A stretch of 64,000 nt of DNA, taken from Vicinamibacterales bacterium. Its GTDB lineage: Bacteria > Acidobacteriota > Vicinamibacteria > Vicinamibacterales > UBA2999. This document shows positions 1 to 64,000 of this stretch, piece by piece. The DNA is taken from positions 62,001-126,000 of the forward strand of contig JAUXWO010000036.1 in assembly GCA_030680175.1 (NCBI GenBank). The letters are read 5' to 3'. Position numbers and translations under genes: made by a program. Under the pieces are notes generated by a model, which did not search any database, had not been told where the DNA came from, and worked only from the letters and a program-made list of their open reading frames with translations. Numbering within the stretch: the stretch's first letter is position 1; every line of letters begins with the position of its first letter.

Positions 1-1113
1 GCCGGCGCCCAGGTTGTCCACGCCGTAGCCATGGGCGAGGAACCCTGCCGTCATCGCCGCCTTCCGCCACCATAGCGCGGCCGCGTCCGCCGGATGCGTG
101 ACCAGCCATTCGAGGCCGGCGCGGTAGCCGCTCACGTACAGCCCGTACGCCGCGGGGCAGTCGAGATCCAGCAGGCCGCGCTCGAGCATCTCGTCGTCGC
201 AGGCGTCGAGCCACGGATGGTCGCGATTCGGTTCGCCATCGGCGCGCTCGTGGTTGGCCATCGCGAAGTTGAACGCCCCGTACGAGGTCACCGGCGCCAA
301 CCGCGGAAGCGGACCTGGAAACGGGAGCGGATGCGCCTCGTTAAAGGCCGTGAGGCTCCGCCAGTGCCACACGGTCGTCGGCGTCAAGACGAGCGCGGTC
401 GTCACCACGAAGGCGAGGATTTCCCGGCGACCGGCCCCGCGCCACCATGCCAGGCAGACCAGGAGCACGGCGCCCAGCAGGAACTCCGCCCGCACGAGAC
501 AGGCCAGACCGGCCAGCCCTCCGGTCGCGGCCGCCCAGCCAGGCTTCGTCCAGCCTCCCTCGCCGGCTTCCGCCGGGCGCGTCCTGCCGTTGTCCATCCA
601 TCGCAGGCCGAGCAGCAGGACGAACGCGATCGCGCACCCGTAGAGCGCTTCCGAGTTCGGCGTGGCGCTGATGACCAGATGTCCGAAATGAAACGTGCCG
701 AGCACGCCAACGGCCGAGGCCGCGCCGAGGCCACCGAGGCGCGCGGCCACCACGGTCGACGCACCCACGGTGACGGCGCCGAGGAAGGCCGTGAGCGTCT
801 TCGCGGCGAGAGGGCCATCGGTCGACAGCACCGCCAGGAGCAGAGGCCATCCAGGCGGATGAAAGGGGATCCCGTTGTCGAAGACACGCCCATCGGCGAG
901 GGCGCGCGCGAACGCCTGAAACGCCACGGCATCGCCGCGATAGAAGACGCTGGCCACCGCTTCCACTTCGTGCCAGGCCCGCGGAAACCACCAGCGCTCG
1001 ACCCAGGCCGCCAGCGTCGCCAGTCCGGCGACGAGCACCACTGGCAGCCAGGGTGACGAAGCCCCGGAGGCGGGCCGCGTCGTCCTGGCGGCCCCCGCAC
1101 CGTCGGCGCCCAC
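1..1113 (-). CDS. PMT/ArnT-like membrane glycosyltransferase (3' part cut by window edge)
   Basis: The frame is open from a GTG at 1113 to the left edge, so the C-terminus is missing. The translation is strongly hydrophobic: a first membrane helix (LPVVLVAGLATLAAW), a loop with YRGDAVAFQAFARALADG, then PFHPPGWPLLLAVL followed by further helices and a charged extracytoplasmic stretch. A helix, then an acidic first loop, then a PPGWP-type motif is typical of dolichyl-phosphate-mannose or ArnT-like transferases (GT-C fold) that move a sugar from a polyprenyl phosphate carrier outside the inner membrane. No substrate can be assigned. It lies 25 bases downstream of the nucleoside hydrolase and may be its last co-transcribed partner. 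The GTG start is the first plausible in-frame start; the gene could begin a little further upstream. Confidence 0.65.
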   Translation of the reverse strand, partial: MGADGAGAARTTRPASGASSPWLPVVLVAGLATLAAWVERWWFPRAWHEVEAVASVFYRGDAVAFQAFARALADGRVFDNGIPFHPPGWPLLLAVLSTDGPLAAKTLTAFLGAVTVGASTVVAARLGGLGAASAVGVLGTFHFGHLVISATPNSEALYGCAIAFVLLLGLRWMDNGRTRPAEAGEGGWTKPGWAAATGGLAGLACLVRAEFLLGAVLLVCLAWWRGAGRREILAFVVTTALVLTPTTVWHWRSLTAFNEAHPLPFPGPLPRLAPVTSYGAFNFAMANHERADGEPNRDHPWLDACDDEMLERGLLDLDCPAAYGLYVSGYRAGLEWLVTHPADAAALWWRKAAMTAGFLAHGYGVDNLGAG

Positions 1114-1138
1114 GAACGCAGCCTTCCGGCGGCGCCGG

Positions 1139-2152
1139 CTACCGACCGGGCGCGAGGCCACGCACCGCCCCGATGAGGTGGTCCTTGAATTCGGGAGCGA
1201 CCTCGAAGCAGTACCGCACTCGCCGCTCGGAGCCCACATCGGGCGCGACGGTCAGGTAGGGCTTCTCCACCGGGGTCGTCCCCTGCATCCTCGCTTCAGT
1301 GCCGTCGTCGGGTCCGAGGACAATCGCCGCCGGCAGCATCTCGCAGGTGACGAACTGCGGAGTGGCCACCGCCGCCACCGCAAGCGTATCGAACGGGTTG
1401 AACCCGTCCACGGCAAAGACGTCACGCCACACCTGGAGCCATGCGCGCGCCGGCCCGGCCAGCCACTGTGCGGCGAGGCCACCCGTCGCGAGGCGGTCGA
1501 GGTCCGCCCCGGTCAGCCACACCTGCGACGAAATCTCGAACGGCGTCAGCGTCAACGGCACCTCGGCGTCGAGGAGCACACGGAATGCTTCGGGGTCGAG
1601 TTCGAAGTTGAGATCGCGATGGGCCGCCGGGTTCGTGGTCCCGGTGGTGAACCGCTGCCCCGGCCGACGACCCGCCACCGCCACGATCTCCCGAATGCGA
1701 GACGTGAGGGCGGGATGCCTCATCACCACGGTCGCCACATTGGTCGCGGGCCCCAGCACGAGGATCGTGAGCGACTCCTCGCGCAGGTGCTCGGCAAGGG
1801 CTCGCGAGGCCTCGGTTTCCACGCCAAGCATCCCGGCTGACGACGCCCCCGGGAACACGTGTACACCAGCCGGCCCCAGGAGGCGCACGAGGTCCGCCGC
1901 GATCCGCCCGGTGTCGCTGAGTGGCGCGTTGCCGAAGACCGCCGATACCCCACGCACGGTCAGGTGGGACGCGGCAAACGCCTGGGCGAGTGCCAGCGCG
2001 TCGTCCACGTCACGCTCGGGCAATCCGGCCGCCGGGTCCGTGTCGATCCAGATGGGATGCGACGCACCACACGAGATCCCCAGGCTCACCAGTCCGGCCA
2101 AGGCCACCACGACAAGGGTGGTGGCAGCGGGACGACGTCGCGCGCGTCTCAT
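1139..2152 (-). CDS. Nucleoside hydrolase (IU-NH family), exported
   Basis: Inosine-uridine nucleoside N-ribohydrolase family: cleaves the N-glycosidic bond of nucleosides. An N-terminal membrane helix ends near SLGISCGAS, so the protein is exported; the cysteine could be a weak lipobox. The metal-binding motif is IDTDPAAG followed by DVDDALAL, seven residues longer between the first Asp and the DD pair than the textbook DTDxGxDD. Later family features include GPATNVA and the segment with HRDLNFELDP. About 337 residues, close to the usual 310-340. The ATG at 2152 overlaps the stop of the upstream kinase as ATGA, which decides this start over one 24 bases upstream. With the sugar kinase it suggests release and capture of the sugar of a nucleoside, an inference from position. 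Confidence 0.85.
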   Translation of the reverse strand: MRRARRRPAATTLVVVALAGLVSLGISCGASHPIWIDTDPAAGLPERDVDDALALAQAFAASHLTVRGVSAVFGNAPLSDTGRIAADLVRLLGPAGVHVFPGASSAGMLGVETEASRALAEHLREESLTILVLGPATNVATVVMRHPALTSRIREIVAVAGRRPGQRFTTGTTNPAAHRDLNFELDPEAFRVLLDAEVPLTLTPFEISSQVWLTGADLDRLATGGLAAQWLAGPARAWLQVWRDVFAVDGFNPFDTLAVAAVATPQFVTCEMLPAAIVLGPDDGTEARMQGTTPVEKPYLTVAPDVGSERRVRYCFEVAPEFKDHLIGAVRGLAPGR

Positions 2153-3189
2153 GCCGCCACGTCGCGCTCGCCGCACACCAGGGCGCGAGCCAGCTCCAGT
2201 GCGGCCCGGCGATGGTCGAGTCCGGACAGCAGGGGCAACTGCGCCACGCCGAGTACGCGGCGCAGGATCTCCGCGCCGGCATACCGCGCCACAAGCGGGC
2301 GCTCGAACCCCCGGCGGGCTCCGTACGTGTCGAGCGCGAGGGCCACCAGCGACGGCTGGTGCGCGAGGTGCAGATGCGCCACCATGACGCCGAGATCGAA
2401 CTCGACCTCGCCGAGAAACGCGAACTCGAAGTCGATCACGCGCGGCCCGTCGGGCGCGCGCAGCCAGCTCCCCGGAAAGAAGTCACCGTGCGCGAGTCCG
2501 TCACCGTCGCTCAGGTAGCGCCGGCCGAGGCCGGCCATCTCCTCGACCAGCCGGGTGTCGCGCCGCATGGCGCCGGCCAGGGCCGCCAGACCGGGACAGA
2601 CCGCATCGAGGCCGGCCTCGGCGCCCGATCGGAGCGGCTGATGAAAGATGTACTCGTGATTCAAGGCCCGCATGGCGTGATTGCCGAGCCTCTGCCGATG
2701 CGCGGGCGGCACGGGTGCGTCGTGAAACGCGGCGAGCCAGGCCGCCAGCGACTCGACCTCCTGTGACGCGATCGCCCCGCCCTGGTAGACACCGGCAAAG
2801 TCAGCCGCCGGCCCCAGGTCCTCAACCGCGAGGATCTGAGACTCCTCGTCGACGCCGATCAGCGCCGGGGTGCCCTGTGCCGTTGCGGGCAGGCGCCTGG
2901 CGATCTCGTAGCACGCCCCCTCGACGGCGATTCGGCCCCAGGGCGCCGCAATTGTCGGGTACTTCTCGACCCACGGCCGTCCCTGCTTGACGATCAGCGA
3001 GCCGGTCGTGGTCTCGACGCGCAGCGTGAGGTTCATGTTGCCGTCGCCCGCGCGTTCGGCACGCTGCACGCTGGCCCACGGCGTAATCCACAGGCGCGCG
3101 CGCAGGTAGGACTCGAGCCCGTCCAGATCTGCCGGGTCGAGGGCGAAGGCCCGCGGGTGGGCGGTGTGCAGCGTGGCGATCGTCGTCAT
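2149..3189 (-). CDS. Methylthioribose-kinase-like sugar kinase (APH fold)
   Basis: Protein-kinase-like fold of the aminoglycoside phosphotransferase/MtnK group. Family signs in order: AGDGNMNLTLRV (ATP loop), LIVKQGRPWVEKYP (catalytic lysine), HGDFFPGSW (catalytic loop, replacing HGDLHTGS of MtnK) and VIDFEFAFLGEVEFDLG, very close to the metal-binding segment of methylthioribose kinases. At 346 residues it is shorter than classical MtnK (about 400). Likely reaction: ATP-dependent phosphorylation of 5-methylthioribose or a related pentose made by the overlapping nucleoside hydrolase. The altered catalytic loop leaves the substrate open. Transcription probably starts from the GTAAC-N17-GAC element 27 bases upstream of the ATG. 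Confidence 0.75.
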   Translation of the reverse strand: MTTIATLHTAHPRAFALDPADLDGLESYLRARLWITPWASVQRAERAGDGNMNLTLRVETTTGSLIVKQGRPWVEKYPTIAAPWGRIAVEGACYEIARRLPATAQGTPALIGVDEESQILAVEDLGPAADFAGVYQGGAIASQEVESLAAWLAAFHDAPVPPAHRQRLGNHAMRALNHEYIFHQPLRSGAEAGLDAVCPGLAALAGAMRRDTRLVEEMAGLGRRYLSDGDGLAHGDFFPGSWLRAPDGPRVIDFEFAFLGEVEFDLGVMVAHLHLAHQPSLVALALDTYGARRGFERPLVARYAGAEILRRVLGVAQLPLLSGLDHRRAALELARALVCGERDVAA

Positions 3190-3216
3190 CGCGGATGAGG
3201 TCCGAAGAACAGCGTA

Positions 3217-3241
3217 GTCGGCGTACTTGTCCGTTCGTTAC
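3217..3241 (-). promoter_or_regulatory. GTAAC-N17-GAC promoter-like element (site A)
   Basis: Minus-strand GTAACG followed at fixed spacing by CGAC, 27 bases before the ATG of the sugar kinase. One of 14 elements of the same form in the window, all upstream of genes; proposed ECF sigma factor promoter. Confidence 0.7.
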
Positions 3242-3375
3242 ACCCGAAGGGACTGGGCGGATTCGCCAGTGAAGTTCCGCCCCGCACCCCCGAGGCCCCT
3301 GTGGCGAGACGCGCGTCCCGCTGCATCGTTGCCGGTGTTGGTTCTGCCCCGCTCCGTCGGACAAACGTCCGTCCT

Positions 3376-3400
3376 GTAACGGCGTGCACGGTGCCGAGAC
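3376..3400 (+). promoter_or_regulatory. GTAAC-N17-GAC promoter-like element (site B)
   Basis: TGTAACGG with GAGAC at the standard spacing. It points toward the YHS gene, leaving a leader of about 100 bases before the ATG at 3500. Back to back with site A, so the 310-base intergenic region is a divergent promoter region; no gene is seen in it. Confidence 0.6.
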
Positions 3401-3499
3401 GATTCGCATGGGTCTGGCAGCGCAGCCCACCCAGGCAGACGCCCGCCGAGCGGAGCCGTTGTGTCTGTGCTCATGCGCACAAGAAAAGGAACGAGTCAC

Positions 3500-3961
3500 A
3501 TGCGGAAACATCTTCTGTGGATTCCCCTCGCCGTCGTCATGGCCGTCGCTGGCGCGACGCCCGCCTATGCGCAGAGCGAAGCGCCGAAGCCCGGCGCGCA
3601 GTCCGCGCACGCGCTCGGCGGCTACTGCCCCGTCGCCTACGTGGCCATGAACCAGGCCATGAAGGGCAACCCCGCGATCTCGAGCACCCACAAGGGCAAG
3701 ACCTACCTGCTGGCCAACGCGGACGCGAAGAAGATGTTCGACGCGGCGCCGGAGAAGTACGTCCCGGCGTATGATGGCATCTGTGCGACCGGCGTCGCGA
3801 TGGGCATGAAGCTCGAATCCAAGCCCGACCTGTTCGTCGTGCACGAGGGCAAGGCCTACCTGTTCTCGGACGCGAAGGCCAAGGCCATGTTCGAGCAGGA
3901 CAAGGCCGGCACCATCGCCAAGGCGAACGCCAACTGGCCCAAAGTCTCGGCGATGAAGTAG
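3500..3961 (+). CDS. Exported YHS-domain protein
   Basis: 153 residues with a clear signal peptide (MRKHLLWIPLAVVMAV, cleavage after AYAQ). The mature part holds one YHS domain: GGYCPVAYVAMN, KGKTYLLANADAKKMFDAAP, EKYVPAYDGICATGVAMG, and a final GKAYLFSD segment. YHS domains occur in metal-transporting ATPases and exported proteins linked to copper or other soft metals; the cysteines of CPVAY and GICATG are the likely ligands. I chose ATG 3500 because AAGGAACGAG sits just upstream and the signal peptide starts there; an in-frame start at 3461 would add a non-signal extension. The exact function is unknown, and it stands alone between two promoters. Confidence 0.8.
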   Translation: MRKHLLWIPLAVVMAVAGATPAYAQSEAPKPGAQSAHALGGYCPVAYVAMNQAMKGNPAISSTHKGKTYLLANADAKKMFDAAPEKYVPAYDGICATGVAMGMKLESKPDLFVVHEGKAYLFSDAKAKAMFEQDKAGTIAKANANWPKVSAMK

Positions 3962-4036
3962 TCGCCGTTAGTCCCCCGACCCGCGAAGCCGGCCGGCATC
4001 CCCTGCCGCGCCGGCGACGCGGCCGCTTCGTCTCCG

Positions 4037-5299
4037 ATGGCCGACAATACCGCGATCCGCCTCCGGCACATCGGGAGCCTCCTGTTCCTCCTGACCGCCG
4101 CCTTTGTGCTGGCCAAGACCGGCCGCGATGCGCTGTACTTTCAGCGCGACGGCATTCGGGACCTGCCGCTGGCCTACGGCGGAATCGCCCTGACGGCGCT
4201 GCCGATGGCGGTGGCCCTGCTGGCGGCCGTGCGGCGCTTCGGGACGTCAGCGACCCGCGCCACGATGCTCCTGATGATGGCCGGGGCGCTGGCGGTGGTC
4301 GCGTGGGCCGCGCGGCCCGGCGCCGGTCCGGGCATGACGCTGTTCTTCGTCCTGATCCCCGTCGCCTTCGGCGCGGCGTTCTCGCTGGCGTGGCTGCTGG
4401 TGGCGGAGACGATCGGGCGCACCGGACCACAGCTGGCGGCCGCCTACAGCCGGGCCGGCGCCGCCTCGATCGCGGGCGGGATCGGAGGCGCGGCCCTGGC
4501 CCGGGTGTTGAGCGCCAGCGTGAGCCCGCAGTCGTTGCTGCTGCTGGCCGGACTCGGTGTGCTCGCCGCCGTGGCGGTCATCCGGCGTACGGAGCGGCGC
4601 TTTCCGGGGCCGCCCCTTCCCACGCCGACGGGACCGGTCGTCACCGGCTCCGCCACGCGGGCCGCCCTGTCGCAGCCGTACGTCCGCCTGCTGCTCGGCA
4701 TCACCGCACTTGCCGCCATCGGCGGCGTCCTGATCGAGTTCCAGTTCTACTGGCACGTGTCGAGCCTCGAGGCCGGCGACGAGGGACCGTCCGCGCGCTT
4801 CGCGAATCTCTACCTGGGACTCAACCTCGCGGCCTTCGTCCTGCAGCTCACAGCCGGTGCCCGGCTGCAACGGCGCATCGGGGTCGCCGGTGCCCTGGCG
4901 GTGCTCCCCCTGGTGATCACCGGCCTGCTCCCCATCGTGATTGGCCTCGCCGCGGGTGCGGCGTTCGCGGCGCTGCGACTCGCGGAGGGCGGACTCAAAG
5001 CCTCGCTCTACCGCGTGGGGTGGGAGCAGGTCTATCTCCTGGTCGGCGACCGGTGTCGCACCGAGGCCCGACTCGTCGTCGACGGCATGGGGATCCGCGC
5101 CGCCGAAGGCGGGGCGGCCCTGCTGCTGTATGCGGGGATGCAGACCCCGGATGCGCTGGCGCGGTGGCTCCCGTGGGGGCTGCTCGTGCTCGCGCTGCTC
5201 TGGGTGGCCTTGGTCGCGCGGCTCCGTCCCTACCTCGCCAGCGCCGCCGCCACCGGGGACGCCACGGGCGCGCCCCTCACCCGGATCCCTGATTCTTGA
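4037..5299 (+). CDS. NTT-like (Npt1/Npt2) or MFS-fold membrane carrier
   Basis: 420 residues with about ten to twelve hydrophobic helices. The N-terminus (RHIGSLLFLLTAAFVLAKTGRDALYF) resembles the start of ATP/ADP-translocase-like carriers, where a helix ends in a K/RD element. The helix pattern parallels the more typical NTT protein at 56896-58281. Bacterial NTT-like proteins outside intracellular parasites are poorly characterised, so nucleotide transport is only a possibility; a general MFS carrier is the alternative. It sits alone on the plus strand. Its last 23 bases overlap the 3' end of the convergent glycosyltransferase gene, which is unusual for two genes that both look intact. Confidence 0.55.
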   Translation: MADNTAIRLRHIGSLLFLLTAAFVLAKTGRDALYFQRDGIRDLPLAYGGIALTALPMAVALLAAVRRFGTSATRATMLLMMAGALAVVAWAARPGAGPGMTLFFVLIPVAFGAAFSLAWLLVAETIGRTGPQLAAAYSRAGAASIAGGIGGAALARVLSASVSPQSLLLLAGLGVLAAVAVIRRTERRFPGPPLPTPTGPVVTGSATRAALSQPYVRLLLGITALAAIGGVLIEFQFYWHVSSLEAGDEGPSARFANLYLGLNLAAFVLQLTAGARLQRRIGVAGALAVLPLVITGLLPIVIGLAAGAAFAALRLAEGGLKASLYRVGWEQVYLLVGDRCRTEARLVVDGMGIRAAEGGAALLLYAGMQTPDALARWLPWGLLVLALLWVALVARLRPYLASAAATGDATGAPLTRIPDS

Positions 5300-6560
5300 C
5301 CCATCGTCGCCACCCTTGGGTCAAGGGTCTGACTCCCAGCACCAGGCACGCCAACGCGGGCGCGACGAACTCGAGCGCCATCAGTCCCGGCGGCACGGCC
5401 CACGGATCACCGGCCGCGCGCGCCCAGACGGGATAGACGGCGGCGATGCTGAGCGTCCAGGCCGCCACCGGGAGCGAGGACCGGCTCGTCAGGAAGGGCA
5501 GGAGCCACAGCAGATACCAGGGATAGATGACGGGCGCACAGAGGAGCGCCGCCGCCAGTGGCCACGCCCACGCGTCGGCGGCCTCGCGGGGTCTCCGCCA
5601 CCGGAGTTGCAGCGCCACCAGCAGCCCCACGACCAGGGCGGCCGCCGCCGCGGCGCGCGCGCCGATCAGCGAGGCGACGGCGCCGAACACCGGCCCGTTG
5701 AATCGAAACGTGTCCACGAAGTCCGGCATCGACCCCACCGGCAGTGCCCCACCGGGCACGGCCACTGTCGCCGCCACCGCGAAGGCGGCCCCGAGCAGGA
5801 CGTGGCGTACGCCGACACGCCGCCAGTACAGCGGCGCCAGCACGAGCGGCAGGGGCTTGATGAGCACCGCGGCCGTGAAGCTCAAGGCCGCCACCGCGGG
5901 CCAGCGACGGACGAGCGCCAGCCACGACACGGTGAGCGCCAGGACGCCGGCGATGTCGAGGTGTCCGCCGAGGATGGCCTCCAGCGGGACGAGCGGGTGC
6001 CAGGCGTACAGGAGCACCCACCCGGCCGCGCGGCCGCTCGCCACCAGCCCCGCCCAGAGCGCCAGGCTGACCCCCAGATCCAGCACCATGCCCGCGACGC
6101 GGAACGCCCGCGGCGACTCTTCGAACGCCGTGACGACGCGGAAGTACAACTGTGCGACCGGCGGATAGATGGTAGGAAGCCAAGGGGCATCGATCGCGTC
6201 CGTCAGCGGCGAGTGGAGGTGGGCCGTGGCCGGATCGTCAGGGCGTGTCCGGTAGGGACTCAGACCGGCACGCTGCACGCGGGCGTCCCAGACGTAGCGG
6301 ATGGTGTCGGTCGAGTACGCGCCAGAGGCACCAACGAGCGGGGCGCGCCAAACCGCCGCAGACACCAGGCACACGGCGATCAGCCCCGCCGACACCGACG
6401 CCCGAGCGGCCAGCGAGGCGATGGCCAGCAGGTACCCGGCCGTGGCGGCCAGCACGACGGCCATGAAGGCCGGCGTCCCCATGCCGGGTTGGAACCATGC
6501 CAGCGCAATCGTGGCGGCGCCGATGACGGCACCGCCCGCACACAACGCGACGGAAGGCAT
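5277..6560 (-). CDS. GT87-like polyprenol-phosphate mannosyltransferase
   Basis: 427 residues, multi-spanning. Visible family traits: DTIRYVWDARVQRAGLSPY followed by RTRPDDP (first large loop), TIYPPVAQLYFR, WHPLVPLEAILGGHLDIAG, a KPLPLVLAPLYWRR segment and a terminal PVIYPWYLLWLLPFL. These are typical of GT-C enzymes of the GT87/DUF2029 type, which use polyprenyl-phosphate sugars for envelope glycans. It begins two bases after the stop of the small exported gene at 6563 and is probably co-transcribed with it from the divergent promoter at 6930-6954. With the GT2 enzyme on the other side of that promoter, the locus looks like a lipid-linked glycosylation module. The natural acceptor is unknown. 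Confidence 0.75.
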   Translation of the reverse strand: MPSVALCAGGAVIGAATIALAWFQPGMGTPAFMAVVLAATAGYLLAIASLAARASVSAGLIAVCLVSAAVWRAPLVGASGAYSTDTIRYVWDARVQRAGLSPYRTRPDDPATAHLHSPLTDAIDAPWLPTIYPPVAQLYFRVVTAFEESPRAFRVAGMVLDLGVSLALWAGLVASGRAAGWVLLYAWHPLVPLEAILGGHLDIAGVLALTVSWLALVRRWPAVAALSFTAAVLIKPLPLVLAPLYWRRVGVRHVLLGAAFAVAATVAVPGGALPVGSMPDFVDTFRFNGPVFGAVASLIGARAAAAAALVVGLLVALQLRWRRPREAADAWAWPLAAALLCAPVIYPWYLLWLLPFLTSRSSLPVAAWTLSIAAVYPVWARAAGDPWAVPPGLMALEFVAPALACLVLGVRPLTQGWRRWVKNQGSG

Positions 6561-6562
6561 CC

Positions 6563-6919
6563 TCAGGGACGCGCGCCACGCGGCGCGAGGACCAGCTCCA
6601 GCGGCGCCGCCGGTGGCGGCTCGACCGTGATGACCGTCGTCGCGGGCGCGAACGCGGGATGCTCGACTGTGATGGTGACGGCTCCGGTCAGGGTGAATTC
6701 GTTCAGCGTGAACCGGCCGTGAGCGTCGGTGATCGCCACCCGGACACGATCGGACTCTGGCTGCCTCATGGTGACCGTGGCGCCGGCCACGGGCGCGCCG
6801 TCGGTTGCGTGGACACGCCCGGCAAGCTCGCTGGGGCCCGCCAGCCCCGGCACTGGCGCCCCGAGCGCCATCGCCAGCACCAGCAGCACGACGTGGCGAA
6901 CGGCACCTCGAGCTTTCAT
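6563..6919 (-). CDS. Small exported protein with carboxypeptidase-regulatory-like domain
   Basis: 118 residues. Signal peptide VRHVVLLVLAMALG, cleaved near GLAG; then one beta-sandwich of the CarboxypepD_reg type, with GRVHATDGAPVAGATV, ITDAHGRFTLNEF and a VTITVEHPAFAPA segment. These domains are usually the N-terminal part of larger outer-membrane proteins; here it stands alone. The ATG at 6919 has no visible Shine-Dalgarno sequence and lies only 10 bases after the -10-like GAC of the promoter element, which suggests a leaderless mRNA. Its partner downstream is the GT87-like transferase. Role not known. Confidence 0.75.
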   Translation of the reverse strand: MKARGAVRHVVLLVLAMALGAPVPGLAGPSELAGRVHATDGAPVAGATVTMRQPESDRVRVAITDAHGRFTLNEFTLTGAVTITVEHPAFAPATTVITVEPPPAAPLELVLAPRGARP

Positions 6920-6924
6920 GATCT

Positions 6925-6954
6925 GTAATGTCCCGCCGTTCCGGGAGACGTTAC
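6925..6954. promoter_or_regulatory. Interleaved divergent promoter pair (sites C and D)
   Basis: On the minus strand GTAACG (6954-6949) is followed at the standard spacing by GGGAC (GAC at 6932-6930), 10 bases before the ATG at 6919. On the plus strand TGTAATG (6924-6930) is followed by GGGAGAC (GAC 6947-6949), 12 bases before the ATG at 6962. The two elements lie on top of each other, each -35-like box overlapping the -10-like box of the other, making an almost perfect 32-base dyad. Confidence 0.75.
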
Positions 6955-6961
6955 ACCCGCC

Positions 6962-7657
6962 ATGGATCTGCGACATGCCGCGATTGCCGTCGTCATCCCG
7001 GCGCTCAACGAGGCCGCGTCGATCACGCGCGTCATCGACGCGCTGCCCCTGCCGGCGGCCTCCGTGATCGTCGCCGACAATGGGTCGACCGACGCCACCG
7101 CGGCCCTCGCCGCCGCCGCCGGGGCGCGGGTGGTCCGCGAGCCGCAGCGCGGGTACGGCGCCGCGTGTCTGGCGGCGCTGGCCGTGGCCGGTGATGCGCG
7201 CATCATCGTGTTCCTCGATGCCGACTTCAGCGAGCGCCCCGAGCAGCTCGTCGAGCTGGTGGCCCCCATCCTCGACAACCGCGCCGACTTCGTCCTCGGC
7301 AGGCGCGTCGGGCACGGGCGTCCGTGGCACGCCCTGGCGGGGACGTGGCTCTGCGTGACGGCGATCAACCGCCTCTGGGGCACGGGCTATCGCGACCTCG
7401 GTCCGTTCCGCGCCATCCGCAAGGACGCGCTCGATCGCCTGCAAATGCAGGATCGGACGTGGGGGTGGACCATCGAGATGCAGGTCAAGGCCGCGGAGGC
7501 CGGGCTCCTTACGCTCGAACTGCCGGTCACCACCCGTCCACGGATTGGCCAGTCGAAGATCTCCGGGACCGTACGAGGCACCGTGCGCGCCGCCACGAAG
7601 ATGCTCGCGACGATCGCCCGGCTCGGCCTCACCCGGGGACAGCGCCGGTTCACCTGA
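6962..7657 (+). CDS. Family 2 glycosyltransferase (DPM1-like)
   Basis: 231 residues with a complete GT-A fold: IAVVIPALNEAASI at the nucleotide-binding start, VIVADNGSTDAT, the metal-binding IVFLDADFSERP and a GTGYRDLGPFRAIR acceptor segment. It resembles synthases that make polyprenyl-phosphate sugars (dolichyl-phosphate mannose/glucose synthase type), although it lacks C-terminal membrane helices. Such an enzyme would supply the lipid-linked donor used by the GT-C transferases at 1-1113 and 5277-6560. The ATG is 12 bases after the GAC of promoter site D, with no clear ribosome binding site, so a very short leader is likely. Confidence 0.85.
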   Translation: MDLRHAAIAVVIPALNEAASITRVIDALPLPAASVIVADNGSTDATAALAAAAGARVVREPQRGYGAACLAALAVAGDARIIVFLDADFSERPEQLVELVAPILDNRADFVLGRRVGHGRPWHALAGTWLCVTAINRLWGTGYRDLGPFRAIRKDALDRLQMQDRTWGWTIEMQVKAAEAGLLTLELPVTTRPRIGQSKISGTVRGTVRAATKMLATIARLGLTRGQRRFT

Positions 7658-7670
7658 GGCCGCCGGACAT

Positions 7671-7695
7671 GTAACGGAGGGACGCGTCCGGAGAC
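7671..7695 (+). promoter_or_regulatory. GTAAC-N17-GAC promoter-like element (site E)
   Basis: ATGTAACGG with GGAGAC at the fixed spacing, 44 bases before the start of the DUF547 gene. It would drive the DUF547-DUF3179 selenoprotein pair. Confidence 0.7.
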
Positions 7696-7739
7696 ATTCC
7701 CGTCGGGCCGTCGCGGATGGCCGCTCAGGAATCCGACTC

Positions 7740-8582
7740 ATGCCGCTTCATTCATACGCAAGACGCCTCGCCGCTGGTCTCACCCTGACAATGGCGCTCG
7801 CGAGCGGCGATGCGCTCGGCGGCCTCACGGCCTTCGACCACGGGTATGCGGCGTTCGGCCGTGTGCTCGCCGCGGCCGTGCGGGGCGATCGCGTCGATTA
7901 TCGGAACCTGGCGGCCAACCGTGCGGACCTCGACACCGCCGTCGCCGCGTTCGACGCTCCGGCGACACACGCCCTCGAGACGTGGACCCGGCCGCAGCAG
8001 CTGGCATTCTGGATCAACGCCTACAACGCCTTCACTCTGCAGGCCATCGTCGGCCACTATCCCATTCAGCGCCGGCGCTTCAGTCTGCACCCCGCGAGCA
8101 GCATCCGCCAGATCCCGGGCGTCTGGGATCGCCTCACCTGGCGGGCCGCGGGGCGCACGGTCACGCTCGACGAGATCGAACATGCGATCATCCGGCCGGG
8201 GTTCGACGAGCCGCTCATCCACTTCGCCGTCAACTGCGCCTCCGTCAGCTGCCCGCCGCTGGCCGCGGAACCGTACCGCGCCGCGACGCTGGAGGCGCAG
8301 CTCGAAGCCGCGGCGGAGCGCTACCTCGCGAGCCCGCACGGCCTGCAGCGGGTCGGACGGCTGTGGCGCGTGTCGAGCCTCTTCAAGTGGTACGGCGACG
8401 ACTTCGTCGACCGCTTTGCGCAGGACGATGCGCGCGCGCGATCGGCCAGGGACGGGGCCATCCAGAGCGTCATCGAGACCTACGGGCCGCCGGACATCCG
8501 GACCGTCGTGAACGGCCGCATCCGTATCGCCTTCATCGCGTATGACTGGTCGCTCAACGACATCGAGGAGACCCACCGATGA
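7740..8582 (+). CDS. Exported DUF547 protein
   Basis: 280 residues with an N-terminal hydrophobic segment (RRLAAGLTLTMALA), then a full DUF547 domain: YRNLAANRADLD, QQLAFWINAYNAFTLQAI, HPASSIRQIPGVWD, IHFAVNCASVSCPPLAAEPY and LFKWYGDDF. The Asn-Cys-SCPPL segment is the conserved core; the biochemical function of this family is not established, though it recurs beside redox and selenium proteins. The ATG at 7740 is chosen because the signal sequence begins there. The stop overlaps the start of the DUF3179 selenoprotein as ATGA, so the two are translationally coupled. A second DUF547 domain in this window is fused to a TVP38 protein (59838-61463). Confidence 0.85.
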   Translation: MPLHSYARRLAAGLTLTMALASGDALGGLTAFDHGYAAFGRVLAAAVRGDRVDYRNLAANRADLDTAVAAFDAPATHALETWTRPQQLAFWINAYNAFTLQAIVGHYPIQRRRFSLHPASSIRQIPGVWDRLTWRAAGRTVTLDEIEHAIIRPGFDEPLIHFAVNCASVSCPPLAAEPYRAATLEAQLEAAAERYLASPHGLQRVGRLWRVSSLFKWYGDDFVDRFAQDDARARSARDGAIQSVIETYGPPDIRTVVNGRIRIAFIAYDWSLNDIEETHR

Positions 8583-9619
8583 TCAAGAGGATCGCCCGAG
8601 CCGCAGCGGTCGTATTCGTCGCGCTGGCTGGACTCGGCGCGGCGCAGCGCTGGGTCGAGCAGGTCACCATTGACGGCGACCCGGTGCTGCGTGGCCTGCC
8701 GAAGGACGCAATCCCGGCCATCGACCGGCCACGGTTCGTCCCGGCCACCCAGGCCACGTTCGTCGCCGACGAGGAACCGGTGATCGGCCTCGTGGCCGGC
8801 GACGACGCGCGGGCGTACCCCACCTGGCTGCTGAACGCCCACGAGATCGTCAACGACCACATGGGAGGCCGCGCCATTGCGGTCACCTGGTGACCGCTCT
8901 GCTATACGGGCATCGTGTATGCCCGCACGGTCGACGGTGAAGAGCTCAGCTTCGGCGTCTCGGGCATGCTCTGGCGCGACAACCTCGTGATGTACGACCG
9001 GCAGTCCGAGTCCTGGTGGGCCCAGGGATCCGGCCAGGCCATCCGGGGCCCCCGCCGCGGCACACAACTCGAGCAGGTCGCCTCGGACATGATGACCTGG
9101 AAGGAATGGCGCACACTGCACCCGCGCACGCGTGTGTTGGCGCCCGAGGTGACGCGCGACCGCACCGGCCGCGACGTCTACGCTTCGTACCACCGCAGCC
9201 GCAGCATCGGCGTCACGGGCCGGACGCGCAGCGCCGGCGCGCTCGACGCCAAGGCCCAGGTGCTCGGATTCCGCATCGGGCGCGACAGCTTCGCGGTGGA
9301 GACCGGGCGCCTGGCCCGCGATCCCGTGATGCAGGCGGAGGCCGGTGACACGCCGGTGGTCGTCGTGGCGTCACCGGACCGCTCCTCGGCGCGGGCCTTT
9401 GTCGCCGCCGGCCACACCTTCCGTGACGTGCGCGAGGAGGCGGGGCGTGTGCGCATGACGGACGAGAAGACCGGGTCGCACTGGGACGCGTTTGCGGGTC
9501 GGGCGGTCTCTGGCCCGCTGGCCGGACAGCAGCTCGAATCCGTCGTCGCGCATCTGTCCTACTGGTTCTCGTGGCACTCGTTCTTCCCGGAGAGCGTGGT
9601 GCTCACGCCCTCCAGGTAG
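8579..9619 (+). CDS. DUF3179 selenoprotein (in-frame TGA read as Sec)
   Basis: The frame from ATG 8579 runs to 9619 with one in-frame TGA at 8891-8893 (residue 105). The translation reads AIAVTW-U-PLCYTGIVYAR; DUF3179 proteins normally have VTWCPLC here, so selenocysteine replaces the first Cys of the CxxC. The sequence after the TGA is a normal full-length DUF3179 domain (FGVSGMLWRDNLVMYDR, SWWAQGSGQAIRGP), which argues against a decayed gene. A hairpin fitting a bacterial SECIS element starts 14 bases after the TGA. A signal-like helix (AAAVVFVALAGLGA) suggests an envelope location. The product is 346 residues. Function of DUF3179 is unknown; a U-x-x-C pair implies thiol/selenol redox chemistry. 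It overlaps the DUF547 gene by ATGA. Confidence 0.88.
8891..8932 (+). promoter_or_regulatory. Putative bacterial SECIS element of the DUF3179 gene
   Basis: After the TGA come 14 bases, then GGGCAT (8908-8913), loop CGTGT (8914-8918) and ATGCCC (8919-8924): a perfect 6-bp stem with a 5-base loop. An outer 5-bp stem GACCG (8892-8896) / CGGTC (8928-8932) encloses it. Position and shape fit the SelB-binding hairpins that follow Sec codons in bacteria. The second selenoprotein gene of the window has the same spacing and nearly the same loop. Confidence 0.8.
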
Positions 9620-9641
9620 AGCGCCCGGCCCCCGGTCCCGG

Positions 9642-10046
9642 TCAGACGCGCGCGCGCCCGCCGAGGGTCCCGCGCGTGTCCAGGTCGCGCAGCAGGAAGA
9701 GCGTGAAGCACGCGGCCAGCATCGGCCACGCCGCGAAGAACAACAAGTTGTTCATCGGATCGAGGTACTGGTTGTACGACGACAACGTCGAGACGGTGTG
9801 CAGCAGCAGCACCAGGCCGTACGTGACCGTTTTCTGGAACCCAGCCACGAAAGCCAGAATCAGCAGGAGCTCGGCCGCACCGATCGCCATGAACGCGCCC
9901 GGCCCGAGTCCGCTGATGCCGTAGAAGTTCTCGAACACGCGCGCCGCGTGCTCGGCCTGGACGAACTTGTCGATCGTCCACATCAGCATCACGAGAAAGA
10001 CGGTGAGGCGAAGGGACAACAGCGCGAGCGAGATGCGTTCAGTCAT
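9642..10046 (-). CDS. DoxX-family membrane protein
   Basis: 134 residues, four hydrophobic helices of the DoxX/TQO_small type: LRLTVFLVMLMWTIDKF, then FYGISGLGPGAFMAIGAAELLL, a VTYGLVLLLHTVSTLSS helix and FFAAWPMLAACFTLFLL. DoxX-like proteins are inner-membrane parts of oxidoreductases or respiratory assemblies, but most, like this one, have no proven role. The ATG at 10046 is preferred over one 15 bases upstream because GGAGG lies at the right distance. The gene overlaps the end of the NrtS-like gene by eight bases and is probably co-translated with it. Confidence 0.8.
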   Translation of the reverse strand: MTERISLALLSLRLTVFLVMLMWTIDKFVQAEHAARVFENFYGISGLGPGAFMAIGAAELLLILAFVAGFQKTVTYGLVLLLHTVSTLSSYNQYLDPMNNLLFFAAWPMLAACFTLFLLRDLDTRGTLGGRARV

Positions 10047-10323
10047 GCGTGGAACCTCCAAGGTTGACGATCATAGCGCGCCGCGCACGGGCCGCGTCAC
10101 GCGAGGCCGAGACGCTGGCGAGCGTCGATACCGTGTACGGCACCAGCATCGTCAGCACCATCCGCGCGAGGCGTCCGGGGCTGACCTCGCCGGCCAGCAG
10201 CGCATCGCTGTGGTTGATGGCGAGGAGCAGGCTGCCGACGACGACGGCGTACTTGAGGCTGCGGCGCACAACGGCGGGCGCGGTGGCCAGGTGCATCCAG
10301 GTGTCGCGATCGGGTGGTGTCAT
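10039..10323 (-). CDS. nrtS: NrtS-like small membrane protein
   Basis: 94 residues from ATG 10323. The core, RRSLKYAVVVGSLLLAINHS then DALLAGEV and a second helix MVLTMLVPYTVSTLAS, matches the two-helix pattern of NrtS, a small protein reported as a nitrate/nitrite transporter component in cyanobacteria and found widely elsewhere. An asparagine plus HSDAL between the helices and a VPY-S-TLAS ending are the most telling features. It overlaps the DoxX gene by eight bases. No nitrate reductase is in the window, so the physiological link is open; the symbol rests on pattern similarity only. Confidence 0.6.
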   Translation of the reverse strand: MTPPDRDTWMHLATAPAVVRRSLKYAVVVGSLLLAINHSDALLAGEVSPGRLARMVLTMLVPYTVSTLASVSASRDAARARRAMIVNLGGSTHD

Positions 10324-10418
10324 GGCGGCTGCCGCAGGCGGCCGACCGGCGGCGGCCGGTCGTCGTGGTCGGAGCATACGCGGGGACCGCACGTGACGCA
10401 ACCGCGGCCGGCGTGCGC

Positions 10419-10571
10419 TCACGACAGGGCGCGCCAGAGCGGCAGCAACACGAACTCCGCCAGGAACACCACGACGAGCAGCCCGAAGGCCAGGGGTGAG
10501 AACTGGCCGCACCCGTGGCAGACGACGGGGGCGGGGCCGGCCTGGGGCGTCGGGCGGGCGGTTCGGCTCAC
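10419..10571 (-). CDS. 50-residue membrane protein with CHGC motif
   Basis: Short gene of 50 codons from a GTG at 10571. A cytoplasmic half with one CHGC (PVVCHGCGQFSP) is followed by a single membrane helix, LAFGLLVVVFLAEFVLLPLW. One CxxC cannot bind zinc alone, so it may dimerise or bind a partner. I accept the gene because the GTG lies exactly 8 bases after the GAC of a GTAAC-N17-GAC element, the same distance as at the histidine kinase gene, and because hydrophobicity changes sharply in this frame. It leads the NrtS-DoxX group after a 95-base gap. No recognised family. Confidence 0.6.
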   Translation of the reverse strand: MSRTARPTPQAGPAPVVCHGCGQFSPLAFGLLVVVFLAEFVLLPLWRALS

Positions 10572-10579
10572 GGTGAAAG

Positions 10580-10604
10580 GTCCTGGAGCGACAGGAAATG
10601 TTAC
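10580..10604 (-). promoter_or_regulatory. GTAAC-N17-GAC promoter-like element (site F)
   Basis: GCGTAACA with AGGAC at the standard spacing on the minus strand, 8 bases before the GTG of the 50-residue gene. A plus-strand GTAACG at 10623 on the other side lacks the GAC and is not counted. Confidence 0.65.
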
Positions 10605-10657
10605 GCGGCAGTGGGCTGGGGCGTAACGGATGAGCCCTGCCTGCCGTAGAACGCGGC

Positions 10658-11086
10658 GTGCGCCCGCTCCTTCGTTGCGTCGCTGCCGTGCTGGCCATCG
10701 CGATCGTCGCGTGGAGTCCCGTGAAGGGCACGGAGGGGGCGCGCCAGGACCGGCCGGCCGTCGAGGCGTGGCTGGGCAGCTTCGCCGCAGGGGCCGAGCG
10801 TGTGACGATCGCGTGGGGCGCCGGCGGGCTGACACTGCACCTCGGCAACGTGGTCCTGCGGGTCGATGGCGCCTGGCACGAGACCGTTCCCACCTTCTCG
10901 GTGCGCCACCGCGCCACCTGGCTGGCGGACCGGCAGGTGATCGCCATCGACGAACAGCACAACCGCGGCGCCCACTGGCGCCACGAACTCCGGCTCGAGC
11001 CGGATGGGCAACGGCTGCAGAAGGTCGTCCTCTCCCCCACCGGCACGGGCGAACGCGTGCAGCGCATCTACGCACGGATGCGATAG
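10658..11086 (+). CDS. Exported hypothetical protein
   Basis: 142 residues from GTG 10658. N-terminal signal-like segment (LLRCVAAVLAIAIVAW), then a short mature part rich in alternating hydrophobic and charged residues (VTIAWGAGGLTLHLGN, VRHRATWLADRQVIAIDEQ, HELRLEPDGQRLQKVVLSP). The pattern suggests a small beta-rich periplasmic domain, perhaps a lipocalin-like fold, but no family is recognised. It stands ahead of the SGNH-like lipoprotein with a 49-base gap and may share its transcript. Confidence 0.55.
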   Translation: MRPLLRCVAAVLAIAIVAWSPVKGTEGARQDRPAVEAWLGSFAAGAERVTIAWGAGGLTLHLGNVVLRVDGAWHETVPTFSVRHRATWLADRQVIAIDEQHNRGAHWRHELRLEPDGQRLQKVVLSPTGTGERVQRIYARMR

Positions 11087-11135
11087 ACAGACCACAAGGC
11101 TTCGGCATCCCGCCGGAGCAGACTCGGAGGCCACG

Positions 11136-12017
11136 ATGTCTCTCTCCATGGCTCGTTCGCTGGCAGCGATTGCGGCAGTGCTCGTTCTTGCCGCGGGATG
11201 TACGGGACCGGCGAAGCCACCTGCCGCGGCGGCCGCCCCGGGGCGCGATGCGTCCGGCGGGCGCCTGTTCGATGGACAGGAGAAGACGTTCGTCTTCGTC
11301 GGGTACTCGACGTCCTACCGCTGGCCGAACATCCTCGAGCTGATGATGAATCGCCAGTTCGACGACCAGATCAATTACCACATGATGAACGCGGCGGAAG
11401 GCGGGGCGCCCGTCGGGACCTGGATCGCCGAGCCCGGCACCCGCGATTACCAGCGCAGTTACGAGCGCATGCTGCGCGACTGGTTCCTGCCGCTGGCGTC
11501 CCGGCCGGACATGGAGGGGCGGCGGCGCCTGCCCAACATCCCGGCCCCGACCATCGCCGTCCTGCAGCAGTCCCTGCAGCTCTCCACGCCCCTCATCGAG
11601 GGGCCCGACGATGCGGAGAACATCAAGAAGGGCGCCGATGCCATGCAGCAGCTGGTCGAGCGGCTCCATGCCGACGGCGTGGAGTTGATCTTCCTGACCA
11701 CCCACATCTACAAGTACACGCACGAGCCCGAAGTCGAGCACGAGAAGTACGCGCTGGCGGAACTCTTGTCGCGGAAGATCCCCTACGTGTGGCCGGGACC
11801 GGACGTCTGGACGGCGACCAAGGCCCGCTGGCCCGAGGTCTTCACGCAGCCCGATCAGGTGCACCTGAACGAGCTCGGCGATGGGCTGGACGCGCGGCTC
11901 TGGTACGACCACCTGCGGCGCTACGATCGCGGGGAGCTCGAACAGACGCTCGAGAGCGCATGGGGACCCGGCTGGCGGCCGAGCGTCACCCTGGCCGAGC
12001 GGGCGGCCACGCGGTAG
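11136..12017 (+). CDS. SGNH-hydrolase-like lipoprotein
   Basis: 293 residues. A clear lipobox (VLVLAAGC) shows lipid attachment. The mature part reads like an SGNH/GDSL fold without the classical GDSL block: FVFVGYSTSYRWPNILELMM at the start, then ERLHADGVELIFLTTHIYKY and a late DQVHLNELGDGLDARLWYDH where SGNH enzymes carry the catalytic Asp-x-x-His (here D-x-V-H). The catalytic serine is probably in GYSTSY. The natural ester substrate cannot be read from the sequence. ATG 11136 has GGAGG just upstream. Confidence 0.65.
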   Translation: MSLSMARSLAAIAAVLVLAAGCTGPAKPPAAAAAPGRDASGGRLFDGQEKTFVFVGYSTSYRWPNILELMMNRQFDDQINYHMMNAAEGGAPVGTWIAEPGTRDYQRSYERMLRDWFLPLASRPDMEGRRRLPNIPAPTIAVLQQSLQLSTPLIEGPDDAENIKKGADAMQQLVERLHADGVELIFLTTHIYKYTHEPEVEHEKYALAELLSRKIPYVWPGPDVWTATKARWPEVFTQPDQVHLNELGDGLDARLWYDHLRRYDRGELEQTLESAWGPGWRPSVTLAERAATR

Positions 12018-12114
12018 CGACGCCGGCCGGACCCGGCCCTCCGTCGTCGGGTCGCGATCGAAGTCTCGGACGTCCACTGATGGGGCGCGCACGCGCGTCC
12101 TTCCTGAGTCCCCT

Positions 12115-12861
12115 ATGCCTGATCGCCGTACCTCGACGTCCTCCCGCCGGGCATCCGCGGCGCCGCCGCGCGCGCCGCGAACCCTGACCATCGACATCGG
12201 CGGGTCGGGACTCAAAGCCGCCCTGCTCGACGCCCGCGGGCATGTGATCGGCGACCCCGTGCGCATACCGACACCCGCCGACCGGCCACCCGACGCGATC
12301 GTCCGTGTCCTCGTCGGTCTTGTCTCGCCTCTCGGTGTCTGCGATCGGGTCTCGGTCGGCTTCCCGGGACTCGTGCGCGACGGCGTGGTCCAGACCGCCC
12401 CCAACTTCGACAGCCCCGCATGGCAGGGCTTCGCTCTCGCGGATGCCCTGGCCCAGGCCCTCGATCGGCCGGTCCGGGTGTTGAATGACGCCGACCTGCA
12501 GGGGCTCGGGGCAATCTCGGGCCGGGGTCTCGAACTCGTGGTGACACTCGGCACCGGCGTCGGCACGGCGCTATTTCTCGACGGCCGGCTCCTGCCGCAT
12601 CTGGAGCTGTCACGGCACCCCGTGCACCGCGGCAAGAACTACGACCAGTACCTCGGGAAGGCCGCCCGGAAGCGGGTGGGCAAGCGCAGGTGGCGGGCGC
12701 GCGTCCACCGTGTGCTGGCCATCCTCGAGTCGGTCATCAACTACGACACGCTCCACATCGGGGGCGGCGGGGCGAAGCATCTGGGCGACGTCGCCGCGCC
12801 CCGCATCCGTCTGACCGACAACAGGGCCGCGCTCATCGGCGGGCTGGCGGTGTGGCGCTGA
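12115..12861 (+). CDS. ppgK: Polyphosphate glucokinase (ROK family)
   Basis: 248 residues. ROK-type ATPase fold: phosphate loop TLTIDIGGSGLKAALLD, VGFPGLVRDGVV, active-site VRVLNDADLQGLGA with catalytic Asp, and VVTLGTGVGTALFLDG. The segment HPVHRGKNYDQYLGKAARKR is the mark of the PPGK subgroup, which can phosphorylate glucose with polyphosphate. Length is usual for PPGK. The SLC13 carrier gene begins inside the last codons. A link to the GH15 glucoamylase at 37390 (glucose release, then phosphorylation) is plausible but rests on function, not position. Confidence 0.85.
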   Translation: MPDRRTSTSSRRASAAPPRAPRTLTIDIGGSGLKAALLDARGHVIGDPVRIPTPADRPPDAIVRVLVGLVSPLGVCDRVSVGFPGLVRDGVVQTAPNFDSPAWQGFALADALAQALDRPVRVLNDADLQGLGAISGRGLELVVTLGTGVGTALFLDGRLLPHLELSRHPVHRGKNYDQYLGKAARKRVGKRRWRARVHRVLAILESVINYDTLHIGGGGAKHLGDVAAPRIRLTDNRAALIGGLAVWR

Positions 12862-14273
12862 GCACGGCCGGCGCCGCCAGCGTCGCCAATCCGGGGCTCC
12901 GCCTCCTGCTGATTGCCTCTGTCGGCCTGGTGCTGCTGGCGCTGCCGGCGCCGGCCACGCTGGGGGTCGCCGGCTCTCGCACGGGAATCATCTTCGTCGT
13001 CGCGTTGCTCCTGTGGGTCACCGAGGCGCTGCCGATGGCCGTCACCGCCCTGCTCGTCCTCGTGCTCCAGCCGCTCCTCGGCGTGGCGCCGGCGCGCACG
13101 GCCTTCACGACGTTCATGAGCCCGGTGTTCTTCTTCGTCCTGGCCATGTTCGCGATCGCGTTGGTCATCGTGTCGACCGGACTCGACCGCCGCTTTGCGC
13201 TGTGGCTGCTCGCCCGCGCCGGCACCAGCCCGCGCCGCGTGGTCGGCGCCTTCATGGCGGGCACCGCCGCGCTTTCCAGCATCATGTCCGACGTCCCGGC
13301 CTGCGCCATCTTCATGGCGCTGGCCGTCGGTGTCCTCAATCGGGCCGGCGTACCCGTCGGAGGATCGGCATTCGGCAAGGCCCTGATGATCGGGATCCCG
13401 ATGGCCGCCTACATCGGCGGGGTCGCCACGCCGGTCGGCAGTTCGGTCAACATCGTCGGGATGCACTTCATCGAACAGTTTGGCGGGGTCCGGGTGCCGT
13501 TCGTCACGTGGATGCTGATCGGGGTGCCCATGGCCGTCGTCCTCGTGCCGCTGGCGGCCACGGTGCTGGTGGCCGTGTACCCGCCGGAGATCGAGACGGT
13601 CGGCCACATCGACGAGGTGCTGGCAGAACGACGCGGTCTCGGCGGGATCAGCGCGCCCGAATGGAAGGCGGTGATGGTCATCGGCGCGATGATCGGTCTG
13701 TGGACAGCCAGCAGCTGGGTGCCGGCGCTGGACCTGACGCTCATCGCCGTGACCGGTGCGATCGTCATGTTCCTGCCCGGCGTGCGACTGCTGACGTGGG
13801 CGGAGGCCGAGCGCGGCATCGGCTGGAGCGTGCTGTTCCTGCTGGGCGCCGTGACGTCGCTCGGCGCCGCCTCCGAGGCGACGGGCCTCGCCACGTGGAT
13901 CGTCGACGCGGCCCTGGGCGGGATTGCCGGCTGGCCCATCGCCGCGATGGTCGCCGCCATCGGCACGCTCACCGTGCTCGTGCTGCTGGTGCTGCCCATC
14001 GGACCGGTCGTCAACGCGATCCTGATTCCGCCCATCTCCGTGCTGGCGCTGGCGCATGACACCCATCCGCTCACGTACACCCTGCCGGTCGCCTTCACGG
14101 CCTCCTGTGCGCTGCTGCTGCCGCTCAATCCCGTCGGTGCGATCACCTACAGCAGGGGCTATTATCAGATGCACGACATGTTGGGACCGGGGCTGCTTGT
14201 CAGTCTGGCGTGGGTGGTGTGGATCACGGTGCTGATGGTCACGTTCCTGCCTGTCCTGGCCGGAGGCGCCTGA
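12852..14273 (+). CDS. SLC13/DASS-type anion:sodium symporter
   Basis: 473 residues from a GTG at 12852 that overlaps the glucokinase stop. About eleven to twelve helices. Family motifs: TGIIFVVALLLWVTEALPM near the start, GTAALSSIMSDVPACAIFMA (first re-entrant hairpin, SNT-like position), YIGGVATPVGSSVNIVG with the anion-binding SSVNIVG, and late FTASCALLLPLNPVGAITYS. DASS carriers import dicarboxylates, sulfate or phosphate with sodium. The substrate is not readable. Following genes encode an OsmC-like protein and a CoA-ligase-like enzyme, so an organic acid is a reasonable guess. Confidence 0.85.
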   Translation: MALSTAGAASVANPGLRLLLIASVGLVLLALPAPATLGVAGSRTGIIFVVALLLWVTEALPMAVTALLVLVLQPLLGVAPARTAFTTFMSPVFFFVLAMFAIALVIVSTGLDRRFALWLLARAGTSPRRVVGAFMAGTAALSSIMSDVPACAIFMALAVGVLNRAGVPVGGSAFGKALMIGIPMAAYIGGVATPVGSSVNIVGMHFIEQFGGVRVPFVTWMLIGVPMAVVLVPLAATVLVAVYPPEIETVGHIDEVLAERRGLGGISAPEWKAVMVIGAMIGLWTASSWVPALDLTLIAVTGAIVMFLPGVRLLTWAEAERGIGWSVLFLLGAVTSLGAASEATGLATWIVDAALGGIAGWPIAAMVAAIGTLTVLVLLVLPIGPVVNAILIPPISVLALAHDTHPLTYTLPVAFTASCALLLPLNPVGAITYSRGYYQMHDMLGPGLLVSLAWVVWITVLMVTFLPVLAGGA

Positions 14274-15502
14274 TGTCCGCTGGCCCGCGGCCCTCGCTCT
14301 TGCCCGAACCGGAGGTCTACAAGGTCGCTGCATCCGGCGCGCCGGCCACGGCCGGCGACCGATCAGGCGTCCGCGTGCACGGCGTCTTCCGGGCGCTCGA
14401 AGGGATGCAGAAGGAGGCGATGGTCGGCACCGACGGGCCGGACGGCGCGTGGTGGCGCCTGGTCTCGGACGAGGGCCCCTACCTGAACGGCACCGATCTG
14501 GCGCCGTACCCGCTGGCGTTCTTCGCCGCCGCGTTGCAGGTGTCGTTCCTGTCCGAACTGGATCGCGCGGCCGCGACGGCGGGCGTGGCGCTCTCGGCGG
14601 TGGCCACGCATCTCGACACGCGGTACACCATGGCGGGGTCAGCTCTGCGCGGTGACATGACGGGCGGCGCGGAGCCGGCCGCGCTGCGCGTCTCGCTGGC
14701 CACCGACGCGCCGGCGGACGTCGTCGCACGGCTTGTGCTCGACGCCGAAGCCTCCTCACCGGCGCATGCGGTGATGCGCGTCCCGGCGGAGAGCCGCTTC
14801 ACGCTCGTCGCCAACGGCCGGGACGTCGCGCTGCCGGGCGCGGAGGCGGCGCCCGTGCCCGCCGTCGATCCGCGGCCGGTGTTCGACACCATGCGTCGCG
14901 CCTCGCCGGACACCTGGTGGCCCGGCATCATCACGCGTACGGTCGCCAGTCCCCTCGTCCACGGCGCGCCCGGTGGGGCGGGCAGCAGCCTGCAGGCGGA
15001 ACAGAAGCGCACGCTGCACGTCGTCAGCACGGGCGGGCGAGCCGGGGCCGGCGCGATGGCCGTCGACGTCGGACTGCGGCAGCCGGTCGGCAGCACGTTT
15101 CGGTTCCTGGCCCCCGCGCGTGGCGTGGGACGCGCCGGCGAGCCCGCGCCATCGGCTCTTGTGTATCTCGCCGCGGGCGTGGGGTTCTGCTTCCTGACCC
15201 AACTCGGGCGCTACGCGCACATTACGAAGCAGAAGGTGCATGGCGTCCGCCTCGCGCAGGCCAGCGAGTTCCGGCGAAGCGTCCGCGGGCGCTGGACGCC
15301 ACAGCCGGTGACGACCGGTGTGTTTCTCGACAGCGACGGCGACGACGCCGACGCCGCCAGGATGGTGGCGATGGGCCGGCAGACCTGCTTCCTGCACGCG
15401 GCGATGCGGGCGGCGCTCCCCACCCGGATGGAGGTGGTCCTGAACGGCCGGCCCCTGCCGGCCCCGCTCCTGGCGTCCGCCGCGGCGGCAGCGGGCGACT
15501 GA
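14273..15502 (+). CDS. Double OsmC-like protein
   Basis: 409 residues. Two OsmC-type halves can be seen: an N-terminal one with PYLNGTDLAPYPLAFFAAAL and ELDRAAATAGV, and a C-terminal one with VYLAAGVGFCFLTQLGRYAH and KQKVHGVRL. Canonical OsmC proteins have two catalytic Cys in one chain; here the second half has a Cys at FCFLTQL and another at MGRQTCFLHAA, while the first half lacks the equivalent Cys. So only one half is likely to be active as a peroxidase or thiol-handling site. Start ATG overlaps the SLC13 stop (TGATG). It is immediately followed by a PaaK-like ligase. Confidence 0.7.
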   Translation: MSAGPRPSLLPEPEVYKVAASGAPATAGDRSGVRVHGVFRALEGMQKEAMVGTDGPDGAWWRLVSDEGPYLNGTDLAPYPLAFFAAALQVSFLSELDRAAATAGVALSAVATHLDTRYTMAGSALRGDMTGGAEPAALRVSLATDAPADVVARLVLDAEASSPAHAVMRVPAESRFTLVANGRDVALPGAEAAPVPAVDPRPVFDTMRRASPDTWWPGIITRTVASPLVHGAPGGAGSSLQAEQKRTLHVVSTGGRAGAGAMAVDVGLRQPVGSTFRFLAPARGVGRAGEPAPSALVYLAAGVGFCFLTQLGRYAHITKQKVHGVRLAQASEFRRSVRGRWTPQPVTTGVFLDSDGDDADAARMVAMGRQTCFLHAAMRAALPTRMEVVLNGRPLPAPLLASAAAAAGD

Positions 15503-15503
15503 G

Positions 15504-16781
15504 ATGGGCCTCTACCGCCCGGAGTTCGAGACGCAGTCCGCCGAACGCCTGGCCACTCACCAGCTGGCCCGGCTCAACCAACTGCTCACGCGCCTGCTGC
15601 CGGGCAACCGCTTCTATGCCGGCCTGCTGGGGGCGCAAGCGCCCGTGCGCGACTGGAGCGACTACCGGCGCCTCCCGCTCACCACCAAGGCCATGCTGGT
15701 CAGGGATCAGGCCACCCTGCCGCCCTTCGGCACCATCGCCACCTATGCGCCGGAGGCGTACACGGCCTATCACCAGACGTCGGGCACCACCGGCGCTCCG
15801 CTGGCCGTCATCGATACGCCCGAGAGCTGGGCGTGGTGGGCCGAATGCTGGCGCTATGTCTACGCCGCGGCCGGGGTGGGCCCGGCCGACCGCATCTTCC
15901 TGGCGTTCTCGTTCGGGCCGTTCATCGGCTTCTGGGCCGCCTACGCGGGTGCGCAGGCGCTCGGCGCGGCGGTCATCCCCGGCGGAGGGCTTGATTCCGC
16001 GTCGCGTCTGGCCTTGATGGCGCGCGCGCAGGCCACGGTGCTGGTCAGTACGCCGACCTACGCGCTTCGGCTCGCCGAAGTCGCGCAGGACACCGGCCGG
16101 GCGCTGGGGGATCTCGGTGTCCGGGCGACCGTCCACGCCGGCGAACCCGGCGCCTCGATCCCCGCCGTCCGCGATCGCATCGAGGCGGCGTGGCGAGCCG
16201 CCTGCTACGACCATGCCGGCGGAACGGAAGTGGGCGCCTACGCGATGCCCTGTCCGCAGCGGGATGGACTCCACCTGAACGAAGTCGAGTTCATCGGTGA
16301 AGTGCTCGATCCGGACACCCTCGCGCCGGTCGAGGACGGGGCCGTCGGTGAGCTCGTGCTGACGAACCTCGGCCGGCCGGGGTGGCCGGTCATTCGGTAT
16401 CGCACCGGGGATCTCGTCCGAAGCGGCGGGCGCGCCTGCCCCTGCGGCCGCACCCTGCTGAAGCTGCCCGGCGGCCTGCTGGGCCGCGCCGACGACCTGC
16501 TCGTGGTCCGCGGCATCAATATCTACCCCTCGGCGATCGAGGCCATCGTCCGCGAGTTCGACGTCCAGGAATTCCGAATCGTCCGCCGGCGACGGCACGC
16601 GATGGACGACCTGTTGATCGAAGTCGAGAGCGCCGCCGATGTCCCGGCGCGCCTGGCCGGCGCGTTCCGCCAGCGCCTCGGCCTGCGCCTCGACACGGCC
16701 GCCGTTCCCGCCGGCAGCCTGCCCCGCTTTGAAATGAAGGCCCGACGGGTGGTCGACGAGCGTTCCTCCGGGGACGCCTGA
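15504..16781 (+). CDS. Phenylacetate-CoA-ligase-like adenylate-forming enzyme
   Basis: 425 residues, the size of PaaK. ATP-binding motif AYHQTSGTTGAPLAVIDTP, then AFSFGPFIGFWAAYAG, the second nucleotide segment CYDHAGGTEVGAYAMPC, VIRYRTGDLVRSGG with the ribose-binding Asp, and GRADDLLVVRGINIYPSAIE, the hinge leading to the mobile C-terminal domain. Cysteines in GGRACPCGRTL match the zinc-binding knuckle seen in PaaK-like enzymes. Likely makes an acyl-CoA from an aryl or small organic acid. It starts two bases after the OsmC-like gene and ends the SLC13-OsmC-PaaK operon. Confidence 0.85.
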   Translation: MGLYRPEFETQSAERLATHQLARLNQLLTRLLPGNRFYAGLLGAQAPVRDWSDYRRLPLTTKAMLVRDQATLPPFGTIATYAPEAYTAYHQTSGTTGAPLAVIDTPESWAWWAECWRYVYAAAGVGPADRIFLAFSFGPFIGFWAAYAGAQALGAAVIPGGGLDSASRLALMARAQATVLVSTPTYALRLAEVAQDTGRALGDLGVRATVHAGEPGASIPAVRDRIEAAWRAACYDHAGGTEVGAYAMPCPQRDGLHLNEVEFIGEVLDPDTLAPVEDGAVGELVLTNLGRPGWPVIRYRTGDLVRSGGRACPCGRTLLKLPGGLLGRADDLLVVRGINIYPSAIEAIVREFDVQEFRIVRRRRHAMDDLLIEVESAADVPARLAGAFRQRLGLRLDTAAVPAGSLPRFEMKARRVVDERSSGDA

Positions 16782-16823
16782 AGCCGCCGCCTCACACCCG
16801 GGCTCCGCCTCCGACTCGGCAGC

Positions 16824-16848
16824 GTAACGCCCACGCCTCCGTTCAGAC
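16824..16848 (+). promoter_or_regulatory. GTAAC-N17-GAC promoter-like element (site G)
   Basis: GCGTAACGC followed at standard spacing by CAGACTG. It would start a leader of about 100 bases ahead of the small winged-helix gene and the VWA gene. Confidence 0.6.
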
Positions 16849-16953
16849 TGAGCAGATAGGAAGCGCCCCCGGGTCGGGCCGGCCGAGACGCGCGCGGCCC
16901 GCCGGGTCGTGGGCGCGCGCGCTGGCCGAAGTGCCGCGCAAAGGACGTGCCCC

Positions 16954-17214
16954 ATGGTTCGCCAGCTCCGATCCGACGCCACCGTGTCCCATGCCATCTT
17001 CCGCCTGCTGACGGAATTCGAGGAAACGCCCGGCCTCCGCCTCACGACGTGGCAGGCCTCACGCCTGTTCCGGCTCGATCCGGCGGTGTGCCGGAGCCTG
17101 CTCGACGCGCTCGTGGAGATGAAGGTTCTGCGCATCGAACCTGGGGGCCACTACACCGGCGTGAAGCGCGCGGCCACTCCACAGCGCCGCTCCGGCCAGC
17201 GTTCGTGTGCATGA
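16954..17214 (+). CDS. Small winged-helix-like protein
   Basis: 86 residues from ATG 16954, preceded by AAAGGACG. The sequence (SHAIFRLLTEFEETPGL, LTTWQASRLFRLDPAVCRSL, LLDALVEMKVLRIEPGGHY) has the length and spacing of a single winged-helix domain: a helix, a turn at WQASRLFRLD and a beta hairpin after EMKVLRIE. It could bind DNA, or be an interaction domain. The stop overlaps the start of the VWA gene (ATGA), so both proteins are made together. No named family recognised. Confidence 0.6.
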   Translation: MVRQLRSDATVSHAIFRLLTEFEETPGLRLTTWQASRLFRLDPAVCRSLLDALVEMKVLRIEPGGHYTGVKRAATPQRRSGQRSCA

Positions 17215-18218
17215 GCCGGCCGTCGTGGATGGCCGCGGCCGCGGCCCTGCTGGCGTGTGTCAGCGTGGGCACGGCGCAGCCGCAGTTCAGGAGCGAGGTG
17301 GATCTCGTGCTGCTCACTGTCACCGTCACCGATCGCGAGGGCCGGCCGGTCGTGGGGCTGGGCCCCGGCGACTTCGACGTCTTCGAGGATGCACAGCGAC
17401 AATCCGTGGCCCTCGTGGCCGTCGACACCGTGCCGCTCGATGTCATGCTCCTCATCGACGCCAGCGGCAGCATGAAGGACCGGCTGCCGGTGGTCCGTCA
17501 GGCCACGCAGCGGGTCGTCAGCATGCTGCGTCCCGGCGACCGGGCGTCGGTCGCCGGCTTCACGCACATCGTTCGCGTGCTCACCGAGTTCACCGACGAT
17601 CGGCGCGCCCTCGGCGCCGCGCTCGAAGCGTTGGCGCCCCACGGCCGCACGGCGCTGTACGACGCGCTGTACGTCGTGCTGAAGGGGTGGCGCCTGCCCG
17701 CGCCACGCGCGCAGGTCCGCCGCCGCGCACTGGTGGTGCTCACGGATGGGGATGACACGACCAGCCTGAACACCCACGACGAGATCATGGACCTCGCGCG
17801 CGGCATCGATGTGGCCGTCTACGCCGTGTCCCTGCCGCCGCACGAGCCGCCGCTCGATGGCCGGCCCGGCGCCAGGCCGGTCCTTCCCCCAACGCTCCGC
17901 CAGGCCGACTTCGAACTGAATGCGCTGACCAGGGAAACCGGGGGGCGCGCGTATCGCGCCGTGAGCTCGCGAGAGCTGACGGACCTCTACGATCACATCG
18001 TGCGGGATCTCTCCCACCAGTACACCCTCGGGTACGTCTCGACCGACACGCGCCGGGATGGCCGCTTCCGGGGTCTCACGGTGCGCATCCCGTCCAATCC
18101 GGGGGCCGTCATCCGCACTCGCGCCGGTTACTACGCTCCCGGGGGCCGTCCTGCCGGCGTCAGCACGCCGGCGCACAGGCCGGCGGCAGTAACGGCCGCC
18201 GGCGCGCGGGCGCGGTAG
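17211..18218 (+). CDS. VWFA-type exported protein (Acidobacteria-type)
   Basis: 335 residues. Signal peptide MAAAAALLACVSVGTAQPQ. Then a short Ig-like lead-in (VLLTVTVTDREGRPVVGL, GDFDVFEDAQRQSVA) and a VWA domain with an intact MIDAS: DVMLLIDASGSMKDRL, then a conserved Thr in HGRTALYDALY and VVLTDGDDTTS. The end GYVSTDTRRDGRFRGLTVRI plus TRAGYY is the hallmark of the VWFA-related domain very abundant in Acidobacteriota (TIGR03436 type). It probably mediates protein interactions in the periplasm. Coupled by ATGA to the small winged-helix gene. Confidence 0.85.
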   Translation: MSRPSWMAAAAALLACVSVGTAQPQFRSEVDLVLLTVTVTDREGRPVVGLGPGDFDVFEDAQRQSVALVAVDTVPLDVMLLIDASGSMKDRLPVVRQATQRVVSMLRPGDRASVAGFTHIVRVLTEFTDDRRALGAALEALAPHGRTALYDALYVVLKGWRLPAPRAQVRRRALVVLTDGDDTTSLNTHDEIMDLARGIDVAVYAVSLPPHEPPLDGRPGARPVLPPTLRQADFELNALTRETGGRAYRAVSSRELTDLYDHIVRDLSHQYTLGYVSTDTRRDGRFRGLTVRIPSNPGAVIRTRAGYYAPGGRPAGVSTPAHRPAAVTAAGARAR

Positions 18219-18233
18219 CCGACCGGCGCCAGC

Positions 18234-18436
18234 TCACTGTGCCTCGGAAGCGTATCGCCTCACGGTCGCCGGTGACGAGCAGTCCGTACGGGACGAGGGC
18301 AACCGCGTTGACGCCTCTCGATCGCAGCGTGTCGAGCTGGCAAACGCCACGGCCGATCCGTATCCGCCGCCCGGCCGCCAGCCTTCCTGGACCAGCGTCA
18401 TCCCGCGATAGAAACCGCGGGCGCCCGCCACGCTCG
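18234..18436 (-). pseudogene. Glycoside-hydrolase-like gene fragment
   Basis: Read on the minus strand, 18436-18350 encodes ARGFYRGMTLVQEGW followed by GGGYGSAVA, and 18345-18240, in a different frame, encodes CQLDTLRSRGVNAVALVPYG. Together they look like the start of a TIM-barrel glycoside hydrolase (a GYGS...L..L..GVNAV..PYG pattern) broken by a one-base frameshift near 18340 and truncated at both ends. It sits directly after the stop of the redoxin gene. The reading is by eye on a short stretch, so both family and event are uncertain. Confidence 0.35.
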
Positions 18437-19546
18437 TCAGTGCGCCACGAGCGCCAGGGTCCAGGACAGGGGCATCGAGACCGGGTTGAAGCAGATCTTG
18501 TCGTCGCACGCCTGGTACTCGAGCGTGCCCGTCAACGTCAGCGTCTTTGACGTACGCAGCGCCCGCTCCGCCTCGCCGGTCACCTCGAGGACGACTTCCT
18601 GCAGCAACGTGAACGGCGTCTGGTACACCGGCACGTGCTCGTCGAGCGGCTCAAAATGATAGATCTCCGACGGGGGGAACTGCATGGGCAGCAGCCGCAC
18701 GAACGGCTGCGGGTCGATCCGCAGCGAGACGATGCGGTACCCCTCGGCACCTGGCGCGTAGATGTGAATGCCCTTTCGCGGGACGATCCGCGCCGCGACG
18801 GCGAACCGCGTCCCCGGCGACACCGTCGCATCGCTCGGATACGCCGTGACTTCGAGATGATCGCCGGAGACGCGGGTGGCCGCGACCGGCGGGGTGCCGC
18901 CCCCGAGCTCCAGCAGAATACTGGAGGCCGTCCGTCGCTCGCGGTAGTACTCCTCGAAGAAGCGAGCCGTGACGCGTCCTCCGCGGTCGACCACGAACGT
19001 GCCCGGATACGGCGTCCCCCGGGTCTGCTCGGCGACGCGTCGCGATCCGTTGCTCGCCACATACTTCTGCACGTCCGCCTGCAGCGCGGCGCCCTGGCTG
19101 TCGGACGCGAGCAGCTCATCGGCCACGGTGTTGAGGATGCCGTACGCGGTGATCGTCGCCGACCCGGCATCAGACAGCAGGGGAAACGTGAGGCCGTGAC
19201 GCTGGCTGAACGCCGCGAGCAGATCCGTCGCGTCGTAACTGATGGCGGCCAAGCCCAGTCCCTGCGCCTCGAGCTGATCCTTCTGATCTTGCAGCTGCAC
19301 GAGCTGCGTTCGGCAGTACGGTCACCAGTCGACCGACCGGTAGAACACGATCATGGCGCCCTTCGGCCCCATGATCGACTGCAGCGTCCGCAGCCGGCCC
19401 GACTGGTCCCGCAGCGTGAAGTCCGGTACGCGCTCGCCGACCTGCGGGCCAAGCCGATCCACGTCGACCGGCACCCGCGGGGACTGCCCCGACAGCGGCA
19501 CGACCAGCAGCGCCAGCATCGACCATAGGCTCGCCATTGCTCTCAT
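18437..19546 (-). CDS. Redoxin (AhpC/TSA) selenoprotein with DsbD-alpha-like C-terminal domain
   Basis: 369 codons from ATG 19546 (AGGAG seven bases upstream) to 18437, with one in-frame TGA at 19324-19322 (residue 75). The reading is FYRSVDW-U-PYCRTQLVQLQ, where thioredoxin-fold peroxiredoxins have DWCPYC; Sec replaces the first Cys. Domains: signal peptide (SLWSMLALLVVPLSG), redoxin domain (GERVPDFTLRDQSGRL, HGLTFPLLSD, RGTPYPGTFVVDRGGRV) and a C-terminal beta-sandwich like the DsbD alpha domain, keeping two Cys in YQACDDKICFNP. That pairing suggests an exported selenol/thiol reductase or peroxidase able to pass electrons internally. A SECIS-like hairpin follows the TGA at the same distance as in the DUF3179 gene. 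Confidence 0.88.
19291..19324 (-). promoter_or_regulatory. Putative bacterial SECIS element of the redoxin gene
   Basis: After the TGA come 14 bases, then GCAGCT (19307-19302), loop CGTGC (19301-19297) and AGCTGC (19296-19291): a perfect 6-bp stem with a 5-base loop. Distance and loop (CGTGY) equal those of the DUF3179 gene, although the stem bases differ, which is what selection on structure would give. Confidence 0.8.
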
Positions 19547-19617
19547 CGCGTCTCTCCTGACACGGCCGGGTTTCGCCTTGGCGCGATAGTGTACCATCGC
19601 CCGGCCCACGGCTGGTC

Positions 19618-20220
19618 TCATCGCCCACGCACCTGCACGCGGTTGACGACGCCCAGCACGCCCGACAGGTTCCGCACCTGGACTTCGGCAATCTGGCGGT
19701 CCTGCGCGGCGTTGACGGTGCCAAGCATCTGGATGCGCCCGCCCGACACCACGAGGTGCAGGGCATGCGGTCCCTGGAACTGCGTCGACGAATCGACCCC
19801 GAAGGTCCTCGCGGTCTGCAGTTCCCGAAGGCTCATGGAACTGCTGAGGCCGCCGCCGGGGGCGTACATCGCCAGCGCCGAGTGTCCGTAAACGGCGATG
19901 TAGGCGCGAATGCGCAGGTCGTCGTCGCTGCGATGCGTGGGAAGGGCCACGATGTTGTTCGTGACCTCGTCGACCCCGGCCGTCTTTCGAGCCAGCGCCT
20001 CGGCCCGCTCCCGGAGGCCTAGCCTGACCGCGTACCCTTCCAGTGTGACCGTCCCGCGGTCGTAGGTGCCGTCGATCCAGTCGAAGGCCGTGAACTGGTC
20101 GAGCCGGTAGAGGCCGCCGAGCACCTCGGCCAGGACGTCGCGGGTGTGCTGCGCCTGGACAGGGAGCAGGCCAAGCGTCAGAGCAACAATGATGGTGGCC
20201 GCCGCGACTCGTGGGCTCAT
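19618..20220 (-). CDS. Exported double-BON-domain protein
   Basis: 200 residues with a signal peptide (ATIIVALTLGLLPVQAQ). Two BON domains follow: the first around GTVTLEGYAVRLGLRERAE and GVDEVTNNIVALP, the second ending GGRIQMLGTVNAAQDRQIAE and LSGVLGVVNRVQV. BON domains bind phospholipid and are common in periplasmic stress proteins of the OsmY type. Ribosome binding site GGAGAG just upstream of the ATG. Encoded 71 bases upstream of the redoxin selenoprotein, so both may belong to one envelope-stress transcript. Confidence 0.8.
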   Translation of the reverse strand: MSPRVAAATIIVALTLGLLPVQAQHTRDVLAEVLGGLYRLDQFTAFDWIDGTYDRGTVTLEGYAVRLGLRERAEALARKTAGVDEVTNNIVALPTHRSDDDLRIRAYIAVYGHSALAMYAPGGGLSSSMSLRELQTARTFGVDSSTQFQGPHALHLVVSGGRIQMLGTVNAAQDRQIAEVQVRNLSGVLGVVNRVQVRGR

Positions 20221-20353
20221 GGTGGACTCTCCGCCCGTACGGTCTCCGCAGCGACCGATTCATTGCGCCCCAATTGCGCGCCAGTCCAACGGTCGGCCGG
20301 GCGGCCACGAGCCGCACGCACGGGGCGCGTGGCGGCGTTCGCCGCGATGCCCG

Positions 20354-20764
20354 TCAGTGCGCGTGCAGCGCCGCGATCAGCGGGCACGTCACCGTGCCCC
20401 GGCTTGCGTCACAGCGCTCGACCAGTTCCGCCAGCACCGACTCCATCCGCCGCAGGTCATCGAGCTTCGCGCGCACATCGTCCAGCTTCTGCTCGGCGAG
20501 CGTCCGCGCCTCGGCGCAGTGCCGGCCGTCCTCCAAGGTCAACAGGCCGCCGATCTCCTCGAGGCTGAACCCGAGGCGCTGGGCGGACTTGATGAACCTG
20601 ACCCGAGCGACGTCCGCCTCGCCGTACCGGCGGATGGTGCCGTACGCCCGCCCCGGTTCGGGCAGCAGCCCCTTGCGCTGGTAGAAGCGAATCGTTTCGA
20701 CGTTGACGCCGGCCGCGGCGCCAAACGCACCAATCGACAGGCCGCGAGCAGTTGCCAGCATCAC
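20354..20764 (-). CDS. merR: Mercury-responsive regulator MerR
   Basis: 136 residues. HTH region [20 protein letters not shown] followed by YQRKGLLP, then a long dimerisation helix. The three mercury-binding Cys of MerR are present at 83 (GRHCAEA), 118 (VERCDAS) and 127 (TVTCPLI), matching 82, 117 and 126 of the transposon proteins. It should repress and, with Hg(II), activate the divergent merTPFA genes by twisting the long-spacer promoter between them. It is divergent from merT with 43 bases between, and shares that operator. Confidence 0.92.
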
Positions 20765-20767
20765 CCC

Positions 20768-20798
20768 TTGACTCCGTACTTCAGTACGGACTGAAGCT
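20768..20798 (+). promoter_or_regulatory. mer operator/promoter
   Basis: TTGACT (20768-20773), then CCGTACTTCAGTACGG (20774-20789) with a 6-bp dyad around TTCA, then GAAGCT at a 19-base spacing. This reproduces the transposon merT promoter, in which MerR binds the dyad inside an over-long 19-base spacer. It also controls merR on the other strand. Confidence 0.9.
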
Positions 20799-20807
20799 TA
20801 GATCATC

Positions 20808-21203
20808 ATGCAGACCCGCACAACCCCGATGCGCCTGCCGGAACAGGCGCCCGCGGTCCCCCCCGTCGCCGGACGAGGCGCGTTGTACGCCGGCGGTCTC
20901 GCGGCCATCCTGGCGTCGGCGTGCTGCCTCGGTCCCCTGGTACTCCTGATGCTGGGCGTCAGCGGGGCCTGGATCGGCAACCTCACCGCGCTCGAGCCGT
21001 ATCGCCCGTTCTTCATCGGCGTCGCCGTGATCGCCCTCGCATTCGCCTACCGGCAGGTGTTTCGCCCCGCCGCCGCGTGCGCGCCCGGCGACGTGTGCGC
21101 CGTGCCGCAGGTGCGCACCACCTACAAGGCGCTCTTCGGCCTGGTCGCGGGGCTCATTCTCATCGCCATCAGCTACCCGTACATTGCCCCGCTGTTCTAT
21201 TGA
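20808..21203 (+). CDS. merT: Mercuric transport protein MerT
   Basis: 131 residues, three helices. The first holds the cysteine pair that accepts Hg(II) from MerP (AAILASACCLGPLVLLML); the loop after helix two has the second pair (RPAAACAPGDVCAVPQ). An end of YPYIAPLFY is typical. N-terminus slightly longer than the transposon version. First gene of the mer transcript; spacing to merP is 45 bases. Imports Hg(II) to the cytoplasm for reduction by MerA. Confidence 0.9.
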   Translation: MQTRTTPMRLPEQAPAVPPVAGRGALYAGGLAAILASACCLGPLVLLMLGVSGAWIGNLTALEPYRPFFIGVAVIALAFAYRQVFRPAAACAPGDVCAVPQVRTTYKALFGLVAGLILIAISYPYIAPLFY

Positions 21204-21248
21204 CGCTCGAGACGTTCACCATCCCCCATTCACGGAAAGGACCGCACC

Positions 21249-21527
21249 ATGAAGATGCTGCTTGCAACGGCCGCCACCCTCCTGCTCCTGGCCAGCCCCG
21301 CCTGGGCCGGCACGAAGACCGTCACCCTTGACGTCTCCGGCATGACCTGCGCCACCTGCCCCATCGTCGTCAAGAAGGCACTCACCAGCGTCGACGGGGT
21401 CACCGAGGTGCAGGTGAGCTTCGAGGAGCGCCAGGCCACCGTGACGTTCGACGAGGCCAGGACCACAGTGGAGGCGCTGACGAAGGCGACGACGAACGCG
21501 GGCTTCCCGTCGACAGTGAAGAAGTAG
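21249..21527 (+). CDS. merP: Periplasmic mercury-binding protein MerP
   Basis: 92 residues: signal peptide (LLATAATLLLLASPAWA) plus one HMA domain with the metal motif GMTCATCPIVVKKAL. Length and the TCPIVVKKAL helix fit MerP rather than a generic copper chaperone. Start ATG has AAAGGAC upstream. Captures Hg(II) in the periplasm and passes it to MerT or MerF. Confidence 0.92.
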   Translation: MKMLLATAATLLLLASPAWAGTKTVTLDVSGMTCATCPIVVKKALTSVDGVTEVQVSFEERQATVTFDEARTTVEALTKATTNAGFPSTVKK

Positions 21528-23468
<1,941 letters not shown>

Positions 23469-23559
23469 CCGCGCGTGGCTCGATCGAGCACGTCCACTGA
23501 TCGCGGCGAGCACGGCGGCCCTGCGCCGGGTGGCGCTGGGCCGCCGGTGAGTCGCCCGT

Positions 23560-23667
23560 CTATTTACAGAGCGGACAGCAGCCCCCTCCCGTCACGGTCG
23601 CGGCGGCGGCCGTCGCGGCGGCCACCAGCGTCAGGAGCAGTGTCACGCCGAGCGCGGTTACTTTCAT
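23560..23667 (-). CDS. 35-residue exported CCxxC peptide
   Basis: Short gene: ATG 23667, stop TAG at 23560. The product has a hydrophobic signal-like stretch (VTALGVTLLLTLVAAAT) and ends in VTGGGCCPLCK, so a very small mature peptide with three cysteines. GAGGAG lies seven bases before the ATG. A promoter of the MerR-controlled type (long spacer) is found 50-80 bases upstream on the same strand, divergent from a MerR-family gene. This makes the peptide likely to be metal-induced and exported, perhaps a metal scavenger. No family recognised; it is far below usual annotation limits. Confidence 0.65.
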   Translation of the reverse strand: MKVTALGVTLLLTLVAAATAAAATVTGGGCCPLCK

Positions 23668-23715
23668 CGTTCATCTCCTCGGATCCCAATCGCGGCCCAT
23701 CCGCGACTCCGTCAA

Positions 23716-23746
23716 GCGTAGGGCTTCCAGTAGACTCGAGAGTCAA
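23716..23746 (-). promoter_or_regulatory. MerR-type promoter/operator of the CCxxC peptide
   Basis: Minus strand: TTGACT (23746-23741), a 19-base spacer starting CTCGAGTCTACTGG, then CTACGC (23721-23716). The over-long spacer with imperfect dyad is what MerR-family activators need. It lies between the peptide gene and the divergent MerR-family regulator. Confidence 0.65.
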
Positions 23747-23792
23747 GGGAAAACCGCGGAGCGTGACCCTCCAGTCGCGTTGAAGGTGTTCA

Positions 23793-24254
23793 ATGGCAAC
23801 CATGAACGGGCTCTTCATCGGCGCCGTCGCGAAGATGACGGGGGTGCCGCCACCAACAATTCGCTACTACGAGGCCATCGGCCTGCTGGCGCCGCCGCGC
23901 CGCTCCTCATCCGGATACCGGTGTTACTCGGAGGCCACGGTCGACGAGCTCCGCTTTGTCCGCAAGGCGCAGGCGTTCGGATTCTCCCTGGAGGAAATCG
24001 CGGAGGTCCTGCGGCTGTCGCGGGCCGGCCAGGCGCCATGTGCGCACGTCCTCACGCTCGCGCACCGGCATCTGGCGGCCGTCGAGGATCGGATCCGTCT
24101 GCTGCAGGCGTTTCGAGGGCGGCTGGCGGTCGCGCTGGCGAAGTGGGAGGACAGCCCCCCACCATCGGGGTCCGGATTGTGCCGGATCATCGCCGAGGCC
24201 GGCAGCGATGACGGCGTGGGCGAGCCCGAGCCCGGGTCTCAGGAGCCGGGATGA
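23793..24254 (+). CDS. MerR-family heavy-metal regulator
   Basis: 153 residues. Typical MerR N-terminus (FIGAVAKMTGVPPPTIRYYE, AIGLLAPPRRSSSGYRCYSE) and dimer helix. Cys in GQAPCAHVLTLAH sits where metal-sensing MerR proteins have the first ligand, and a second Cys lies in GSGLCRIIAEAG. Spacing differs from the mercury sensor at 20354, so another metal is likely. Divergent from the CCxxC peptide, with an operator of the right form between them. It is not near an efflux ATPase, so its target is probably just that peptide. Confidence 0.8.
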   Translation: MATMNGLFIGAVAKMTGVPPPTIRYYEAIGLLAPPRRSSSGYRCYSEATVDELRFVRKAQAFGFSLEEIAEVLRLSRAGQAPCAHVLTLAHRHLAAVEDRIRLLQAFRGRLAVALAKWEDSPPPSGSGLCRIIAEAGSDDGVGEPEPGSQEPG

Positions 24255-24376
24255 TCCGGCGGCCGCCCCCGGGAGCACCTGCGATTGGCGTGACGGCGGC
24301 TCGCTCCGTGTTTCTTGCCGACGGCCGCAGGTGCGGTGTAGGGTACTGACGCCTTTCCGCTTGACAGGAGGTTAGG

Positions 24377-25072
24377 ATGAATCGGCGGCGATTTCTGGCT
24401 GGCAGTGTCCTGCTTGGATCCTCGGTGGTGAGCGGGCTGCGGCTCGACGGCGCGCAGGCACCCGCGCGCGCGGCGGACACGCCAGCGGCCGCCCTCGCGC
24501 TGCTGCGCGAGGGGAACCAGCGCTTCGCAAAGAACGCCGGCCGGCGGCTCGACTTCGGCGCGGCCCGTGCGCAGCTGGCCGGCGGCCAGGCCCCGTTCGC
24601 GTCCATTCTCGGCTGCGCCGACTCGCGAGTCCCGCCGGAACTCGTCTTCGATCAGGGCCTCGGCGATCTCTTCGTGGTCCGCCTGGCGGGCAACCTGGCC
24701 GCCGACGACAACCACGCGGTGATGGGCAGCCTCGAGTTCGCGAGCCTCGTGCTCGGCAGCCGGCTGATCGTCGTGCTCGGCCATTCGAGCTGCGGCGCGG
24801 TGAACGCCGCGATCGGCCGCCTGGCGGGCGGCGAGGCCGCACCCGGTTCGATCGGTCCGCTCGTCACATCGATCAAGCCCGCCGTCGAGCGTGCCCAACG
24901 CGAAAGCGGCACGGGCGACCTGCTCGACCGTGCCATCCGTGTGAACGTGCGGATGGAGATGGAGCGGCTCGGGCGGCACCCTGGCCTGGCCCCGCTCATC
25001 GGTCAGGGCACCCTCGCCATCGCTGGCGGCATCTACCAGCTCGCGACGGGTGAGGTGGCCTGGCTCGACTAA
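24377..25072 (+). CDS. Exported beta-carbonic anhydrase
   Basis: 231 residues. Twin-arginine-like signal (MNRRRFLAGSVLLGSSVVSG). Beta-class zinc site: Cys and Asp in ILGCADSRVPPELVF, His and Cys in VLGHSSCGAVNAAI; GDLFVVRLAGN and the final GIYQLATGEVAWLD also fit. Interconverts CO2 and bicarbonate, here in the periplasm. Strong ribosome binding site AGGAGG. Faces the sigma-54 regulator convergently with 51 bases between. Confidence 0.9.
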   Translation: MNRRRFLAGSVLLGSSVVSGLRLDGAQAPARAADTPAAALALLREGNQRFAKNAGRRLDFGAARAQLAGGQAPFASILGCADSRVPPELVFDQGLGDLFVVRLAGNLAADDNHAVMGSLEFASLVLGSRLIVVLGHSSCGAVNAAIGRLAGGEAAPGSIGPLVTSIKPAVERAQRESGTGDLLDRAIRVNVRMEMERLGRHPGLAPLIGQGTLAIAGGIYQLATGEVAWLD

Positions 25073-25123
25073 CGCGAGCGCCGATCCGGCTGGACACCCG
25101 TCCGCGGGTCCCGGTCTGGCCGT

Positions 25124-26716
25124 TCAGGCGTGCGGACGCGGCTCAAGGCCAAGCGCCTTCACGCGCGAGGCCAAAGTGGTCGGCTTCATGTCGAGCAGTG
25201 CGGCCGCGCCAGCCGGACCGAAGATCCGCCCTCCGCACTGCGCGAGCGCCGCGCGGATGCTCTCGCGCTCGAGTCGCTTGAGGTCGGCCGGCGTCAGCAG
25301 CCCTCCGGGCAGAGACGCGGCCGGCGACGACGACGCGGGCGGCGCGGCCCCGGCGTCCGCCAGCGGAAAGTTCAGCGGTCCGCCCTGCCACAGGATGACC
25401 GCGCGTTCGACGACGTGCTGGAGTTCGCGGACATTGCCGGGCCAGGCATGCCGGGCGAGGACATCGATGGCGCGCTGCGGCACGCTGGCAATCGGCCGGT
25501 TCAGCCGCCGCGCGCTCTCCCGGACGAAGTGCCGCACCAGCGGAGCGATGTCCTCACGCCGCTCCCGGAGCGGCGGCACCTCCACGGGGAAGACGCTCAG
25601 CCGATAGTAGAGGTCCTGCCGGAAGCGCCCCGCGTCCACCTCCGCCTTCAGGTCGCGGTTGGTCGCGGCGATCACACGGACGTTCACACGCCGCGTTCTG
25701 TTGTCGCCCACGCGCTCGAGCTCCTGCTCCTGCAGCACTCGCAGCAGCTTCGCCTGGAGCGCCAGCGGAATCTCGCCGACTTCGTCCAGAAACAACGTGC
25801 CCCGATCGGCCAGTTCGAACCGGCCGGGCCGATCCTGCATCGCCCCCGTGAACGCCCCGCGGACGTGGCCGAAGAACTCGCTTTCAAAGAGGCCCTCGGG
25901 CACGGCGCCGCAGTTGACCTTGATGAAGGCCCGCGACCGCCGCGGACTTCGATCGTGAATGGCACGCGCCACCAGCTCCTTCCCGGTCCCGCTCTCCCCG
26001 GTGACGAGGACGGTGGCATCCGTCGCCGCCACCAGGGCGACCTGCTGCAGCACTTTCTGGAGGCCCGGGCTCTCGCCGACGAAATCGCCCATCTGGAGCG
26101 CCGAACTGACCTCCTCGCGCAGGTACACGTTCTCGTCCTCCAGGCGCGCACGCAGGCCCTCGATCTCCTCGAACGCCCGTGCGTTGGCGATGCTGACCGC
26201 CGCGTAGTCGGCAAACACGCGCAGCCACTCGAACCCATCGCCGTCGAGGATCCCGCGATCGAATAGGGCGAGCACCCCGAGCGTCGTGCCCCGGAACACC
26301 AGGGGCTGCACGGCAAACGACTGCACGCCCTCCCGCCTGACCCAGCCCGGGTCAGCCACCCACGCCGGCTCGTGCTCGAGATCCACCAGCAGCATGGGTT
26401 CCCCGCTCTGAGCCACGCGTCCGATCTTCCGTTCGCCGAGCGCGAAGAGGTGGAACCGGCCGTCGGTGCGCGAGTAGTCCCCGGCACCGGCGGACCGGCC
26501 CGCGCTCGCCACCATGTGCAGGGCCACGGCGTCCTCAGGCGGCCCCCCTTTCTGCCGGCACACGTGACACGCCGTCCTCGGGCCCACGAGCCAGATGCGC
26601 GACAGCACGGTGTTCGGACAGAGCGCCAGCCCCCCGACGATGGCTTCCAAGACGTCGGCCAGACCGCGCTGTCGCGCGGTCGCCACCATGACCTGGGGTA
26701 GTTCTGCGGTGTTCAT
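25124..26716 (-). CDS. Sigma-54-dependent activator with GAF sensor
   Basis: 530 residues. A GAF domain fills about residues 20-180 ([20 protein letters not shown], with two Cys in [21 protein letters not shown]). The AAA+ domain follows from about 205 to 440: [20 protein letters not shown] (Walker A), [20 protein letters not shown] (GAFTGA loop for sigma-54 contact), LFLDEVGEI (Walker B). A Fis-type HTH ends the protein ([20 protein letters not shown]). Regulators of this type act from upstream sites; palindromic repeats directly ahead of the gene are the probable binding sites. The GAF ligand is unknown; CHVC hints at a metal or redox signal. It is divergent from the cysteine-hydrolase operon. 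Confidence 0.9.
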
Positions 26717-26723
26717 GCCAACT

Positions 26724-26782
26724 GCTACGAACTCACGTAGCCATCGGCTACGACATCTCCGGATACTACGAACACTCGTAGT
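26724..26782. promoter_or_regulatory. Palindromic CTACGA repeats, probable activator sites
   Basis: Two dyads: GCTACG-AACTCA-CGTAGC (26724-26741) and ACTACGA-ACAC-TCGTAGT (26765-26782, perfect 7-bp arms). Centres are 41 bases apart, about four helical turns. A half site CTACGA lies between (26748-26753). They sit just upstream of the sigma-54 activator gene and 135-190 bases ahead of the operon at 26917. Confidence 0.7.
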
Positions 26783-26838
26783 CGCAAGACCAACGATGAT
26801 CTCGTTTCACATCAATGATTTGAAGCGAACGACCCATG

Positions 26839-26855
26839 TGGCACGGATGGTGAAT
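26839..26855 (+). promoter_or_regulatory. Possible sigma-54 promoter of the 26917 operon
   Basis: TGGCACG at 26839-26845 is a perfect -24 element. At the -12 position the sequence is GTGA instead of TTGC, so the second half is weak. Position between the palindromes and the operon is right. Low confidence because of the missing GC. Confidence 0.3.
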
Positions 26856-26916
26856 TCTGGTGACGACGGAACACTGACCCGAAGCTTACTCCACCTCGAA
26901 AAAAGGGAGCACGTCC

Positions 26917-28101
26917 ATGTCTGATCGCGCCACATCCGCACAAGTCTCGAATCACACTCCGCCCCTCAACGAGGGGTTGATGGCACACCTGATGGTCCGG
27001 GCGCAGGACGGTGACCGCGCCGCCTATCGGCGGCTGCTGGACGAGGTCGCCGCCCACGTCCGCGCCCTCGTCGAGCCTCATGCCACGTACGCCCCGTGGG
27101 TCGAGGACATCGTCCGGGAGTGCTTGATGGCCGTGCACTATGCGCGTGCCACCTACCACCCGTCGCGTCCGTTTGGCCCGTGGCTCCAGGCCATCACCTC
27201 CCACCGGCTGGCTGCCCACGATCAGGGCGCCCCCTCCGCGCGGCCCGTGGCCGCTGGCGCCAGGTCGCCGCGGCAGCGGCCACGGGGCCTGACGGTCGCA
27301 TTCGCCGCGATGGCGTTCATCACGCTCGTGGCTGGCACGACGGTGTCCCTGCGTGCGCAGGCGCAGCCGGCGCCGGCCGTGCCGCACTACAGCGGTCCCC
27401 GCGAGGACGCGCCCATCCCGCGGCCCGGAATGACGCCGGCGCAGGGCCGCGTCGCGGTGGTGGTCACCGACCCGCAGAACGACTTCCTGAGTCCGGACGG
27501 CGTGGCATGGGGAGTCGTGGGTGAGAGCGTGAAGGAGAACGGGACCGTCGAGAATATCGAGCGCCTGCTCAAGGTCGCGAAGGCCTCCGACATCCCGGTC
27601 TTCGTCAGCCCCCACTACTACTACCCGCACGACCACCGCTGGACCTTCGGCGGCGCGCTCGAGGTGCTCATGCACGCCATCGGGATGTTCGATCGCAAGG
27701 GCGCGCTGACGCAGGAGGCGTTCGAGGGCTCCGGCGCCGACTGGCTCGCCCGCTACAAGCCGTATCTCAACGACGGCAAGACCGTCATCACCAGCCCGCA
27801 CAAGGTCTTTGGCCCCGAAACCAACGACCTCGTCCTGCAGCTGCGCAAGGCCGGCATCAGCCAGGTCGTGCTCGCAGGCATGTCCGCCAACCTCTGCACC
27901 GAATCGCATATGCGCGAGCTCCTCGAGCAGGGATTCGAGGTCGTCGTCGTCACCGACGCCACCGCAGCGGCCAAGCTCCCGGGCTTCGACGGCTATGAAG
28001 CCGCCTACGTGAACTTCCGGTTGATCGCCAGCGACATCTGGAGCACGGCCGACGCCGTGAAAACCCTCTCGTCGCTTGACGCACCACCCTCGCGCCGCTG
28101 A
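26917..28101 (+). CDS. Sigma-region-2 / membrane helix / cysteine hydrolase fusion
   Basis: 394 residues, start supported by AAAAAAGGGAG upstream. Residues 20-105 look like region 2 of an ECF sigma factor (LMVRAQDGDRAAYRRLLDEV, WVEDIVRECLMAVHYARATY, SRPFGPWLQAITSHRLAAH) but no region 4 follows. A signal-like helix comes next (TVAFAAMAFITLVAGTTVSL). The rest is an isochorismatase-like cysteine hydrolase: VVVTDPQNDFLSPDG with the catalytic Asp, SPHKVFGPETNDLV with the Lys, GMSANLCTESHMRELLEQ with the nucleophile Cys. So an intracellular DNA/RNA-polymerase module precedes an exported enzyme in one chain, which is very unusual. A closely similar region 2 stands alone at 31656. First gene of the operon opposite the sigma-54 activator. 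Confidence 0.8.
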   Translation: MSDRATSAQVSNHTPPLNEGLMAHLMVRAQDGDRAAYRRLLDEVAAHVRALVEPHATYAPWVEDIVRECLMAVHYARATYHPSRPFGPWLQAITSHRLAAHDQGAPSARPVAAGARSPRQRPRGLTVAFAAMAFITLVAGTTVSLRAQAQPAPAVPHYSGPREDAPIPRPGMTPAQGRVAVVVTDPQNDFLSPDGVAWGVVGESVKENGTVENIERLLKVAKASDIPVFVSPHYYYPHDHRWTFGGALEVLMHAIGMFDRKGALTQEAFEGSGADWLARYKPYLNDGKTVITSPHKVFGPETNDLVLQLRKAGISQVVLAGMSANLCTESHMRELLEQGFEVVVVTDATAAAKLPGFDGYEAAYVNFRLIASDIWSTADAVKTLSSLDAPPSRR

Positions 28102-28158
28102 TCCACCCGGGGCGGCGCGACCACGGTCGTGCCGCCTCCCTTTGTCCGAGAGGTCCGT

Positions 28159-28638
28159 ATGTCGTCATCGTCGTCGAATCGCCCCCCGCGTCCGCCCTTC
28201 ACACGGGACGCTGCCGTGCAGAAGGTGCGGATGGCCGAGAACGCCTGGAACACCCGCGAGCCGGAGCGCGTCTCGCTCGCGTATACCTCGGATTCCGTCT
28301 GGCGCAACCGCGCCGAGTTCCTCGCCGGCCGTGAGGCCATCGTCGCGTTCCTGCGCCGCAAGTGGGCCCGGGAGCTGGACTACCGCCTGATCAAGGAGCT
28401 GTGGGCCTTCGGTGACGACCGCCTCTCCGTGCGCTTCGCCTACGAGTGGCGCGACGACAGCGGCCACTGGTTCCGGTCCTACGGGAACGAGAACTGGGAA
28501 TTCGACGCGGCCGGCCTGATGCGCCGCCGGCTCGCCAGCATCAACGATCTGCCGATCCGTGAAGCGGAGCGGAAGTACCACTGGCCGCTCGGCCCCCGGC
28601 CCGCGGACCATCCGTCGCTTTCGGATCTCGGCCTGTGA
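28159..28638 (+). CDS. DUF1348 (NTF2-like) protein
   Basis: 159 residues from ATG 28159. The NTF2-like fold of DUF1348: [60 protein letters not shown]. These proteins are often encoded beside isochorismatase-like and flavin enzymes; function unproven. It follows the fusion gene by 57 bases and is presumed co-transcribed. Confidence 0.85.
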
Positions 28639-28686
28639 TCCGGAGCACGTCCATCCCTGTTTCAGGCCCTCAAGGAGTGTCCGTTC

Positions 28687-29064
28687 ATGTCGAAGACCGC
28701 CATCGTCATCTATTCCGATCCGAAGTCCGGCAGCGATGAATCGCTCGGCCGGCTGTTCAACGGCCTGTTCGTCGCGTACGAGCTCATCGAGAAGCAGCAG
28801 GAGGTCGCCGTGGTCTTCCAGGGCGCCGGGGTGCGCTGGGCCAGCGAACTCGTGAAGCCCGAGCATCCGGCGCATGCCCTCTACAACGCAGTCAAGGACA
28901 GCGTGGCCGGCGTCTGCGGCGGTTGCGCCGACGTGTTCGGCGCGACGGCCGACGCGAAGAGCGCCGGCGCGAAGCTGGTGCACGAGAAGATGATTCCGGG
29001 GACGTCCGGCATCATCGATCTGTCGAAGTATCTCGACGCCGGCTACCGCGTTCTCAACTTCTGA
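28687..29064 (+). CDS. DsrE-family protein
   Basis: 125 residues. DsrE/F-like fold: KTAIVIYSDPKSGSDESLGR, VAVVFQGAGVRWASELVKPE, and a Cys pair in VAGVCGGCADVFGA where sulfur-carrier members have the active cysteine. Could carry persulfide sulfur or be a small redox adaptor. Third gene of the operon; 48 bases after the DUF1348 gene, with a good AAGGAG site. Confidence 0.85.
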   Translation: MSKTAIVIYSDPKSGSDESLGRLFNGLFVAYELIEKQQEVAVVFQGAGVRWASELVKPEHPAHALYNAVKDSVAGVCGGCADVFGATADAKSAGAKLVHEKMIPGTSGIIDLSKYLDAGYRVLNF

Positions 29065-29131
29065 TCGCTGGCAACACGGGAGGCGCGAGGCCCTGACAGG
29101 CCCGCGCCTGCCCTTCATCCGAGGAGCCGTC

Positions 29132-30037
29132 GTGACCGAGGCGTATCACTCCGGCGAGATTGCCATTCAGGAACGGGTGGGCGTGCGCGACGAGGCGCTG
29201 CTCAACGGACGCGTGATCGCGCGTGAGATCCCGATCGCCGCCCGCCCCTTCGTGCGGCAACAGGCCACAGTGGCGCTGGGCTGGACCGACGGGGCCGGAA
29301 ATCCCTGGGCGTCGCTCGTCGTCGCCGAGCCCGGCTTCGCATCGTCCAACGAGGCCGGCACCGCCGTCACGCTCGAACTGCCGGAGCCGTCGGTGGCGCT
29401 CATGACGGCCCTCGACGGCGGCCGAGCCGCGAGCGCGCTGGGCCTGGTGTTCATCGACCTCTCCACCAGACGGCGGCTCCGGGCGAACGGCATGGTGACG
29501 CGCGCCATCGCCGGCGTGCTGCGCCTCGATGTCGAACAGGCCTATCCCAACTGCCCGAAGTACATCCAGCGCCGCGAACGCGTGGAGGCCGGCACGCCCC
29601 AGTCAGGACCGGCAGTGTCGACCGGTGAGGGGGTACCAGACGACCTGTCCGCATGGCTGGCGCGCACCGACACCGCGTTCGTGGCGAGCGCGGGTCCCGG
29701 GGGCAGCATTGACTGCTCGCACCGTGGCGGACGCGCGGGGTTCATGCACTTGGACGGCCAGGAGGTGCACGTGCCGGACTACGCGGGCAACTCCATGTTC
29801 TGCACCCTGGGCAACATGCTGGTGGAGCCGCGCGCGGGACTCGCGCTCGTGGACTTCACTACCAGGCGGCAGCTGCATCTGACCGGCGACGTCACCCTCG
29901 AGGTGTCCTCCTCACACGACGGCGAAACAGGACGCGCGTGGCGGCTGCGCCCCCGCGCCTGGGCCGTCTCGCCGCTGCCCGCAGCCGTCGCGTGGCGTCT
30001 CGTCGACGAGTCGCCCTTCAATCCTCCGATCGCATGA
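29132..30037 (+). CDS. FMN-binding split-barrel (PNPOx-like) protein
   Basis: 301 residues from GTG 29132, preceded by GAGGAG. Two split-barrel halves are visible: QQATVALGWTDGAGNPWASL in the first and TDTAFVASAGPGGSIDCSHR then GNSMFCTLGNMLVEPRAGL in the second. The second half reads like pyridoxamine-phosphate-oxidase-type flavoproteins that bind FMN. Its ATGA overlap with the ferredoxin reductase gene and the frequent natural fusion of these two families suggest that the two proteins form one redox unit. Confidence 0.8.
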   Translation: MTEAYHSGEIAIQERVGVRDEALLNGRVIAREIPIAARPFVRQQATVALGWTDGAGNPWASLVVAEPGFASSNEAGTAVTLELPEPSVALMTALDGGRAASALGLVFIDLSTRRRLRANGMVTRAIAGVLRLDVEQAYPNCPKYIQRRERVEAGTPQSGPAVSTGEGVPDDLSAWLARTDTAFVASAGPGGSIDCSHRGGRAGFMHLDGQEVHVPDYAGNSMFCTLGNMLVEPRAGLALVDFTTRRQLHLTGDVTLEVSSSHDGETGRAWRLRPRAWAVSPLPAAVAWRLVDESPFNPPIA

Positions 30038-30966
30038 TGACCCTCGTCGTCCTCGACAAGCGGGCGCTGACGCGCGAGGTCGTGCAGGTGCGACTCGCGC
30101 GTGAAGACGGCGGCGCGCTTCCGGCCTTCGAGGCGGGCGCGCATCTGGAGCTTCGTGTGGGAGGCCTGACGCGACGCTACTCTCTCACGTCGACGCCTGG
30201 CGAGCGGTCGCACTACGACATCACGGTGCAGCGCGCGGCACCGAGCCGCGGCGGCTCCGCGTTCGTTCACGACACGCTCGGCGTCGGAGACGCGGTTGAT
30301 GTCGACGGCCCGTTCAACACCTTCAGATTCATCGGCCGTCCGCCGTACGCGGTCTTCATCGCGGGCGGCATCGGACTCACGCCCTTCTACACCATGATCC
30401 CTGCAGCCGCCGATGCGGGTGTGGCGCACGAGTTGCACTACGTGACGCGCACGTCGATCGGCCGGCTCCCCATCGACACGCTCCGTGCGACTCGCGTGTT
30501 CACTTACGTCAGCCGGGAGGGCGAGGCCGACGCGCGGCGCCTCGACATCGTGGCCCTGCTGCGGCAGACCCGCCGGGACGCGCACCTCTACGTCTGCGGC
30601 CCCCGCCGCATGATCGAAGAGGTGCGATCGGTCGCCGAGCGCCTGGGATGGCCGAAGGCGTCGATGCACGCCGAGAGCTTCGGTCCCTCGGCGACCTCCG
30701 GCGACCGCCCCGTCACGGTCCATCTGGAGGCGTCCGCCGTCACGCTGCAGGTCGCCCCCGGCACTTCCATTCTGCAGGCCATGCTCGACCACGGCATCTG
30801 GGCCAGCTACGCGTGCCGGAGAGGCGAATGCGGTTCGTGCTATGTCGAGGTCGCCGACGGCATCGTCGATCATCGCGACGTCTGCCTGTCGGCCGCTGAG
30901 CGCCGCGCGGGCATGTGTCCGTGCGTCTCCTGGCCCACGTCCGGCGCCGTGACGATTCACGCGTGA
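30034..30966 (+). CDS. Ferredoxin reductase with C-terminal [2Fe-2S] domain
   Basis: 310 residues. Flavin domain with RRYSLTSTPGE, NADH-binding AVFIAGGIGLTPFYTMIPAA and YVCGPRRMIEEV, then a plant-type ferredoxin at the C-terminus: ASYACRRGECGSCYVEVADG plus a distal Cys (DHRDVCLSA). Order and length match phthalate-dioxygenase-reductase-like (vanillate demethylase reductase) proteins. It would pass electrons from NAD(P)H to a partner, here most likely the overlapping split-barrel flavoprotein. Last gene of the operon started at 26917. Confidence 0.88.
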   Translation: MMTLVVLDKRALTREVVQVRLAREDGGALPAFEAGAHLELRVGGLTRRYSLTSTPGERSHYDITVQRAAPSRGGSAFVHDTLGVGDAVDVDGPFNTFRFIGRPPYAVFIAGGIGLTPFYTMIPAAADAGVAHELHYVTRTSIGRLPIDTLRATRVFTYVSREGEADARRLDIVALLRQTRRDAHLYVCGPRRMIEEVRSVAERLGWPKASMHAESFGPSATSGDRPVTVHLEASAVTLQVAPGTSILQAMLDHGIWASYACRRGECGSCYVEVADGIVDHRDVCLSAAERRAGMCPCVSWPTSGAVTIHA

Positions 30967-31004
30967 CACCCGGACGGCGGCCGCCCCATCGCCCGTCACT
31001 CTAC

Positions 31005-31025
31005 GAGGCGCACGTAACGCGCCTC
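31005..31025 (+). terminator. Hairpin downstream of the redox operon
   Basis: GAGGCGC (31005-31011), loop ACGTAAC, GCGCCTC (31019-31025): a perfect 7-bp stem 38 bases after the ferredoxin reductase stop. No run of T follows, so a rho-independent terminator is possible but not certain. The GTAAC in the loop lacks the GAC of the promoter element. Confidence 0.45.
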
Positions 31026-31027
31026 GT

Positions 31028-31522
31028 TTCCGTTCCCAGAGGATTCTTCCCGTCCACGGCACCGGGATCAAGGACGTGCTCGACCGTGTCCAGGTACCAA
31101 AGGGATCCTTCTACAACTACTTCGAGAGCAAGGAGGCCTTTGCCGCCGCGGCCATCCGGCACTACGCCGACTGCTTTGCCGCCAGGATGCGCACCGCCCT
31201 GCAGGCGGCACCCGACCCCTACACCGGCCTGCGGCGCTTCTTCGACGGCCTGATGATCGACCTCGAGGCCACGGGATTCACGGGAGGCTGCCTCATCGCC
31301 AAACAGGGTGCCTCGCTCGCCGCGGCGAGCGCGTGGCGAGCGGCGTCTTTACTGTCAGCGAAATCCACGAGCGGGACGTGTCTCTTTCGGGACGGCTACC
31401 GCCTCTCGACGAGCGCCATACTGGGAGCCCTGACGGCCGGGAATCCTTGCATTGGCGTTCACGTGTTTCTCCGTCAAGGCGACCGCCCCGCCGGAGGACG
31501 CGCAAAACGACATCGGGACTAA
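31028..31522 (+). pseudogene. TetR-family regulator remnant
   Basis: From about 31028 the frame reads RILPVHGTGIKDVLDRVQVP then KGSFYNYFESKEAFAAAAI, the recognition part of a TetR helix-turn-helix, followed by a ligand-domain fragment (RRFFDGLMIDLEATGFTGGCL). The first helix that normally precedes GTGIKDV is missing about ten residues, and there is no proper start codon; after residue 90 the sequence no longer looks like a TetR core. I read it as a decayed gene. The intact family member would be about 190 residues. Confidence 0.6.
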
Positions 31523-31655
31523 CGAGGCCCGCACGTCAACACGCTCGATGGTCTCAGGCTGGCCTCGTTCGGGTCGTTCCACCTGGGCGGTGGTCCGGCC
31601 CCGCGGTCTCGTGAACGCACCGCCAGGCCACGGCAGACCGCAAGGAGGAGTGCTC

Positions 31656-32027
31656 ATGTTCCGTCGCGCCACCGACGGCCACGACCCGAGCGTTACCCGC
31701 ATCCCGCCGGCCCGCGAGGCCACGATGGCACGCCTGATGACGTGCGCACAGGACGGCGATCGCGCGTCGTACCGGGAGCTGCTGGGCCTTGTTGTCGCGC
31801 ACGTACGGGAGTCCCCACCGCCTGCCGGCCACGCGGCCTACGGGGAAGACATCGTGCAGGAGTCCCTCCGGGCCGTCCACGCCGCGCGGCACACCTGGCA
31901 CCCGGCGCGTCCGTTCGGCCCGTGGCTGAACGCCCTCGTCAGCAGGCGGCTGGCGGTCCACCGCGGCGCCGCGTTCGCCCGGTGGCGACCGGCCGGCGCC
32001 GTCGAGCGCTCTGGCCGTCGCGCGTGA
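31656..32027 (+). CDS. Stand-alone sigma-factor region-2 protein
   Basis: 123 residues, ATG 31656 with strong AAGGAGGAG. The product is region 2 of an ECF sigma factor only: ARLMTCAQDGDRASYRELLG, YGEDIVQESLRAVHAARHTW, ARPFGPWLNALVSRRLAVHR, ending soon after. Region 4, needed to recognise the -35 box, is absent. The sequence is clearly related to the N-terminal part of the fusion protein at 26917. Either a truncated gene or a free core-binding domain that could compete with sigma factors. Confidence 0.7.
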   Translation: MFRRATDGHDPSVTRIPPAREATMARLMTCAQDGDRASYRELLGLVVAHVRESPPPAGHAAYGEDIVQESLRAVHAARHTWHPARPFGPWLNALVSRRLAVHRGAAFARWRPAGAVERSGRRA

Positions 32028-32157
32028 CGTCCTCATCCGAAGTCTCCGTTCGGAACGCCTGGGGTTGGGGGGCCGTTTCAGACCTCGACCAACCCACTGC
32101 CGCACCAGGGAGCAGAATCCCGGATGCGATCCGCTGCCACGAGCGCCGCCGCGAAGT

Positions 32158-32182
32158 GTAACGAAGGGGCGCCCGTCTGGAC
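32158..32182 (+). promoter_or_regulatory. GTAAC-N17-GAC promoter-like element (site H)
   Basis: GTGTAACG with TGGACTG at standard spacing. Only 8 bases separate the GAC from the ATG of the histidine kinase, so the transcript should start at or next to the start codon. Confidence 0.75.
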
Positions 32183-32190
32183 TGGCCCTC

Positions 32191-33729
32191 ATGGCCGCTT
32201 GGCAACTCCTCCACGTCCTGGCATGGGCCGTCGGCCTGAAGGCCGCGCGCGACCTGCAGGCCGAGACGGCCAGCAGGAACTCGGGATGGACACTGCTCGT
32301 CTACGGGATCTGGTCGTGCCTGGTCATGGAGTTGGCGGCCATCGGGACCGGGTACCTCCCTGGACTCGATCTCCTTGCCGCGATCTCGGGCACCGGGGCG
32401 GCGGTGCTCATGGGGCTGGCCTTCCGGCGGCTCCTGCAGGGCGCACCGGCTCACGCTCCCGCCGCCATCACCCACCACTTGCGCCTGCTCGGCGGATACG
32501 CGCTGCTCGGCGGTGCCACCGTCGCCTGGGCCGCGCTGGCCCCCGGAACCGCCGCCAGCGCCAGAGACGCGTGGGCGATGCTCGGAGGGGGAGCATGGCT
32601 GGTCGTGTCGCTCGCCGCGGGCTACGCCCTGTGGTTTCCGCCAGACGCGGCGGCCTCAGAGGAGCTCGCCGATACGCGGTCCCTGAGTATCGCGTTCGGC
32701 TTCGCATTCCTGCATTCCGCGCTGGCACCGCTGGCCTGGATCGCGGACCTGCGCATCCATCCCGACGCGGGCGCCATCCTCGGCACGTCGTTCGTGCTCC
32801 TGCTGGTGGCCTCGCTGTACCGAACGCTCTTGCACGCGCGCAGTCTCCGGCTGACCCGAACGCTGGTCGAGCGTCATCAGATGCAGGAGCAACTCTGGCG
32901 GACGGAGCGAATTGCCACCATCGGATCCCTCGCGGCCAGCGCCGCGCATGACTTCCGGAACGCGCTGACCGTGATCGTCGGGCGCGCGGAACTGGCCCTG
33001 GAGCAGCCCGACCTGGCGCCGGCCGTGTGCGACGACCTGCACGAGATTCAGGACGCCGCCCAGCGCGCGGTCAGCCTCTCGACGAACCTGCTCAGCCTGG
33101 CCCGCCGGCCGAGCCCGCCGCAGAACCGGAACCTCAGCGAGACCGTACGGGCACCCCTGCGAGCCCTCGAATGGGAGTTGAAGCATCAACACATCACGAC
33201 GCATCTCGATCTGGCGGAGGTGACGGGACCAGACGTCGACCACGATCTCATCTTCCACGTCATGCTCAACCTGTACCTCAACGCGAGAGACGCCATGCGC
33301 CCCAAGGGCGGCGGCACCCTGACGGTAACGCTGGCGCGCACAGAGGACGGTGTGACGATCGCGGTCACCGACACCGGGGTGGGCATCCCGGACGAGTTCC
33401 AGCCTCGGATGTTCACGCCCCTCGAAACGACCAAGGGCCCCCAGGGCACAGGCCTCGGCCTGTCGGGCGCCAGGGGCATCATCGAGTCGATGGGAGGCGC
33501 GATCACGTTTGCGACAGTCGTGGGCGCGGGGACGACGTTTCGGATCAGACTGCCGTGGCCTGCGGCCGAGCCCGAAGGGGCCGCCTCCGCTGGCGTGCCA
33601 CCGCCGGCCCCCGCCCTCACGATGTTCGAAGGAGCGGATGCCCGCCCCCGGGTTGTCTCCCCGGCCGCGCCGTCCACGCCGCCACCCCGGCCGATCTCGG
33701 CCGTCCGGATCCCCTCTCTCCGGCCGTAA
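32191..33729 (+). CDS. Membrane sensor histidine kinase
   Basis: 512 residues. About seven hydrophobic segments in the first 220 residues (WTLLVYGIWSCLVMELAAIG, GYALLGGATVAWAALAPGT, IAFGFAFLHSALAPLAWIAD) form a membrane sensor. The kinase core follows: SLAASAAHDFRNALTVIVGR with the phospho-accepting His, then N box HVMLNLYLNARDAM, G1 VTDTGVGIPDEF and G2 GTGLGLSGARGIIESMGG. A Pro/Ala-rich tail of about 50 residues ends it. No response regulator is next to it. ATG 32191 follows a promoter element by 8 bases with no Shine-Dalgarno, suggesting leaderless translation. Confidence 0.88.
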   Translation: MAAWQLLHVLAWAVGLKAARDLQAETASRNSGWTLLVYGIWSCLVMELAAIGTGYLPGLDLLAAISGTGAAVLMGLAFRRLLQGAPAHAPAAITHHLRLLGGYALLGGATVAWAALAPGTAASARDAWAMLGGGAWLVVSLAAGYALWFPPDAAASEELADTRSLSIAFGFAFLHSALAPLAWIADLRIHPDAGAILGTSFVLLLVASLYRTLLHARSLRLTRTLVERHQMQEQLWRTERIATIGSLAASAAHDFRNALTVIVGRAELALEQPDLAPAVCDDLHEIQDAAQRAVSLSTNLLSLARRPSPPQNRNLSETVRAPLRALEWELKHQHITTHLDLAEVTGPDVDHDLIFHVMLNLYLNARDAMRPKGGGTLTVTLARTEDGVTIAVTDTGVGIPDEFQPRMFTPLETTKGPQGTGLGLSGARGIIESMGGAITFATVVGAGTTFRIRLPWPAAEPEGAASAGVPPPAPALTMFEGADARPRVVSPAAPSTPPPRPISAVRIPSLRP

Positions 33730-33750
33730 CGGGAGCGCCCCGTCTGATAC
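33726..33750 (+). promoter_or_regulatory. GTAAC-N17-TAC promoter-like element (site I)
   Basis: GCCGTAACGG with GATACTG at standard spacing; TAC replaces GAC. It overlaps the stop of the kinase gene and lies 10 bases before the SDR start codon. Confidence 0.6.
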
Positions 33751-33760
33751 TGCCTGAACC

Positions 33761-34606
33761 ATGCCAACCCCGTCGCAGGCGCTGAACTCCGCAACGAACG
33801 CGCAGCCCCCGGTCCTGCAGGGGCAGACCGCGCTCGTGACGGGCGCCAACTCCGGCATCGGCGAGGGCATCGCGCGCGCCATGGCCGCGGCGGGCGCGGC
33901 CGTGGTCGTCAACTACGTGAGCCACCCCGAGGCGGCGGACACGATCGTGGACGACATCACCGCGGCCGGCGGACGCGCCCTGGCCCTGGCGGCCGACGTC
34001 AGCAAGGAAGACGACGTGCAGGCGCTCTTCCGCGGCGCGATTGACGCCTTCGGCACGGTCGACATCCTCGTCAACAACGCCGGGATGCAGGACGATGCCC
34101 GGTTGGTGGACATGACGCTCGAGCAGTGGAACCGGGTGCTGGCGGTCAACCTCACCGGTCAGTTTCTGTGCGCACGCGAAGCGGTGCGCGAGTTTCTCCG
34201 CCGCGGCGTCCGTCCGGAGGTCTCGTGTGCCGCCGGCAAGATCCTCTGCATCAGCTCGGTGCATGAGCGCATTCCCTGGGCCGGCCATGTGAACTACGCT
34301 GTCAGCAAAGGCGGCGTCATGCAGCTCATGATGACCATGGCGCAGGAACTCGGCCCGCACCGCGTGCGGGTCAACAGCATCGCACCGGGTGCGATCAGAA
34401 CGCCAATCAACCGCTCCGCGTGGGAGACGGCCGGCGCCGAGGCCGCGCTGCTGGCGCTCATCCCCTACGGCCGGATCGGCGAGCCGGACGACATCGGGAA
34501 CGTGGCCGTCTGGCTGGTGTCCGACGCGGCCGACTACGTGACGGGCGCCACGCTCTTCGTGGACGGCGGCATGACCCTCTACCCGGGTTTTGCCACAGGT
34601 GGGTAG
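33761..34606 (+). CDS. Short-chain dehydrogenase (glucose 1-dehydrogenase-like)
   Basis: 281 residues, classical SDR: cofactor motif LVTGANSGIGEGIARAMAAA, VDILVNNAGMQDD, catalytic Tyr/Lys in HVNYAVSKGGVMQLM, and LVSDAADYVTGATLFVDGGM. Close in pattern to NAD(P)-dependent sugar dehydrogenases such as glucose 1-dehydrogenase. N-terminus has a 25-residue extension before the Rossmann fold. Leads the run SDR-MFS-GMC-GH15-membrane protein; overlaps the MFS start by eight bases. Short distance from promoter site I suggests a very short leader. Confidence 0.9.
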   Translation: MPTPSQALNSATNAQPPVLQGQTALVTGANSGIGEGIARAMAAAGAAVVVNYVSHPEAADTIVDDITAAGGRALALAADVSKEDDVQALFRGAIDAFGTVDILVNNAGMQDDARLVDMTLEQWNRVLAVNLTGQFLCAREAVREFLRRGVRPEVSCAAGKILCISSVHERIPWAGHVNYAVSKGGVMQLMMTMAQELGPHRVRVNSIAPGAIRTPINRSAWETAGAEAALLALIPYGRIGEPDDIGNVAVWLVSDAADYVTGATLFVDGGMTLYPGFATGG

Positions 34607-35816
34607 CAACGCCGGGGCAGGCCGGCGGCCCGAGATCGTCCTGGTCTGCACGGCGGCGCTCGTACAGGGCCTGGCCCTGGTCACCTTCCCGGCTGCCAGC
34701 GGCGTATTCACCAGCCCGTCGTTTCACGATCTGTCGGGCAGCCAGTACGGCAGCCTCTTCCTCCCCATGGTCATGGCGGCGATCGTCGCGTCCACGATGG
34801 GCGGTCCCCTGGCCCGCCGCAAGGGTCTGAAACTGGTGCTGCTCGCCGGTCTCGGCTTCGATCTGCTGTCGATGGGAAGCCTGGCCGCGAGCGAGCTCGC
34901 GATCGGCACACCGCATCTCGCATACGTGACGCTCCTCGGCGCCACTACGGCACTCGGGCTCGGGTTCGGCGCGGCGCTGACGGCGCTCAACGCACTGGCC
35001 GCGGGATACTTTCCCGATCGGCCCGCACGGGCGGTGACCGCCCTCCATGCGCTGCTCGGTACAGGGACGGCGCTGGCGCCGCTGCTGATCGCGCTCCTCA
35101 CCGGGCTCGGCGCGTGGTGGGCGCTGCCGGCCGCCATCGCCGCGGTGCTGGTTGTCCTCGTCGCCGTCGGGATGCGTCTTCCGCTCAGCCCCGGCGCGGC
35201 GACAGCGGCCAGTGGCCCAAGACCGCATGTCGGCTTGTTCGGCACGGTCCGGATGCCGGGGCTCTTCGTGGCCGCCGGCATCCTGTACGGCATCCTCGAG
35301 ACGATTTACGCCAACTGGGCCGTGATCTATCTGCGTGAGGATGCCGGAGTCTCTATACGGGAGTCGGGGTACGCCCTCGCCGCGTTCTGGGCCATGGTCA
35401 CGGTGGGGCGGCTGGCGGTGGCGCTCGGGGGCCGCTGGCTCTCCCCGGCACGAATCTATCCGCTGCTGCCGTGCCTCATGGTCGTGGCGTTCCTGTGGAT
35501 CGCGAGCGTGAACGGCGCTCTGGAAGGGATCGGCGCCTTCGCGCTCGCGGGTCTCGCGTGCTCGGCGTTCCTGCCGGTGACGATCGGCTTCGCTCAGGCG
35601 TATCACCACGACCACTCCGAGATCGTGTCTGGCGGAATGATCGCCGCCTACATGCTGGGGTTCGGGATCGGCTCGTTCGGCCTCGGCCCCTTACGCGACG
35701 CGGCCGGTATCCCCCTGTCGGTCCTGTACGGCTCGTCGTCAGTGCTGGCACTCGGCCTGGCCGGCACGGCGATCGTGCTGGTCCGCCGCGGACCCGCCGG
35801 CCTTGATGGCCCCTGA
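34599..35816 (+). CDS. MFS transporter
   Basis: 405 residues from GTG 34599 inside the SDR stop (an in-frame TTG at 34590 is the alternative). Twelve helices; the A-motif region MGGPLARRKGLKLVLLAGLG is clear, and ALTALNALAAGYFPDRPARA marks helix 4. The family resembles sugar or drug:proton carriers of the FucP/NasA-like group; substrate not known. Next to a sugar dehydrogenase, a GMC oxidase and a GH15 enzyme, a sugar is the likely cargo. Confidence 0.82.
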   Translation: MGSNAGAGRRPEIVLVCTAALVQGLALVTFPAASGVFTSPSFHDLSGSQYGSLFLPMVMAAIVASTMGGPLARRKGLKLVLLAGLGFDLLSMGSLAASELAIGTPHLAYVTLLGATTALGLGFGAALTALNALAAGYFPDRPARAVTALHALLGTGTALAPLLIALLTGLGAWWALPAAIAAVLVVLVAVGMRLPLSPGAATAASGPRPHVGLFGTVRMPGLFVAAGILYGILETIYANWAVIYLREDAGVSIRESGYALAAFWAMVTVGRLAVALGGRWLSPARIYPLLPCLMVVAFLWIASVNGALEGIGAFALAGLACSAFLPVTIGFAQAYHHDHSEIVSGGMIAAYMLGFGIGSFGLGPLRDAAGIPLSVLYGSSSVLALGLAGTAIVLVRRGPAGLDGP

Positions 35817-35837
35817 CCCGGGCGCGAGATATCACAC

Positions 35838-37379
35838 ATGCCAGACCGCTACGACGTCATCATCATCGGCACCGGCGCGGGCGGCGGCACGCTGGCCCAT
35901 CGCCTGGCCCCGACCGGCAAGCGCATCCTGCTGCTCGAGCGGGGCGACTACCTGCCGCGCGAGAAGGCGAACTGGGACCCGGCGGCGGTCTTCGGCCAGA
36001 GCCGGTACAAGGCCGAGGCGTCCTGGCTGGACGGGGACGGCACGGCCTTCCATCCCGGTACCCATTACTGCGTGGGGGGCAACACGAAGGTCTACGGCGC
36101 GGCCCTCTTCCGCATGCGGGAACAGGACTTCGGGGAGGTGCGGCACCACGGCGGGATCTCCCCGGCCTGGCCGTTCACTTACGCCGACCTCGCGCCGTAC
36201 TACGACGAGGCGGAGCAGCTGTACCACGTCCATGGCCAGCGGGGCGCAGATCCGACCGAGCCGCCGTCGGGGATCCCGTATCCCTGGCCTGCGGTCCGTC
36301 ACGAGCCGCGCATCCAGGAGCTGAGCGACGCCCTCGAAGGCCTGGGCCACCGGCCGTTTCCGCTGCCGCTCGGCCTGCGGCTCGACGAGGACGACCCTCC
36401 CGGCAGCCCGTGCATCAAGTGCGACACGTGCGACGGATTTCCCTGCCTGCTCCACGCCAAGGCCGACGCGGAGGTCGTGTGCGTACAGCCGGCCCTGGCG
36501 TACGCGAATGTGACGCTCCGCACGGGGCGCCGGGTCGAGCGGCTCGAGACGAGTGCGTCGGGGCGCGAGGTCATCGCGGTGCATGCCGTCCACGACGGCG
36601 AGCCCGAGACGTACCGCGGCGACATCGTGGTCGTCTCGTGCGGGGCGATCAACTCCGCCGCGCTGCTGCTCCGCTCGGCCAGTGCGGCGCATCCCCGCGG
36701 GTTGGCGAACCGCTCGGATGTCGTCGGCCGGCACTACATGGCGCATCTGAATTCGGCGCTCGTCGCCCTGTCGGTGCGGCCCAACCCGACGCGCTTCCAG
36801 AAGACCCTGGGCCTCAACGATTTCTACTTCGGCAGCGACGACTGGGACTATCCGCTCGGCCATCTCCAGATGCTCGGCAAGTCGCACGCGGCGATGTTCC
36901 GCGCGGACGCCCCCCGGCTCACGCCGGATCTGGTGCTCGAGAAGATGGCGGCGCACGCGCTCGACTTCTGGCTCACGTCGGAGGATCTGCCGGATCCCGC
37001 CAACCGCGTCACCCTCGAACCGGACGGCACGGTCCGGCTGACGTACCGGGCGAACAACACCGCAGGGCACGCGCGGCTCGTCGCCAGGCTGAAGGCGATG
37101 CTCGGCGACATCGGGTGCCGCAACTGGCTGATCCCGTGTTCGGCGTACCTGGGCAAGCAGATCCCCCTCGCCGGCGTGGCGCACCAGAACGGCACGATCC
37201 GGTTCGGCACCGATGCCGGCTCGTCGGCGCTGGACGTCCACTGCCGGGCGCACGACGTCGACAATCTGTATGTCGTCGACGCGAGCTTCTTCGCTTCGAG
37301 CAGCGCGGTGAACCCGGGCCTGACGATCATGGCCAACGCGCTCCGTGTGGGCGATCATCTGAAGGCGCGCCTGGTATGA
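35838..37379 (+). CDS. GMC-family flavin oxidoreductase
   Basis: 513 residues. FAD-binding YDVIIIGTGAGGGTLAHRLA, HYCVGGNTKVYGAALFRMR (FAD attachment region), and C-terminal NLYVVDASFFASSSAVNPGL with the catalytic His/Asn zone. A cluster of four Cys (SPCIKCDTCDGFPC) in the middle is a feature of bacterial GMC dehydrogenases of this type. Oxidises alcohol or sugar alcohol groups. Between MFS and GH15 genes, suggesting sugar oxidation. Confidence 0.9.
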   Translation: MPDRYDVIIIGTGAGGGTLAHRLAPTGKRILLLERGDYLPREKANWDPAAVFGQSRYKAEASWLDGDGTAFHPGTHYCVGGNTKVYGAALFRMREQDFGEVRHHGGISPAWPFTYADLAPYYDEAEQLYHVHGQRGADPTEPPSGIPYPWPAVRHEPRIQELSDALEGLGHRPFPLPLGLRLDEDDPPGSPCIKCDTCDGFPCLLHAKADAEVVCVQPALAYANVTLRTGRRVERLETSASGREVIAVHAVHDGEPETYRGDIVVVSCGAINSAALLLRSASAAHPRGLANRSDVVGRHYMAHLNSALVALSVRPNPTRFQKTLGLNDFYFGSDDWDYPLGHLQMLGKSHAAMFRADAPRLTPDLVLEKMAAHALDFWLTSEDLPDPANRVTLEPDGTVRLTYRANNTAGHARLVARLKAMLGDIGCRNWLIPCSAYLGKQIPLAGVAHQNGTIRFGTDAGSSALDVHCRAHDVDNLYVVDASFFASSSAVNPGLTIMANALRVGDHLKARLV

Positions 37380-37389
37380 GGACGATTCG

Positions 37390-39249
37390 ATGACGCCGAT
37401 TCACGACTACGCCGCCATCGGCGACGGCCGCACCGTCGCGCTCGTCGGCCGCGACGGGTCGATCGACTGGCTCTGCTGGCCGCGCTTCGACAGCCCCTCC
37501 CTCTTTGGCGCGCTGCTCGACGCGCGCGGCGGCGCCTGGCGTCTGGCGCCGGCCGCGGCGTCCCGCGTCACGCGACGGTATGTCGACAAGACGAACGTCC
37601 TCGAGACGCGCTTCGACACGGACACGGGCACCCTGGTCGTCACCGATCTGATGCCGGTCGCCTCGGAGGAGGACAAACACCGCCTGCTCCTGCCGGACCA
37701 CGAGATCCTCCGGGCCGGCACGTGCGTCGGGGGCGAGGTCGACGTCGAGATGCGCTTCAGTCCCCGGCCGCACTATGGACGGCGGCCGGACCGGGTCCGC
37801 GACGCGGGCCCGCACGGCATTCGCGTGGAGATGGGCGCTGGCCTCCTCGTGTTGCGGAGCGACCTTCCGCTCGAGATCACCGCGGACGGCGAGGTCAGGG
37901 GGCGCGCACGCCTGCGCACCGGCGACACCGCCTACGCGTCCCTGACGTTCGCCGACGACGGGCCGGCGGTGCTGCCGCCCCTCGGCGAGTGGTCGCGCGC
38001 CGCGATCGCCCGTTCGGTGGCGTGGTGGCAGGACTGGGCGTCACGGTTGCGCTACGAGGGTCCGCGCCGCGAGATGGTCGTGCGCAGTGCGCTGGCGCTC
38101 AAGCTCCTCGTCTACGCCCCGTCGGGCGCGGTCGTGGCCGCCCCCACCACGTCGCTGCCCGAGCGCGTCGGCGGGGATCTCAACTGGGACTACCGCTTCT
38201 GCTGGCTGCGTGATGCCGCCTTCACCGTCCGGGCGCTGTTCGCCCTGGGGTGCGCCCCCGAGGCGCAGGGCTTCGTGGACTGGCTGCTGCACGCCACGCG
38301 GCTGACGCAGCCCGAGCTGCGCATTCTCTACGACGTCTACGGCAACGCCCCCGCCGACGAGCGAATTCTGGAGGGGTTCGCGGGCTACCAGGGATCCCAA
38401 CCGGTGCGCATCGGCAATGCGTCGGCCGGCCAGCGGCAACTCGACGTGTACGGCGAAGTGATCGATGCCGTGGCGCACTTCGTGGGCGCGGGCGGTACCC
38501 TCGACCGCGAGACCAGGCGCGCGCTCTGCGCCTTCGGCGAGTACGTCTGCCGGCATTGGCAGGAGCCGGACGAAGGCATCTGGGAGCCGCGATCGGGCGC
38601 GGCGCACAACACCCATTCGCGCGTGCTGTGCTGGACGGCGCTCGATCGCCTGCTGCAACTGCATGCGCACGGCCACCTGGATCGCGCCCCCGCGGCGCAG
38701 TTCCTCGAGCACCGCGAACGCATTCGCCGCGAGGTCGAGACGCGGGCGTGGCATCCCGGACTCGGCAGCTACGTCGCGCAACTCGACGGCGACCGCCTGG
38801 ACGCCACGCTGCTCCTGCTGCCGTGGTATGGCTTCGAAGACGCCGGCTCGGAGCGCATGCACGGGACCTACGCGCGCGTGCGCGAGGCGCTGGGCGCCGG
38901 CGAGGGGCTGCTCTACCGCTACCGCACCGAAGACTCACCCGGTGAGGGCGCATTCGGGATCTGCAGCTTCTGGGGCGCGGAGCATCTGGCGTTGGGCGGG
39001 GGGACGCCGGAGGAGGCGCGCGACGTGTTCGAGGGGCTGTGCGGCTATGCCAACGACGTGGGGCTCTTTGCGGAAGAGATCGATCCGGCGACCGGCAAGG
39101 CGCTGGGCAATTTCCCCCAGGCCTTCACGCACGTCGGCCTGATCAGCGCGGCCGTCTCGCTCGCGCGCCGTCTCGAGGGCGCACCGCCCCTCGACCGGCG
39201 CCCTTCACCGCCCGAGCCGGAGGCGGATCAGCCGGAGGGACACCGATGA
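37390..39249 (+). CDS. GH15 glucoamylase-like hydrolase
   Basis: 619 residues. N-terminal beta-sandwich starts HDYAAIGDGRTVALVGRDGS then IDWLCWPRFDSPSLFG, the GH15 signature. The (alpha/alpha)6 barrel follows: LNWDYRFCWLRDAAFTVRAL, the catalytic acid in PDEGIWEPRSGAAHNTH and the base region in SPGEGAFGICSFWGAEHL. Bacterial members are glucoamylases or trehalases. No signal peptide, so it works in the cytoplasm. The product glucose could feed the polyphosphate glucokinase at 12115. Overlaps the membrane-protein gene by ATGA. Confidence 0.9.
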   Translation: MTPIHDYAAIGDGRTVALVGRDGSIDWLCWPRFDSPSLFGALLDARGGAWRLAPAAASRVTRRYVDKTNVLETRFDTDTGTLVVTDLMPVASEEDKHRLLLPDHEILRAGTCVGGEVDVEMRFSPRPHYGRRPDRVRDAGPHGIRVEMGAGLLVLRSDLPLEITADGEVRGRARLRTGDTAYASLTFADDGPAVLPPLGEWSRAAIARSVAWWQDWASRLRYEGPRREMVVRSALALKLLVYAPSGAVVAAPTTSLPERVGGDLNWDYRFCWLRDAAFTVRALFALGCAPEAQGFVDWLLHATRLTQPELRILYDVYGNAPADERILEGFAGYQGSQPVRIGNASAGQRQLDVYGEVIDAVAHFVGAGGTLDRETRRALCAFGEYVCRHWQEPDEGIWEPRSGAAHNTHSRVLCWTALDRLLQLHAHGHLDRAPAAQFLEHRERIRREVETRAWHPGLGSYVAQLDGDRLDATLLLLPWYGFEDAGSERMHGTYARVREALGAGEGLLYRYRTEDSPGEGAFGICSFWGAEHLALGGGTPEEARDVFEGLCGYANDVGLFAEEIDPATGKALGNFPQAFTHVGLISAAVSLARRLEGAPPLDRRPSPPEPEADQPEGHR

Positions 39250-39719
39250 ACTGGGGAAGCTGGCTCCTGTGGGGTTTTGTCGCGACAGTGGTCCTGACGA
39301 CGATCATGGCCGGCAGTCAGGGGCTGCGCCTGACGCGTATGAGCATCCCCTACATGCTCGGGGCCATGTTCACGCCGAGCCGCGACCGCGCGAAGCTCAT
39401 TGGCCTCGGCGTCCATCTGATGAACGGATGGATGTTCTCGCTCCTGTACGTCGCGGCCTTCACCCAGTGGGGCATGGCCACGTGGTGGGCGGGAGGGGCC
39501 ATCGGCCTCGTCCATGCGGCCTTCGTCCTCACGGTGGGCATGCCCCTGCTGCCGGGCATGCATCCCCGCATGGCCAGCGAGCAGCAGGGGCCCACCGTGA
39601 TGGCGCAACTCGAGCCGCCCGGGTTCCTTGCGCTGAACTACGGCTACCAGACGCCGGTCTCCGTGCTCGTCGCCCACGTGGCGTACGGGATGATTCTAGG
39701 CGCGTTCTACGTGCCGTAG
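39246..39719 (+). CDS. Conserved small membrane protein
   Basis: 157 residues, four to five helices (WLLWGFVATVVLTTIMAGSQ, HLMNGWMFSLLYVAAFTQWG, GGAIGLVHAAFVLTVGMPLL, VLVAHVAYGMILGAFYV). Histidines and methionines between helices are frequent. Overlap ATGA with the GH15 gene. No characterised family recognised. It resembles the divergently encoded membrane protein at 39750 in helix pattern, so both may belong to one family. Confidence 0.65.
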   Translation: MNWGSWLLWGFVATVVLTTIMAGSQGLRLTRMSIPYMLGAMFTPSRDRAKLIGLGVHLMNGWMFSLLYVAAFTQWGMATWWAGGAIGLVHAAFVLTVGMPLLPGMHPRMASEQQGPTVMAQLEPPGFLALNYGYQTPVSVLVAHVAYGMILGAFYVP

Positions 39720-39749
39720 TGGCAGCGTCCGGTTCGCCAGGCCGCACGC

Positions 39750-40190
39750 TCAGCCTGCCGGGTGGGGCGCGGTCGCCGGCGCGCCCGCGATCGCACCGAG
39801 CAGAGCGCCGTACAGCAGGTGCCCCATGAGCGAGCCCATCACGGCCATCATCCCGCCCATCGCCATGCTGAAGAACCCGCCGCCCATCATCGGCATGACG
39901 ACGGCCTGCGACACCAGCCACAACACCACGCCCCAGGCCATGCCCTTCACGGCCGGACCGCCCGGCAGCCATGCATACAGCCCATAGGCATAGACCAGCG
40001 GAAAGATGAGGGTGCCGTTGACGAAGTGCATCGCCATGCCCGCCGCCCAGCTCCCGCCCAGCATTGACCCGATCATCTCGGCGATGTCCATGTTGAGGCC
40101 CATCAGGGGCGCCACCAAGTACATCACGGCCGTCATCATCGCCGTGCCCACGAGTCCGCCGACAATCGACCGTCCTGGTGTCGGATGCAT
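39750..40190 (-). CDS. Gly/Met-rich membrane protein
   Basis: 146 residues from ATG 40190 with AGGAG upstream. Four helices with many Gly and Met (SIVGGLVGTAMMTAVMYLVA, GMAMHFVNGTLIFPLVYAYG, MPMMGGGFFSMAMGGMMAVM). A Met-rich, His-containing membrane protein may bind copper or silver, but this is only a hint. Promoter site J lies about 105 bases upstream on the same strand. Confidence 0.65.
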   Translation of the reverse strand: MHPTPGRSIVGGLVGTAMMTAVMYLVAPLMGLNMDIAEMIGSMLGGSWAAGMAMHFVNGTLIFPLVYAYGLYAWLPGGPAVKGMAWGVVLWLVSQAVVMPMMGGGFFSMAMGGMMAVMGSLMGHLLYGALLGAIAGAPATAPHPAG

Positions 40191-40295
40191 TCCACTCTCC
40201 TGTACTGAACTCGACTGAGCGTCCTGGCCCCTGGACATGCGCTCTCGGGCCCATCGACGCTGCCGGCGTGCACGCCTGTGCCGCCTTGCGCTACC

Positions 40296-40320
40296 GTCCC
40301 GCGAGCTGTCGCGCCGTTAC
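40296..40320 (-). promoter_or_regulatory. GTAAC-N17-GAC promoter-like element (site J)
   Basis: CTGTAACGG with GGGACGG at standard spacing on the minus strand, between the MarR gene and the Gly/Met-rich membrane protein. It would give the latter its own transcript. Confidence 0.65.
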
Positions 40321-40340
40321 AGGCGGTGTTCCTCTGCAGC

Positions 40341-40814
40341 TCACCGGCCGTCGCGGGTCTCAATGGCCTCGGTCACGGCCCCGAGCACGGATAGCGTCTG
40401 TGTGAGCGCCGCCTCGCCGACACGCTGGTGCAGCCGCCCGTCCACGTGTGCGAGCTGCTGACGAACGGCGGCCATCAACCGTTCTCCGGCCGCCGTAAAC
40501 AGAATCTGCTTCTGTTTGCCCGGACCAGCCACCTGTTCCAGATAACCCGCCAGGCACAGCTCCTTGACGGTCCTGGCGACCAGCTGCCGCGAGACGTTCA
40601 GCTGTCTGGCGATATCGGCACCGTAGTTCACGCCGCAGTCCAGTGCGCCGAGAAAGCTCAGCTTCGAAGGCGTGACGTCCGCGTACCCCGCGCGACGCAG
40701 CTCGTCCGCCACATGCGCCACGAGGCGCTCGTGGACAGCCGCCGACAGGAACACCAGTCGGAGCGACTGGCTGTCGGTCATCGGCGTGCCGCGTTGTGTA
40801 AACGTTGTTGACAT
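40341..40814 (-). CDS. MarR-family regulator
   Basis: 157 residues from ATG 40814 (40781 is an in-frame alternative). Winged-helix MarR layout: SKLSFLGALDCGVNYGADIA, RQLNVSRQLVARTVKELCLA (recognition helix), GYLEQVAGPGKQKQILFTAAG (wing). Divergent from the membrane-SRPBCC gene; a dyad ATGTC-N9-GACAT lies between them in a position to block both promoters. One Cys in ALDCGVNY and one in KELCLAGY could allow redox sensing. Confidence 0.85.
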   Translation of the reverse strand: MSTTFTQRGTPMTDSQSLRLVFLSAAVHERLVAHVADELRRAGYADVTPSKLSFLGALDCGVNYGADIARQLNVSRQLVARTVKELCLAGYLEQVAGPGKQKQILFTAAGERLMAAVRQQLAHVDGRLHQRVGEAALTQTLSVLGAVTEAIETRDGR

Positions 40815-40856
40815 AGGGTCCACGCCGTCGCTATTGTATGTCTACTTAGTTGACAT
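40808..40856. promoter_or_regulatory. MarR operator and divergent promoters
   Basis: Plus strand: TTGACA (40808-40813), 18 bases, TATTGT (40832-40837), a good sigma-70-type promoter for the gene at 40891. Directly after it comes ATGTC-TACTTAGTT-GACAT (40838-40856), a dyad fitting a MarR site. TACAAT on the minus strand in the same place can serve as the -10 of the MarR gene. Lower GC than the surroundings. Confidence 0.65.
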
Positions 40857-40890
40857 TGCTGAACCGATTGTCTCATCCGGCGGAGGCCCC

Positions 40891-41802
40891 ATGGATCATT
40901 CGCGTCCCCTCAGAAGCGCGCTCCTCGCAAACGCACTGTTCTCCACGGTTTCTGGTGTCCTCATGCTGGCGAGCCCGGCGCGAATCGGGGCAGTCCTCGG
41001 CGTCGACGCCCCGGTCGTGCTCCAGCTCACCGGCCTTGGTCTGCTCGTCTTCGCCGCCGATCTATTCCATCAGTCGACGCGGTCCAGAATGGCTACTTGG
41101 CGCACGCTGTATGCCAGCGCAGGAGACTTCCTCTGGGTGGCCGCGACCCTCGGAGGTCTCCTGCTCTTCCCCGACGTGTTGTCATACACCGGCCTCCGGT
41201 TGGTGACCGTCGTGGCCGGCATCGTCCTGATCTTTGGCGTCTGGCAGCTCTGGGCGATCGATCGCGCCCACCGCCTCCCGTCGGGACTTCACCGCCACTG
41301 CGTGCAGGTCCGAGTCCCGGTCGCCGCCGACGCGATGTGGTCTGTCGTCGGCCGCATCGGCGACATCGGGCGCTACATGCCGTCGCTCCAGGTGTCGGAG
41401 ATCCTCGAGGGCAAGGCGCCCGGCGTAGGCGCGGTCCGGCGGTGCGTGGATCAGCGCGGCAAGGCATGGTCGGAGGAGTGCGTGGCCTTCGACGCGGGCC
41501 GCAGTTTCGTCGTGCGGTTCCTCGCCGACGCTCCCGGCTTTCCCTTTCCCGCGCACACGATGACCGGCGGCTGGGAAGTGACGCCGGCCGGGCATGGCAG
41601 CGACGTCCAGGTGTGGTGGGAACTCGAACCGAAACCGCGGTGGCTGGCTCCGATCTTCCTGCCGCTCCTGGCGTTCCAGGCGGACCGCGACTTCACGGGG
41701 ATCATCGCGCGCATGGCCGCGGAGGCGGCCGGCGCCGGCCACACGACCCCCACTGATCGCCGGACCGACGTGGTGGCCCGGCTGTTGCCTCGCGTCTGCT
41801 AA
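40891..41802 (+). CDS. Four-helix membrane domain fused to SRPBCC domain
   Basis: 303 residues. The first 130 residues are four helices (LRSALLANALFSTVSGVLML, LQLTGLGLLVFAADLFHQST, YASAGDFLWVAATLGGLLLF, TVVAGIVLIFGVWQLWAIDR). The rest is a SRPBCC/polyketide-cyclase-like domain: HCVQVRVPVAADAMWSVVGR, IGRYMPSLQVSEILEGKAPG, MTGGWEVTPAGHGSDVQVWW. SRPBCC domains bind hydrophobic ligands in a deep pocket. Control by the divergent MarR protein is likely. Ligand unknown. Confidence 0.75.
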   Translation: MDHSRPLRSALLANALFSTVSGVLMLASPARIGAVLGVDAPVVLQLTGLGLLVFAADLFHQSTRSRMATWRTLYASAGDFLWVAATLGGLLLFPDVLSYTGLRLVTVVAGIVLIFGVWQLWAIDRAHRLPSGLHRHCVQVRVPVAADAMWSVVGRIGDIGRYMPSLQVSEILEGKAPGVGAVRRCVDQRGKAWSEECVAFDAGRSFVVRFLADAPGFPFPAHTMTGGWEVTPAGHGSDVQVWWELEPKPRWLAPIFLPLLAFQADRDFTGIIARMAAEAAGAGHTTPTDRRTDVVARLLPRVC

Positions 41803-41824
41803 TGCGTGCCTTGCCGGATCCGTT

Positions 41825-41849
41825 GTAACGCTGACACCGATGCCGGGAC
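41825..41849 (+). promoter_or_regulatory. GTAAC-N17-GAC promoter-like element (site K)
   Basis: TTGTAACG with GGGACTC at standard spacing, 11 bases before the ATG at 41861. Confidence 0.7.
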
Positions 41850-41860
41850 TCAGCAGGACG

Positions 41861-42244
41861 ATGCACATCATGTCTGGTTTCATGCGGCACGTGCTCGCCA
41901 TGCCGATGCCGTGGCCGGCTTGGGTCGCGCTGCTGTTCGTGGTGAACATGGCCGCCGTGGCGTTCCTGCCCCGCCTCGAGGCCTGGGTCGTGCTCGGCGG
42001 GCTCGGTCTCGGCGCCTTGCTCCAGGTGGCGATCTTCGCCCGGCTGGGGTTCGTGCGCCTGCTCGGGCTCGGTCATGTGCCTTGGGTCGCAATAGTGCCG
42101 TGGCTGTGGCTGCGCCTCGACCTGGCGGCCGAGCCGGCCCTCTCCCGCTGGATGGTCGCGGTCGTTGTGCTCTGCGGCGTCTCGCTGGCAATCGACACCG
42201 TGGACGTCATCCGCTATCTGCGCGGTGAGCGCCAGGGGGCGTGA
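41861..42244 (+). CDS. Small membrane protein (four helices)
   Basis: 127 residues from ATG 41861; the upstream in-frame ATG at 41840 lies inside the promoter element and is excluded. Helices: MPWPAWVALLFVVNMAAVAF, LEAWVVLGGLGLGALLQVAI, LGHVPWVAIVPWLWLRLDL, RWMVAVVVLCGVSLAIDTVD. No family recognised. Transcribed on its own from site K, followed by the DUF302 gene after 49 bases. Confidence 0.65.
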   Translation: MHIMSGFMRHVLAMPMPWPAWVALLFVVNMAAVAFLPRLEAWVVLGGLGLGALLQVAIFARLGFVRLLGLGHVPWVAIVPWLWLRLDLAAEPALSRWMVAVVVLCGVSLAIDTVDVIRYLRGERQGA

Positions 42245-42293
42245 CGAGGCCGCCACGGACGTGCCATCATGACTCGTCCCTCATTCGGGAGTC

Positions 42294-42767
42294 ATGCCCA
42301 TGTGTCGCACACGAGTGCTCGCTGCCATCTTCACGCTGGTCGTTGTCGTCGCGGCGCACGCCGCTGACGGCCTCGTGTCGGTCAAGAGCGCCTATGACGC
42401 GAAGACGTCGATGGATCGGCTCGAATCGATCGTGACGGAGCGCGGCCTGACGGTCTTCGCGCGGATCGATCACGCCGCGGGTGCCGCGACGACCGGCCGC
42501 ACGCTGCGGCCGACTGAGCTGCTCATCTTCGGCAACCCGCAGGGCGGCACGCCCTTCATGGAGTGCGCGCAGACGGTGGGCATCGACCTGCCACTGAAGG
42601 CGCTCGTCTGGGAGGATGCGGCCGGGCAGGCGTGGATCGGCTATACCGATCCGGCATACCTCGCCACCCGGCATGGGGCCGCTGACTGCCCCGTCGTCGC
42701 GACCCTTCAGAAGGTGCTGTCGGGGCTGGTCGACGCCGCGGCCCGCGACGCCGACGACGGGCAGTAG
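42294..42767 (+). CDS. Exported DUF302 protein
   Basis: 157 residues. Signal peptide (VLAAIFTLVVVVAAHAADG), then one DUF302 domain: SMDRLESIVTERGLTVFARI, DHAAGAATTGRTLRPTELLI, FGNPQGGTPFMECAQTVGID. The DUF302 fold binds small ligands; its function is not settled. A Cys in MECAQ is shared with exported members. Confidence 0.85.
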   Translation: MPMCRTRVLAAIFTLVVVVAAHAADGLVSVKSAYDAKTSMDRLESIVTERGLTVFARIDHAAGAATTGRTLRPTELLIFGNPQGGTPFMECAQTVGIDLPLKALVWEDAAGQAWIGYTDPAYLATRHGAADCPVVATLQKVLSGLVDAAARDADDGQ

Positions 42768-42911
42768 CCCTGCGGCTCGCCCTCAACTCCCTCCATCAGT
42801 TACGGTCAGGGGTCCGCCAATCCCATGGCACACGTGCCCTGACTGCCCCGTGACAGAACGCGGCGACGAGCAGTCCCACCGTCCGGCACCTCCCCCGTAT
42901 GGAGGGCGCTT

Positions 42912-42936
42912 GTAACGTTCCGGGCGTGGCGGTGAC
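42912..42936 (+). promoter_or_regulatory. GTAAC-N17-GAC promoter-like element (site L)
   Basis: CTTGTAACG with GTGACTG at standard spacing, 24 bases before the ATG of the TIGR04282-type gene. It may drive the whole glycosyltransferase-ArsM fusion-pst run. Confidence 0.7.
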
Positions 42937-42960
42937 TGCTCCATCACGGACACACCGGAC

Positions 42961-43731
42961 ATGAACGAGGCACTGGAGGGACACCAAGCGACATCGACGG
43001 ACCGCGGTACCGCTTTGCTGGTCTTCGCGCGGAGTTCGCTGATCGACGCGCGCCGAAAGTGGCCGGGCGCGGCCGTTGCCGGCGTGTCCGCCACCTCAGT
43101 GCTGCTCGCCCACACGCTTGCCGTGGCGAGGGACGCTGGGCAGGAAGTCGTGCTGGTGACCGATCGCGAGACGACGGCCCTCGCTCCGCCCGGCGTGCGC
43201 ACCGTCCCACAGCGCGGGTCGGGCTTCGGCGCTCGCTTCCGCAATGCCGTTGCCGATGCGTTCGCCGCCGGCTTCGCCCGTGTCGTCGTCATCGGCGCGG
43301 ACGTGCCCGGTCTGACCGCGGGTGTCCTCCGCGAGGCGGTGGCGCGCCTCGAGTCGGGGGACGATCGCCGCGTCGTCATCGGCCCCTCCCGGGACGGCGG
43401 CTACTACCTGATCGGCTTCAATCAGTTCGACGCGCGTGCCTTCGAAGGCATTCCATGGCATACGCGGGCTGTGCTGGCACGCACACGCCACGCGCTCTCC
43501 GGCAGGCGCTTGTCCTATCTCGCCCCGCTGACCGACGCCGACGATGCCGGATCTCTGCGGCGTGCGCTCGCGGAAGTGGGCGACTCGGTGCGCGGTCTTG
43601 GCCGCGCGCTCGGCCGGGTGCTCGCCGCACTCGTGAACCCACAAGTCCGAGACGCCACCCGCGCCGCTGCGCCCCGCTGGACGACCGCACTGGTGCCCGT
43701 GCGCCGCGGTCCGCCCCCCGCCTTCGCCTGA
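42961..43731 (+). CDS. TIGR04282/DUF2064-type glycosyltransferase (arsenosugar type)
   Basis: 256 residues. GT-A fold of the DUF2064 family: LLVFARSSLIDARRKWPG, QRGSGFGARFRNAVADAF, VVVIGADVPGLTAGVLREAV, VVIGPSRDGGYYLIGFNQFD. Databases place this family among arsenosugar biosynthesis glycosyltransferases because of its neighbourhoods. Here it precedes a radical-SAM/ArsM fusion by 110 bases, supporting that role. A basic C-terminal tail of about 50 residues follows the catalytic part. Donor and acceptor are unknown. Confidence 0.82.
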   Translation: MNEALEGHQATSTDRGTALLVFARSSLIDARRKWPGAAVAGVSATSVLLAHTLAVARDAGQEVVLVTDRETTALAPPGVRTVPQRGSGFGARFRNAVADAFAAGFARVVVIGADVPGLTAGVLREAVARLESGDDRRVVIGPSRDGGYYLIGFNQFDARAFEGIPWHTRAVLARTRHALSGRRLSYLAPLTDADDAGSLRRALAEVGDSVRGLGRALGRVLAALVNPQVRDATRAAAPRWTTALVPVRRGPPPAFA

Positions 43732-43841
43732 TCGCGCCTCCCTGTCAGTCACAGTTCGGGACGCCGGTGCGGCCGTGAAGCCGCGCGCGTTCCACAGCAT
43801 GGCGCATGCCTCGGCGTGCGACCGGAAAGGGCAGCATTCTG

Positions 43842-46349
43842 ATGTCTCCTGTCGTCGACGAACGCACGGTCCTCCGCGCACCCGCCCACGTGGTCGAGCG
43901 CACCGCCGCGGGGTACGTGGCCCTCAATCCCGCGGCGCCGCACTGGATCGCCACCGACGAGCGCGGCCTGCGGATCCTCTCCCGCCTGGATGGGCGCACG
44001 CCCCTCGGCGACGTGGTCACGGCGTATGCCGCCCAGGCCCGCCTCGACCCGACGCGCGCCTGGCTGCAGGTCGAGACGTTCGCCCGCGACGCGCTCCGGC
44101 ACGGGTTCGTCTCGACCGACGGCGCGGTCCCGGTGCCCTACCTCGGCAGGTCCGCCTACCTGGGCACCGACCAGCTCGAAGAGCTGTGGATCCAGGTCAA
44201 TGACTTCTGCAACCTCGCCTGCGCGCACTGCCTGGTGTCGTCGAGCCCGCATCGTGCACAGGGGCTCGAGACCGCGCGGCTCCTCGACGTGATCGATCAA
44301 GCGGTGGGGCTCGGCGTCGAGCGGCTGTTCATCACCGGCGGTGAACCCCTCGCGCGTCCCGACATCCTCGAGCTGCTCACGCACGCGGTCGACACGCACG
44401 GACGCGAAGTGGTCGTCATGACCAACGGCACGCTCTTCAAAGGCGCGCGGCTCGAGACGTTGACGGCGCTGGCCGCCGTGGCCCGCGTCCAGGGGCGGCT
44501 GCGCGTCCAGATCAGCCTCGACGGGTCGACGCCGGAGGTCAACGATCCGATCCGCGGCGCCGGCACCTTTGCTCGTATTGTCGACGGGATCCGGACGGCC
44601 GCGGAGGCCGGATTGCGCCCCACCGTGACGGCCACCATCCTCCGCCACAACATCGACGATCTCGGCGGCATCGTGCGCCTCGCGGCGTCGCTCGGCGTCA
44701 GCAATGTGCATCTGCTCTGGCCGCACCGGCGCGGCCGCGTCCTCGACGGCCCGTTCGCCGACGTCCCGCCGGCCGCCGCGATCCTGGCGGCCGTCCGTGC
44801 CGCGCGCGCCGTGGCCGAGGAGGCCGGCGTCTCGATCGACAACCTCGAGGAGTTCCGCCTGCGGCTCGACGGCACGCCGGGCGTGAAGAACGATCTGGCC
44901 GGTGCCGGCTACAGCAGCCTGTGCGTGTACACCGATGGCGCCGTGTACCCCTCGGCCTCGATGGCCGGCGTTCCCGAACTCCGGTGCGGCGACCTCGCCG
45001 AGCAGTCGCTCGAGCGCATCTGGAAGGACAGCCCCATCTGCCAGGAACTGCGCGCGGCCACCGTCGAACAGAAGGCGCAGTGCCGTACTTGCTCCTTGAA
45101 GTTCGTGTGCGGCGGCGGCGACCTCGAACACGGCTACTGGGCCTCGACCGATGGCGTCGCGGGACGCAAGGGGCGCTTCACGGGACACGATCCCTACTGC
45201 GAGGTCTACAAGGGCCTGGCGTCAGACGCGTTCGCCGATCTCGCGCGCGAGGGACGGGAGAGCGTGCCGTCGGGCACCGGGTTCGATCGCCCGGTCGTGC
45301 TTCGCGCCATGGGCCAGCACGTCCTGCATGACGAGGCGGCCATCGTCCGGACGACGCACAGTGCGTGCGTGCTGTCGGAAGAGGTGATGGAGCGATCGCG
45401 GCTGAGCGTCCGCGCGTTCTACGGCCACGCGGCCGAGCAGCCGCAGGCCGAGCTCTGCTGCCCGGTGCGACCGGACCCCGACGACCTCGCGCACATTCCG
45501 CCGGAGGTGGTCGAGCGCTTCTACGGGTGCGGGAGCCCCGTGTCGGCCGCCGCGCTCCAGCCGGGCGAGACGATGGTCGATCTCGGGTCGGGCGCGGGCA
45601 TCGACGTCTTCATCGCGGCCCGCAAGGTCGGGCCCGAGGGACGCGCCATCGGCATCGACATGACCGACCAGATGCTGGCGGTCGCGCGCGAGAGCCAGCC
45701 GAAGGTCGCGGCCGCGCTCGGGTTCGACGCCGTGGAGTTTCGCCGCGGCTTCCTCGAGCAGATTCCCGTCGAGGACGGCACGGCGGACGTCATCACGTCG
45801 AACTGCGTGATCAACCTGTCAGCCGACAAGCCCCGCGTGCTGCGCGAGATGTGGCGGGTGCTGAAGGACCACGGCCGCATGGTGGTGGCCGACATCGTTT
45901 CCGAGCGTGAGGTGCCGGCGCACATGCAGGCCAACTGGCAGCTCTGGGGCGAGTGCATCAGCGGCGCGATCACCGAGGAGGGGTTCCTCGCGGAGCTGGA
46001 GCGCACGGGCTTCTACGGCGTCTCGGTGCTCAAGAAGTCCTTCTGGAAGGAGGTCGAGGGGCATCCGTTCTACTCGGTGACCGTCCGCGGCTACAAGTTC
46101 GCCAAGAAGGCCGGCTGCGTCTACACCGGACAGCATGCGATCTACCTCGGACCGATGAAGGCCATCGTGGATGAGGAAGGCCACTTCTTCCCGCGCGGCA
46201 TGCCCGTGGAGGTCTGCACCGACACGGCCGCCAAGCTGTCCCACGCGCCGTACGCGGGGGCGTTCGCGCTGGTCGACGGCCCTGGGCGGATGGCGGACTT
46301 CTCGGCGGACGAGTCCGGGATCTGCACGCCGGGGTCGGGGTGCTGCTGA
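43842..46349 (+). CDS. PqqD-like / radical SAM (SPASM) / ArsM fusion enzyme
   Basis: 835 residues from ATG 43842. Residues 1-95 resemble a PqqD/RRE domain (HVVERTAAGYVALNPAAPHW, RTPLGDVVTAYA). The radical SAM domain has Cys 123, 127 and 130 in FCNLACAHCLVSSSP (CX3CX2C). SPASM-type cysteines are near 361 (SSLCVYTDGAV) and 414 (AQCRTCSLKFVCGGG). From about 535 an ArsM-type methyltransferase follows: Cys 539/540 (ELCCPVRPDPDD), 563 (FYGCGSP), 655 (TSNCVINL) and 705 (GECISGAI); the last two are 50 apart, as are C174 and C224 of the algal arsenite methyltransferase. SAM motif MVDLGSGAGIDVFIAA. It should bind As(III) and use SAM both as methyl donor and radical source. The end GICTPGSGCC has a further Cys pair. 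Its stop overlaps pstS. Confidence 0.88.
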   Translation: MSPVVDERTVLRAPAHVVERTAAGYVALNPAAPHWIATDERGLRILSRLDGRTPLGDVVTAYAAQARLDPTRAWLQVETFARDALRHGFVSTDGAVPVPYLGRSAYLGTDQLEELWIQVNDFCNLACAHCLVSSSPHRAQGLETARLLDVIDQAVGLGVERLFITGGEPLARPDILELLTHAVDTHGREVVVMTNGTLFKGARLETLTALAAVARVQGRLRVQISLDGSTPEVNDPIRGAGTFARIVDGIRTAAEAGLRPTVTATILRHNIDDLGGIVRLAASLGVSNVHLLWPHRRGRVLDGPFADVPPAAAILAAVRAARAVAEEAGVSIDNLEEFRLRLDGTPGVKNDLAGAGYSSLCVYTDGAVYPSASMAGVPELRCGDLAEQSLERIWKDSPICQELRAATVEQKAQCRTCSLKFVCGGGDLEHGYWASTDGVAGRKGRFTGHDPYCEVYKGLASDAFADLAREGRESVPSGTGFDRPVVLRAMGQHVLHDEAAIVRTTHSACVLSEEVMERSRLSVRAFYGHAAEQPQAELCCPVRPDPDDLAHIPPEVVERFYGCGSPVSAAALQPGETMVDLGSGAGIDVFIAARKVGPEGRAIGIDMTDQMLAVARESQPKVAAALGFDAVEFRRGFLEQIPVEDGTADVITSNCVINLSADKPRVLREMWRVLKDHGRMVVADIVSEREVPAHMQANWQLWGECISGAITEEGFLAELERTGFYGVSVLKKSFWKEVEGHPFYSVTVRGYKFAKKAGCVYTGQHAIYLGPMKAIVDEEGHFFPRGMPVEVCTDTAAKLSHAPYAGAFALVDGPGRMADFSADESGICTPGSGCC

Positions 46350-47179
46350 CGCGCGGCGGGGTGGGGCTCGCCCGCGGGCTGATGCTTCTGGTCACGGGCC
46401 TGTCGCTGGCCGGTTGCGCGGGCGGCGGACGAACGACCGAGACGCGTCTCGTGATTACCGGCTCGAGCACCATCGCTCCGCTCGCCGCCGAGATCGCACG
46501 GCGCTTCGAGGCCGGCCACCCCGGCATCCGGGTGGACGTCCAGTCGGGAGGCTCGGCCCAAGGCCTCGCCGACGTGCGTCGCGGCACCGCGGACATCGGC
46601 ATGGTCTCGCGCGCGCTGACACCCGCCGAGCACGACCTGCGCGGCGAGGCCATCGCGCTCGACGGCATCGCGCTCATCGTGCATCGGGACAACCCGGTGA
46701 CGACGATCCGCTCGGCAGATGTGCGCGCGATGGCCACCGGTCAGGTCACGAACTGGCAGGCGCTCGGCGGCCGTCCCGGCGCCGTGTCGTTCGTCAGCAA
46801 AGCCGAAGGGCGATCCACGCTCGAGCTGTTCCTCGCGCACTTCGACCTGCCACGCGATCGACTGCGGCCACAGGTCGTGATCGGAGACAACCTGCACGCC
46901 GTGCGCACGGTGGCCGGCGACCCGCAGGCGATTGCATACGTCTCGATCGGCACGGCGCTCGTCGAGCGCGACCACGGCGCCCCGATCGCGCTCCTGGCCC
47001 TGGACGATGTCGACCCGACGCTGGCCAACGTGCGCCAGGGCCGGTTTCCGATCGTGCGGCCGCTCACACTGGTGACGCGTCAGGCGCGGACGCTGCTGGC
47101 CGACGCCTTCCTGGCGTTTGCCACCTCACCGGCCGTCCGCGATCTGGTGGAGGCCCAGGCCTTTGTCCCGCTCGACTGA
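46340..47179 (+). CDS. pstS: Phosphate ABC transporter binding lipoprotein PstS
   Basis: 279 residues from GTG 46340, inside the ArsM fusion stop. Lipobox SLAGC. Phosphate-binding pattern LVITGSSTIAPLAAEIARRF, VDVQSGGSAQGLADVRRGTA, DIGMVSRALTPAEHDL and VSFVSKAEGRSTLELFLAHF, with the conserved serines, Arg and Asp of PstS. Binds phosphate (or arsenate, depending on the pocket) outside the inner membrane. Head of the pst genes. Confidence 0.88.
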   Translation: MLLTRGGVGLARGLMLLVTGLSLAGCAGGGRTTETRLVITGSSTIAPLAAEIARRFEAGHPGIRVDVQSGGSAQGLADVRRGTADIGMVSRALTPAEHDLRGEAIALDGIALIVHRDNPVTTIRSADVRAMATGQVTNWQALGGRPGAVSFVSKAEGRSTLELFLAHFDLPRDRLRPQVVIGDNLHAVRTVAGDPQAIAYVSIGTALVERDHGAPIALLALDDVDPTLANVRQGRFPIVRPLTLVTRQARTLLADAFLAFATSPAVRDLVEAQAFVPLD

Positions 47180-48035
47180 CCGCGCGCTCCTGGCCGGTGT
47201 CGGCGGTGCGGCGGCGGCGAGCGGCGCCATCGTCATGTTGATGGCGGTGTTTCTCGTCGTCGAGAGCCTGCCCGTGCTCAGTGCGGTAGGGGTGACGCGC
47301 CTGCTCAGCGACGGCGCGTGGTTCCCGGTGGCCGGTGCGATCGACGGGCGCTTCGGCCTCGGGCCGATGATCGCCGGCACTCTGGCCGTCGGGGCGGGCG
47401 CGCTCGTCGTCGCGGCGCCGCTCGGGCTGGGGTCGGGACTGCTCTGTGCGTTCTACGCCCCGGCACCGATCGGCGTGATCTATCGGCGTGTGCTCGAGCT
47501 GATGTCCGGCATCCCGTCGGTCGTCTACGGCTGGTGGGGGCTCGTCGTGCTTGCGCCGATGATCCGGCAGGTGCAGCCGCCGGGCCAGAGCCTGCTCACC
47601 GCAATGCTGATCCTGGCCCTCATGATCCTGCCCACCATTGCGTTGCTGGCGGAGATGGCGCTGCGACAGGTGCCGCGCAGTCATGTGGCGGGCGCGGCCG
47701 CGCTCGGGCTGTCGCGCTGGGCCACGATTCGCGGGGTGGTGCTGCCGGCCGCCCGCGGCGGCCTGGTGGCGGCACTGCTGCTCGCCTTCGCACGCGCGGT
47801 CGGCGAGACCATGGCGGTCGTGATGGTCGCCGGCAACGTGGTGCAGGTGCCGGACACCGTGTTTGCGCCCGTCCGTACGCTCACGGCCAATATCGCGCTT
47901 GAACTCGGCTATGCGATGGACACGCACCGCGCGGCGCTCTTCGCCAGTGGCCTGTGCCTGATGGGGATCGCCGGCGTGCTGGTCGCCGTCGCGGCGCGCC
48001 TGCCGGGGCGCCGCGGTGCGGGAGGCCGCGCATGA
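47163..48035 (+). CDS. pstC: Phosphate ABC transporter permease PstC
   Basis: 290 residues from a TTG at 47163 overlapping pstS; no ATG or GTG is nearby. Six helices. PstC-type loop FYAPAPIGVIYRRVLELMSG and IPSVVYGWWGLVVLAPMI, then VPRSHVAGAAALGLSRWATI, the EAA loop that docks onto the ATPase, and GETMAVVMVAGN. Overlaps pstA by ATGA. Confidence 0.88.
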   Translation: MSRSTDRALLAGVGGAAAASGAIVMLMAVFLVVESLPVLSAVGVTRLLSDGAWFPVAGAIDGRFGLGPMIAGTLAVGAGALVVAAPLGLGSGLLCAFYAPAPIGVIYRRVLELMSGIPSVVYGWWGLVVLAPMIRQVQPPGQSLLTAMLILALMILPTIALLAEMALRQVPRSHVAGAAALGLSRWATIRGVVLPAARGGLVAALLLAFARAVGETMAVVMVAGNVVQVPDTVFAPVRTLTANIALELGYAMDTHRAALFASGLCLMGIAGVLVAVAARLPGRRGAGGRA

Positions 48036-48898
48036 CCGGCACGATGCGCCTGCCCATCTCGGGCCGGGCCGACCGGCTCGCGGCCGCCGCCGTCTGGACC
48101 ACCTCGGCGCTGGTGGCCGCGGTGTTCGTGTGGATCGCCGCCGACGTCGCCACCCGCGGGCTGGCGCACCTGTCGTGGTCCTTCGTCGTCGACGCGCCGC
48201 GCGACGCGGGCCGGTCCGGCGGCATCTTTCCCATCCTCGTCTCCACCGCGCTGATTCTCGGCGTGTGCCTGGCCGTCGCCGTCCCCCTGGGCGTGGGCAC
48301 GGCAGTGCTGCTGGCCGAGTACACGCGGCAGGCCGGCCCCTTCAGCCGCGTGGTGCGCGGCTCGCTCGAGGTGCTGGCCGGCATGCCCTCGATCGTCTTC
48401 GGCCTGTTCGGCAACGCCCTGTTCACCGTGGTCCTGGGCCTCGGCTTCTCCATCCTCTCCGGCGGCGTCACGCTGGCGTGCATGGTGCTGCCGATTCTGG
48501 TGCGCACCCTCGAGGAAGGCCTGCGCGCCGTCCCCGACGAGTACCGGCGGGCGGCGGCGGCCCTCGGCCTGTCCCAGGCCACGATCCTGTGGCGCCTCAT
48601 TCTCCCTGCGGCCGCGCCGGCGCTCGTTGTCGGACTCGTCCTCGGCATCGGCCGGGCCCTGGCCGAAACCGCGGCGCTGCTCTTCACGAGCGGGTACGTC
48701 GATCGGCTGCCTGGGTCGCTCCTCGATTCCGGGCGCACCCTGTCGATCCACGTGTACGACCTGGCCATGAACGTCCCCGGCGGCGAGGCCGCCGCGGCCG
48801 CGTCCGCGCTCGTGCTGGTGGCGCTGCTGCTGGCCATCAACGTGGTGACGACATGGATCGGACACCGCTGGCTTCACGGAAGGCTCTTATCCGCATGA
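48032..48898 (+). CDS. pstA: Phosphate ABC transporter permease PstA
   Basis: 288 residues. PstA traits: GTAVLLAEYTRQAGPFSRVV, GSLEVLAGMPSIVFGLFGNA, the EAA loop VPDEYRRAAAALGLSQATIL and ALAETAALLFTSGYVDRLP. Six helices. ATG overlaps pstC (ATGA) and its stop overlaps pstB the same way. Confidence 0.9.
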   Translation: MTGTMRLPISGRADRLAAAAVWTTSALVAAVFVWIAADVATRGLAHLSWSFVVDAPRDAGRSGGIFPILVSTALILGVCLAVAVPLGVGTAVLLAEYTRQAGPFSRVVRGSLEVLAGMPSIVFGLFGNALFTVVLGLGFSILSGGVTLACMVLPILVRTLEEGLRAVPDEYRRAAAALGLSQATILWRLILPAAAPALVVGLVLGIGRALAETAALLFTSGYVDRLPGSLLDSGRTLSIHVYDLAMNVPGGEAAAAASALVLVALLLAINVVTTWIGHRWLHGRLLSA

Positions 48899-49725
48899 AC
48901 AACCACTCTCATCCGGACCCGGCTCCGTGGCGCGGGCGACCGGCGTGCTGCCAGGACCGCACACCGGCGCTGACCGTCGACGAGCTGACGGTGACCTACG
49001 ACGGCGTACCCGCGCTCCGCGGCCTGACGCTGCCGGTCAATCACGGCTGCCTGACCGCCATCGTCGGACCCTCCGGCTGTGGCAAGAGCACCTTCCTGTC
49101 GTGCCTGAACCGGATGACGGATCTGGTCCCTGGCTGCACGGTGCACGGACGCATCCGGCTCGGCGCCCTCGATGTACTCGACGCGCGCGTCGACCTCGTC
49201 GGCCTGCGCCGCAAGGTCGGCATGATCTTCCAGCGGCCGAACCCGTTCCCGCTGTCGATCCGCGACAACCTGACGCTGCCGCTCACCCATCACCGCCTCG
49301 CCCACGGCGCCGCACTCGACGACACCGTCGAGCACGCCTTGCGGCAGGTGGGGCTCTGGGACGAAGTCGCGCACCGCCTGTCGGCCCCGGCCCTGAGTTT
49401 GTCTGGGGGGCAGCAGCAACGCCTGTGCCTGGCGCGGGCGCTCGTACTCGAACCCGACGTCCTGCTGCTGGACGAACCGTGCAGCGCGCTCGATCCGATG
49501 GCCGCCGGCGTGGTCGAGGACCTCATCACATCGCTCCGGGGCCGCTACACGCTGGTCATGGTGACGCACAACCTGGCGCAGGCGCGCCGCGTGGCCGACG
49601 ACGTGGCGGTGCTCTGGATGCATGGCGGTGCCGGGACGCTGGTCGAGCACGGGACGGCTGGGCAGGTCTTCGAGACGCCGGCCCACGAGATCACGGCCGC
49701 GTATCTGGCCGGGGTGCGGGGGTGA
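48895..49725 (+). CDS. pstB: Phosphate ABC transporter ATPase PstB
   Basis: 276 residues. Walker A GPSGCGKSTFLSC, the PstB-specific RRKVGMIFQRPNPFPLSI, signature LSLSGGQQQRLCLARAL, Walker B PDVLLLDEPCSALDPM. A 20-residue N-terminal extension holds two adjacent Cys (PACCQDRT). ATPase of the Pst importer. No phoU follows; instead a broken porin gene overlaps the stop. Confidence 0.92.
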   Translation: MNNHSHPDPAPWRGRPACCQDRTPALTVDELTVTYDGVPALRGLTLPVNHGCLTAIVGPSGCGKSTFLSCLNRMTDLVPGCTVHGRIRLGALDVLDARVDLVGLRRKVGMIFQRPNPFPLSIRDNLTLPLTHHRLAHGAALDDTVEHALRQVGLWDEVAHRLSAPALSLSGGQQQRLCLARALVLEPDVLLLDEPCSALDPMAAGVVEDLITSLRGRYTLVMVTHNLAQARRVADDVAVLWMHGGAGTLVEHGTAGQVFETPAHEITAAYLAGVRG

Positions 49726-50279
49726 CCGGCCGGCAGCCGCCGGATCGGGTGCGTTGCTGTCGACGCCTCCTGGCGGCGACGGTGCTGATCCTCGCGATCG
49801 GTGCACACACGACCTGGGCACAGGAAGCCGACCAACCGGAGCGGGCCGGACCGTCGGCAGAGGAGGCGATTGAACGGCAACCCGCCGCACCACCGCCGCC
49901 GGCGCCTCCTCGCCTGCAACGCTGGCTCGAGTTTGATCAGGTGCAGTGGTCGCTGCGGTACCGATGTACGGAAGCAAGCACCTCTTCTTCAGTGCAGAGG
50001 GCGGGCACGGCGTCAGACTCGAGACCGGCGGCCTGCCGGCCGAACGCGGTGAGAGCACCGAGGCCACGAGCTGCGACAACGACGCGTGGCGTCGCTCACG
50101 GCACGACCCCGCTCAGCCGCCTCGATGCGTGGGCCCGGGCGCAGCAGCTCGTCCAACGGACATCCGGAGATGGAAGTGTTCTCCCGACGGCTCCTCGACT
50201 ACTCTCAACATGGCTGGCGTCTCCGGTCCCCGGCCGCTAACCGGAAGGCGTGCCTGGAATTCACATAAGGAAACCCCTT
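49722..50279 (+). pseudogene. Porin gene remnant with internal deletion
   Basis: GTG 49722 overlaps the pstB stop (GTGA). A signal peptide (LLAATVLILAIGAHTTWAQ) and the start of a phosphate-selective-porin-like protein follow (LQRWLEFDQVQWSLRYR). Immediately after, a second frame starting near 49966 reads MYGSKHLFFSAEGGHG and ERGESTEATSCDND, resembling a middle region of the same porin family, and a third frame closes with a short tail. A full gene would be 1.1-1.3 kb; about 560 bases remain. I infer one large deletion plus frameshifts. Confidence 0.55.
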
Positions 50280-50336
50280 CTGTCATTTAGGCGATCCACA
50301 ACATTCGGCCATATCTTCGGCTGATCAGGACCCCTG

Positions 50337-53027
50337 ATGCTCGAGCCCTACTCACTCTCCGAGCGACCCGAACACCGATCGACCAACCCGCTGGTAGTCG
50401 CGTTTCCCGGTGGCCGGCAGGCGTTCCGTGTCGAGGTTGGGGGCAAGGCTGCCTCGCTGATCCGGATGTGCGAGGCAGGCTTGCCTGTCCCGCCGGGTGC
50501 CGTCCTCACGAGCGAGTTCTTCACTCCATGGTTCGAGTCAGTGAAGGCCTCTCCCACGTGGGATGAGCTGATCTCGGCGCCAACGAATGCCCGGGATCCG
50601 CTGTGCAGGAACCTGAAGCGGCAAGCGTTGGCGCTGCCGTTGACCCGCATCCAGCAGGGTGCGATGGAATCGCTGCGTGCCATCGTGGGCGCCTCGGGCG
50701 ACAACAGGCGGTTCGCCGTCCGCTCCTCGTCGCCTGAGGAAGATCTCGCCGCTGCCTCGTTTGCAGGCAGCTACGACACCAGGCTGGGTGTTCCCCTGGA
50801 TGGCCTCGAGGACACCGTGCGTGCGTGCTTCGCCTCCACCTTCGACCTGCGGGTGTTCACCTACAAGACTGAGCGTGGGTTCGACGTCGGCACCCCCCGC
50901 ATCGCCGTGATCGTGCAGCGACAGGTCGACAGTGAGGCCGCAGGCATCGGGTTCTCCCTCAATCCCGTGACGAACGACTACGACGAGGCTGTGATCGACG
51001 CGAACTGGGGGCTGGGATCCTCGGTGGTAGAGGGACGTGTCTCGCCGGATCACTTCGTCGTGAATAAGGTCGACCGCATGGTGGTCGAGGAGACGCGAGG
51101 CGACAAGCGCCTCTCGACATGGGTCGACGCCGACCATGGGACCACGGATCGCGAGAACGACCGCCCGACAGACCGTAGCCTGACCGACGCCCAGCTGGCC
51201 GAGCTGACCGACACGCTCGGCCGGGTCGAGAGACTCTACGAGGCGCCTGTCGACATCGAGTGGGCGTACGCCGCCGGGCGGCTGTACCTGCTGCAGGCGC
51301 GTCCGATCACCACGTTCGTGCCACTTCCGCCAGAGATGGTCACCGGCCCGGGAGAACGCCGGGTGTTGTACGGCGACGCCGCGCTGTCGAAGGGGATGAC
51401 CATGAGTGCGGCGATCTCGCCGCTCGGCCTCGACAACATGCAGGGCATGTTCTCGACGATCCTGGCGTCGCTGGTCGGTCCCGTGACTTACGCCCCGTCG
51501 CTGCGTGATTCGCTGTTCTTCTTTGCGGGCGGGCGGATGTACATGAACTACTCGAACATCCTCTGGCTGGCGAGTCCGAAGATGCTGGCGAAGGGCTCGG
51601 TCGCCACCGATGCGCTGATGGCGGAGACGCTGGCCGGCATCGAGTCGGAGCGTTACCGCGCCGCCACCCGGCCCCCATGGGTCGGCCTCCGACTCCTGCC
51701 GCTCGCTGCCCGCGCTCTGTGGAACATGCGCCGCTTCCTGTTGAACTTGATGCGGGTCGTGCTGACTCCGGAAGCCGCGGCTCGTACCCTCCAGAGAACA
51801 CTCGCCACGTTCGAACAGGAGCTGCGGCAGCAGCTGGACGGTGGACTTCCGCTGGATGAATTTCGCCGGACATACGGGGCTCGCATGGCGAGCGAGATTT
51901 TCGACGTCGCGATGCCGGCGCTCCTCGTCGGCGCGATTCCTCCCGGTCCGATCGTCCGGCCGGAGACCGCGGAGGCCCGGGCACTCACGAACGCGCTCAC
52001 GTCCGGCGTGACGGGCAACGTCGTCGTCGAGATGGGGATCTCGCTCTATCGAATGGCCACACTCCTGGATCCTTCGGAGGTGGCGGACCTCGACCGGTTG
52101 GCGGAACGGATCCAGCAGCGCCACATGCCTCCGGAGTTCCTGGTCGCCTGGGACACCTTCCTGTCGACGTTCGGCTGGCGGGGCCCGATGGAGATGGACC
52201 TTGCGAGTCCGCGATACGCGGACGACCCTCGCCTGGCCCTCAGACAGATGTCCTTCATGTTTGTCGGCGACGACAGCTTCGATCCTGAGGCTGCGCATGC
52301 GCGCGTGATGGACGAGAGACGAAGGGCGTACGAACAGCTCACGCGCAGGCCTGGACTGCTGCGCCGGGCGCTGCTGCGCCGGGTCCATCGGCTCATCGAC
52401 CTGTTCGCCGGAACCCGCGACGCCCCAAAGCACCTCCTCGTCCTTTTCAACTACGTGATTCGCCGGCGTGCGCTGGAAGAGGGGCAGCGACTGGCGCTCG
52501 AGGGGCGTCTCGATGCGGCAGAGGATGTATTCGGACTGACCTTCGAGGAGCTCAGAGCAGCATCGGGGAATCACACTCTCGATCTGCGGAAGATTTGCGC
52601 GGGGCGACGGCGGTTCCATGGCACGCTCTCGGCGCAGGTCACGAGGTTCCCCGCCGTGATCGATTCGCGGGGCCGGATTCTGCGCCCCCCGCCGCGCGAG
52701 GATTCACCTGGTCTCCTGAGGGGAATGCCGGTATCGCCCGGTGTGGTGATCGGGCCGGTCACGGTCCTGCACTCGCCTCACGAGAAACGCGTCGAGAAGG
52801 GCGATGTGCTGGTCGCGTACACCACAGACCCGGGCTGGACGCCGCTCTTCGTAAACGCAGCGGCCATCGTACTCGAGGTCGGTGGTGCACTGCAGCACGG
52901 CGCGGTCGTGGCCCGTGAGTACGGGAAGCCATGCGTGGTAGGTATCGATCAGGTGGTGGCGAGCCTGCGCGACGGCGTGCTCGTGGAAGTCGACGGAGCG
53001 ATGGGCACCGTCCGCCTGCTCCCGTAA
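50337..53027 (+). CDS. Rifampin-phosphotransferase-like PEP-synthase-family enzyme
   Basis: 896 residues. N-terminal ATP-grasp of PEP synthases: GGKAASLIRMCEAGLPVPPG, FAVRSSSPEEDLAAASFAGS, DIEWAYAAGRLYLLQARPIT. A central region of about 450 residues has no recognised motif. The C-terminal swivelling phosphohistidine domain ends the protein: GMPVSPGVVIGPVTVLHSP, GGALQHGAVVAREYGKPCVV with the catalytic His 854. Order ATP-grasp, middle, His, with no PEP-binding barrel, is that of rifampin phosphotransferase (about 865 residues). The middle domain decides the substrate and cannot be read. Slightly more AT-rich than its neighbours, including the 60 bases before it. Own start with AGGA upstream. 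Confidence 0.82.
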   Translation: MLEPYSLSERPEHRSTNPLVVAFPGGRQAFRVEVGGKAASLIRMCEAGLPVPPGAVLTSEFFTPWFESVKASPTWDELISAPTNARDPLCRNLKRQALALPLTRIQQGAMESLRAIVGASGDNRRFAVRSSSPEEDLAAASFAGSYDTRLGVPLDGLEDTVRACFASTFDLRVFTYKTERGFDVGTPRIAVIVQRQVDSEAAGIGFSLNPVTNDYDEAVIDANWGLGSSVVEGRVSPDHFVVNKVDRMVVEETRGDKRLSTWVDADHGTTDRENDRPTDRSLTDAQLAELTDTLGRVERLYEAPVDIEWAYAAGRLYLLQARPITTFVPLPPEMVTGPGERRVLYGDAALSKGMTMSAAISPLGLDNMQGMFSTILASLVGPVTYAPSLRDSLFFFAGGRMYMNYSNILWLASPKMLAKGSVATDALMAETLAGIESERYRAATRPPWVGLRLLPLAARALWNMRRFLLNLMRVVLTPEAAARTLQRTLATFEQELRQQLDGGLPLDEFRRTYGARMASEIFDVAMPALLVGAIPPGPIVRPETAEARALTNALTSGVTGNVVVEMGISLYRMATLLDPSEVADLDRLAERIQQRHMPPEFLVAWDTFLSTFGWRGPMEMDLASPRYADDPRLALRQMSFMFVGDDSFDPEAAHARVMDERRRAYEQLTRRPGLLRRALLRRVHRLIDLFAGTRDAPKHLLVLFNYVIRRRALEEGQRLALEGRLDAAEDVFGLTFEELRAASGNHTLDLRKICAGRRRFHGTLSAQVTRFPAVIDSRGRILRPPPREDSPGLLRGMPVSPGVVIGPVTVLHSPHEKRVEKGDVLVAYTTDPGWTPLFVNAAAIVLEVGGALQHGAVVAREYGKPCVVGIDQVVASLRDGVLVEVDGAMGTVRLLP

Positions 53028-53540
53028 CCTGTCCTGGTACTGATATGGAATGACCCTCTGTCAAGCCCCGGTGTTTCTCCGGTGCTGGCGATAGCCCGCA
53101 AGCGTTAGCTTGCGAACTGGTCTTCAGGTCGGTGTCCGGGCCGGGGAGGCGACGGACGATCGAGGGCGCTTCGGCGACGAGTCACGCTCGCGGCAGAGCA
53201 CACATGACAGTGCTTCGTCGGGAGGACGTGCAGTCTCGGGGCGCGAGTCCGTATCCGCATAACCAGCTCGCCGATCCTCGCAATCGTGCCTCTGATCACC
53301 GCCGCCTGCGCGATCCGTCACTGCACCGGATCATGCCGTCACCGAGGTTCCCAGTCGTGCTTGTGTCACGCGGTCGCCACTGTCGGGGCCGGTTGGAGCG
53401 CGGCCCGCAGAAAGCCCGCGAGCCCCCGCGCAATCGCGGCGGCGCTCTTCGGTGGCGGCTTATGTTCGGCCGTCAGCTTCCGCAAACGCCGGCGCAGGGG
53501 GGCGATGGCGCGAGCCGGAGAGCGACGGCGTGCCAGGGTG
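53028..53540. other. Intergenic region without a supported gene
   Basis: 513 bases between two convergent genes. Short open frames exist on both strands but none has a start site, signal or family resemblance. It contains the hairpin at 53097-53114 and an imperfect CCGG-flanked inverted repeat just before it. Otherwise nothing recognisable. Confidence 0.6.
53097..53114 (+). terminator. Hairpin after the PEP-synthase-like gene
   Basis: CGCAAGC-GTTA-GCTTGCG, a perfect 7-bp stem with a tetraloop, 70 bases after the stop. No T run follows. Possible transcription or processing barrier between convergent genes. Confidence 0.45.
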
Positions 53541-56500
53541 TCAGAAATCGTAGCCAATCCACATGGCGAACCGCCGCTTCCTGAACGTGTCGCTGCCACC
53601 CTCACGAGCGAACACAACGTCCTCCCACTCGCGATTGAACAGCGTGCGCCACGACCAGTCGAAGTGGACCGGAAACCCGAGCGCGAACGTCTGCAGACTG
53701 AGGCCGTACGACGCGCGGGCATCAACCAGACGGAACCCGGAGATAAGGCGCGGCGCGCCGAACACCGGCGTCGACGGGTCGAGCAGGTCCGCGCCTGGCA
53801 GGAAGCCGACGATGGGCGCCTCGACGGTGGTCTCGCTGCTGAAGGCGCGGAACTCCTGGTTGGCGAAACGGGCGCCACCGACGTTGAAGAAGAAGGTCCC
53901 GCGGACACCGCCCATGACGCCGAGCGGCGTCAGCATGGCCTCGATCAGCGGGAAGCGCAGCTCGGCATTTGCGAAGAACGCTTCCTGGCCCACGAACGAC
54001 AGGTAATCGTACCCGCGGAGTTCCGAGTTGCCACCGAAGAAGGTGAAGTCGGGCTGCGCGCCCCAGCTCTTGAATCCGCGCCCGCGCAGGGCGAGCAGGC
54101 CCGAGCCGCCCATGCGCATGTAGTAGCGGGCATCGAGGTCCAGCGTCTGCCGCGACAGCGAGTCGTCGCCGATCCGCGGGGAGACCTCATATCCCAGCCG
54201 CATGGTGTTGCCCGAGAGCGGTCCGAACTCGCGGAAGACCGTGGTCTCCTGAATGAAGGTGATGCCGATCGGCACGCTTGTGCCGTTGTTGAAGAGCGGC
54301 CGTCCGAACTGCTGCTGCTGGAACTGCGCGGAGAACTGCTCCAGGCTGGCGTCGTTGAACTGCTCCTTGAACTGGACGATGCCGCCGTACACCTCCACCC
54401 GGCGGTAGCGGCTGAGCGGGTAGATGCCGAACGCGGTGCCGCCGCGCGTCGTCCGCGTCGCCACGGCGAAGTCGCGATCGATGAGCCCGGAAAACTGCGG
54501 GTCGAAGAACAGTCCTTCCAACTGTCCGAAGAAGAACTGGGTGTTCGAGAAGCCCTGCAGTGCGTATTGAAAGCGCCGCTCGAGGTTCAGGTAGCTCACC
54601 GAGAGCGTCCGGTACTGGGAGACGGAGGCGGCGAACAGGTTGAACTGCTGGTCGCCCAGCACATCCGTGAACGACACCGCCGTCCCGCCGAACACGTCAC
54701 CGCCGCTCGTGACGCCCACGCTCACCGGCGGCCGTCCGTCGAGGAACATCTTCTCGAAGCGGCCCTTCTTCTTCGTGTTGCCTTCGACGAACGTGTGGCT
54801 GAGCGGCGCCTGGAAATCGATCACCGGACCCGGCGCACCGAAATCATCCGAGGCGACCACCTCGACCGGGTCCTGCCGCTCGAGGACGTGGAGGCCGTAG
54901 TCGCCCTTGTAGTAGCTCACGAAGGCGACGTGCGGCCGTGCCACGCCCGCCCGCAGCACCACGGGCGACACGTTCCCGCCGACGGCGTCGGTGTACTGGC
55001 GAAGCTCCCGTGTCTGCAGGTGAAGCGTCCACAGGTTGTAGATGTTCCCGTTACGGGAGACCTCGGGCTCCAGCGGGAGTTCGGGGTTGGTGGCCGTCGA
55101 GGCGAACACCAGCGTGTTGTCGTCGAGGAACTGCGGCCCCGCATCGTCGTGCGTGCCGAAGGTGAGCTGCGTCTTCCCGCCCGAGCTGGTGTCAATCCGG
55201 AACAGCTTCTCGCTGCCACTGATGCGGGCCATGTAGACGATCGACCGCCCATCGGGCGCCCAGGTCGGGCCGTAGTTCGAGAACTCGTCGGACGTCAGGT
55301 TCCGGACTTCGCGTGTGTCGATGTCGACGGTGTAGATGTCGGCCACGCCGTTCTTCATCGCGGAAAACGCGACGAGCCGGCCGTCCGGCGAGATGTCCGG
55401 GGACTCCGGCGCATCGAGGTTCAGCGGGATGCGCACCTCGACCTTGCGGGTGACCACGTTGCGCATCACCAGCGAGCGGTCCTTCTCGGTGCGCACGAAG
55501 TACGCGAGCCGGTCTCCCTGAGGGGACCACGACATCCACGGCACCGAATTCCAACGGCCGCCGGGCGTGACGACGTGCTCGTAGCCGGACGACTGCGAGA
55601 ACCCGCTCGTGAGGTTCCGCACAACCTCGCCGCTCTTGGCCGATACCAGGACGATGTCGATCTCTCGATCGCGCCGGTTCACGCTCATGGTGGCGACGAG
55701 GTCCCCTGAGGGCGACGGCTCGATTGAGAGGGCCTGGGCAAAGCGCGTCCGCTCCGGGCTCGGGGCGAGATTCCGGCCGTAGTCGGCCGGACGCTCCTTG
55801 TCGCGGAACGGCTTGAACCGCTCTTTCAGGTAGCGATCGAACTGCTGGTCCCACTCCTCCGGCGAGAGCTGGAACGCGTCCTGATATGCGTCGTCGCCGC
55901 CGCCGATGACGCTCTTGCGCAGCGCGAAGATGAACTGGCGCACGCCGTCCTTGCCCCAGCGCGACTCCATGAACTCGAAGGCGGCGTGCCCGAGGTTGTA
56001 GATCAGCCGGGGGTTGCCCGACTGGCCAAACCCCTGCAGTGCGCTCATCCTGGGGACGTTGTCGGAGACGGCGGCGTCGCGCACCGTCATGATGTCGAGC
56101 GGGCGCCAGACCCCCGTCAGGTAGTCGGCCATGCCCTCCATGATCCAGAGCGGCATGTTCGATCGCAGCAGCGACATCGGGATGATGTCGAACTGGAAGA
56201 CGTGCGTCAGCTCGTGCACCATCAGGCGGTACAGCAGGTCTGGCGGCTCGTCCATCGGCATCAGAATCCGGTTGCGGCTGGGCTCGGCGAACGCCCCGAC
56301 GCCCTCTTGGGCGGCACCCGGGATGACGTTCTGCTGGAAGAACTCGCTGCTGGTCTGGAACAGGATGAGCGGGACCTTGGAGGCGAGGTCGTGCTTCAGC
56401 TCAGAGCTGATGTGCTGGTACGCGCTCTCCGCGTAGCCCGCCATGCGCTCGAGGTGCGGCTCGATTTCGGAATAGTAATAGATCTCGAAATGGTCGGTCT

Positions 56501-56657
56501 GGTAGATCTGCCAGTCGAACCGGTCGTAGCGGATCTGGTTCTTACCGTAGTACGGCACGAACCCGGTCTGCGCGTCGACGGTGACGGTCGCGACCATGGC
56601 CGCGACGACGGCCAGTACGACGATGGCGAGTGTTCCCCCCCGAGGGCGGATGCGCAT
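53541..56657 (-). CDS. HELTH peptidase / beta-propeller / outer-membrane barrel protein
   Basis: 1038 residues from ATG 56657 (AGGAG upstream). Signal peptide (LAIVVLAVVAAMVATVTVDA). A gluzincin-like zinc peptidase region follows: RLMVHELTHVFQFDIIP with HExxH and the glutamate in LWIMEGMADYLTGV. Next come WD40-like/PD40 repeats (MSWSPQGDRLAYFVRTEKD, SPDISPDGRLVAFSAMKNG, GPTWAPDGRSIVYMARISGS). The last 380 residues look like a BamA/Omp85-type barrel (ELRGYDYLSFVGQEAFFANA; final aromatic FRKRRFAMWIGYDF). Peptidase, propeller and barrel in one chain suggest a surface or periplasmic processing machine anchored in the outer membrane. Promoter site M lies 52 bases upstream. Confidence 0.85.
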   Translation of the reverse strand: MRIRPRGGTLAIVVLAVVAAMVATVTVDAQTGFVPYYGKNQIRYDRFDWQIYQTDHFEIYYYSEIEPHLERMAGYAESAYQHISSELKHDLASKVPLILFQTSSEFFQQNVIPGAAQEGVGAFAEPSRNRILMPMDEPPDLLYRLMVHELTHVFQFDIIPMSLLRSNMPLWIMEGMADYLTGVWRPLDIMTVRDAAVSDNVPRMSALQGFGQSGNPRLIYNLGHAAFEFMESRWGKDGVRQFIFALRKSVIGGGDDAYQDAFQLSPEEWDQQFDRYLKERFKPFRDKERPADYGRNLAPSPERTRFAQALSIEPSPSGDLVATMSVNRRDREIDIVLVSAKSGEVVRNLTSGFSQSSGYEHVVTPGGRWNSVPWMSWSPQGDRLAYFVRTEKDRSLVMRNVVTRKVEVRIPLNLDAPESPDISPDGRLVAFSAMKNGVADIYTVDIDTREVRNLTSDEFSNYGPTWAPDGRSIVYMARISGSEKLFRIDTSSGGKTQLTFGTHDDAGPQFLDDNTLVFASTATNPELPLEPEVSRNGNIYNLWTLHLQTRELRQYTDAVGGNVSPVVLRAGVARPHVAFVSYYKGDYGLHVLERQDPVEVVASDDFGAPGPVIDFQAPLSHTFVEGNTKKKGRFEKMFLDGRPPVSVGVTSGGDVFGGTAVSFTDVLGDQQFNLFAASVSQYRTLSVSYLNLERRFQYALQGFSNTQFFFGQLEGLFFDPQFSGLIDRDFAVATRTTRGGTAFGIYPLSRYRRVEVYGGIVQFKEQFNDASLEQFSAQFQQQQFGRPLFNNGTSVPIGITFIQETTVFREFGPLSGNTMRLGYEVSPRIGDDSLSRQTLDLDARYYMRMGGSGLLALRGRGFKSWGAQPDFTFFGGNSELRGYDYLSFVGQEAFFANAELRFPLIEAMLTPLGVMGGVRGTFFFNVGGARFANQEFRAFSSETTVEAPIVGFLPGADLLDPSTPVFGAPRLISGFRLVDARASYGLSLQTFALGFPVHFDWSWRTLFNREWEDVVFAREGGSDTFRKRRFAMWIGYDF

Positions 56658-56708
56658 AGACGTTACTCCTGGCGGGCGGCGGGCGGCAGGCCCTGGCACT
56701 TGTCCTCT

Positions 56709-56733
56709 GTCACGACCGCGCGCCGTTCGTTAC
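56709..56733 (-). promoter_or_regulatory. GTAAC-N17-GAC promoter-like element (site M)
   Basis: GCGTAACG with GTGACAG at standard spacing on the minus strand, 51 bases before the ATG at 56657. Confidence 0.7.
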
Positions 56734-56823
56734 GCGCCACGCCGCCTGCGCAGCCCCCGTCATCCCCCGGTGTACCGGCCGGCCGGCACATTCCGGGCCC
56801 AGGACGGGAACCTTCATCCCGCC

Positions 56824-56848
56824 GTAACGAACGGGGCGCCGGCAGGAC
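56824..56848 (+). promoter_or_regulatory. GTAAC-N17-GAC promoter-like element (site N)
   Basis: GCCGTAACG with AGGACTG at standard spacing on the plus strand, 47 bases before the GTG at 56896. Divergent to site M, 90 bases apart. Confidence 0.7.
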
Positions 56849-56895
56849 TGTTCCCGTGGCGGCCGGGTGGACCATCTGTGCCGTCCTGACACGCC

Positions 56896-58281
56896 GTGCT
56901 GCCGTCCCTGCTGAAACGCCATCTCCTCGACTGCTTCGACATCCGTCGTCGTGAGTGGCCGTTCACGCTCGCCATGCTGGCGTACTTCTTCCTGATCATC
57001 GCGAGCTTCTGGATTCTGAAGCCGATCAAGAAGAGCGTCTTCGTCGAGTACTACGCCGTCGGCGGGTTCGACCTCGGCCCCTGGATCATGTCGGCGGCCC
57101 AGGCCGAACTGCTCGCCAAGGTCCTGAACATGGTGGTCGCCATGGGCGCGGTGGTGCTGTTCAGCTGGCTGGCCACCCGCTTCCGGCGGCAGCAGCTCAC
57201 GTACGTCTTCTCCGGCCTCTTCATGGCCGCCTTTCTCGTCTACATGCCCGCGGTCGTGGCGCCGAGCGGTTTCACCGTCTGGAGCTTCTACCTGTTCGGC
57301 GATTTGTACAGCACCCTGATGGTGGCCACGTTCTTCGCCTTCCTCAATGACAGCGTGACGCCGTGGACCGCCAAACGGCTCTACGGGGTGGTCGGCTTTG
57401 GCGGAGTGCTGGGGGGAGTGGCCGGCAGCACGCTGGTGGCCGCGCGGCTGGCGCAGCAGACGACGGTGGCGTGGCTCTGGGTCGTGTTCGGCGCCGGCGC
57501 GCTCACCGCGCTGGCGGCGTTCATCGCCGCCCGATGGTCGCACGCGTTGCCGAGGGGGCCGGTGCCGGTCGCGGCAACGCCTCGCGCGGAACCCCGCGCC
57601 GCCGCGCCGGCCCACCCTGCCCTGGCGGGCGCCCGGCTCACCTTCCGGTCAAGCTACCTGCTCGCCATCGCGGCCATCGTCGGCCTGTACGAGCTGGCGT
57701 CGACCGTGCTGGACTTCATGTTCACCTCGACGGTCGTGCACTACCTCGACGGCCCGGCCATCGGCCAGCACTTCGCGCTGGTGTATTCGCTGACGAACTG
57801 GGTCGCGATGTTCGTCCAGTTGCTCGCGACCAGCATGATTCTGCGCAAGTTCGGGATGGTCACCGCCCTGCTGGTCCTGCCGGCGGCCATGCTGGGCGGC
57901 GCCACCGCGTTCGCCGTGTTCCCGGTGCTGTGGGTCGGGAGCCTGCTCAACACGGCCGACAACGGTTTCAGCTACTCGCTGAACCAATCGGCCCGGGAGG
58001 CGCTCTATGTGCCGACCACGCCGGACGAGAAGTACACGGCCAAGGCGTTCATCGACATGTTCGTGCAGCGATTCGCCAAAGCGCTGGCCGTCGGCCTGAG
58101 TCTGGCCATTACCCTGGTGTTCACGAACTTCGAGGACCTGCGCTGGCTCGCCGGACTCGTTGTGGTGATTATCGCGGTGTGGTTCCTCGCCGCACGCCAT
58201 GCGGGCCGCCACTTCCAGGCGGTCGAGGCGCAGGCGCCGGATACGCCGGGCGCCAAGGACCGCTGCGGCGCGGCGGCCTGA
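56896..58281 (+). CDS. Npt1/Npt2 (NTT) family carrier
   Basis: 461 residues from GTG 56896; a TGA just upstream in frame fixes this as the first start. Twelve helices. ATP/ADP-translocase-like N-terminus: REWPFTLAMLAYFFLIIASF followed by WILKPIKKSVFVEY with the charged KPIKKS loop, then FSWLATRFRRQQLTYVFSGL and FFAFLNDSVTPWTAKRLYGV. Such proteins in free-living Acidobacteriota and relatives are common but unstudied; nucleotide or related phosphate-ester exchange is the family expectation. Related in pattern to the carrier at 4037. Confidence 0.82.
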   Translation: MLPSLLKRHLLDCFDIRRREWPFTLAMLAYFFLIIASFWILKPIKKSVFVEYYAVGGFDLGPWIMSAAQAELLAKVLNMVVAMGAVVLFSWLATRFRRQQLTYVFSGLFMAAFLVYMPAVVAPSGFTVWSFYLFGDLYSTLMVATFFAFLNDSVTPWTAKRLYGVVGFGGVLGGVAGSTLVAARLAQQTTVAWLWVVFGAGALTALAAFIAARWSHALPRGPVPVAATPRAEPRAAAPAHPALAGARLTFRSSYLLAIAAIVGLYELASTVLDFMFTSTVVHYLDGPAIGQHFALVYSLTNWVAMFVQLLATSMILRKFGMVTALLVLPAAMLGGATAFAVFPVLWVGSLLNTADNGFSYSLNQSAREALYVPTTPDEKYTAKAFIDMFVQRFAKALAVGLSLAITLVFTNFEDLRWLAGLVVVIIAVWFLAARHAGRHFQAVEAQAPDTPGAKDRCGAAA

Positions 58282-58290
58282 CCGCCCGGC

Positions 58291-59841
58291 TCAGCGCCGC
58301 CACTTCAGCACGGTCTCGAACAGCCGCTTCACGCCCGGTGTCAGCCGGGTTCGGCTGTACGCATCGCCCGCCTTCTTGAAGATCTCGGCCTGCGTCGGGT
58401 AGGGGTGAATCGTCGCGGCCAGCGTGCCGAGACCCGCGCCGGCCTTCATCGCCAGCGTCATCTCCGAGATCATCTCGCCCGCATGCCGCGCAACGAGCGT
58501 CGCGCCGACGATCGTGTCCTTGCCCTTCCTCGTGTAGACCTTGAGGAAGCCCTCGGTTTCCCCATCGAGGATGGCGCGATCACCCTTCGCGTGCTCGATG
58601 GTGTAGGTGTCGATGGCCACGCCCTGCGCCTCGGCGTCTTTCGGATAGAGCCCCACGTGCGCCACTTCCGGGTCGGTGTAGGTGCACCAGGGAATGGTCA
58701 GCGCGCTCGCGCGCCTGCGCCCGAAGAAGAGCGCATTCTGGATGACGACCCGCGCGAGGGCATCGGCGGCGTGGGTGAACTTGTAGCGCGAGGCGATGTC
58801 GCCGGCGGCATAGATGTGCGGCGCGCTCGTCTGCAGGAAGTCGTTGACGGTGACCCCGCTGCGATCGTACGCGACGCCGGCGGCCTCGAGCCCCAGGCCG
58901 TCCACGTTCGGCGCCCGCCCGACGCCGACGAGGATCTCGTCGACCACCACCTCCTGCGTCGCGCCGTTCACCTCGAGCGTGAGGCGTTTGCCATCGCTGT
59001 CGCGGCCGACACGCAAGTCCTTCGAGCCGCACAGGACGCGGATCCCATCGGCGACGAGCGCCCGCTGCACGAGGGCCGCGGCGTCGGGATCCTCGTTCGG
59101 CAGCGGACGCGGCATCATCTCGATGAGCGAGACCTCGCTGCCGAAACGCGCGAAGGCCTGCGCCAGCTCGCAGCCGATGGGACCGGCACCGATCACGGCG
59201 AGCCGGCGCGGCAGCGCCGTCAGGCTGAAGACTGTCTCGTTGGTCAGGTACCCGGCGTCGTCGAGCCCCGGGATGGGCGGCGCACTGGCGCGCGCGCCCG
59301 TGGCGACGCAGGCGCGGGCGAACGTCAGCGTCCGGCCGTCCACCTCCACCGTCGTCGGACTGGTGAAGCGCCCCTCACCGAGGAACACGTCGACGCCGAG
59401 CTGCCGGAACCGGGCCGCGGAGTCGTGCGGGCTGATCGCGGCGCGCAGCTCGCGCATGCGCGCCATGACCCGCGGAAAATCCACCGTCACCCCGTCAGGG
59501 ACCCGCACACCGAACGCGCCGGCCCCACGGACGTCGCCGATGGCGCGCGCGGACCGGATGAGCGCTTTCGACGGCACGCAGCCGACGTTCAGGCAGTCGC
59601 CGCCGAGCAGATCGCGCTCGATGATCGCCACCTTCGCGCCGAGGCCGGCTGCGCCCGCGGCGGTGACCAGCCCCGCCGTGCCGCCACCAATGACGACCAG
59701 GTTGTAGCGGCCATCGGGCGTGGGGTTGGTCCACTGGGACGGGTGCGTGTGCTCGAGCCAGCGCCGGTTCGTGTCGTCGAGGGGCTGCGCCTGCGGCAGG
59801 CGTGCCGCCCGCCACTCCGCCAGGTGGTCTCTGGAACTCAT
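58291..59841 (-). CDS. Mercuric-reductase-like flavin disulfide reductase
   Basis: 516 residues from ATG 59841. Typical class I disulfide reductase: LVVIGGGTAGLVTAAGAAGL, redox [60 protein letters not shown]. There is no HMA domain and no C-terminal CC, so it is not a true mercuric reductase although often annotated as one; the end (IHPYPTQAEIFKKAGDAYSR) fits the group encoded beside TVP38 proteins. ATG overlaps the stop of the TVP38-DUF547 gene (ATGA). Likely substrate: a small disulfide or a membrane partner. Confidence 0.85.
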   Translation of the reverse strand: MSSRDHLAEWRAARLPQAQPLDDTNRRWLEHTHPSQWTNPTPDGRYNLVVIGGGTAGLVTAAGAAGLGAKVAIIERDLLGGDCLNVGCVPSKALIRSARAIGDVRGAGAFGVRVPDGVTVDFPRVMARMRELRAAISPHDSAARFRQLGVDVFLGEGRFTSPTTVEVDGRTLTFARACVATGARASAPPIPGLDDAGYLTNETVFSLTALPRRLAVIGAGPIGCELAQAFARFGSEVSLIEMMPRPLPNEDPDAAALVQRALVADGIRVLCGSKDLRVGRDSDGKRLTLEVNGATQEVVVDEILVGVGRAPNVDGLGLEAAGVAYDRSGVTVNDFLQTSAPHIYAAGDIASRYKFTHAADALARVVIQNALFFGRRRASALTIPWCTYTDPEVAHVGLYPKDAEAQGVAIDTYTIEHAKGDRAILDGETEGFLKVYTRKGKDTIVGATLVARHAGEMISEMTLAMKAGAGLGTLAATIHPYPTQAEIFKKAGDAYSRTRLTPGVKRLFETVLKWRR

Positions 59842-61463
59842 CGGGTTGTTGTCTCCGGCCGGTGCTCCCGGCTGTTCAGGCGCCAATCGTAGTCGAGCCA
59901 ACGCACGGCCGGCGGTGCGCTCCCCTCCATGACCATGCGCACGTCAGGCGCGACCCGTGCTGCATAGTCCAGCACGGTCGGCGCATGCTGGGTGAAGTCG
60001 CCGCCGTACCAGTCGTAGAGCGCCGTCAGGCGCACCGTCCGGCCGTCGGCGTCCACCTGCACCCACCGCGGATGCGTGTGCACGTAGCCGGTCTGATCGG
60101 CCAGCTGCGCCTCGAGGCGGTCCGCCGTGTAGGCCTCAGCCCTGAGGGGCGGACAGCCGACGGCGGCGCAGACCAGCGCGAAGTGAATGCGGGGTTCGGC
60201 GAAGTTGGGGCGGACTTCCTGGTGCTCGATCTGATTGAGGCTCCAGGTGTGCCGGCCCACCTGCCATCGTGCGGCATCCCATCGATCCGCGGCGGGGATG
60301 TCGCGAATCGACGCGACCGGATAGTGATCGAGAATCAGCCGCAGGGTGAATGCATTGTACGCGTTGATGAGCAGAGCCAGCTTCTCGTCGCGGCCGAGGG
60401 CGTCGAATGGGGCGCCGGCCAGCTGCGCGAGATACGCGTCGAGCTGCCCAGCCTCCCGCTGCAGCCCCGCATAGTCGACGTAGCCATCCGGGTCCACGTG
60501 GGCGCGCAGCAGCGCGTCGAACGTCGCATGGTCGAACGACGGCCCGTCGTCGCGCGCCTCGTAGGCCTCCGTCGAGGCGACGGTGGGTGGGAGGCCCAGC
60601 GCGCGTTCGGCCCTGGCGCGCACCGCCGCCGGATTCGCGAGGCTCCAGAGCGCCAGCGCCATCAGCCCCAGTGCGAGGGCGGCGAACCCGACGGTGGCGG
60701 CCGCCGACGCCGGGGCGGGCGACGTGTCATCGCCGCCGGCCCCGCCCGCCGGCTGCACCGGGGCGTCCCGCTGATCGATCTTCGTGCGCGTCCGGATCGC
60801 CGCACTCGCCAGGCGCGCCACGTAGACCGTCACCGCAATCGTCGCCAGCAGTCCGATGGCCCGCAGCGCCCACTCGGCCGGGCTGGTGGCCGCGCCAGCT
60901 GCCGCCGTGCGGCCGATCGACCCGAGATAGACGTACATGAACGTGCCTGGCAGCATCGCCAGCCAGCTTGCCGCCACGGCCGGCCAGAAGCCAACAGCCG
61001 TCACGCCGTACAGGTAGTTCTGCAGGTTGAAGGGCACGGCCGGAGACAGACGGAGCAGGGCGACAATCTTCCAGCCTTCTGCGCCGATGGCCTCGTCGAC
61101 CGCCGCCAGCTTCGGCGATGCGGCCACCATGCGCTGGACGCGATCGCGCGCCGCGTACCGCGCGATCAGGAAGGCGAGCGCCACGGCGGTTGTGGACGCC
61201 ACCGAGACGATGACGGTCCCGAGGACCAGGCCGTAAGCGGCGCCGGCGGCCAGCGTCAGCAAGGAGCCAGGCACAAACAGCAGCGCGGCGGCCACATACA
61301 GCGCCCCGAGCGCCAGAGGACCGGCCACACCCAGTCCGTCGATCCAGGCCTGCGCCAGCCCCATCAGCCGTTCGAAGGGCAACGCGCGCATGAGGAGGAG
61401 CACGGCGCCCGCGACGAGCGCCAGCGAGAACAGACGGATGAGTCGCATCGTGCGGACCGGCAT
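59838..61463 (-). CDS. TVP38/DedA-type membrane protein fused to DUF547
   Basis: 541 residues. The first 240 are a TVP38/TMEM64 (VTT) domain: GALYVAAALLFVPGSLLTLA, AYGLVLGTVIVSVASTTAVA, LLRLSPAVPFNLQNYLYGVT and LAMLPGTFMYVYLGSIGR. A further helix follows a low-complexity linker. Residues 320-540 are a DUF547 domain (KLALLINAYNAFTLRLILDH, FALVCAAVGCPPLRAEAYTA, YDWYGGDFTQHAPTVLDY). Elsewhere TVP38 and disulfide reductases often neighbour each other; here TVP38, DUF547 and reductase form one coupled unit. Start ATG 61463; an in-frame ATG lies 15 bases inside. Confidence 0.88.
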   Translation of the reverse strand: MPVRTMRLIRLFSLALVAGAVLLLMRALPFERLMGLAQAWIDGLGVAGPLALGALYVAAALLFVPGSLLTLAAGAAYGLVLGTVIVSVASTTAVALAFLIARYAARDRVQRMVAASPKLAAVDEAIGAEGWKIVALLRLSPAVPFNLQNYLYGVTAVGFWPAVAASWLAMLPGTFMYVYLGSIGRTAAAGAATSPAEWALRAIGLLATIAVTVYVARLASAAIRTRTKIDQRDAPVQPAGGAGGDDTSPAPASAAATVGFAALALGLMALALWSLANPAAVRARAERALGLPPTVASTEAYEARDDGPSFDHATFDALLRAHVDPDGYVDYAGLQREAGQLDAYLAQLAGAPFDALGRDEKLALLINAYNAFTLRLILDHYPVASIRDIPAADRWDAARWQVGRHTWSLNQIEHQEVRPNFAEPRIHFALVCAAVGCPPLRAEAYTADRLEAQLADQTGYVHTHPRWVQVDADGRTVRLTALYDWYGGDFTQHAPTVLDYAARVAPDVRMVMEGSAPPAVRWLDYDWRLNSREHRPETTTR

Positions 61464-61564
61464 GCGGTCGCCCCCCCTGAGTCTGAAGAACGGTGTGAAC
61501 GGCGCACGGAACGCTGGCGGCAGAAGCCGTGAGGCGAGGTGGCGCTCGCGTCCCGTGGGGAGTA

Positions 61565-61590
61565 GTCTCCGGAGACGCTGGCGACATTAC
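61565..61590 (-). promoter_or_regulatory. Variant GTAAT-N18-GAC element
   Basis: TTGTAATG on the minus strand with GGAGAC one base further away than in the 14 regular sites, about 100 bases upstream of the TVP38-DUF547 gene. Possible variant of the same promoter. Confidence 0.4.
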
Positions 61591-61647
61591 AACCGCAGCC
61601 ACGGCCCGCCCGCCCCGCCAGGCGCGACTGGCGCTCCCGTCGCGCGG

Positions 61648-63003
61648 TTACACCATGTAGGCGACGTCGGAGGCGTGGGTCGGATAGGCGAAGATCATCG
61701 CCTTGAGGTCCGCGGCCGTCGCGCCGGTCTTCATCGCCAGGGCGAACAGGTTGATCGTCTCGTCGGCGTGCGGTCCCAGCAGGTGCGCCCCCAGGATGCG
61801 GCCACTGTCCTCCTCGATCAGGACCTTCGACGCCGACGCCGTCTCCCCGATCCGGCGTGACGAGTACCAGGAGGCGGTGTCGGCATACTGCACGCGCACG
61901 GCGCGCCCGGTCGCCCGGGCGGCCGCCTCGCTCATGCCGACGGTGGCGAGCGGCGGCAAGGTGAAGGCCACGCTCGGCACCACCGCGTAGTCGGCCGTAT
62001 GGTGCAAGCCCTCCAGGAGGTTGGCGCCGACCAGCCGCGCCTCGTACCCCGCCACAGGCGTCAGCGCCGGGCCGCCGGTGTCGGCCGCGTCACCCGCGGC
62101 GAACACGGCGGGGTTCGACACGCTCTGCAAGTAAGCGTTGACCCGCACACCACGGCGCGGATCCCATTCGACGCCCGCGGCGTCGAGCGCCAGATCGGCG
62201 ATCTCCGGGACGCGCCCCGCGCCGTGCACCACGAGATCCGCCGCCACCTGCCGGACGTCCCCATGCTGGCGCACCCGCACCACGTATTCCTCGCCCACGC
62301 GCTCAACCGCCTCGACCGCGGCGTCCACCTGGACGTCGATCCCCAGGTCCCGGCTGTGCGCGACGAGCCGGTCGACCAGGTCGGGGTCGAAGAGCGGCAG
62401 CGGGCGCGGGCCGCGGTGAAGAATCGTCACGGCGGCGCCCGCGCGCGCCGCCACATGCGCGAACTCGAACGAGATGAAGCCGCCGCCCACGAACGCCAGC
62501 CGGTGCGGCAGCGACTCGAGTTCGAGAAACGCCTCGCTCGTGGTCAGGTGATGCTCGCCCGGGATGCCGAGGGTCGCCGGCATGGCACCGGTCGCAATGT
62601 GGACGAAGCGTCCGGTCCAGACCTCATCATGAATCGCCACACTGGTGGGACCGACGAACCGAGCTTGGCCGTGGCGCAGGGTGATACCCGCGTCGACAAG
62701 GCTTCGCTCCCGCTGCGTCGACATGGGCTCGATGAGGGACCGCTTGAACGTCATCAAGGCTGGCCAGTCGATCCGGGCATCGCCGGTCGTGCCGCGCCCC
62801 TCGAGGCGGCGCACGGCCGCCACGGCGTCGGCGGCTCCGACCAGAATCTTCTTCGGGTCGCAGCCCCGGAGCGCGCACGTGCCTCCCACCGGCCTCGACT
62901 CCACCACGAGCACGGACCAGCCGGCGCGGCGGCAGCGCTGGGCGACTCCGGCCCCCGCCGAACCGGTGCCGATGACGATCAGGTCAGCCGCCCGAGCGCT
63001 CAC
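61648..63003 (-). CDS. Glutathione-reductase-like FAD oxidoreductase
   Basis: 451 residues from GTG 63003, coupled to the AhpD-like gene by GTGA. FAD/NAD folds: DLIVIGTGSAGAGVAQRCRR, redox Cys pair in VGGTCALRGCDPKKILVGA, LAFVGGGFISFEFAHVAARA, VFAAGDAADTGGPALTPVAG. The C-terminus (AMIFAYPTHASDVAYMV) lacks the His-Pro-Thr of true glutathione reductase but has THASD, the mark of a related subgroup. With AhpD-like peroxidase upstream it may be the electron donor of a peroxide-detoxifying pair. Confidence 0.85.
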   Translation of the reverse strand: MSARAADLIVIGTGSAGAGVAQRCRRAGWSVLVVESRPVGGTCALRGCDPKKILVGAADAVAAVRRLEGRGTTGDARIDWPALMTFKRSLIEPMSTQRERSLVDAGITLRHGQARFVGPTSVAIHDEVWTGRFVHIATGAMPATLGIPGEHHLTTSEAFLELESLPHRLAFVGGGFISFEFAHVAARAGAAVTILHRGPRPLPLFDPDLVDRLVAHSRDLGIDVQVDAAVEAVERVGEEYVVRVRQHGDVRQVAADLVVHGAGRVPEIADLALDAAGVEWDPRRGVRVNAYLQSVSNPAVFAAGDAADTGGPALTPVAGYEARLVGANLLEGLHHTADYAVVPSVAFTLPPLATVGMSEAAARATGRAVRVQYADTASWYSSRRIGETASASKVLIEEDSGRILGAHLLGPHADETINLFALAMKTGATAADLKAMIFAYPTHASDVAYMV

Positions 63004-63545
63004 GCGCCGCCCCCGTCGCCCGGGTCGTCTGTGCCAAGCGTCGGCCGGCAGGTCTTCTCGAAGTCAGGCTCGACGGCCAATCCGGTGGCCAGCACGAGCC
63101 GGTTGACGTAGTTGAAGTAGCCGACGACCAGAATGGCGTCGAGGATGGCCCGGTCCGACAGGCCGAGCGTTCGCAGTTCGGCCACATCGTCGGGGGCGGC
63201 GCCACCCGGGTGTGTCGTCATGCGCGCCGCCCAGGTCAGCAGGCCGGGCGGCACCTCCGCCGCCTCCAGGCCATCCAGCGCCGCCTGATGATGGGCCACG
63301 CAGTACGCGCAGCTGTTGGCACGCGACACGGCCACGGCGATCGCCTCGCGCCACTGACGGGACAGGGGCCCCGGCTGGAACATGATCGCCTTGTAGAGGT
63401 CGAGGTGGGCGGCCATGGCGCGCGGGTTCAGGGACTGGACCTTGTGGATGTCGGCGACCCCGCCGCGGGCCTTCGCGATCTGGGTATAGAGTTCCGCCAG
63501 CAGGCCACGGGCGGACTCCGGTTCGACCATCTCGATGAACGGCAC
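63000..63545 (-). CDS. AhpD-like alkylhydroperoxidase
   Basis: 181 residues from GTG 63545, GAGGAGG upstream. CMD/AhpD fold with the proton-relay motif ANSCAYCVAHHQAALDGLEA (CxxC then His), preceded by QWREAIAVAVSR. Length and a C-terminal helix region (AILVVGYFNYVNRLVLATGL) match uncharacterised peroxidase-like CMD proteins. Coupled to the flavin reductase. Lies 60 bases downstream of the ECF sigma gene, a frequent combination in which the sigma factor controls the peroxidase. Confidence 0.88.
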   Translation of the reverse strand: MPFIEMVEPESARGLLAELYTQIAKARGGVADIHKVQSLNPRAMAAHLDLYKAIMFQPGPLSRQWREAIAVAVSRANSCAYCVAHHQAALDGLEAAEVPPGLLTWAARMTTHPGGAAPDDVAELRTLGLSDRAILDAILVVGYFNYVNRLVLATGLAVEPDFEKTCRPTLGTDDPGDGGGA

Positions 63546-63604
63546 ACGCACCTCCTCGGGGGCTACTGCGCTCGGGAGCCCGCGGCAGTTACTCGCCGCG
63601 CAGG

Positions 63605-64000
63605 TCAGCCGGCAGAAGCGGCCTGCCCGGTCGCGCCGGCAGCCATTCGGGCGCGCAGCATTTGAAACGCCCGGAACCGGCGGCTCTTGAGGGCGCTTCG
63701 GCTGATCGACAGCCGTACTGCGGTGTCCTCGCTGCTGTGCCCGGCCAGGTCGCCGTCGACGACGGCCCGGTAGGAAGGCGCCAGGCCGTCGAGGGCGCGT
63801 GCCAGCACGCGCCGGCGCTGCCCCTCCAGCGCCTGACGCTCGGGGCTGCCCTCGGCCGGCGCGGGCACGAGGGCGCCCTCTCCGAGGGGCTGCTCGAGCC
63901 GCGTCCGCCGGTGGCGCTGGCGCCGCACTGTCAAGGCGGCGTTGGTGACCACCGCGTGCAGCCACGTCGGCAGCTTCGCGCGGCCTTCGAACGCCCCGAT
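63605..64000 (-). CDS. ECF sigma factor (5' part beyond the window)
   Basis: 131 residues remain; the gene starts outside the window. What is left begins in region 2 (IGAFEGRAKLPTWLHAVVTN) and contains region 4 with its HTH: ALDGLAPSYRAVVDGDLAGH and SSEDTAVRLSISRSALKSRR. The region 4 core is slightly unusual (SISRSALKSRRF in place of the common S-x-GAVKSRLHRA). ECF family; no anti-sigma gene seen on this side. It is a candidate, not proven, for the sigma factor that reads the GTAAC-N17-GAC sites. Confidence 0.85.
   Translation of the reverse strand: MGAFEGRAKLPTWLHAVVTNAALTVRRQRHRRTRLEQPLGEGALVPAPAEGSPERQALEGQRRRVLARALDGLAPSYRAVVDGDLAGHSSEDTAVRLSISRSALKSRRFRAFQMLRARMAAGATGQAASAG

Follow-up and report, generated by a model that had tools for sequence, protein, structure and literature searches.

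The DUF3179 gene and its neighbours

The 64-kb stretch of DNA analyzed here (the window) carries, on its plus strand, a DUF3179 gene with a single in-frame TGA, which begins at the very end of a gene for a DUF547 protein. The features of this locus are as follows.

7740..8582, plus strand: DUF547 protein (PF04784, 96.3 bits), with a normal TGA stop overlapping the DUF3179 start (ATGA)
8579..9619, plus strand: predicted DUF3179 selenoprotein coding sequence, 346 aa with selenocysteine (Sec) as residue 105 (TGA=U translation; Pfam PF11376)
8579..8647, plus strand: hydrophobic N-terminus, apparently export-signal-like from a reading of the sequence, MIKRIARAAAVVFVALAGLGAAQ
8771..9148, plus strand: first predicted DUF3179 repeat, with an invariant His, UxxC and invariant Asp and Trp (AlphaFold2 model; hhalign of the halves)
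8891..8893, plus strand: TGA codon, predicted to be read as Sec in a TWUPLC motif (the aligned codon is TGA in another 31 genes and TGC/TGT in 19 homologues, all of the same order)
8900..8902, plus strand: second Cys of UxxC, residue 108, the likely resolving residue (invariant column in a 39-sequence alignment)
8907..8925, plus strand: putative apical hairpin of a SECIS element, CGGGCAT-CGTGT-ATGCCCG (minimum free energy (MFE) fold; pairing in 99% of its cells across 15 genes)
9251..9616, plus strand: second predicted DUF3179 repeat, without Cys (AlphaFold2 model; hhalign of the halves; Rieske-like fold match)

In the translation of the window, the DUF3179 frame opens with the ATG at 8579 and ends with the TAG at 9617-9619, the TGA at 8891-8893 being its sole interruption. 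The preliminary description of this DNA held that one normal DUF3179 domain is encoded on the two sides of this codon, and the read-through product does match the Pfam profile PF11376 from end to end (positions 1-292 of 292; 292.8 bits against a cut-off of 27 bits, E 4.1e-87). As it had also anticipated, plain ORF calling cuts the gene into two pieces, 8579-8893 (104 aa) and 8915-9619 (234 aa), and the active-site motif is lost. The TGA stands where the motif TWCPLC has its first Cys, and the protein contains no Sec or Cys other than Sec105 and Cys108. A scan of the whole window for in-frame TGA codons returned, besides 8891-8893, three sites that resemble ordinary stops and lie near following genes. 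The Rfam scan of the window gave zero matches, and the NCBIfam search gave no family for either the DUF3179 or the DUF547 protein.

The ATGA shared by the DUF547 and DUF3179 genes at 8579-8582 permits translational coupling, which had been proposed for this pair. The overlap itself is present, but of the other genomes examined, with flanks of mostly about 1.5 kb or less, just two have a DUF547 gene next to DUF3179, upstream in one and downstream in the other. These neighbourhoods give no support to a conserved DUF547 operon, and any coupling appears to be local. Elsewhere in the window, a symporter of the sodium:sulfate / citrate type is encoded at 12690-14273 (PF00939, 139.6 bits), and a nucleoside hydrolase (PF01156) and an APH-type phosphotransferase (PF01636) are encoded on the minus strand at 1139-2176 and 2149-3189, respectively.

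Reading of the TGA as selenocysteine

We surveyed 162 genomes of the same order and found DUF3179 in 75 of them. Among the 51 distinct sequences extracted, the aligned codon is TGA in 32 and TGC or TGT in 19, in agreement with the claim that the TGA replaces the first Cys of the motif. The possibility that relatives end at this codon is not borne out, as it is also TGA in another 31 genes of the order, whose frames continue beyond it; each of the 32 TGA members has exactly one TGA within the matched domain. The motif classes with TGA are TWUPLC (that of the window), TWUSYC, TYUTLC, TWUNRC, TFUVVC/TFUPAC and TWUPLT.

A 6-bp hairpin with a CGTGT loop (GGGCAT-CGTGT-ATGCCC) had been noted downstream of the TGA. 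It is present and covarying and, with a flanking C-G pair, its stem comprises 7 bp (8907-8913 with 8919-8925); the hairpin starts 13 nt, and its loop 20 nt, past the TGA. The MFE fold of 51 nt includes it (-19.2 kcal/mol), but this fold is not unusually stable relative to shuffled sequences (z -0.80), and the case for a SECIS element is therefore one of conservation rather than energy. Conservation was assessed in the 15 genes with TGA that belong to the window's motif class (CPLC, one CPLT). All seven pairs are intact in 14 of these genes, and 99.0% of the cells of the 7-bp stem are paired, compared to 93.3% in shuffles. Changes on both sides were seen at two of the seven pairs (three sequences have G-C in place of T-A, and one has G-C in place of A-T), and the covariation score of the stem was reached by none of 500 shuffles. 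The best-hairpin score averages 18.9 in the Sec genes vs. 11.8 in the Cys homologues; within the window's class, the hairpin of the Cys members is broken widely in L030 and L035 and by one pair in L038. The paired stem contains ACT..AGA in 11 of the 15 genes, although both codons are rare in this GC-rich genome (6 of 397 Arg codons are AGA and 9 of 234 Thr codons are ACT in sampled genes of the window). Part of the hairpin conservation could reflect protein constraint, since much of it lies in codons for conserved residues.

The published limits for bacterial SECIS (bSECIS) elements are a loop of 3-9 nt, a stem of 4-16 bp, a G within loop positions 1-2 and a spacing of 16-37 nt (PMC13188914), and the window hairpin lies within them with its 7-bp stem, CGTGT loop and 20-nt spacing. 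It is similar to elements of the bSECISearch model in loop size, G in the loop, spacing and stem length, and unlike them in having a sequence specific to its DUF3179 subfamily. In the remaining TGA subfamilies, the hairpin is a different one, similarly spaced and with GT or GG in its loop. A 5-bp outer stem that had been proposed to enclose the hairpin (GACCG at 8892-8896 with CGGTC at 8928-8932) did not hold up: it is not part of the MFE pairing, its cells are paired as often as in shuffles (69.3% vs. 69.0%) and it shows no covariation, and a conserved outer stem was thus rejected.

The assembly containing the window (4.98 Mb, rated 100% complete) encodes the complete set of selA, selB, selD and tRNA-Sec that the preliminary description had named as a check on its reading. 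SelA scores 517 bits (cut-off 268), SelB 321 bits over its frame (cut-off 242) and SelD, on the window's own contig, 273 bits (cut-off 125); the tRNA-Sec scores 64.8 bits and is also called by ARAGORN, with anticodon TCA. Across the order, selA is above cut-off in 27 of 29 genomes with a TGA-type DUF3179 gene, compared to 94 of the 133 others (Fisher p 0.007, kinship ignored). Two TGA carriers represented by drafts lack selA above cut-off: G102 (93% complete), where SelB is also not above cut-off, and G033 (81% complete), where a SelB fragment is present.

Selenocysteine insertion is close to certain, given the full domain, the presence of the machinery, the shared TGA, the conserved and covarying hairpin and its fit to the bSECIS limits, and the gene almost certainly encodes a DUF3179 selenoprotein in which the TGA at 8891-8893 is read as Sec. 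Open-frame tests alone cannot separate Sec from another residue, and one may therefore think of a general code change, with TGA read as Trp or Cys, or of non-specific read-through. This is very improbable, because TGA serves as the ordinary stop of the neighbouring DUF547 gene (8580-8582), a tRNA-Sec with anticodon TCA is present together with SelA, SelB and SelD, and the hairpin agrees with the bSECIS model. We give equally little credence to a pseudogene or to two separate proteins with the TGA as a true stop, as the two ORFs of mechanical calling might suggest: conservation extends over the entire domain, before and after the TGA, the second ORF would begin past the active site, and the TGA at one codon is the only internal stop across the relatives examined, whereas a pseudogene would be expected to show TAA, TAG or frameshifts too. 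Least credible of all is an ordinary Cys gene whose TGC or TGT was turned into TGA by an error of sequencing or assembly, for although Cys homologues with these codons exist, one of them (L002) on the same contig, an error cannot account for a TGA shared by 32 genes of the order, in many separately assembled genomes, together with a conserved downstream hairpin missing from the Cys homologues.

In the synthesis of the selenoprotein, SelB with Sec-tRNA would bind the hairpin at 8907-8925 and Sec would be inserted at the UGA (8891-8893), giving a 346-residue protein in which TWUPLC replaces the Cys-x-x-Cys of homologues.

Predicted structure and possible function

The AlphaFold2 model based on the 39-sequence alignment (pLDDT 90.6, pTM 0.89) is mostly beta and consists of two similar halves. 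These halves align with each other in hhalign (probability 99.3%, E 4.7e-20), which indicates that the DUF3179 domain is a duplication. A separate, alignment-free model of the first repeat was of low quality (pLDDT 57) and was discarded. UxxC occurs in the first half only, where the model places it in a hairpin between strands 73-80 and 85-90. The residues invariant in the alignment include His63, Sec/Cys80, Cys83, Asp115 and Trp122 (numbering from base 8654).

In VIA-align, the second repeat matched Rieske ferredoxins over 89 residues (Z 9.4, rmsd 2.4) and the first repeat the Rieske fold (Z 7.3), nearly all of the best 50 rows being Rieske proteins; Foldseek gives this likeness weak E-values of 0.04 and above. 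Both halves of the model appear to resemble the Rieske [2Fe-2S] fold, from which DUF3179 differs in being duplicated, in lacking the cluster ligand motifs (C-x-H ... C-x2-H) and in showing no sequence similarity: hhalign against 24 Rieske domains from relatives of the same order gave E 0.42 and 0.013 with a probability under 4%. A PDB sequence search gave no match with the window protein and no meaningful one with the profile. In our reading, the predicted DUF3179 structure is a Rieske-like beta fold that is duplicated in tandem and lacks the cluster ligands. The notion that N-x-H-x16-U-x2-C is a disguised Rieske motif C-x-H-x16-C-x2-H was set aside, having no hhalign support and a structural match that puts the cluster loops elsewhere.

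Judging from its export-signal-like N-terminus, the DUF3179 selenoprotein is probably exported and would act outside the cytoplasm. The UxxC motif makes a redox role of the Sec/Cys pair fairly probable, in which case the pair would form a selenol-thiol centre, with Cys108 as the resolving residue, at a beta-hairpin tip within the first of the two duplicated Rieske-like domains. Alternatively, the Sec/Cys site might be a metal or cluster ligand, i.e. a reworked Rieske-type site that includes the invariant His, which would be compatible with the selenoprotein reading. The apparent Rieske likeness of each half and the invariance of His63, Sec80, Cys83, Asp115 and Trp122 are in keeping with such a site. 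We nevertheless consider it unlikely, as the C-x-H and C-x2-H ligand motifs are missing, the structural match ranges set the Rieske cluster loops away from the UxxC hairpin, and hhalign finds no sequence relation to the Rieske proteins of the order.

Distribution of the TGA form and candidate Sec-to-Cys changes

A phylum sample of 149 genomes gave one TGA in 35 of about 70 DUF3179 matches among those listed, and the two of these matches that were checked (L111 and L118) have the TGA at the motif and a readable hairpin downstream. TGA forms are thus found in many genomes of the phylum. TGA members are easily overlooked, since gene callers break them at the active site. The protein search of genome contigs returned four loci, three of which were recovered again by the whole-genome search. 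A distant TGA subfamily with the motifs TFUVVC / TFUPAC (L071-L077) gives low-scoring Pfam matches and has a hairpin of its own, of 7-8 bp and of the type CGGAACCA-GTC-TGGTTCCG. One DUF3179 match of the order (G160:C25:6190-7092) has two TGA and one TAG inside and is probably a decayed copy.

The Cys members of the order share the DUF3179 domain, but their codon at the site is TGC or TGT and the hairpin is absent from that position. The example on the contig of the Sec gene, L002 1495-2424 (G000:C94:59838-60749), has Cys in a VYCTLC motif and lies about 1.25 kb before the window start, on the other strand and ~10 kb from the Sec gene. On the tree of the 51 sequences, which is midpoint-rooted and has some weak nodes, so that the direction of change is inferred, the Sec/Cys label requires four changes compared to a mean of 15.5 for shuffled labels. 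The Cys members L038, L030 and L035 are placed among Sec members, inside clades of the window's motif class, and the simplest reading is that they represent three candidate losses of Sec in favour of Cys within this class. Their genomes have kept SelB in all three cases and selA in two. Sec-to-Cys changes have been called rare in bacteria, documented mainly for FdhA and SelD (2026 review, PMC13188914), and the nested Cys members are candidate cases set against this rarity.

As a tentative picture of the whole, DUF3179 may be a duplicated Rieske-like scaffold without an Fe-S cluster, with an exported selenol/thiol redox site in its first repeat, and at the same time a common selenoprotein of the phylum that reverted from Sec to Cys in several lineages while the Sec machinery was kept.

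Two published catalogues of prokaryotic selenoproteins include DUF3179, with the motif UxxC/T, and both credit it to the study of the Olavius algarvensis delta-symbiont by Zhang and Gladyshev in 2007 (PMC9312934, PMC13188914). The window gene is similar to this family (PF11376) in its domain, in Sec within UxxC and in a bacterial in-frame SECIS element, and differs in coming from another phylum, which is probably Acidobacteria, since MAGs of that phylum are the nearest records with a name; a text search of the two reviews found no mention of Acidobacteria (PMC9312934, PMC13188914). It appears to be a well-supported new DUF3179 selenoprotein of a family catalogued since 2007 and a type of system already known; the finding is thus correct but, as DUF3179 is already in the published lists, not new in kind. 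What is added here is the spread of the TGA form in the phylum, the implied Sec-to-Cys losses and the duplicated Rieske-like fold model, the fold prediction being a lead on the function of DUF3179. The same domain is encoded by DUF3179 genes on haloarchaeal plasmids, which were found by DNA similarity only.

Follow-up and report, generated by a model that had tools for sequence, protein, structure and literature searches.

In this work, a selenoprotein gene was identified on the minus strand of the window, that is, the whole stretch of 64,000 nucleotides of Vicinamibacterales DNA that was analysed. The gene (18437..19546, 369 aa, stop TGA at 18439-18437) encodes a redoxin of the peroxiredoxin (Prx) fold joined to a DsbD-alpha-like domain, and comparison with its relatives makes it near certain that the UGA at codon 75 is decoded as selenocysteine (Sec). 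The coding frame 19546-18440 (-) is open throughout when the in-frame TGA at 19322..19324 (-) is read as U75. This gives SVDW-U-PYC within a region that Pfam assigns to AhpC-TSA, as a sequence-only reading of the same DNA had proposed. The assignment is carried by this frame, by conservation across the TGA, by the exchange of Sec and Cys, by linkage to SelB and by a covarying hairpin, all of which were observed. In the available excerpts of PMC2398784, Cys members far outnumber Sec members in most families. In the redoxin-DsbD-alpha homologs, unlike most selenoprotein families, Sec is the rule.

Homologs were collected from 100 genomes of the same order and from a scan of genome contigs, which gave 56 loci in records named Acidobacteria, Gemmatimonadetes, Gammaproteobacteria, Pseudomonadales, SAR86 and Pseudohongiella. 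Among the 106 distinct homologs covering the site, the aligned codon is TGA in 102, TGC in three and TGT in one; two redoxin-only relatives in the host genome, where the site codes for Ser and Thr (L004, L005), were excluded from this set. A search for Cys homologs had been suggested earlier as a check, and it returned a Cys codon in 4 of the 106, a count in which distant Cys relatives may be under-represented because it begins with a Sec query and sequence similarity. The homolog sequence and its conservation continue past the TGA, which disposes of the earlier concern that all homologs might end there. Of 297 genomes drawn from across the phylum, 38 had a match at E <= 1e-60, and among the 53 matches listed, TGA was present in 47 and no stop in six. 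In a set of 20 homologs taken from this draw outside the order, the site codon was TGA in 18 and TGC in two. The 98-row alignment omits eight of the 106 homologs, which lacked a stop within the locus or a usable start or contained X, and the tree, from which two members shorter than 300 aa were dropped, has 96 rows. It requires three changes for its three Cys rows: L008 and L010 are nested in Sec clades (SH-aLRT 99 and 93), while L023 is placed without resolution; the Cys homolog L063 is absent from the tree. One genome (G018) holds a Sec copy, a Cys copy and SelB together.

The second earlier concern, a genome without selB, also falls away, since selB was found in the host genome. Its product passes the cut-off (321.1 bits together with its in-frame neighbours). 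The genome also has selA (517 bits) and selD (273 bits) as well as a tRNA-Sec whose anticodon loop contains TCA (64.8 bits, cut-off 47), so that selA, selB, selC and selD are all present. SelD itself makes up the C-terminal portion of a protein of 737 aa (L152, 1399-3612 (-)) that also has a CMGC motif and an oxidoreductase-like N-terminal part, and which resembles the CxxC-bearing Ndh-SelD fusions of the excerpts of PMC2398784. Within the order, 47 genomes carry a TGA copy, and SelB exceeded the cut-off in 42 of them; it did so in none of the three genomes with only a Cys copy. Outside the order it did so in 20/20 TGA genomes and 0/2 Cys genomes, the Cys codons being confirmed. Combined, this amounts to 62 of 67 TGA-copy against 0 of 5 Cys-only genomes (Fisher p 1.8e-5, kinship ignored). 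In one TGA-copy genome, SelB is divided over two adjacent frames (G065:C90:12378-14331), owing to either an assembly error or decay, and in four others no SelB above the cut-off was found: G034 (97% complete), G088 (93%), G099 (85%) and G069 (61%). For 50 genomes of the order neither a Sec nor a Cys copy is listed, and 33 of them have SelB, which is therefore independent of the selenoprotein gene. It is exceedingly improbable that translation simply stops at this TGA or that the TGA is a sequencing error, with the sequence beyond it forming an independent or decayed frame. A GTG frame (18437-19300) does exist downstream of the TGA, and chance hairpins of this size are common in the window, but a codon that is TGA in 102/106 homologs, swapped for Cys codons only and linked to SelB, refutes such a reading.

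A bSECIS is a hairpin that follows the UGA directly and has a G near the start of its loop, and the redoxin gene shows both features. At 19291..19307 (-), 14 nt after the TGA (+15..+31), a 6-bp stem GCAGCT/AGCTGC carries the 5-nt loop CGTGC. A further selenoprotein gene of the window, for a DUF3179 protein with TWUPLC (8579-9619 (+), TGA 8891-8893; frame from 8546, first ATG 8579; PF11376, 292.6 bits), has the loop CGTGT. The two hairpins had been described as identical in architecture. Their likeness holds for the loop position and for CGTGY, but the DUF3179 stem reads either as 7 bp at 13 nt or as 6 bp at 14 nt. The earlier argument that two such hairpins in one window make misreading improbable is weak proof alone, since 25 sites passed when the window was scanned for hairpins of >= 6 bp that follow an open-frame TGA, and ten mononucleotide shuffles gave 2-9. 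The scan used self-set criteria and its remaining 23 sites were counted as a set; it was rejected as stand-alone evidence. Folding energies gave no signal for the hairpins, with z-scores of -0.07 (ordinary) for the redoxin gene and -1.59 for the DUF3179 gene. Rfam returned no match at the gathering score in the whole window, and a lax Rfam search near the gene gave three chance-like matches. Because hairpins are common by chance and the folding energy is ordinary, the two-hairpin argument needed a comparison of relatives.

All six pairs of the redoxin stem are intact in 117 of 119 Sec genes (101, plus 18 from outside the order; L098, with an N, was left out of the stem counts), as against one of six Cys genes (L008). 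The pair-breaking Sec genes are L094, at the outer pair, and L177. Compensatory change was observed at two stem pairs: +15/+31 is G-C in 112, C-G in 4 and U-A in 2 of the 119 Sec genes, and at +18/+28, 106 have G-C and 13 have A-U. This second pair sits on synonymous Gln81/Leu85 codons, which occur as CAG+CTG in 90 and as CAA+TTG in 11, with no mixed combination among 101. When synonymous codons were randomised according to each gene's own usage, 16.4 complete stems were expected, and 100 of 101 were seen. Thus, the hairpin exceeds chance, because the relatives keep the TGA codon together with the paired stem.

The product begins with a hydrophobic N-terminus, a probable signal peptide (residues 1-21, 19484..19546 (-)), according to a crude hydropathy score that 86 of 98 members pass and 12 fail. 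Export to the periplasm is most likely. The AhpC-TSA/redoxin domain follows at residues 36-194 (18965..19441 (-), Pfam 95.2 bits) with the redox motif U75-P-Y-C78 (19313..19324 (-)), in which C/U75 and C78 are present in 98/98 aligned members. The DsbD-alpha/ScsB-alpha-like C-terminal domain, assigned by Pfam DsbD_N and by fold, covers residues 216-369 (18440..18901 (-)) and contains a second redox pair, the CX4C motif C347-DDKI-C352 (18491..18508 (-)), with C347 in 96/98 and C352 in 97/98 members. Columns 75, 78, 347 and 352 are the only conserved Cys/Sec columns among the 98 members, and both redox pairs are kept in members down to about 28-35% identity with the window protein. Among 66 members, AhpC-TSA was recognised in 66/66 and DsbD-alpha in 62/66 at E <= 0.001.

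An AlphaFold2 model of the whole protein (66 members) had a mean pLDDT of 93.6 and a pTM of 0.88. The modelled N-terminal domain matched AhpE (Z 17.7, rmsd 2.0, 149 residues, 34% identity) and BcpB (Z 17.8), so that the AhpC/TSA fold named by the sequence-only reading is indeed predicted to be peroxiredoxin-like. The PxxxTxxC signature of that fold is not kept, however: in the sequence alignment with AhpE, R70 aligns with Pro, U75 with Thr and C78 with Cys. Since C78, and not U75, falls on the Prx Cys, the redox centre is, on this alignment, a pair of the CxxC type in which Sec takes the N-terminal, attacking place, and it does not correspond to a canonical peroxidatic Sec. This bears on the possibility of a periplasmic selenoperoxidase, in which peroxide would oxidise U75, C78 would resolve it and the alpha domain would recycle the pair. 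The Prx fold, AhpE as a top match and AhpC-TSA in every one of the 66 members agree with such an enzyme, but with the signature lost, the peroxidatic Cys aligned with C78 and Thr aligned with U75, we regard it as unlikely.

The C-terminal domain was modelled alone because the Prx domain filled the whole-model comparison, in which DsbD-alpha was not listed. This model (pLDDT 94.2) best matched the N-terminal periplasmic domain of ScsB (Z 12.8, rmsd 2.3, 124 residues), followed by DsbD-alpha of Neisseria and E. coli (Z 10.5-11.2), and all ten Foldseek matches at E <= 0.001 were DsbD-alpha or ScsB. Pfam DsbD_N (PF11412) covers residues 242-355 with 30.2 bits, above its cut-off of 25. A profile search from sequence alone also placed DsbD-alpha first, weakly (E 0.74-0.94), with YQaCddk-vCynPe aligned with YQGCADAGFCYPPE. 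The DsbD-alpha-like tail with CDDKIC recognised earlier is thus borne out by Pfam, by the weak profile match, by the predicted fold and by the conservation of CDDKIC. On the predicted models we regard both folds as assigned. The protein has the fold and the conserved Cys pair of DsbD-alpha and contains no DsbD_TM, so that it is not a whole DsbD, in which the alpha domain is followed by membrane and gamma domains. Matches to the DsbD-alpha-like domain alone, within frames some 149-240 aa long, are spread over many genomes of the order, as if the relay domain existed in free form too.

Over the reverse flow and over a strict peroxidase, we somewhat favour the hypothesis of a periplasmic thiol-disulfide reductase that includes its own relay domain: the alpha domain would pass electrons to the Sec redoxin, and the redoxin would pass them to the substrate. 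SelB, Sec-tRNA(UCA) and the hairpin right after the codon would lead to decoding of UGA 75 as Sec. In the exported Prx-fold domain, the U75 selenol would attack its oxidised substrate, either a disulfide or perhaps a peroxide, and a U75-C78 selenenylsulfide would result. This bond would be reduced by C347/C352 of the tethered DsbD-alpha-like domain, and the two pairs could thereby form an internal electron relay within one molecule. Finally, C347/C352 would be re-reduced by a membrane thiol conduit. The host genome contains one DsbD_TM protein, which is CcdA-like (252-residue frame, 53 bits), and a DsbD_TM search of this genome found no full DsbD or ScsB. A CcdA-type protein is the natural candidate donor because it is the sole DsbD_TM protein of the genome.

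The electrons could also run in the opposite direction, from the CcdA-type protein to the UxxC redoxin, then to the DsbD-alpha domain and to outside clients. In DsbD, the gamma domain reduces the alpha domain, and alpha is the domain that meets clients. Among the structures matched by the C-terminal domain is 1jzd, a DsbC-DsbD-alpha complex, and both points, together with the CcdA-like protein in the genome, would suit this opposite flow. It would, however, place Sec at an internal transfer site, where the gain is less clear. Moreover, in Caulobacter a redoxin is the end point of the electrons: according to the part of PMC5403849 that cites Cho et al. 2012, the envelope peroxiredoxin PprX is reduced by TlpA, which is itself reduced by ScsB. 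The opposite flow is thus rather doubtful in our view. For the favoured flow towards the Sec redoxin, the ScsB-TlpA-PprX chain would, by analogy, be the closest working precedent. A selenol redoxin fused to DsbD-alpha would be a compact system in which to ask why Sec persists in an oxidising compartment, and the fusion also bears on the supply of reducing power in bacteria without a full DsbD.

The neighbourhood of the gene was also compared between loci. A BON-domain protein (19618-20220 (-)) ends 71 nt before the selenoprotein start and is perhaps co-transcribed with it; this neighbour was not found at other loci. A promoter scan around the gene gave no promoter-like site, and a terminator-like site lies just 3' of it at 18432-18416 (2 in the scanned stretch vs 0.8 by chance). 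A VWA-domain protein (16947-18218 (+)) is convergent with it. No conserved neighbour naming a donor or a client was recognised: the non-antisense clusters span <= 7 of 34 loci, and, leaving aside the gene's own cluster, the largest ones appear to be frames antisense to the gene. A mercury gene group lies beside the gene, with MerR (20354-20764 (-)), MerT (20808-21203 (+)) and a MerA-like HMA+Pyr_redox protein (21714-23468 (+)), and MerR is also near the closest homolog (L006/L093, one contig). The protein might handle mercury or other metals in connection with these genes, its selenol and thiols binding Hg(II). This is very unlikely, however, because five further loci in three genomes (L019, L021, L022, L122, L124) give just an adjoining pyridine nucleotide-disulfide oxidoreductase, 34-36% identical to the MerA-like protein, MerT had 0 matches in the 85 loci searched, and no neighbour is conserved overall. 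The mercury link was set aside as weak after this comparison. The same 149-kb contig also carries SelD and both DUF3179 genes, the second being a paralog that lacks an in-frame TGA and lies shortly beyond the window (L150, G000:C94:59838-60749). Moreover, a second Sec redoxin-DsbD_N paralog, 47% identical and with the TGA conserved (L002/L003, G000:C94:43823-44773), lies on this contig 17 kb outside the window.

Taken further, these data would fit an undescribed, Sec-dominant and self-contained family of periplasmic reductases in Acidobacteriota, Gemmatimonadota and Gammaproteobacteria, and we put this forward tentatively, as a possibility. In such a family, selenol redoxin and DsbD-alpha relay would be united in one soluble protein fed by a CcdA-type protein, replacing the DsbD/ScsB-TlpA-PprX chain, with Sec ancestral and Cys forms arising upon loss of SelB. 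The searched literature on selenoproteins with DsbD or from Acidobacteria, Acidobacteriota or Vicinamibacter, as far as its accessible text goes, contained no report of a redoxin-DsbD-alpha fusion. No NCBIfam model exceeded its cut-off for the protein, the best match being the SelL-related redox protein NF040769 (54.5 bits, cut-off 120), and automatic annotation likely truncates such genes at the TGA because no model accepts them. For Acidobacteria, the excerpt of PMC1794560 gives four selenoproteins in three families. Selenoproteins of the UxxC Prx-like thiol:disulfide oxidoreductase/Redoxin family are known (PMC13188914, Table 1), and the selenoprotein lists in the available parts of PMC13188914 and PMC9312934 include DUF3179 UxxC/T and TsoB (rhodanese/DsbD). 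Prx-like fusions appear in the GOS paper, whose Prx-like 3/Unknown_3 has three conserved Cys with CxxC (PMC2398784, in excerpt). With these entries (PMC13188914; Prx-like 1 and 3 in PMC2398784) the window protein has the AhpC-TSA/redoxin fold and UxxC in common. Compared by the descriptions in those excerpts, the entries name one domain, whereas the window protein adds a conserved DsbD-alpha tail with CX4C; the Redoxin-family entry in the tabulated part of PMC13188914, a family for which the reviews list HEU0032618.1 and MBA3499694.1, may nevertheless be the same protein. UxxC Prx-like selenoproteins are known, and what appears new is the domain architecture and the dominance of Sec. TsoB, as listed in Table 1 of PMC13188914, likewise has a DsbD-like part in a selenoprotein, but it differs in its rhodanese, its UxxxxU motif and its two Sec, with no redoxin domain named there. 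AhpE/Bcp peroxiredoxins share the fold of the N-terminal domain, with PxxxTxxC in place of UxxC. The ScsB N-terminal domain and DsbD-alpha share with the C-terminal domain the fold and the paired Cys in YQxC..C..P, whereas E. coli DsbD has CX5C and the window protein CX4C, in a domain that is fused to a redoxin and has no membrane domain.
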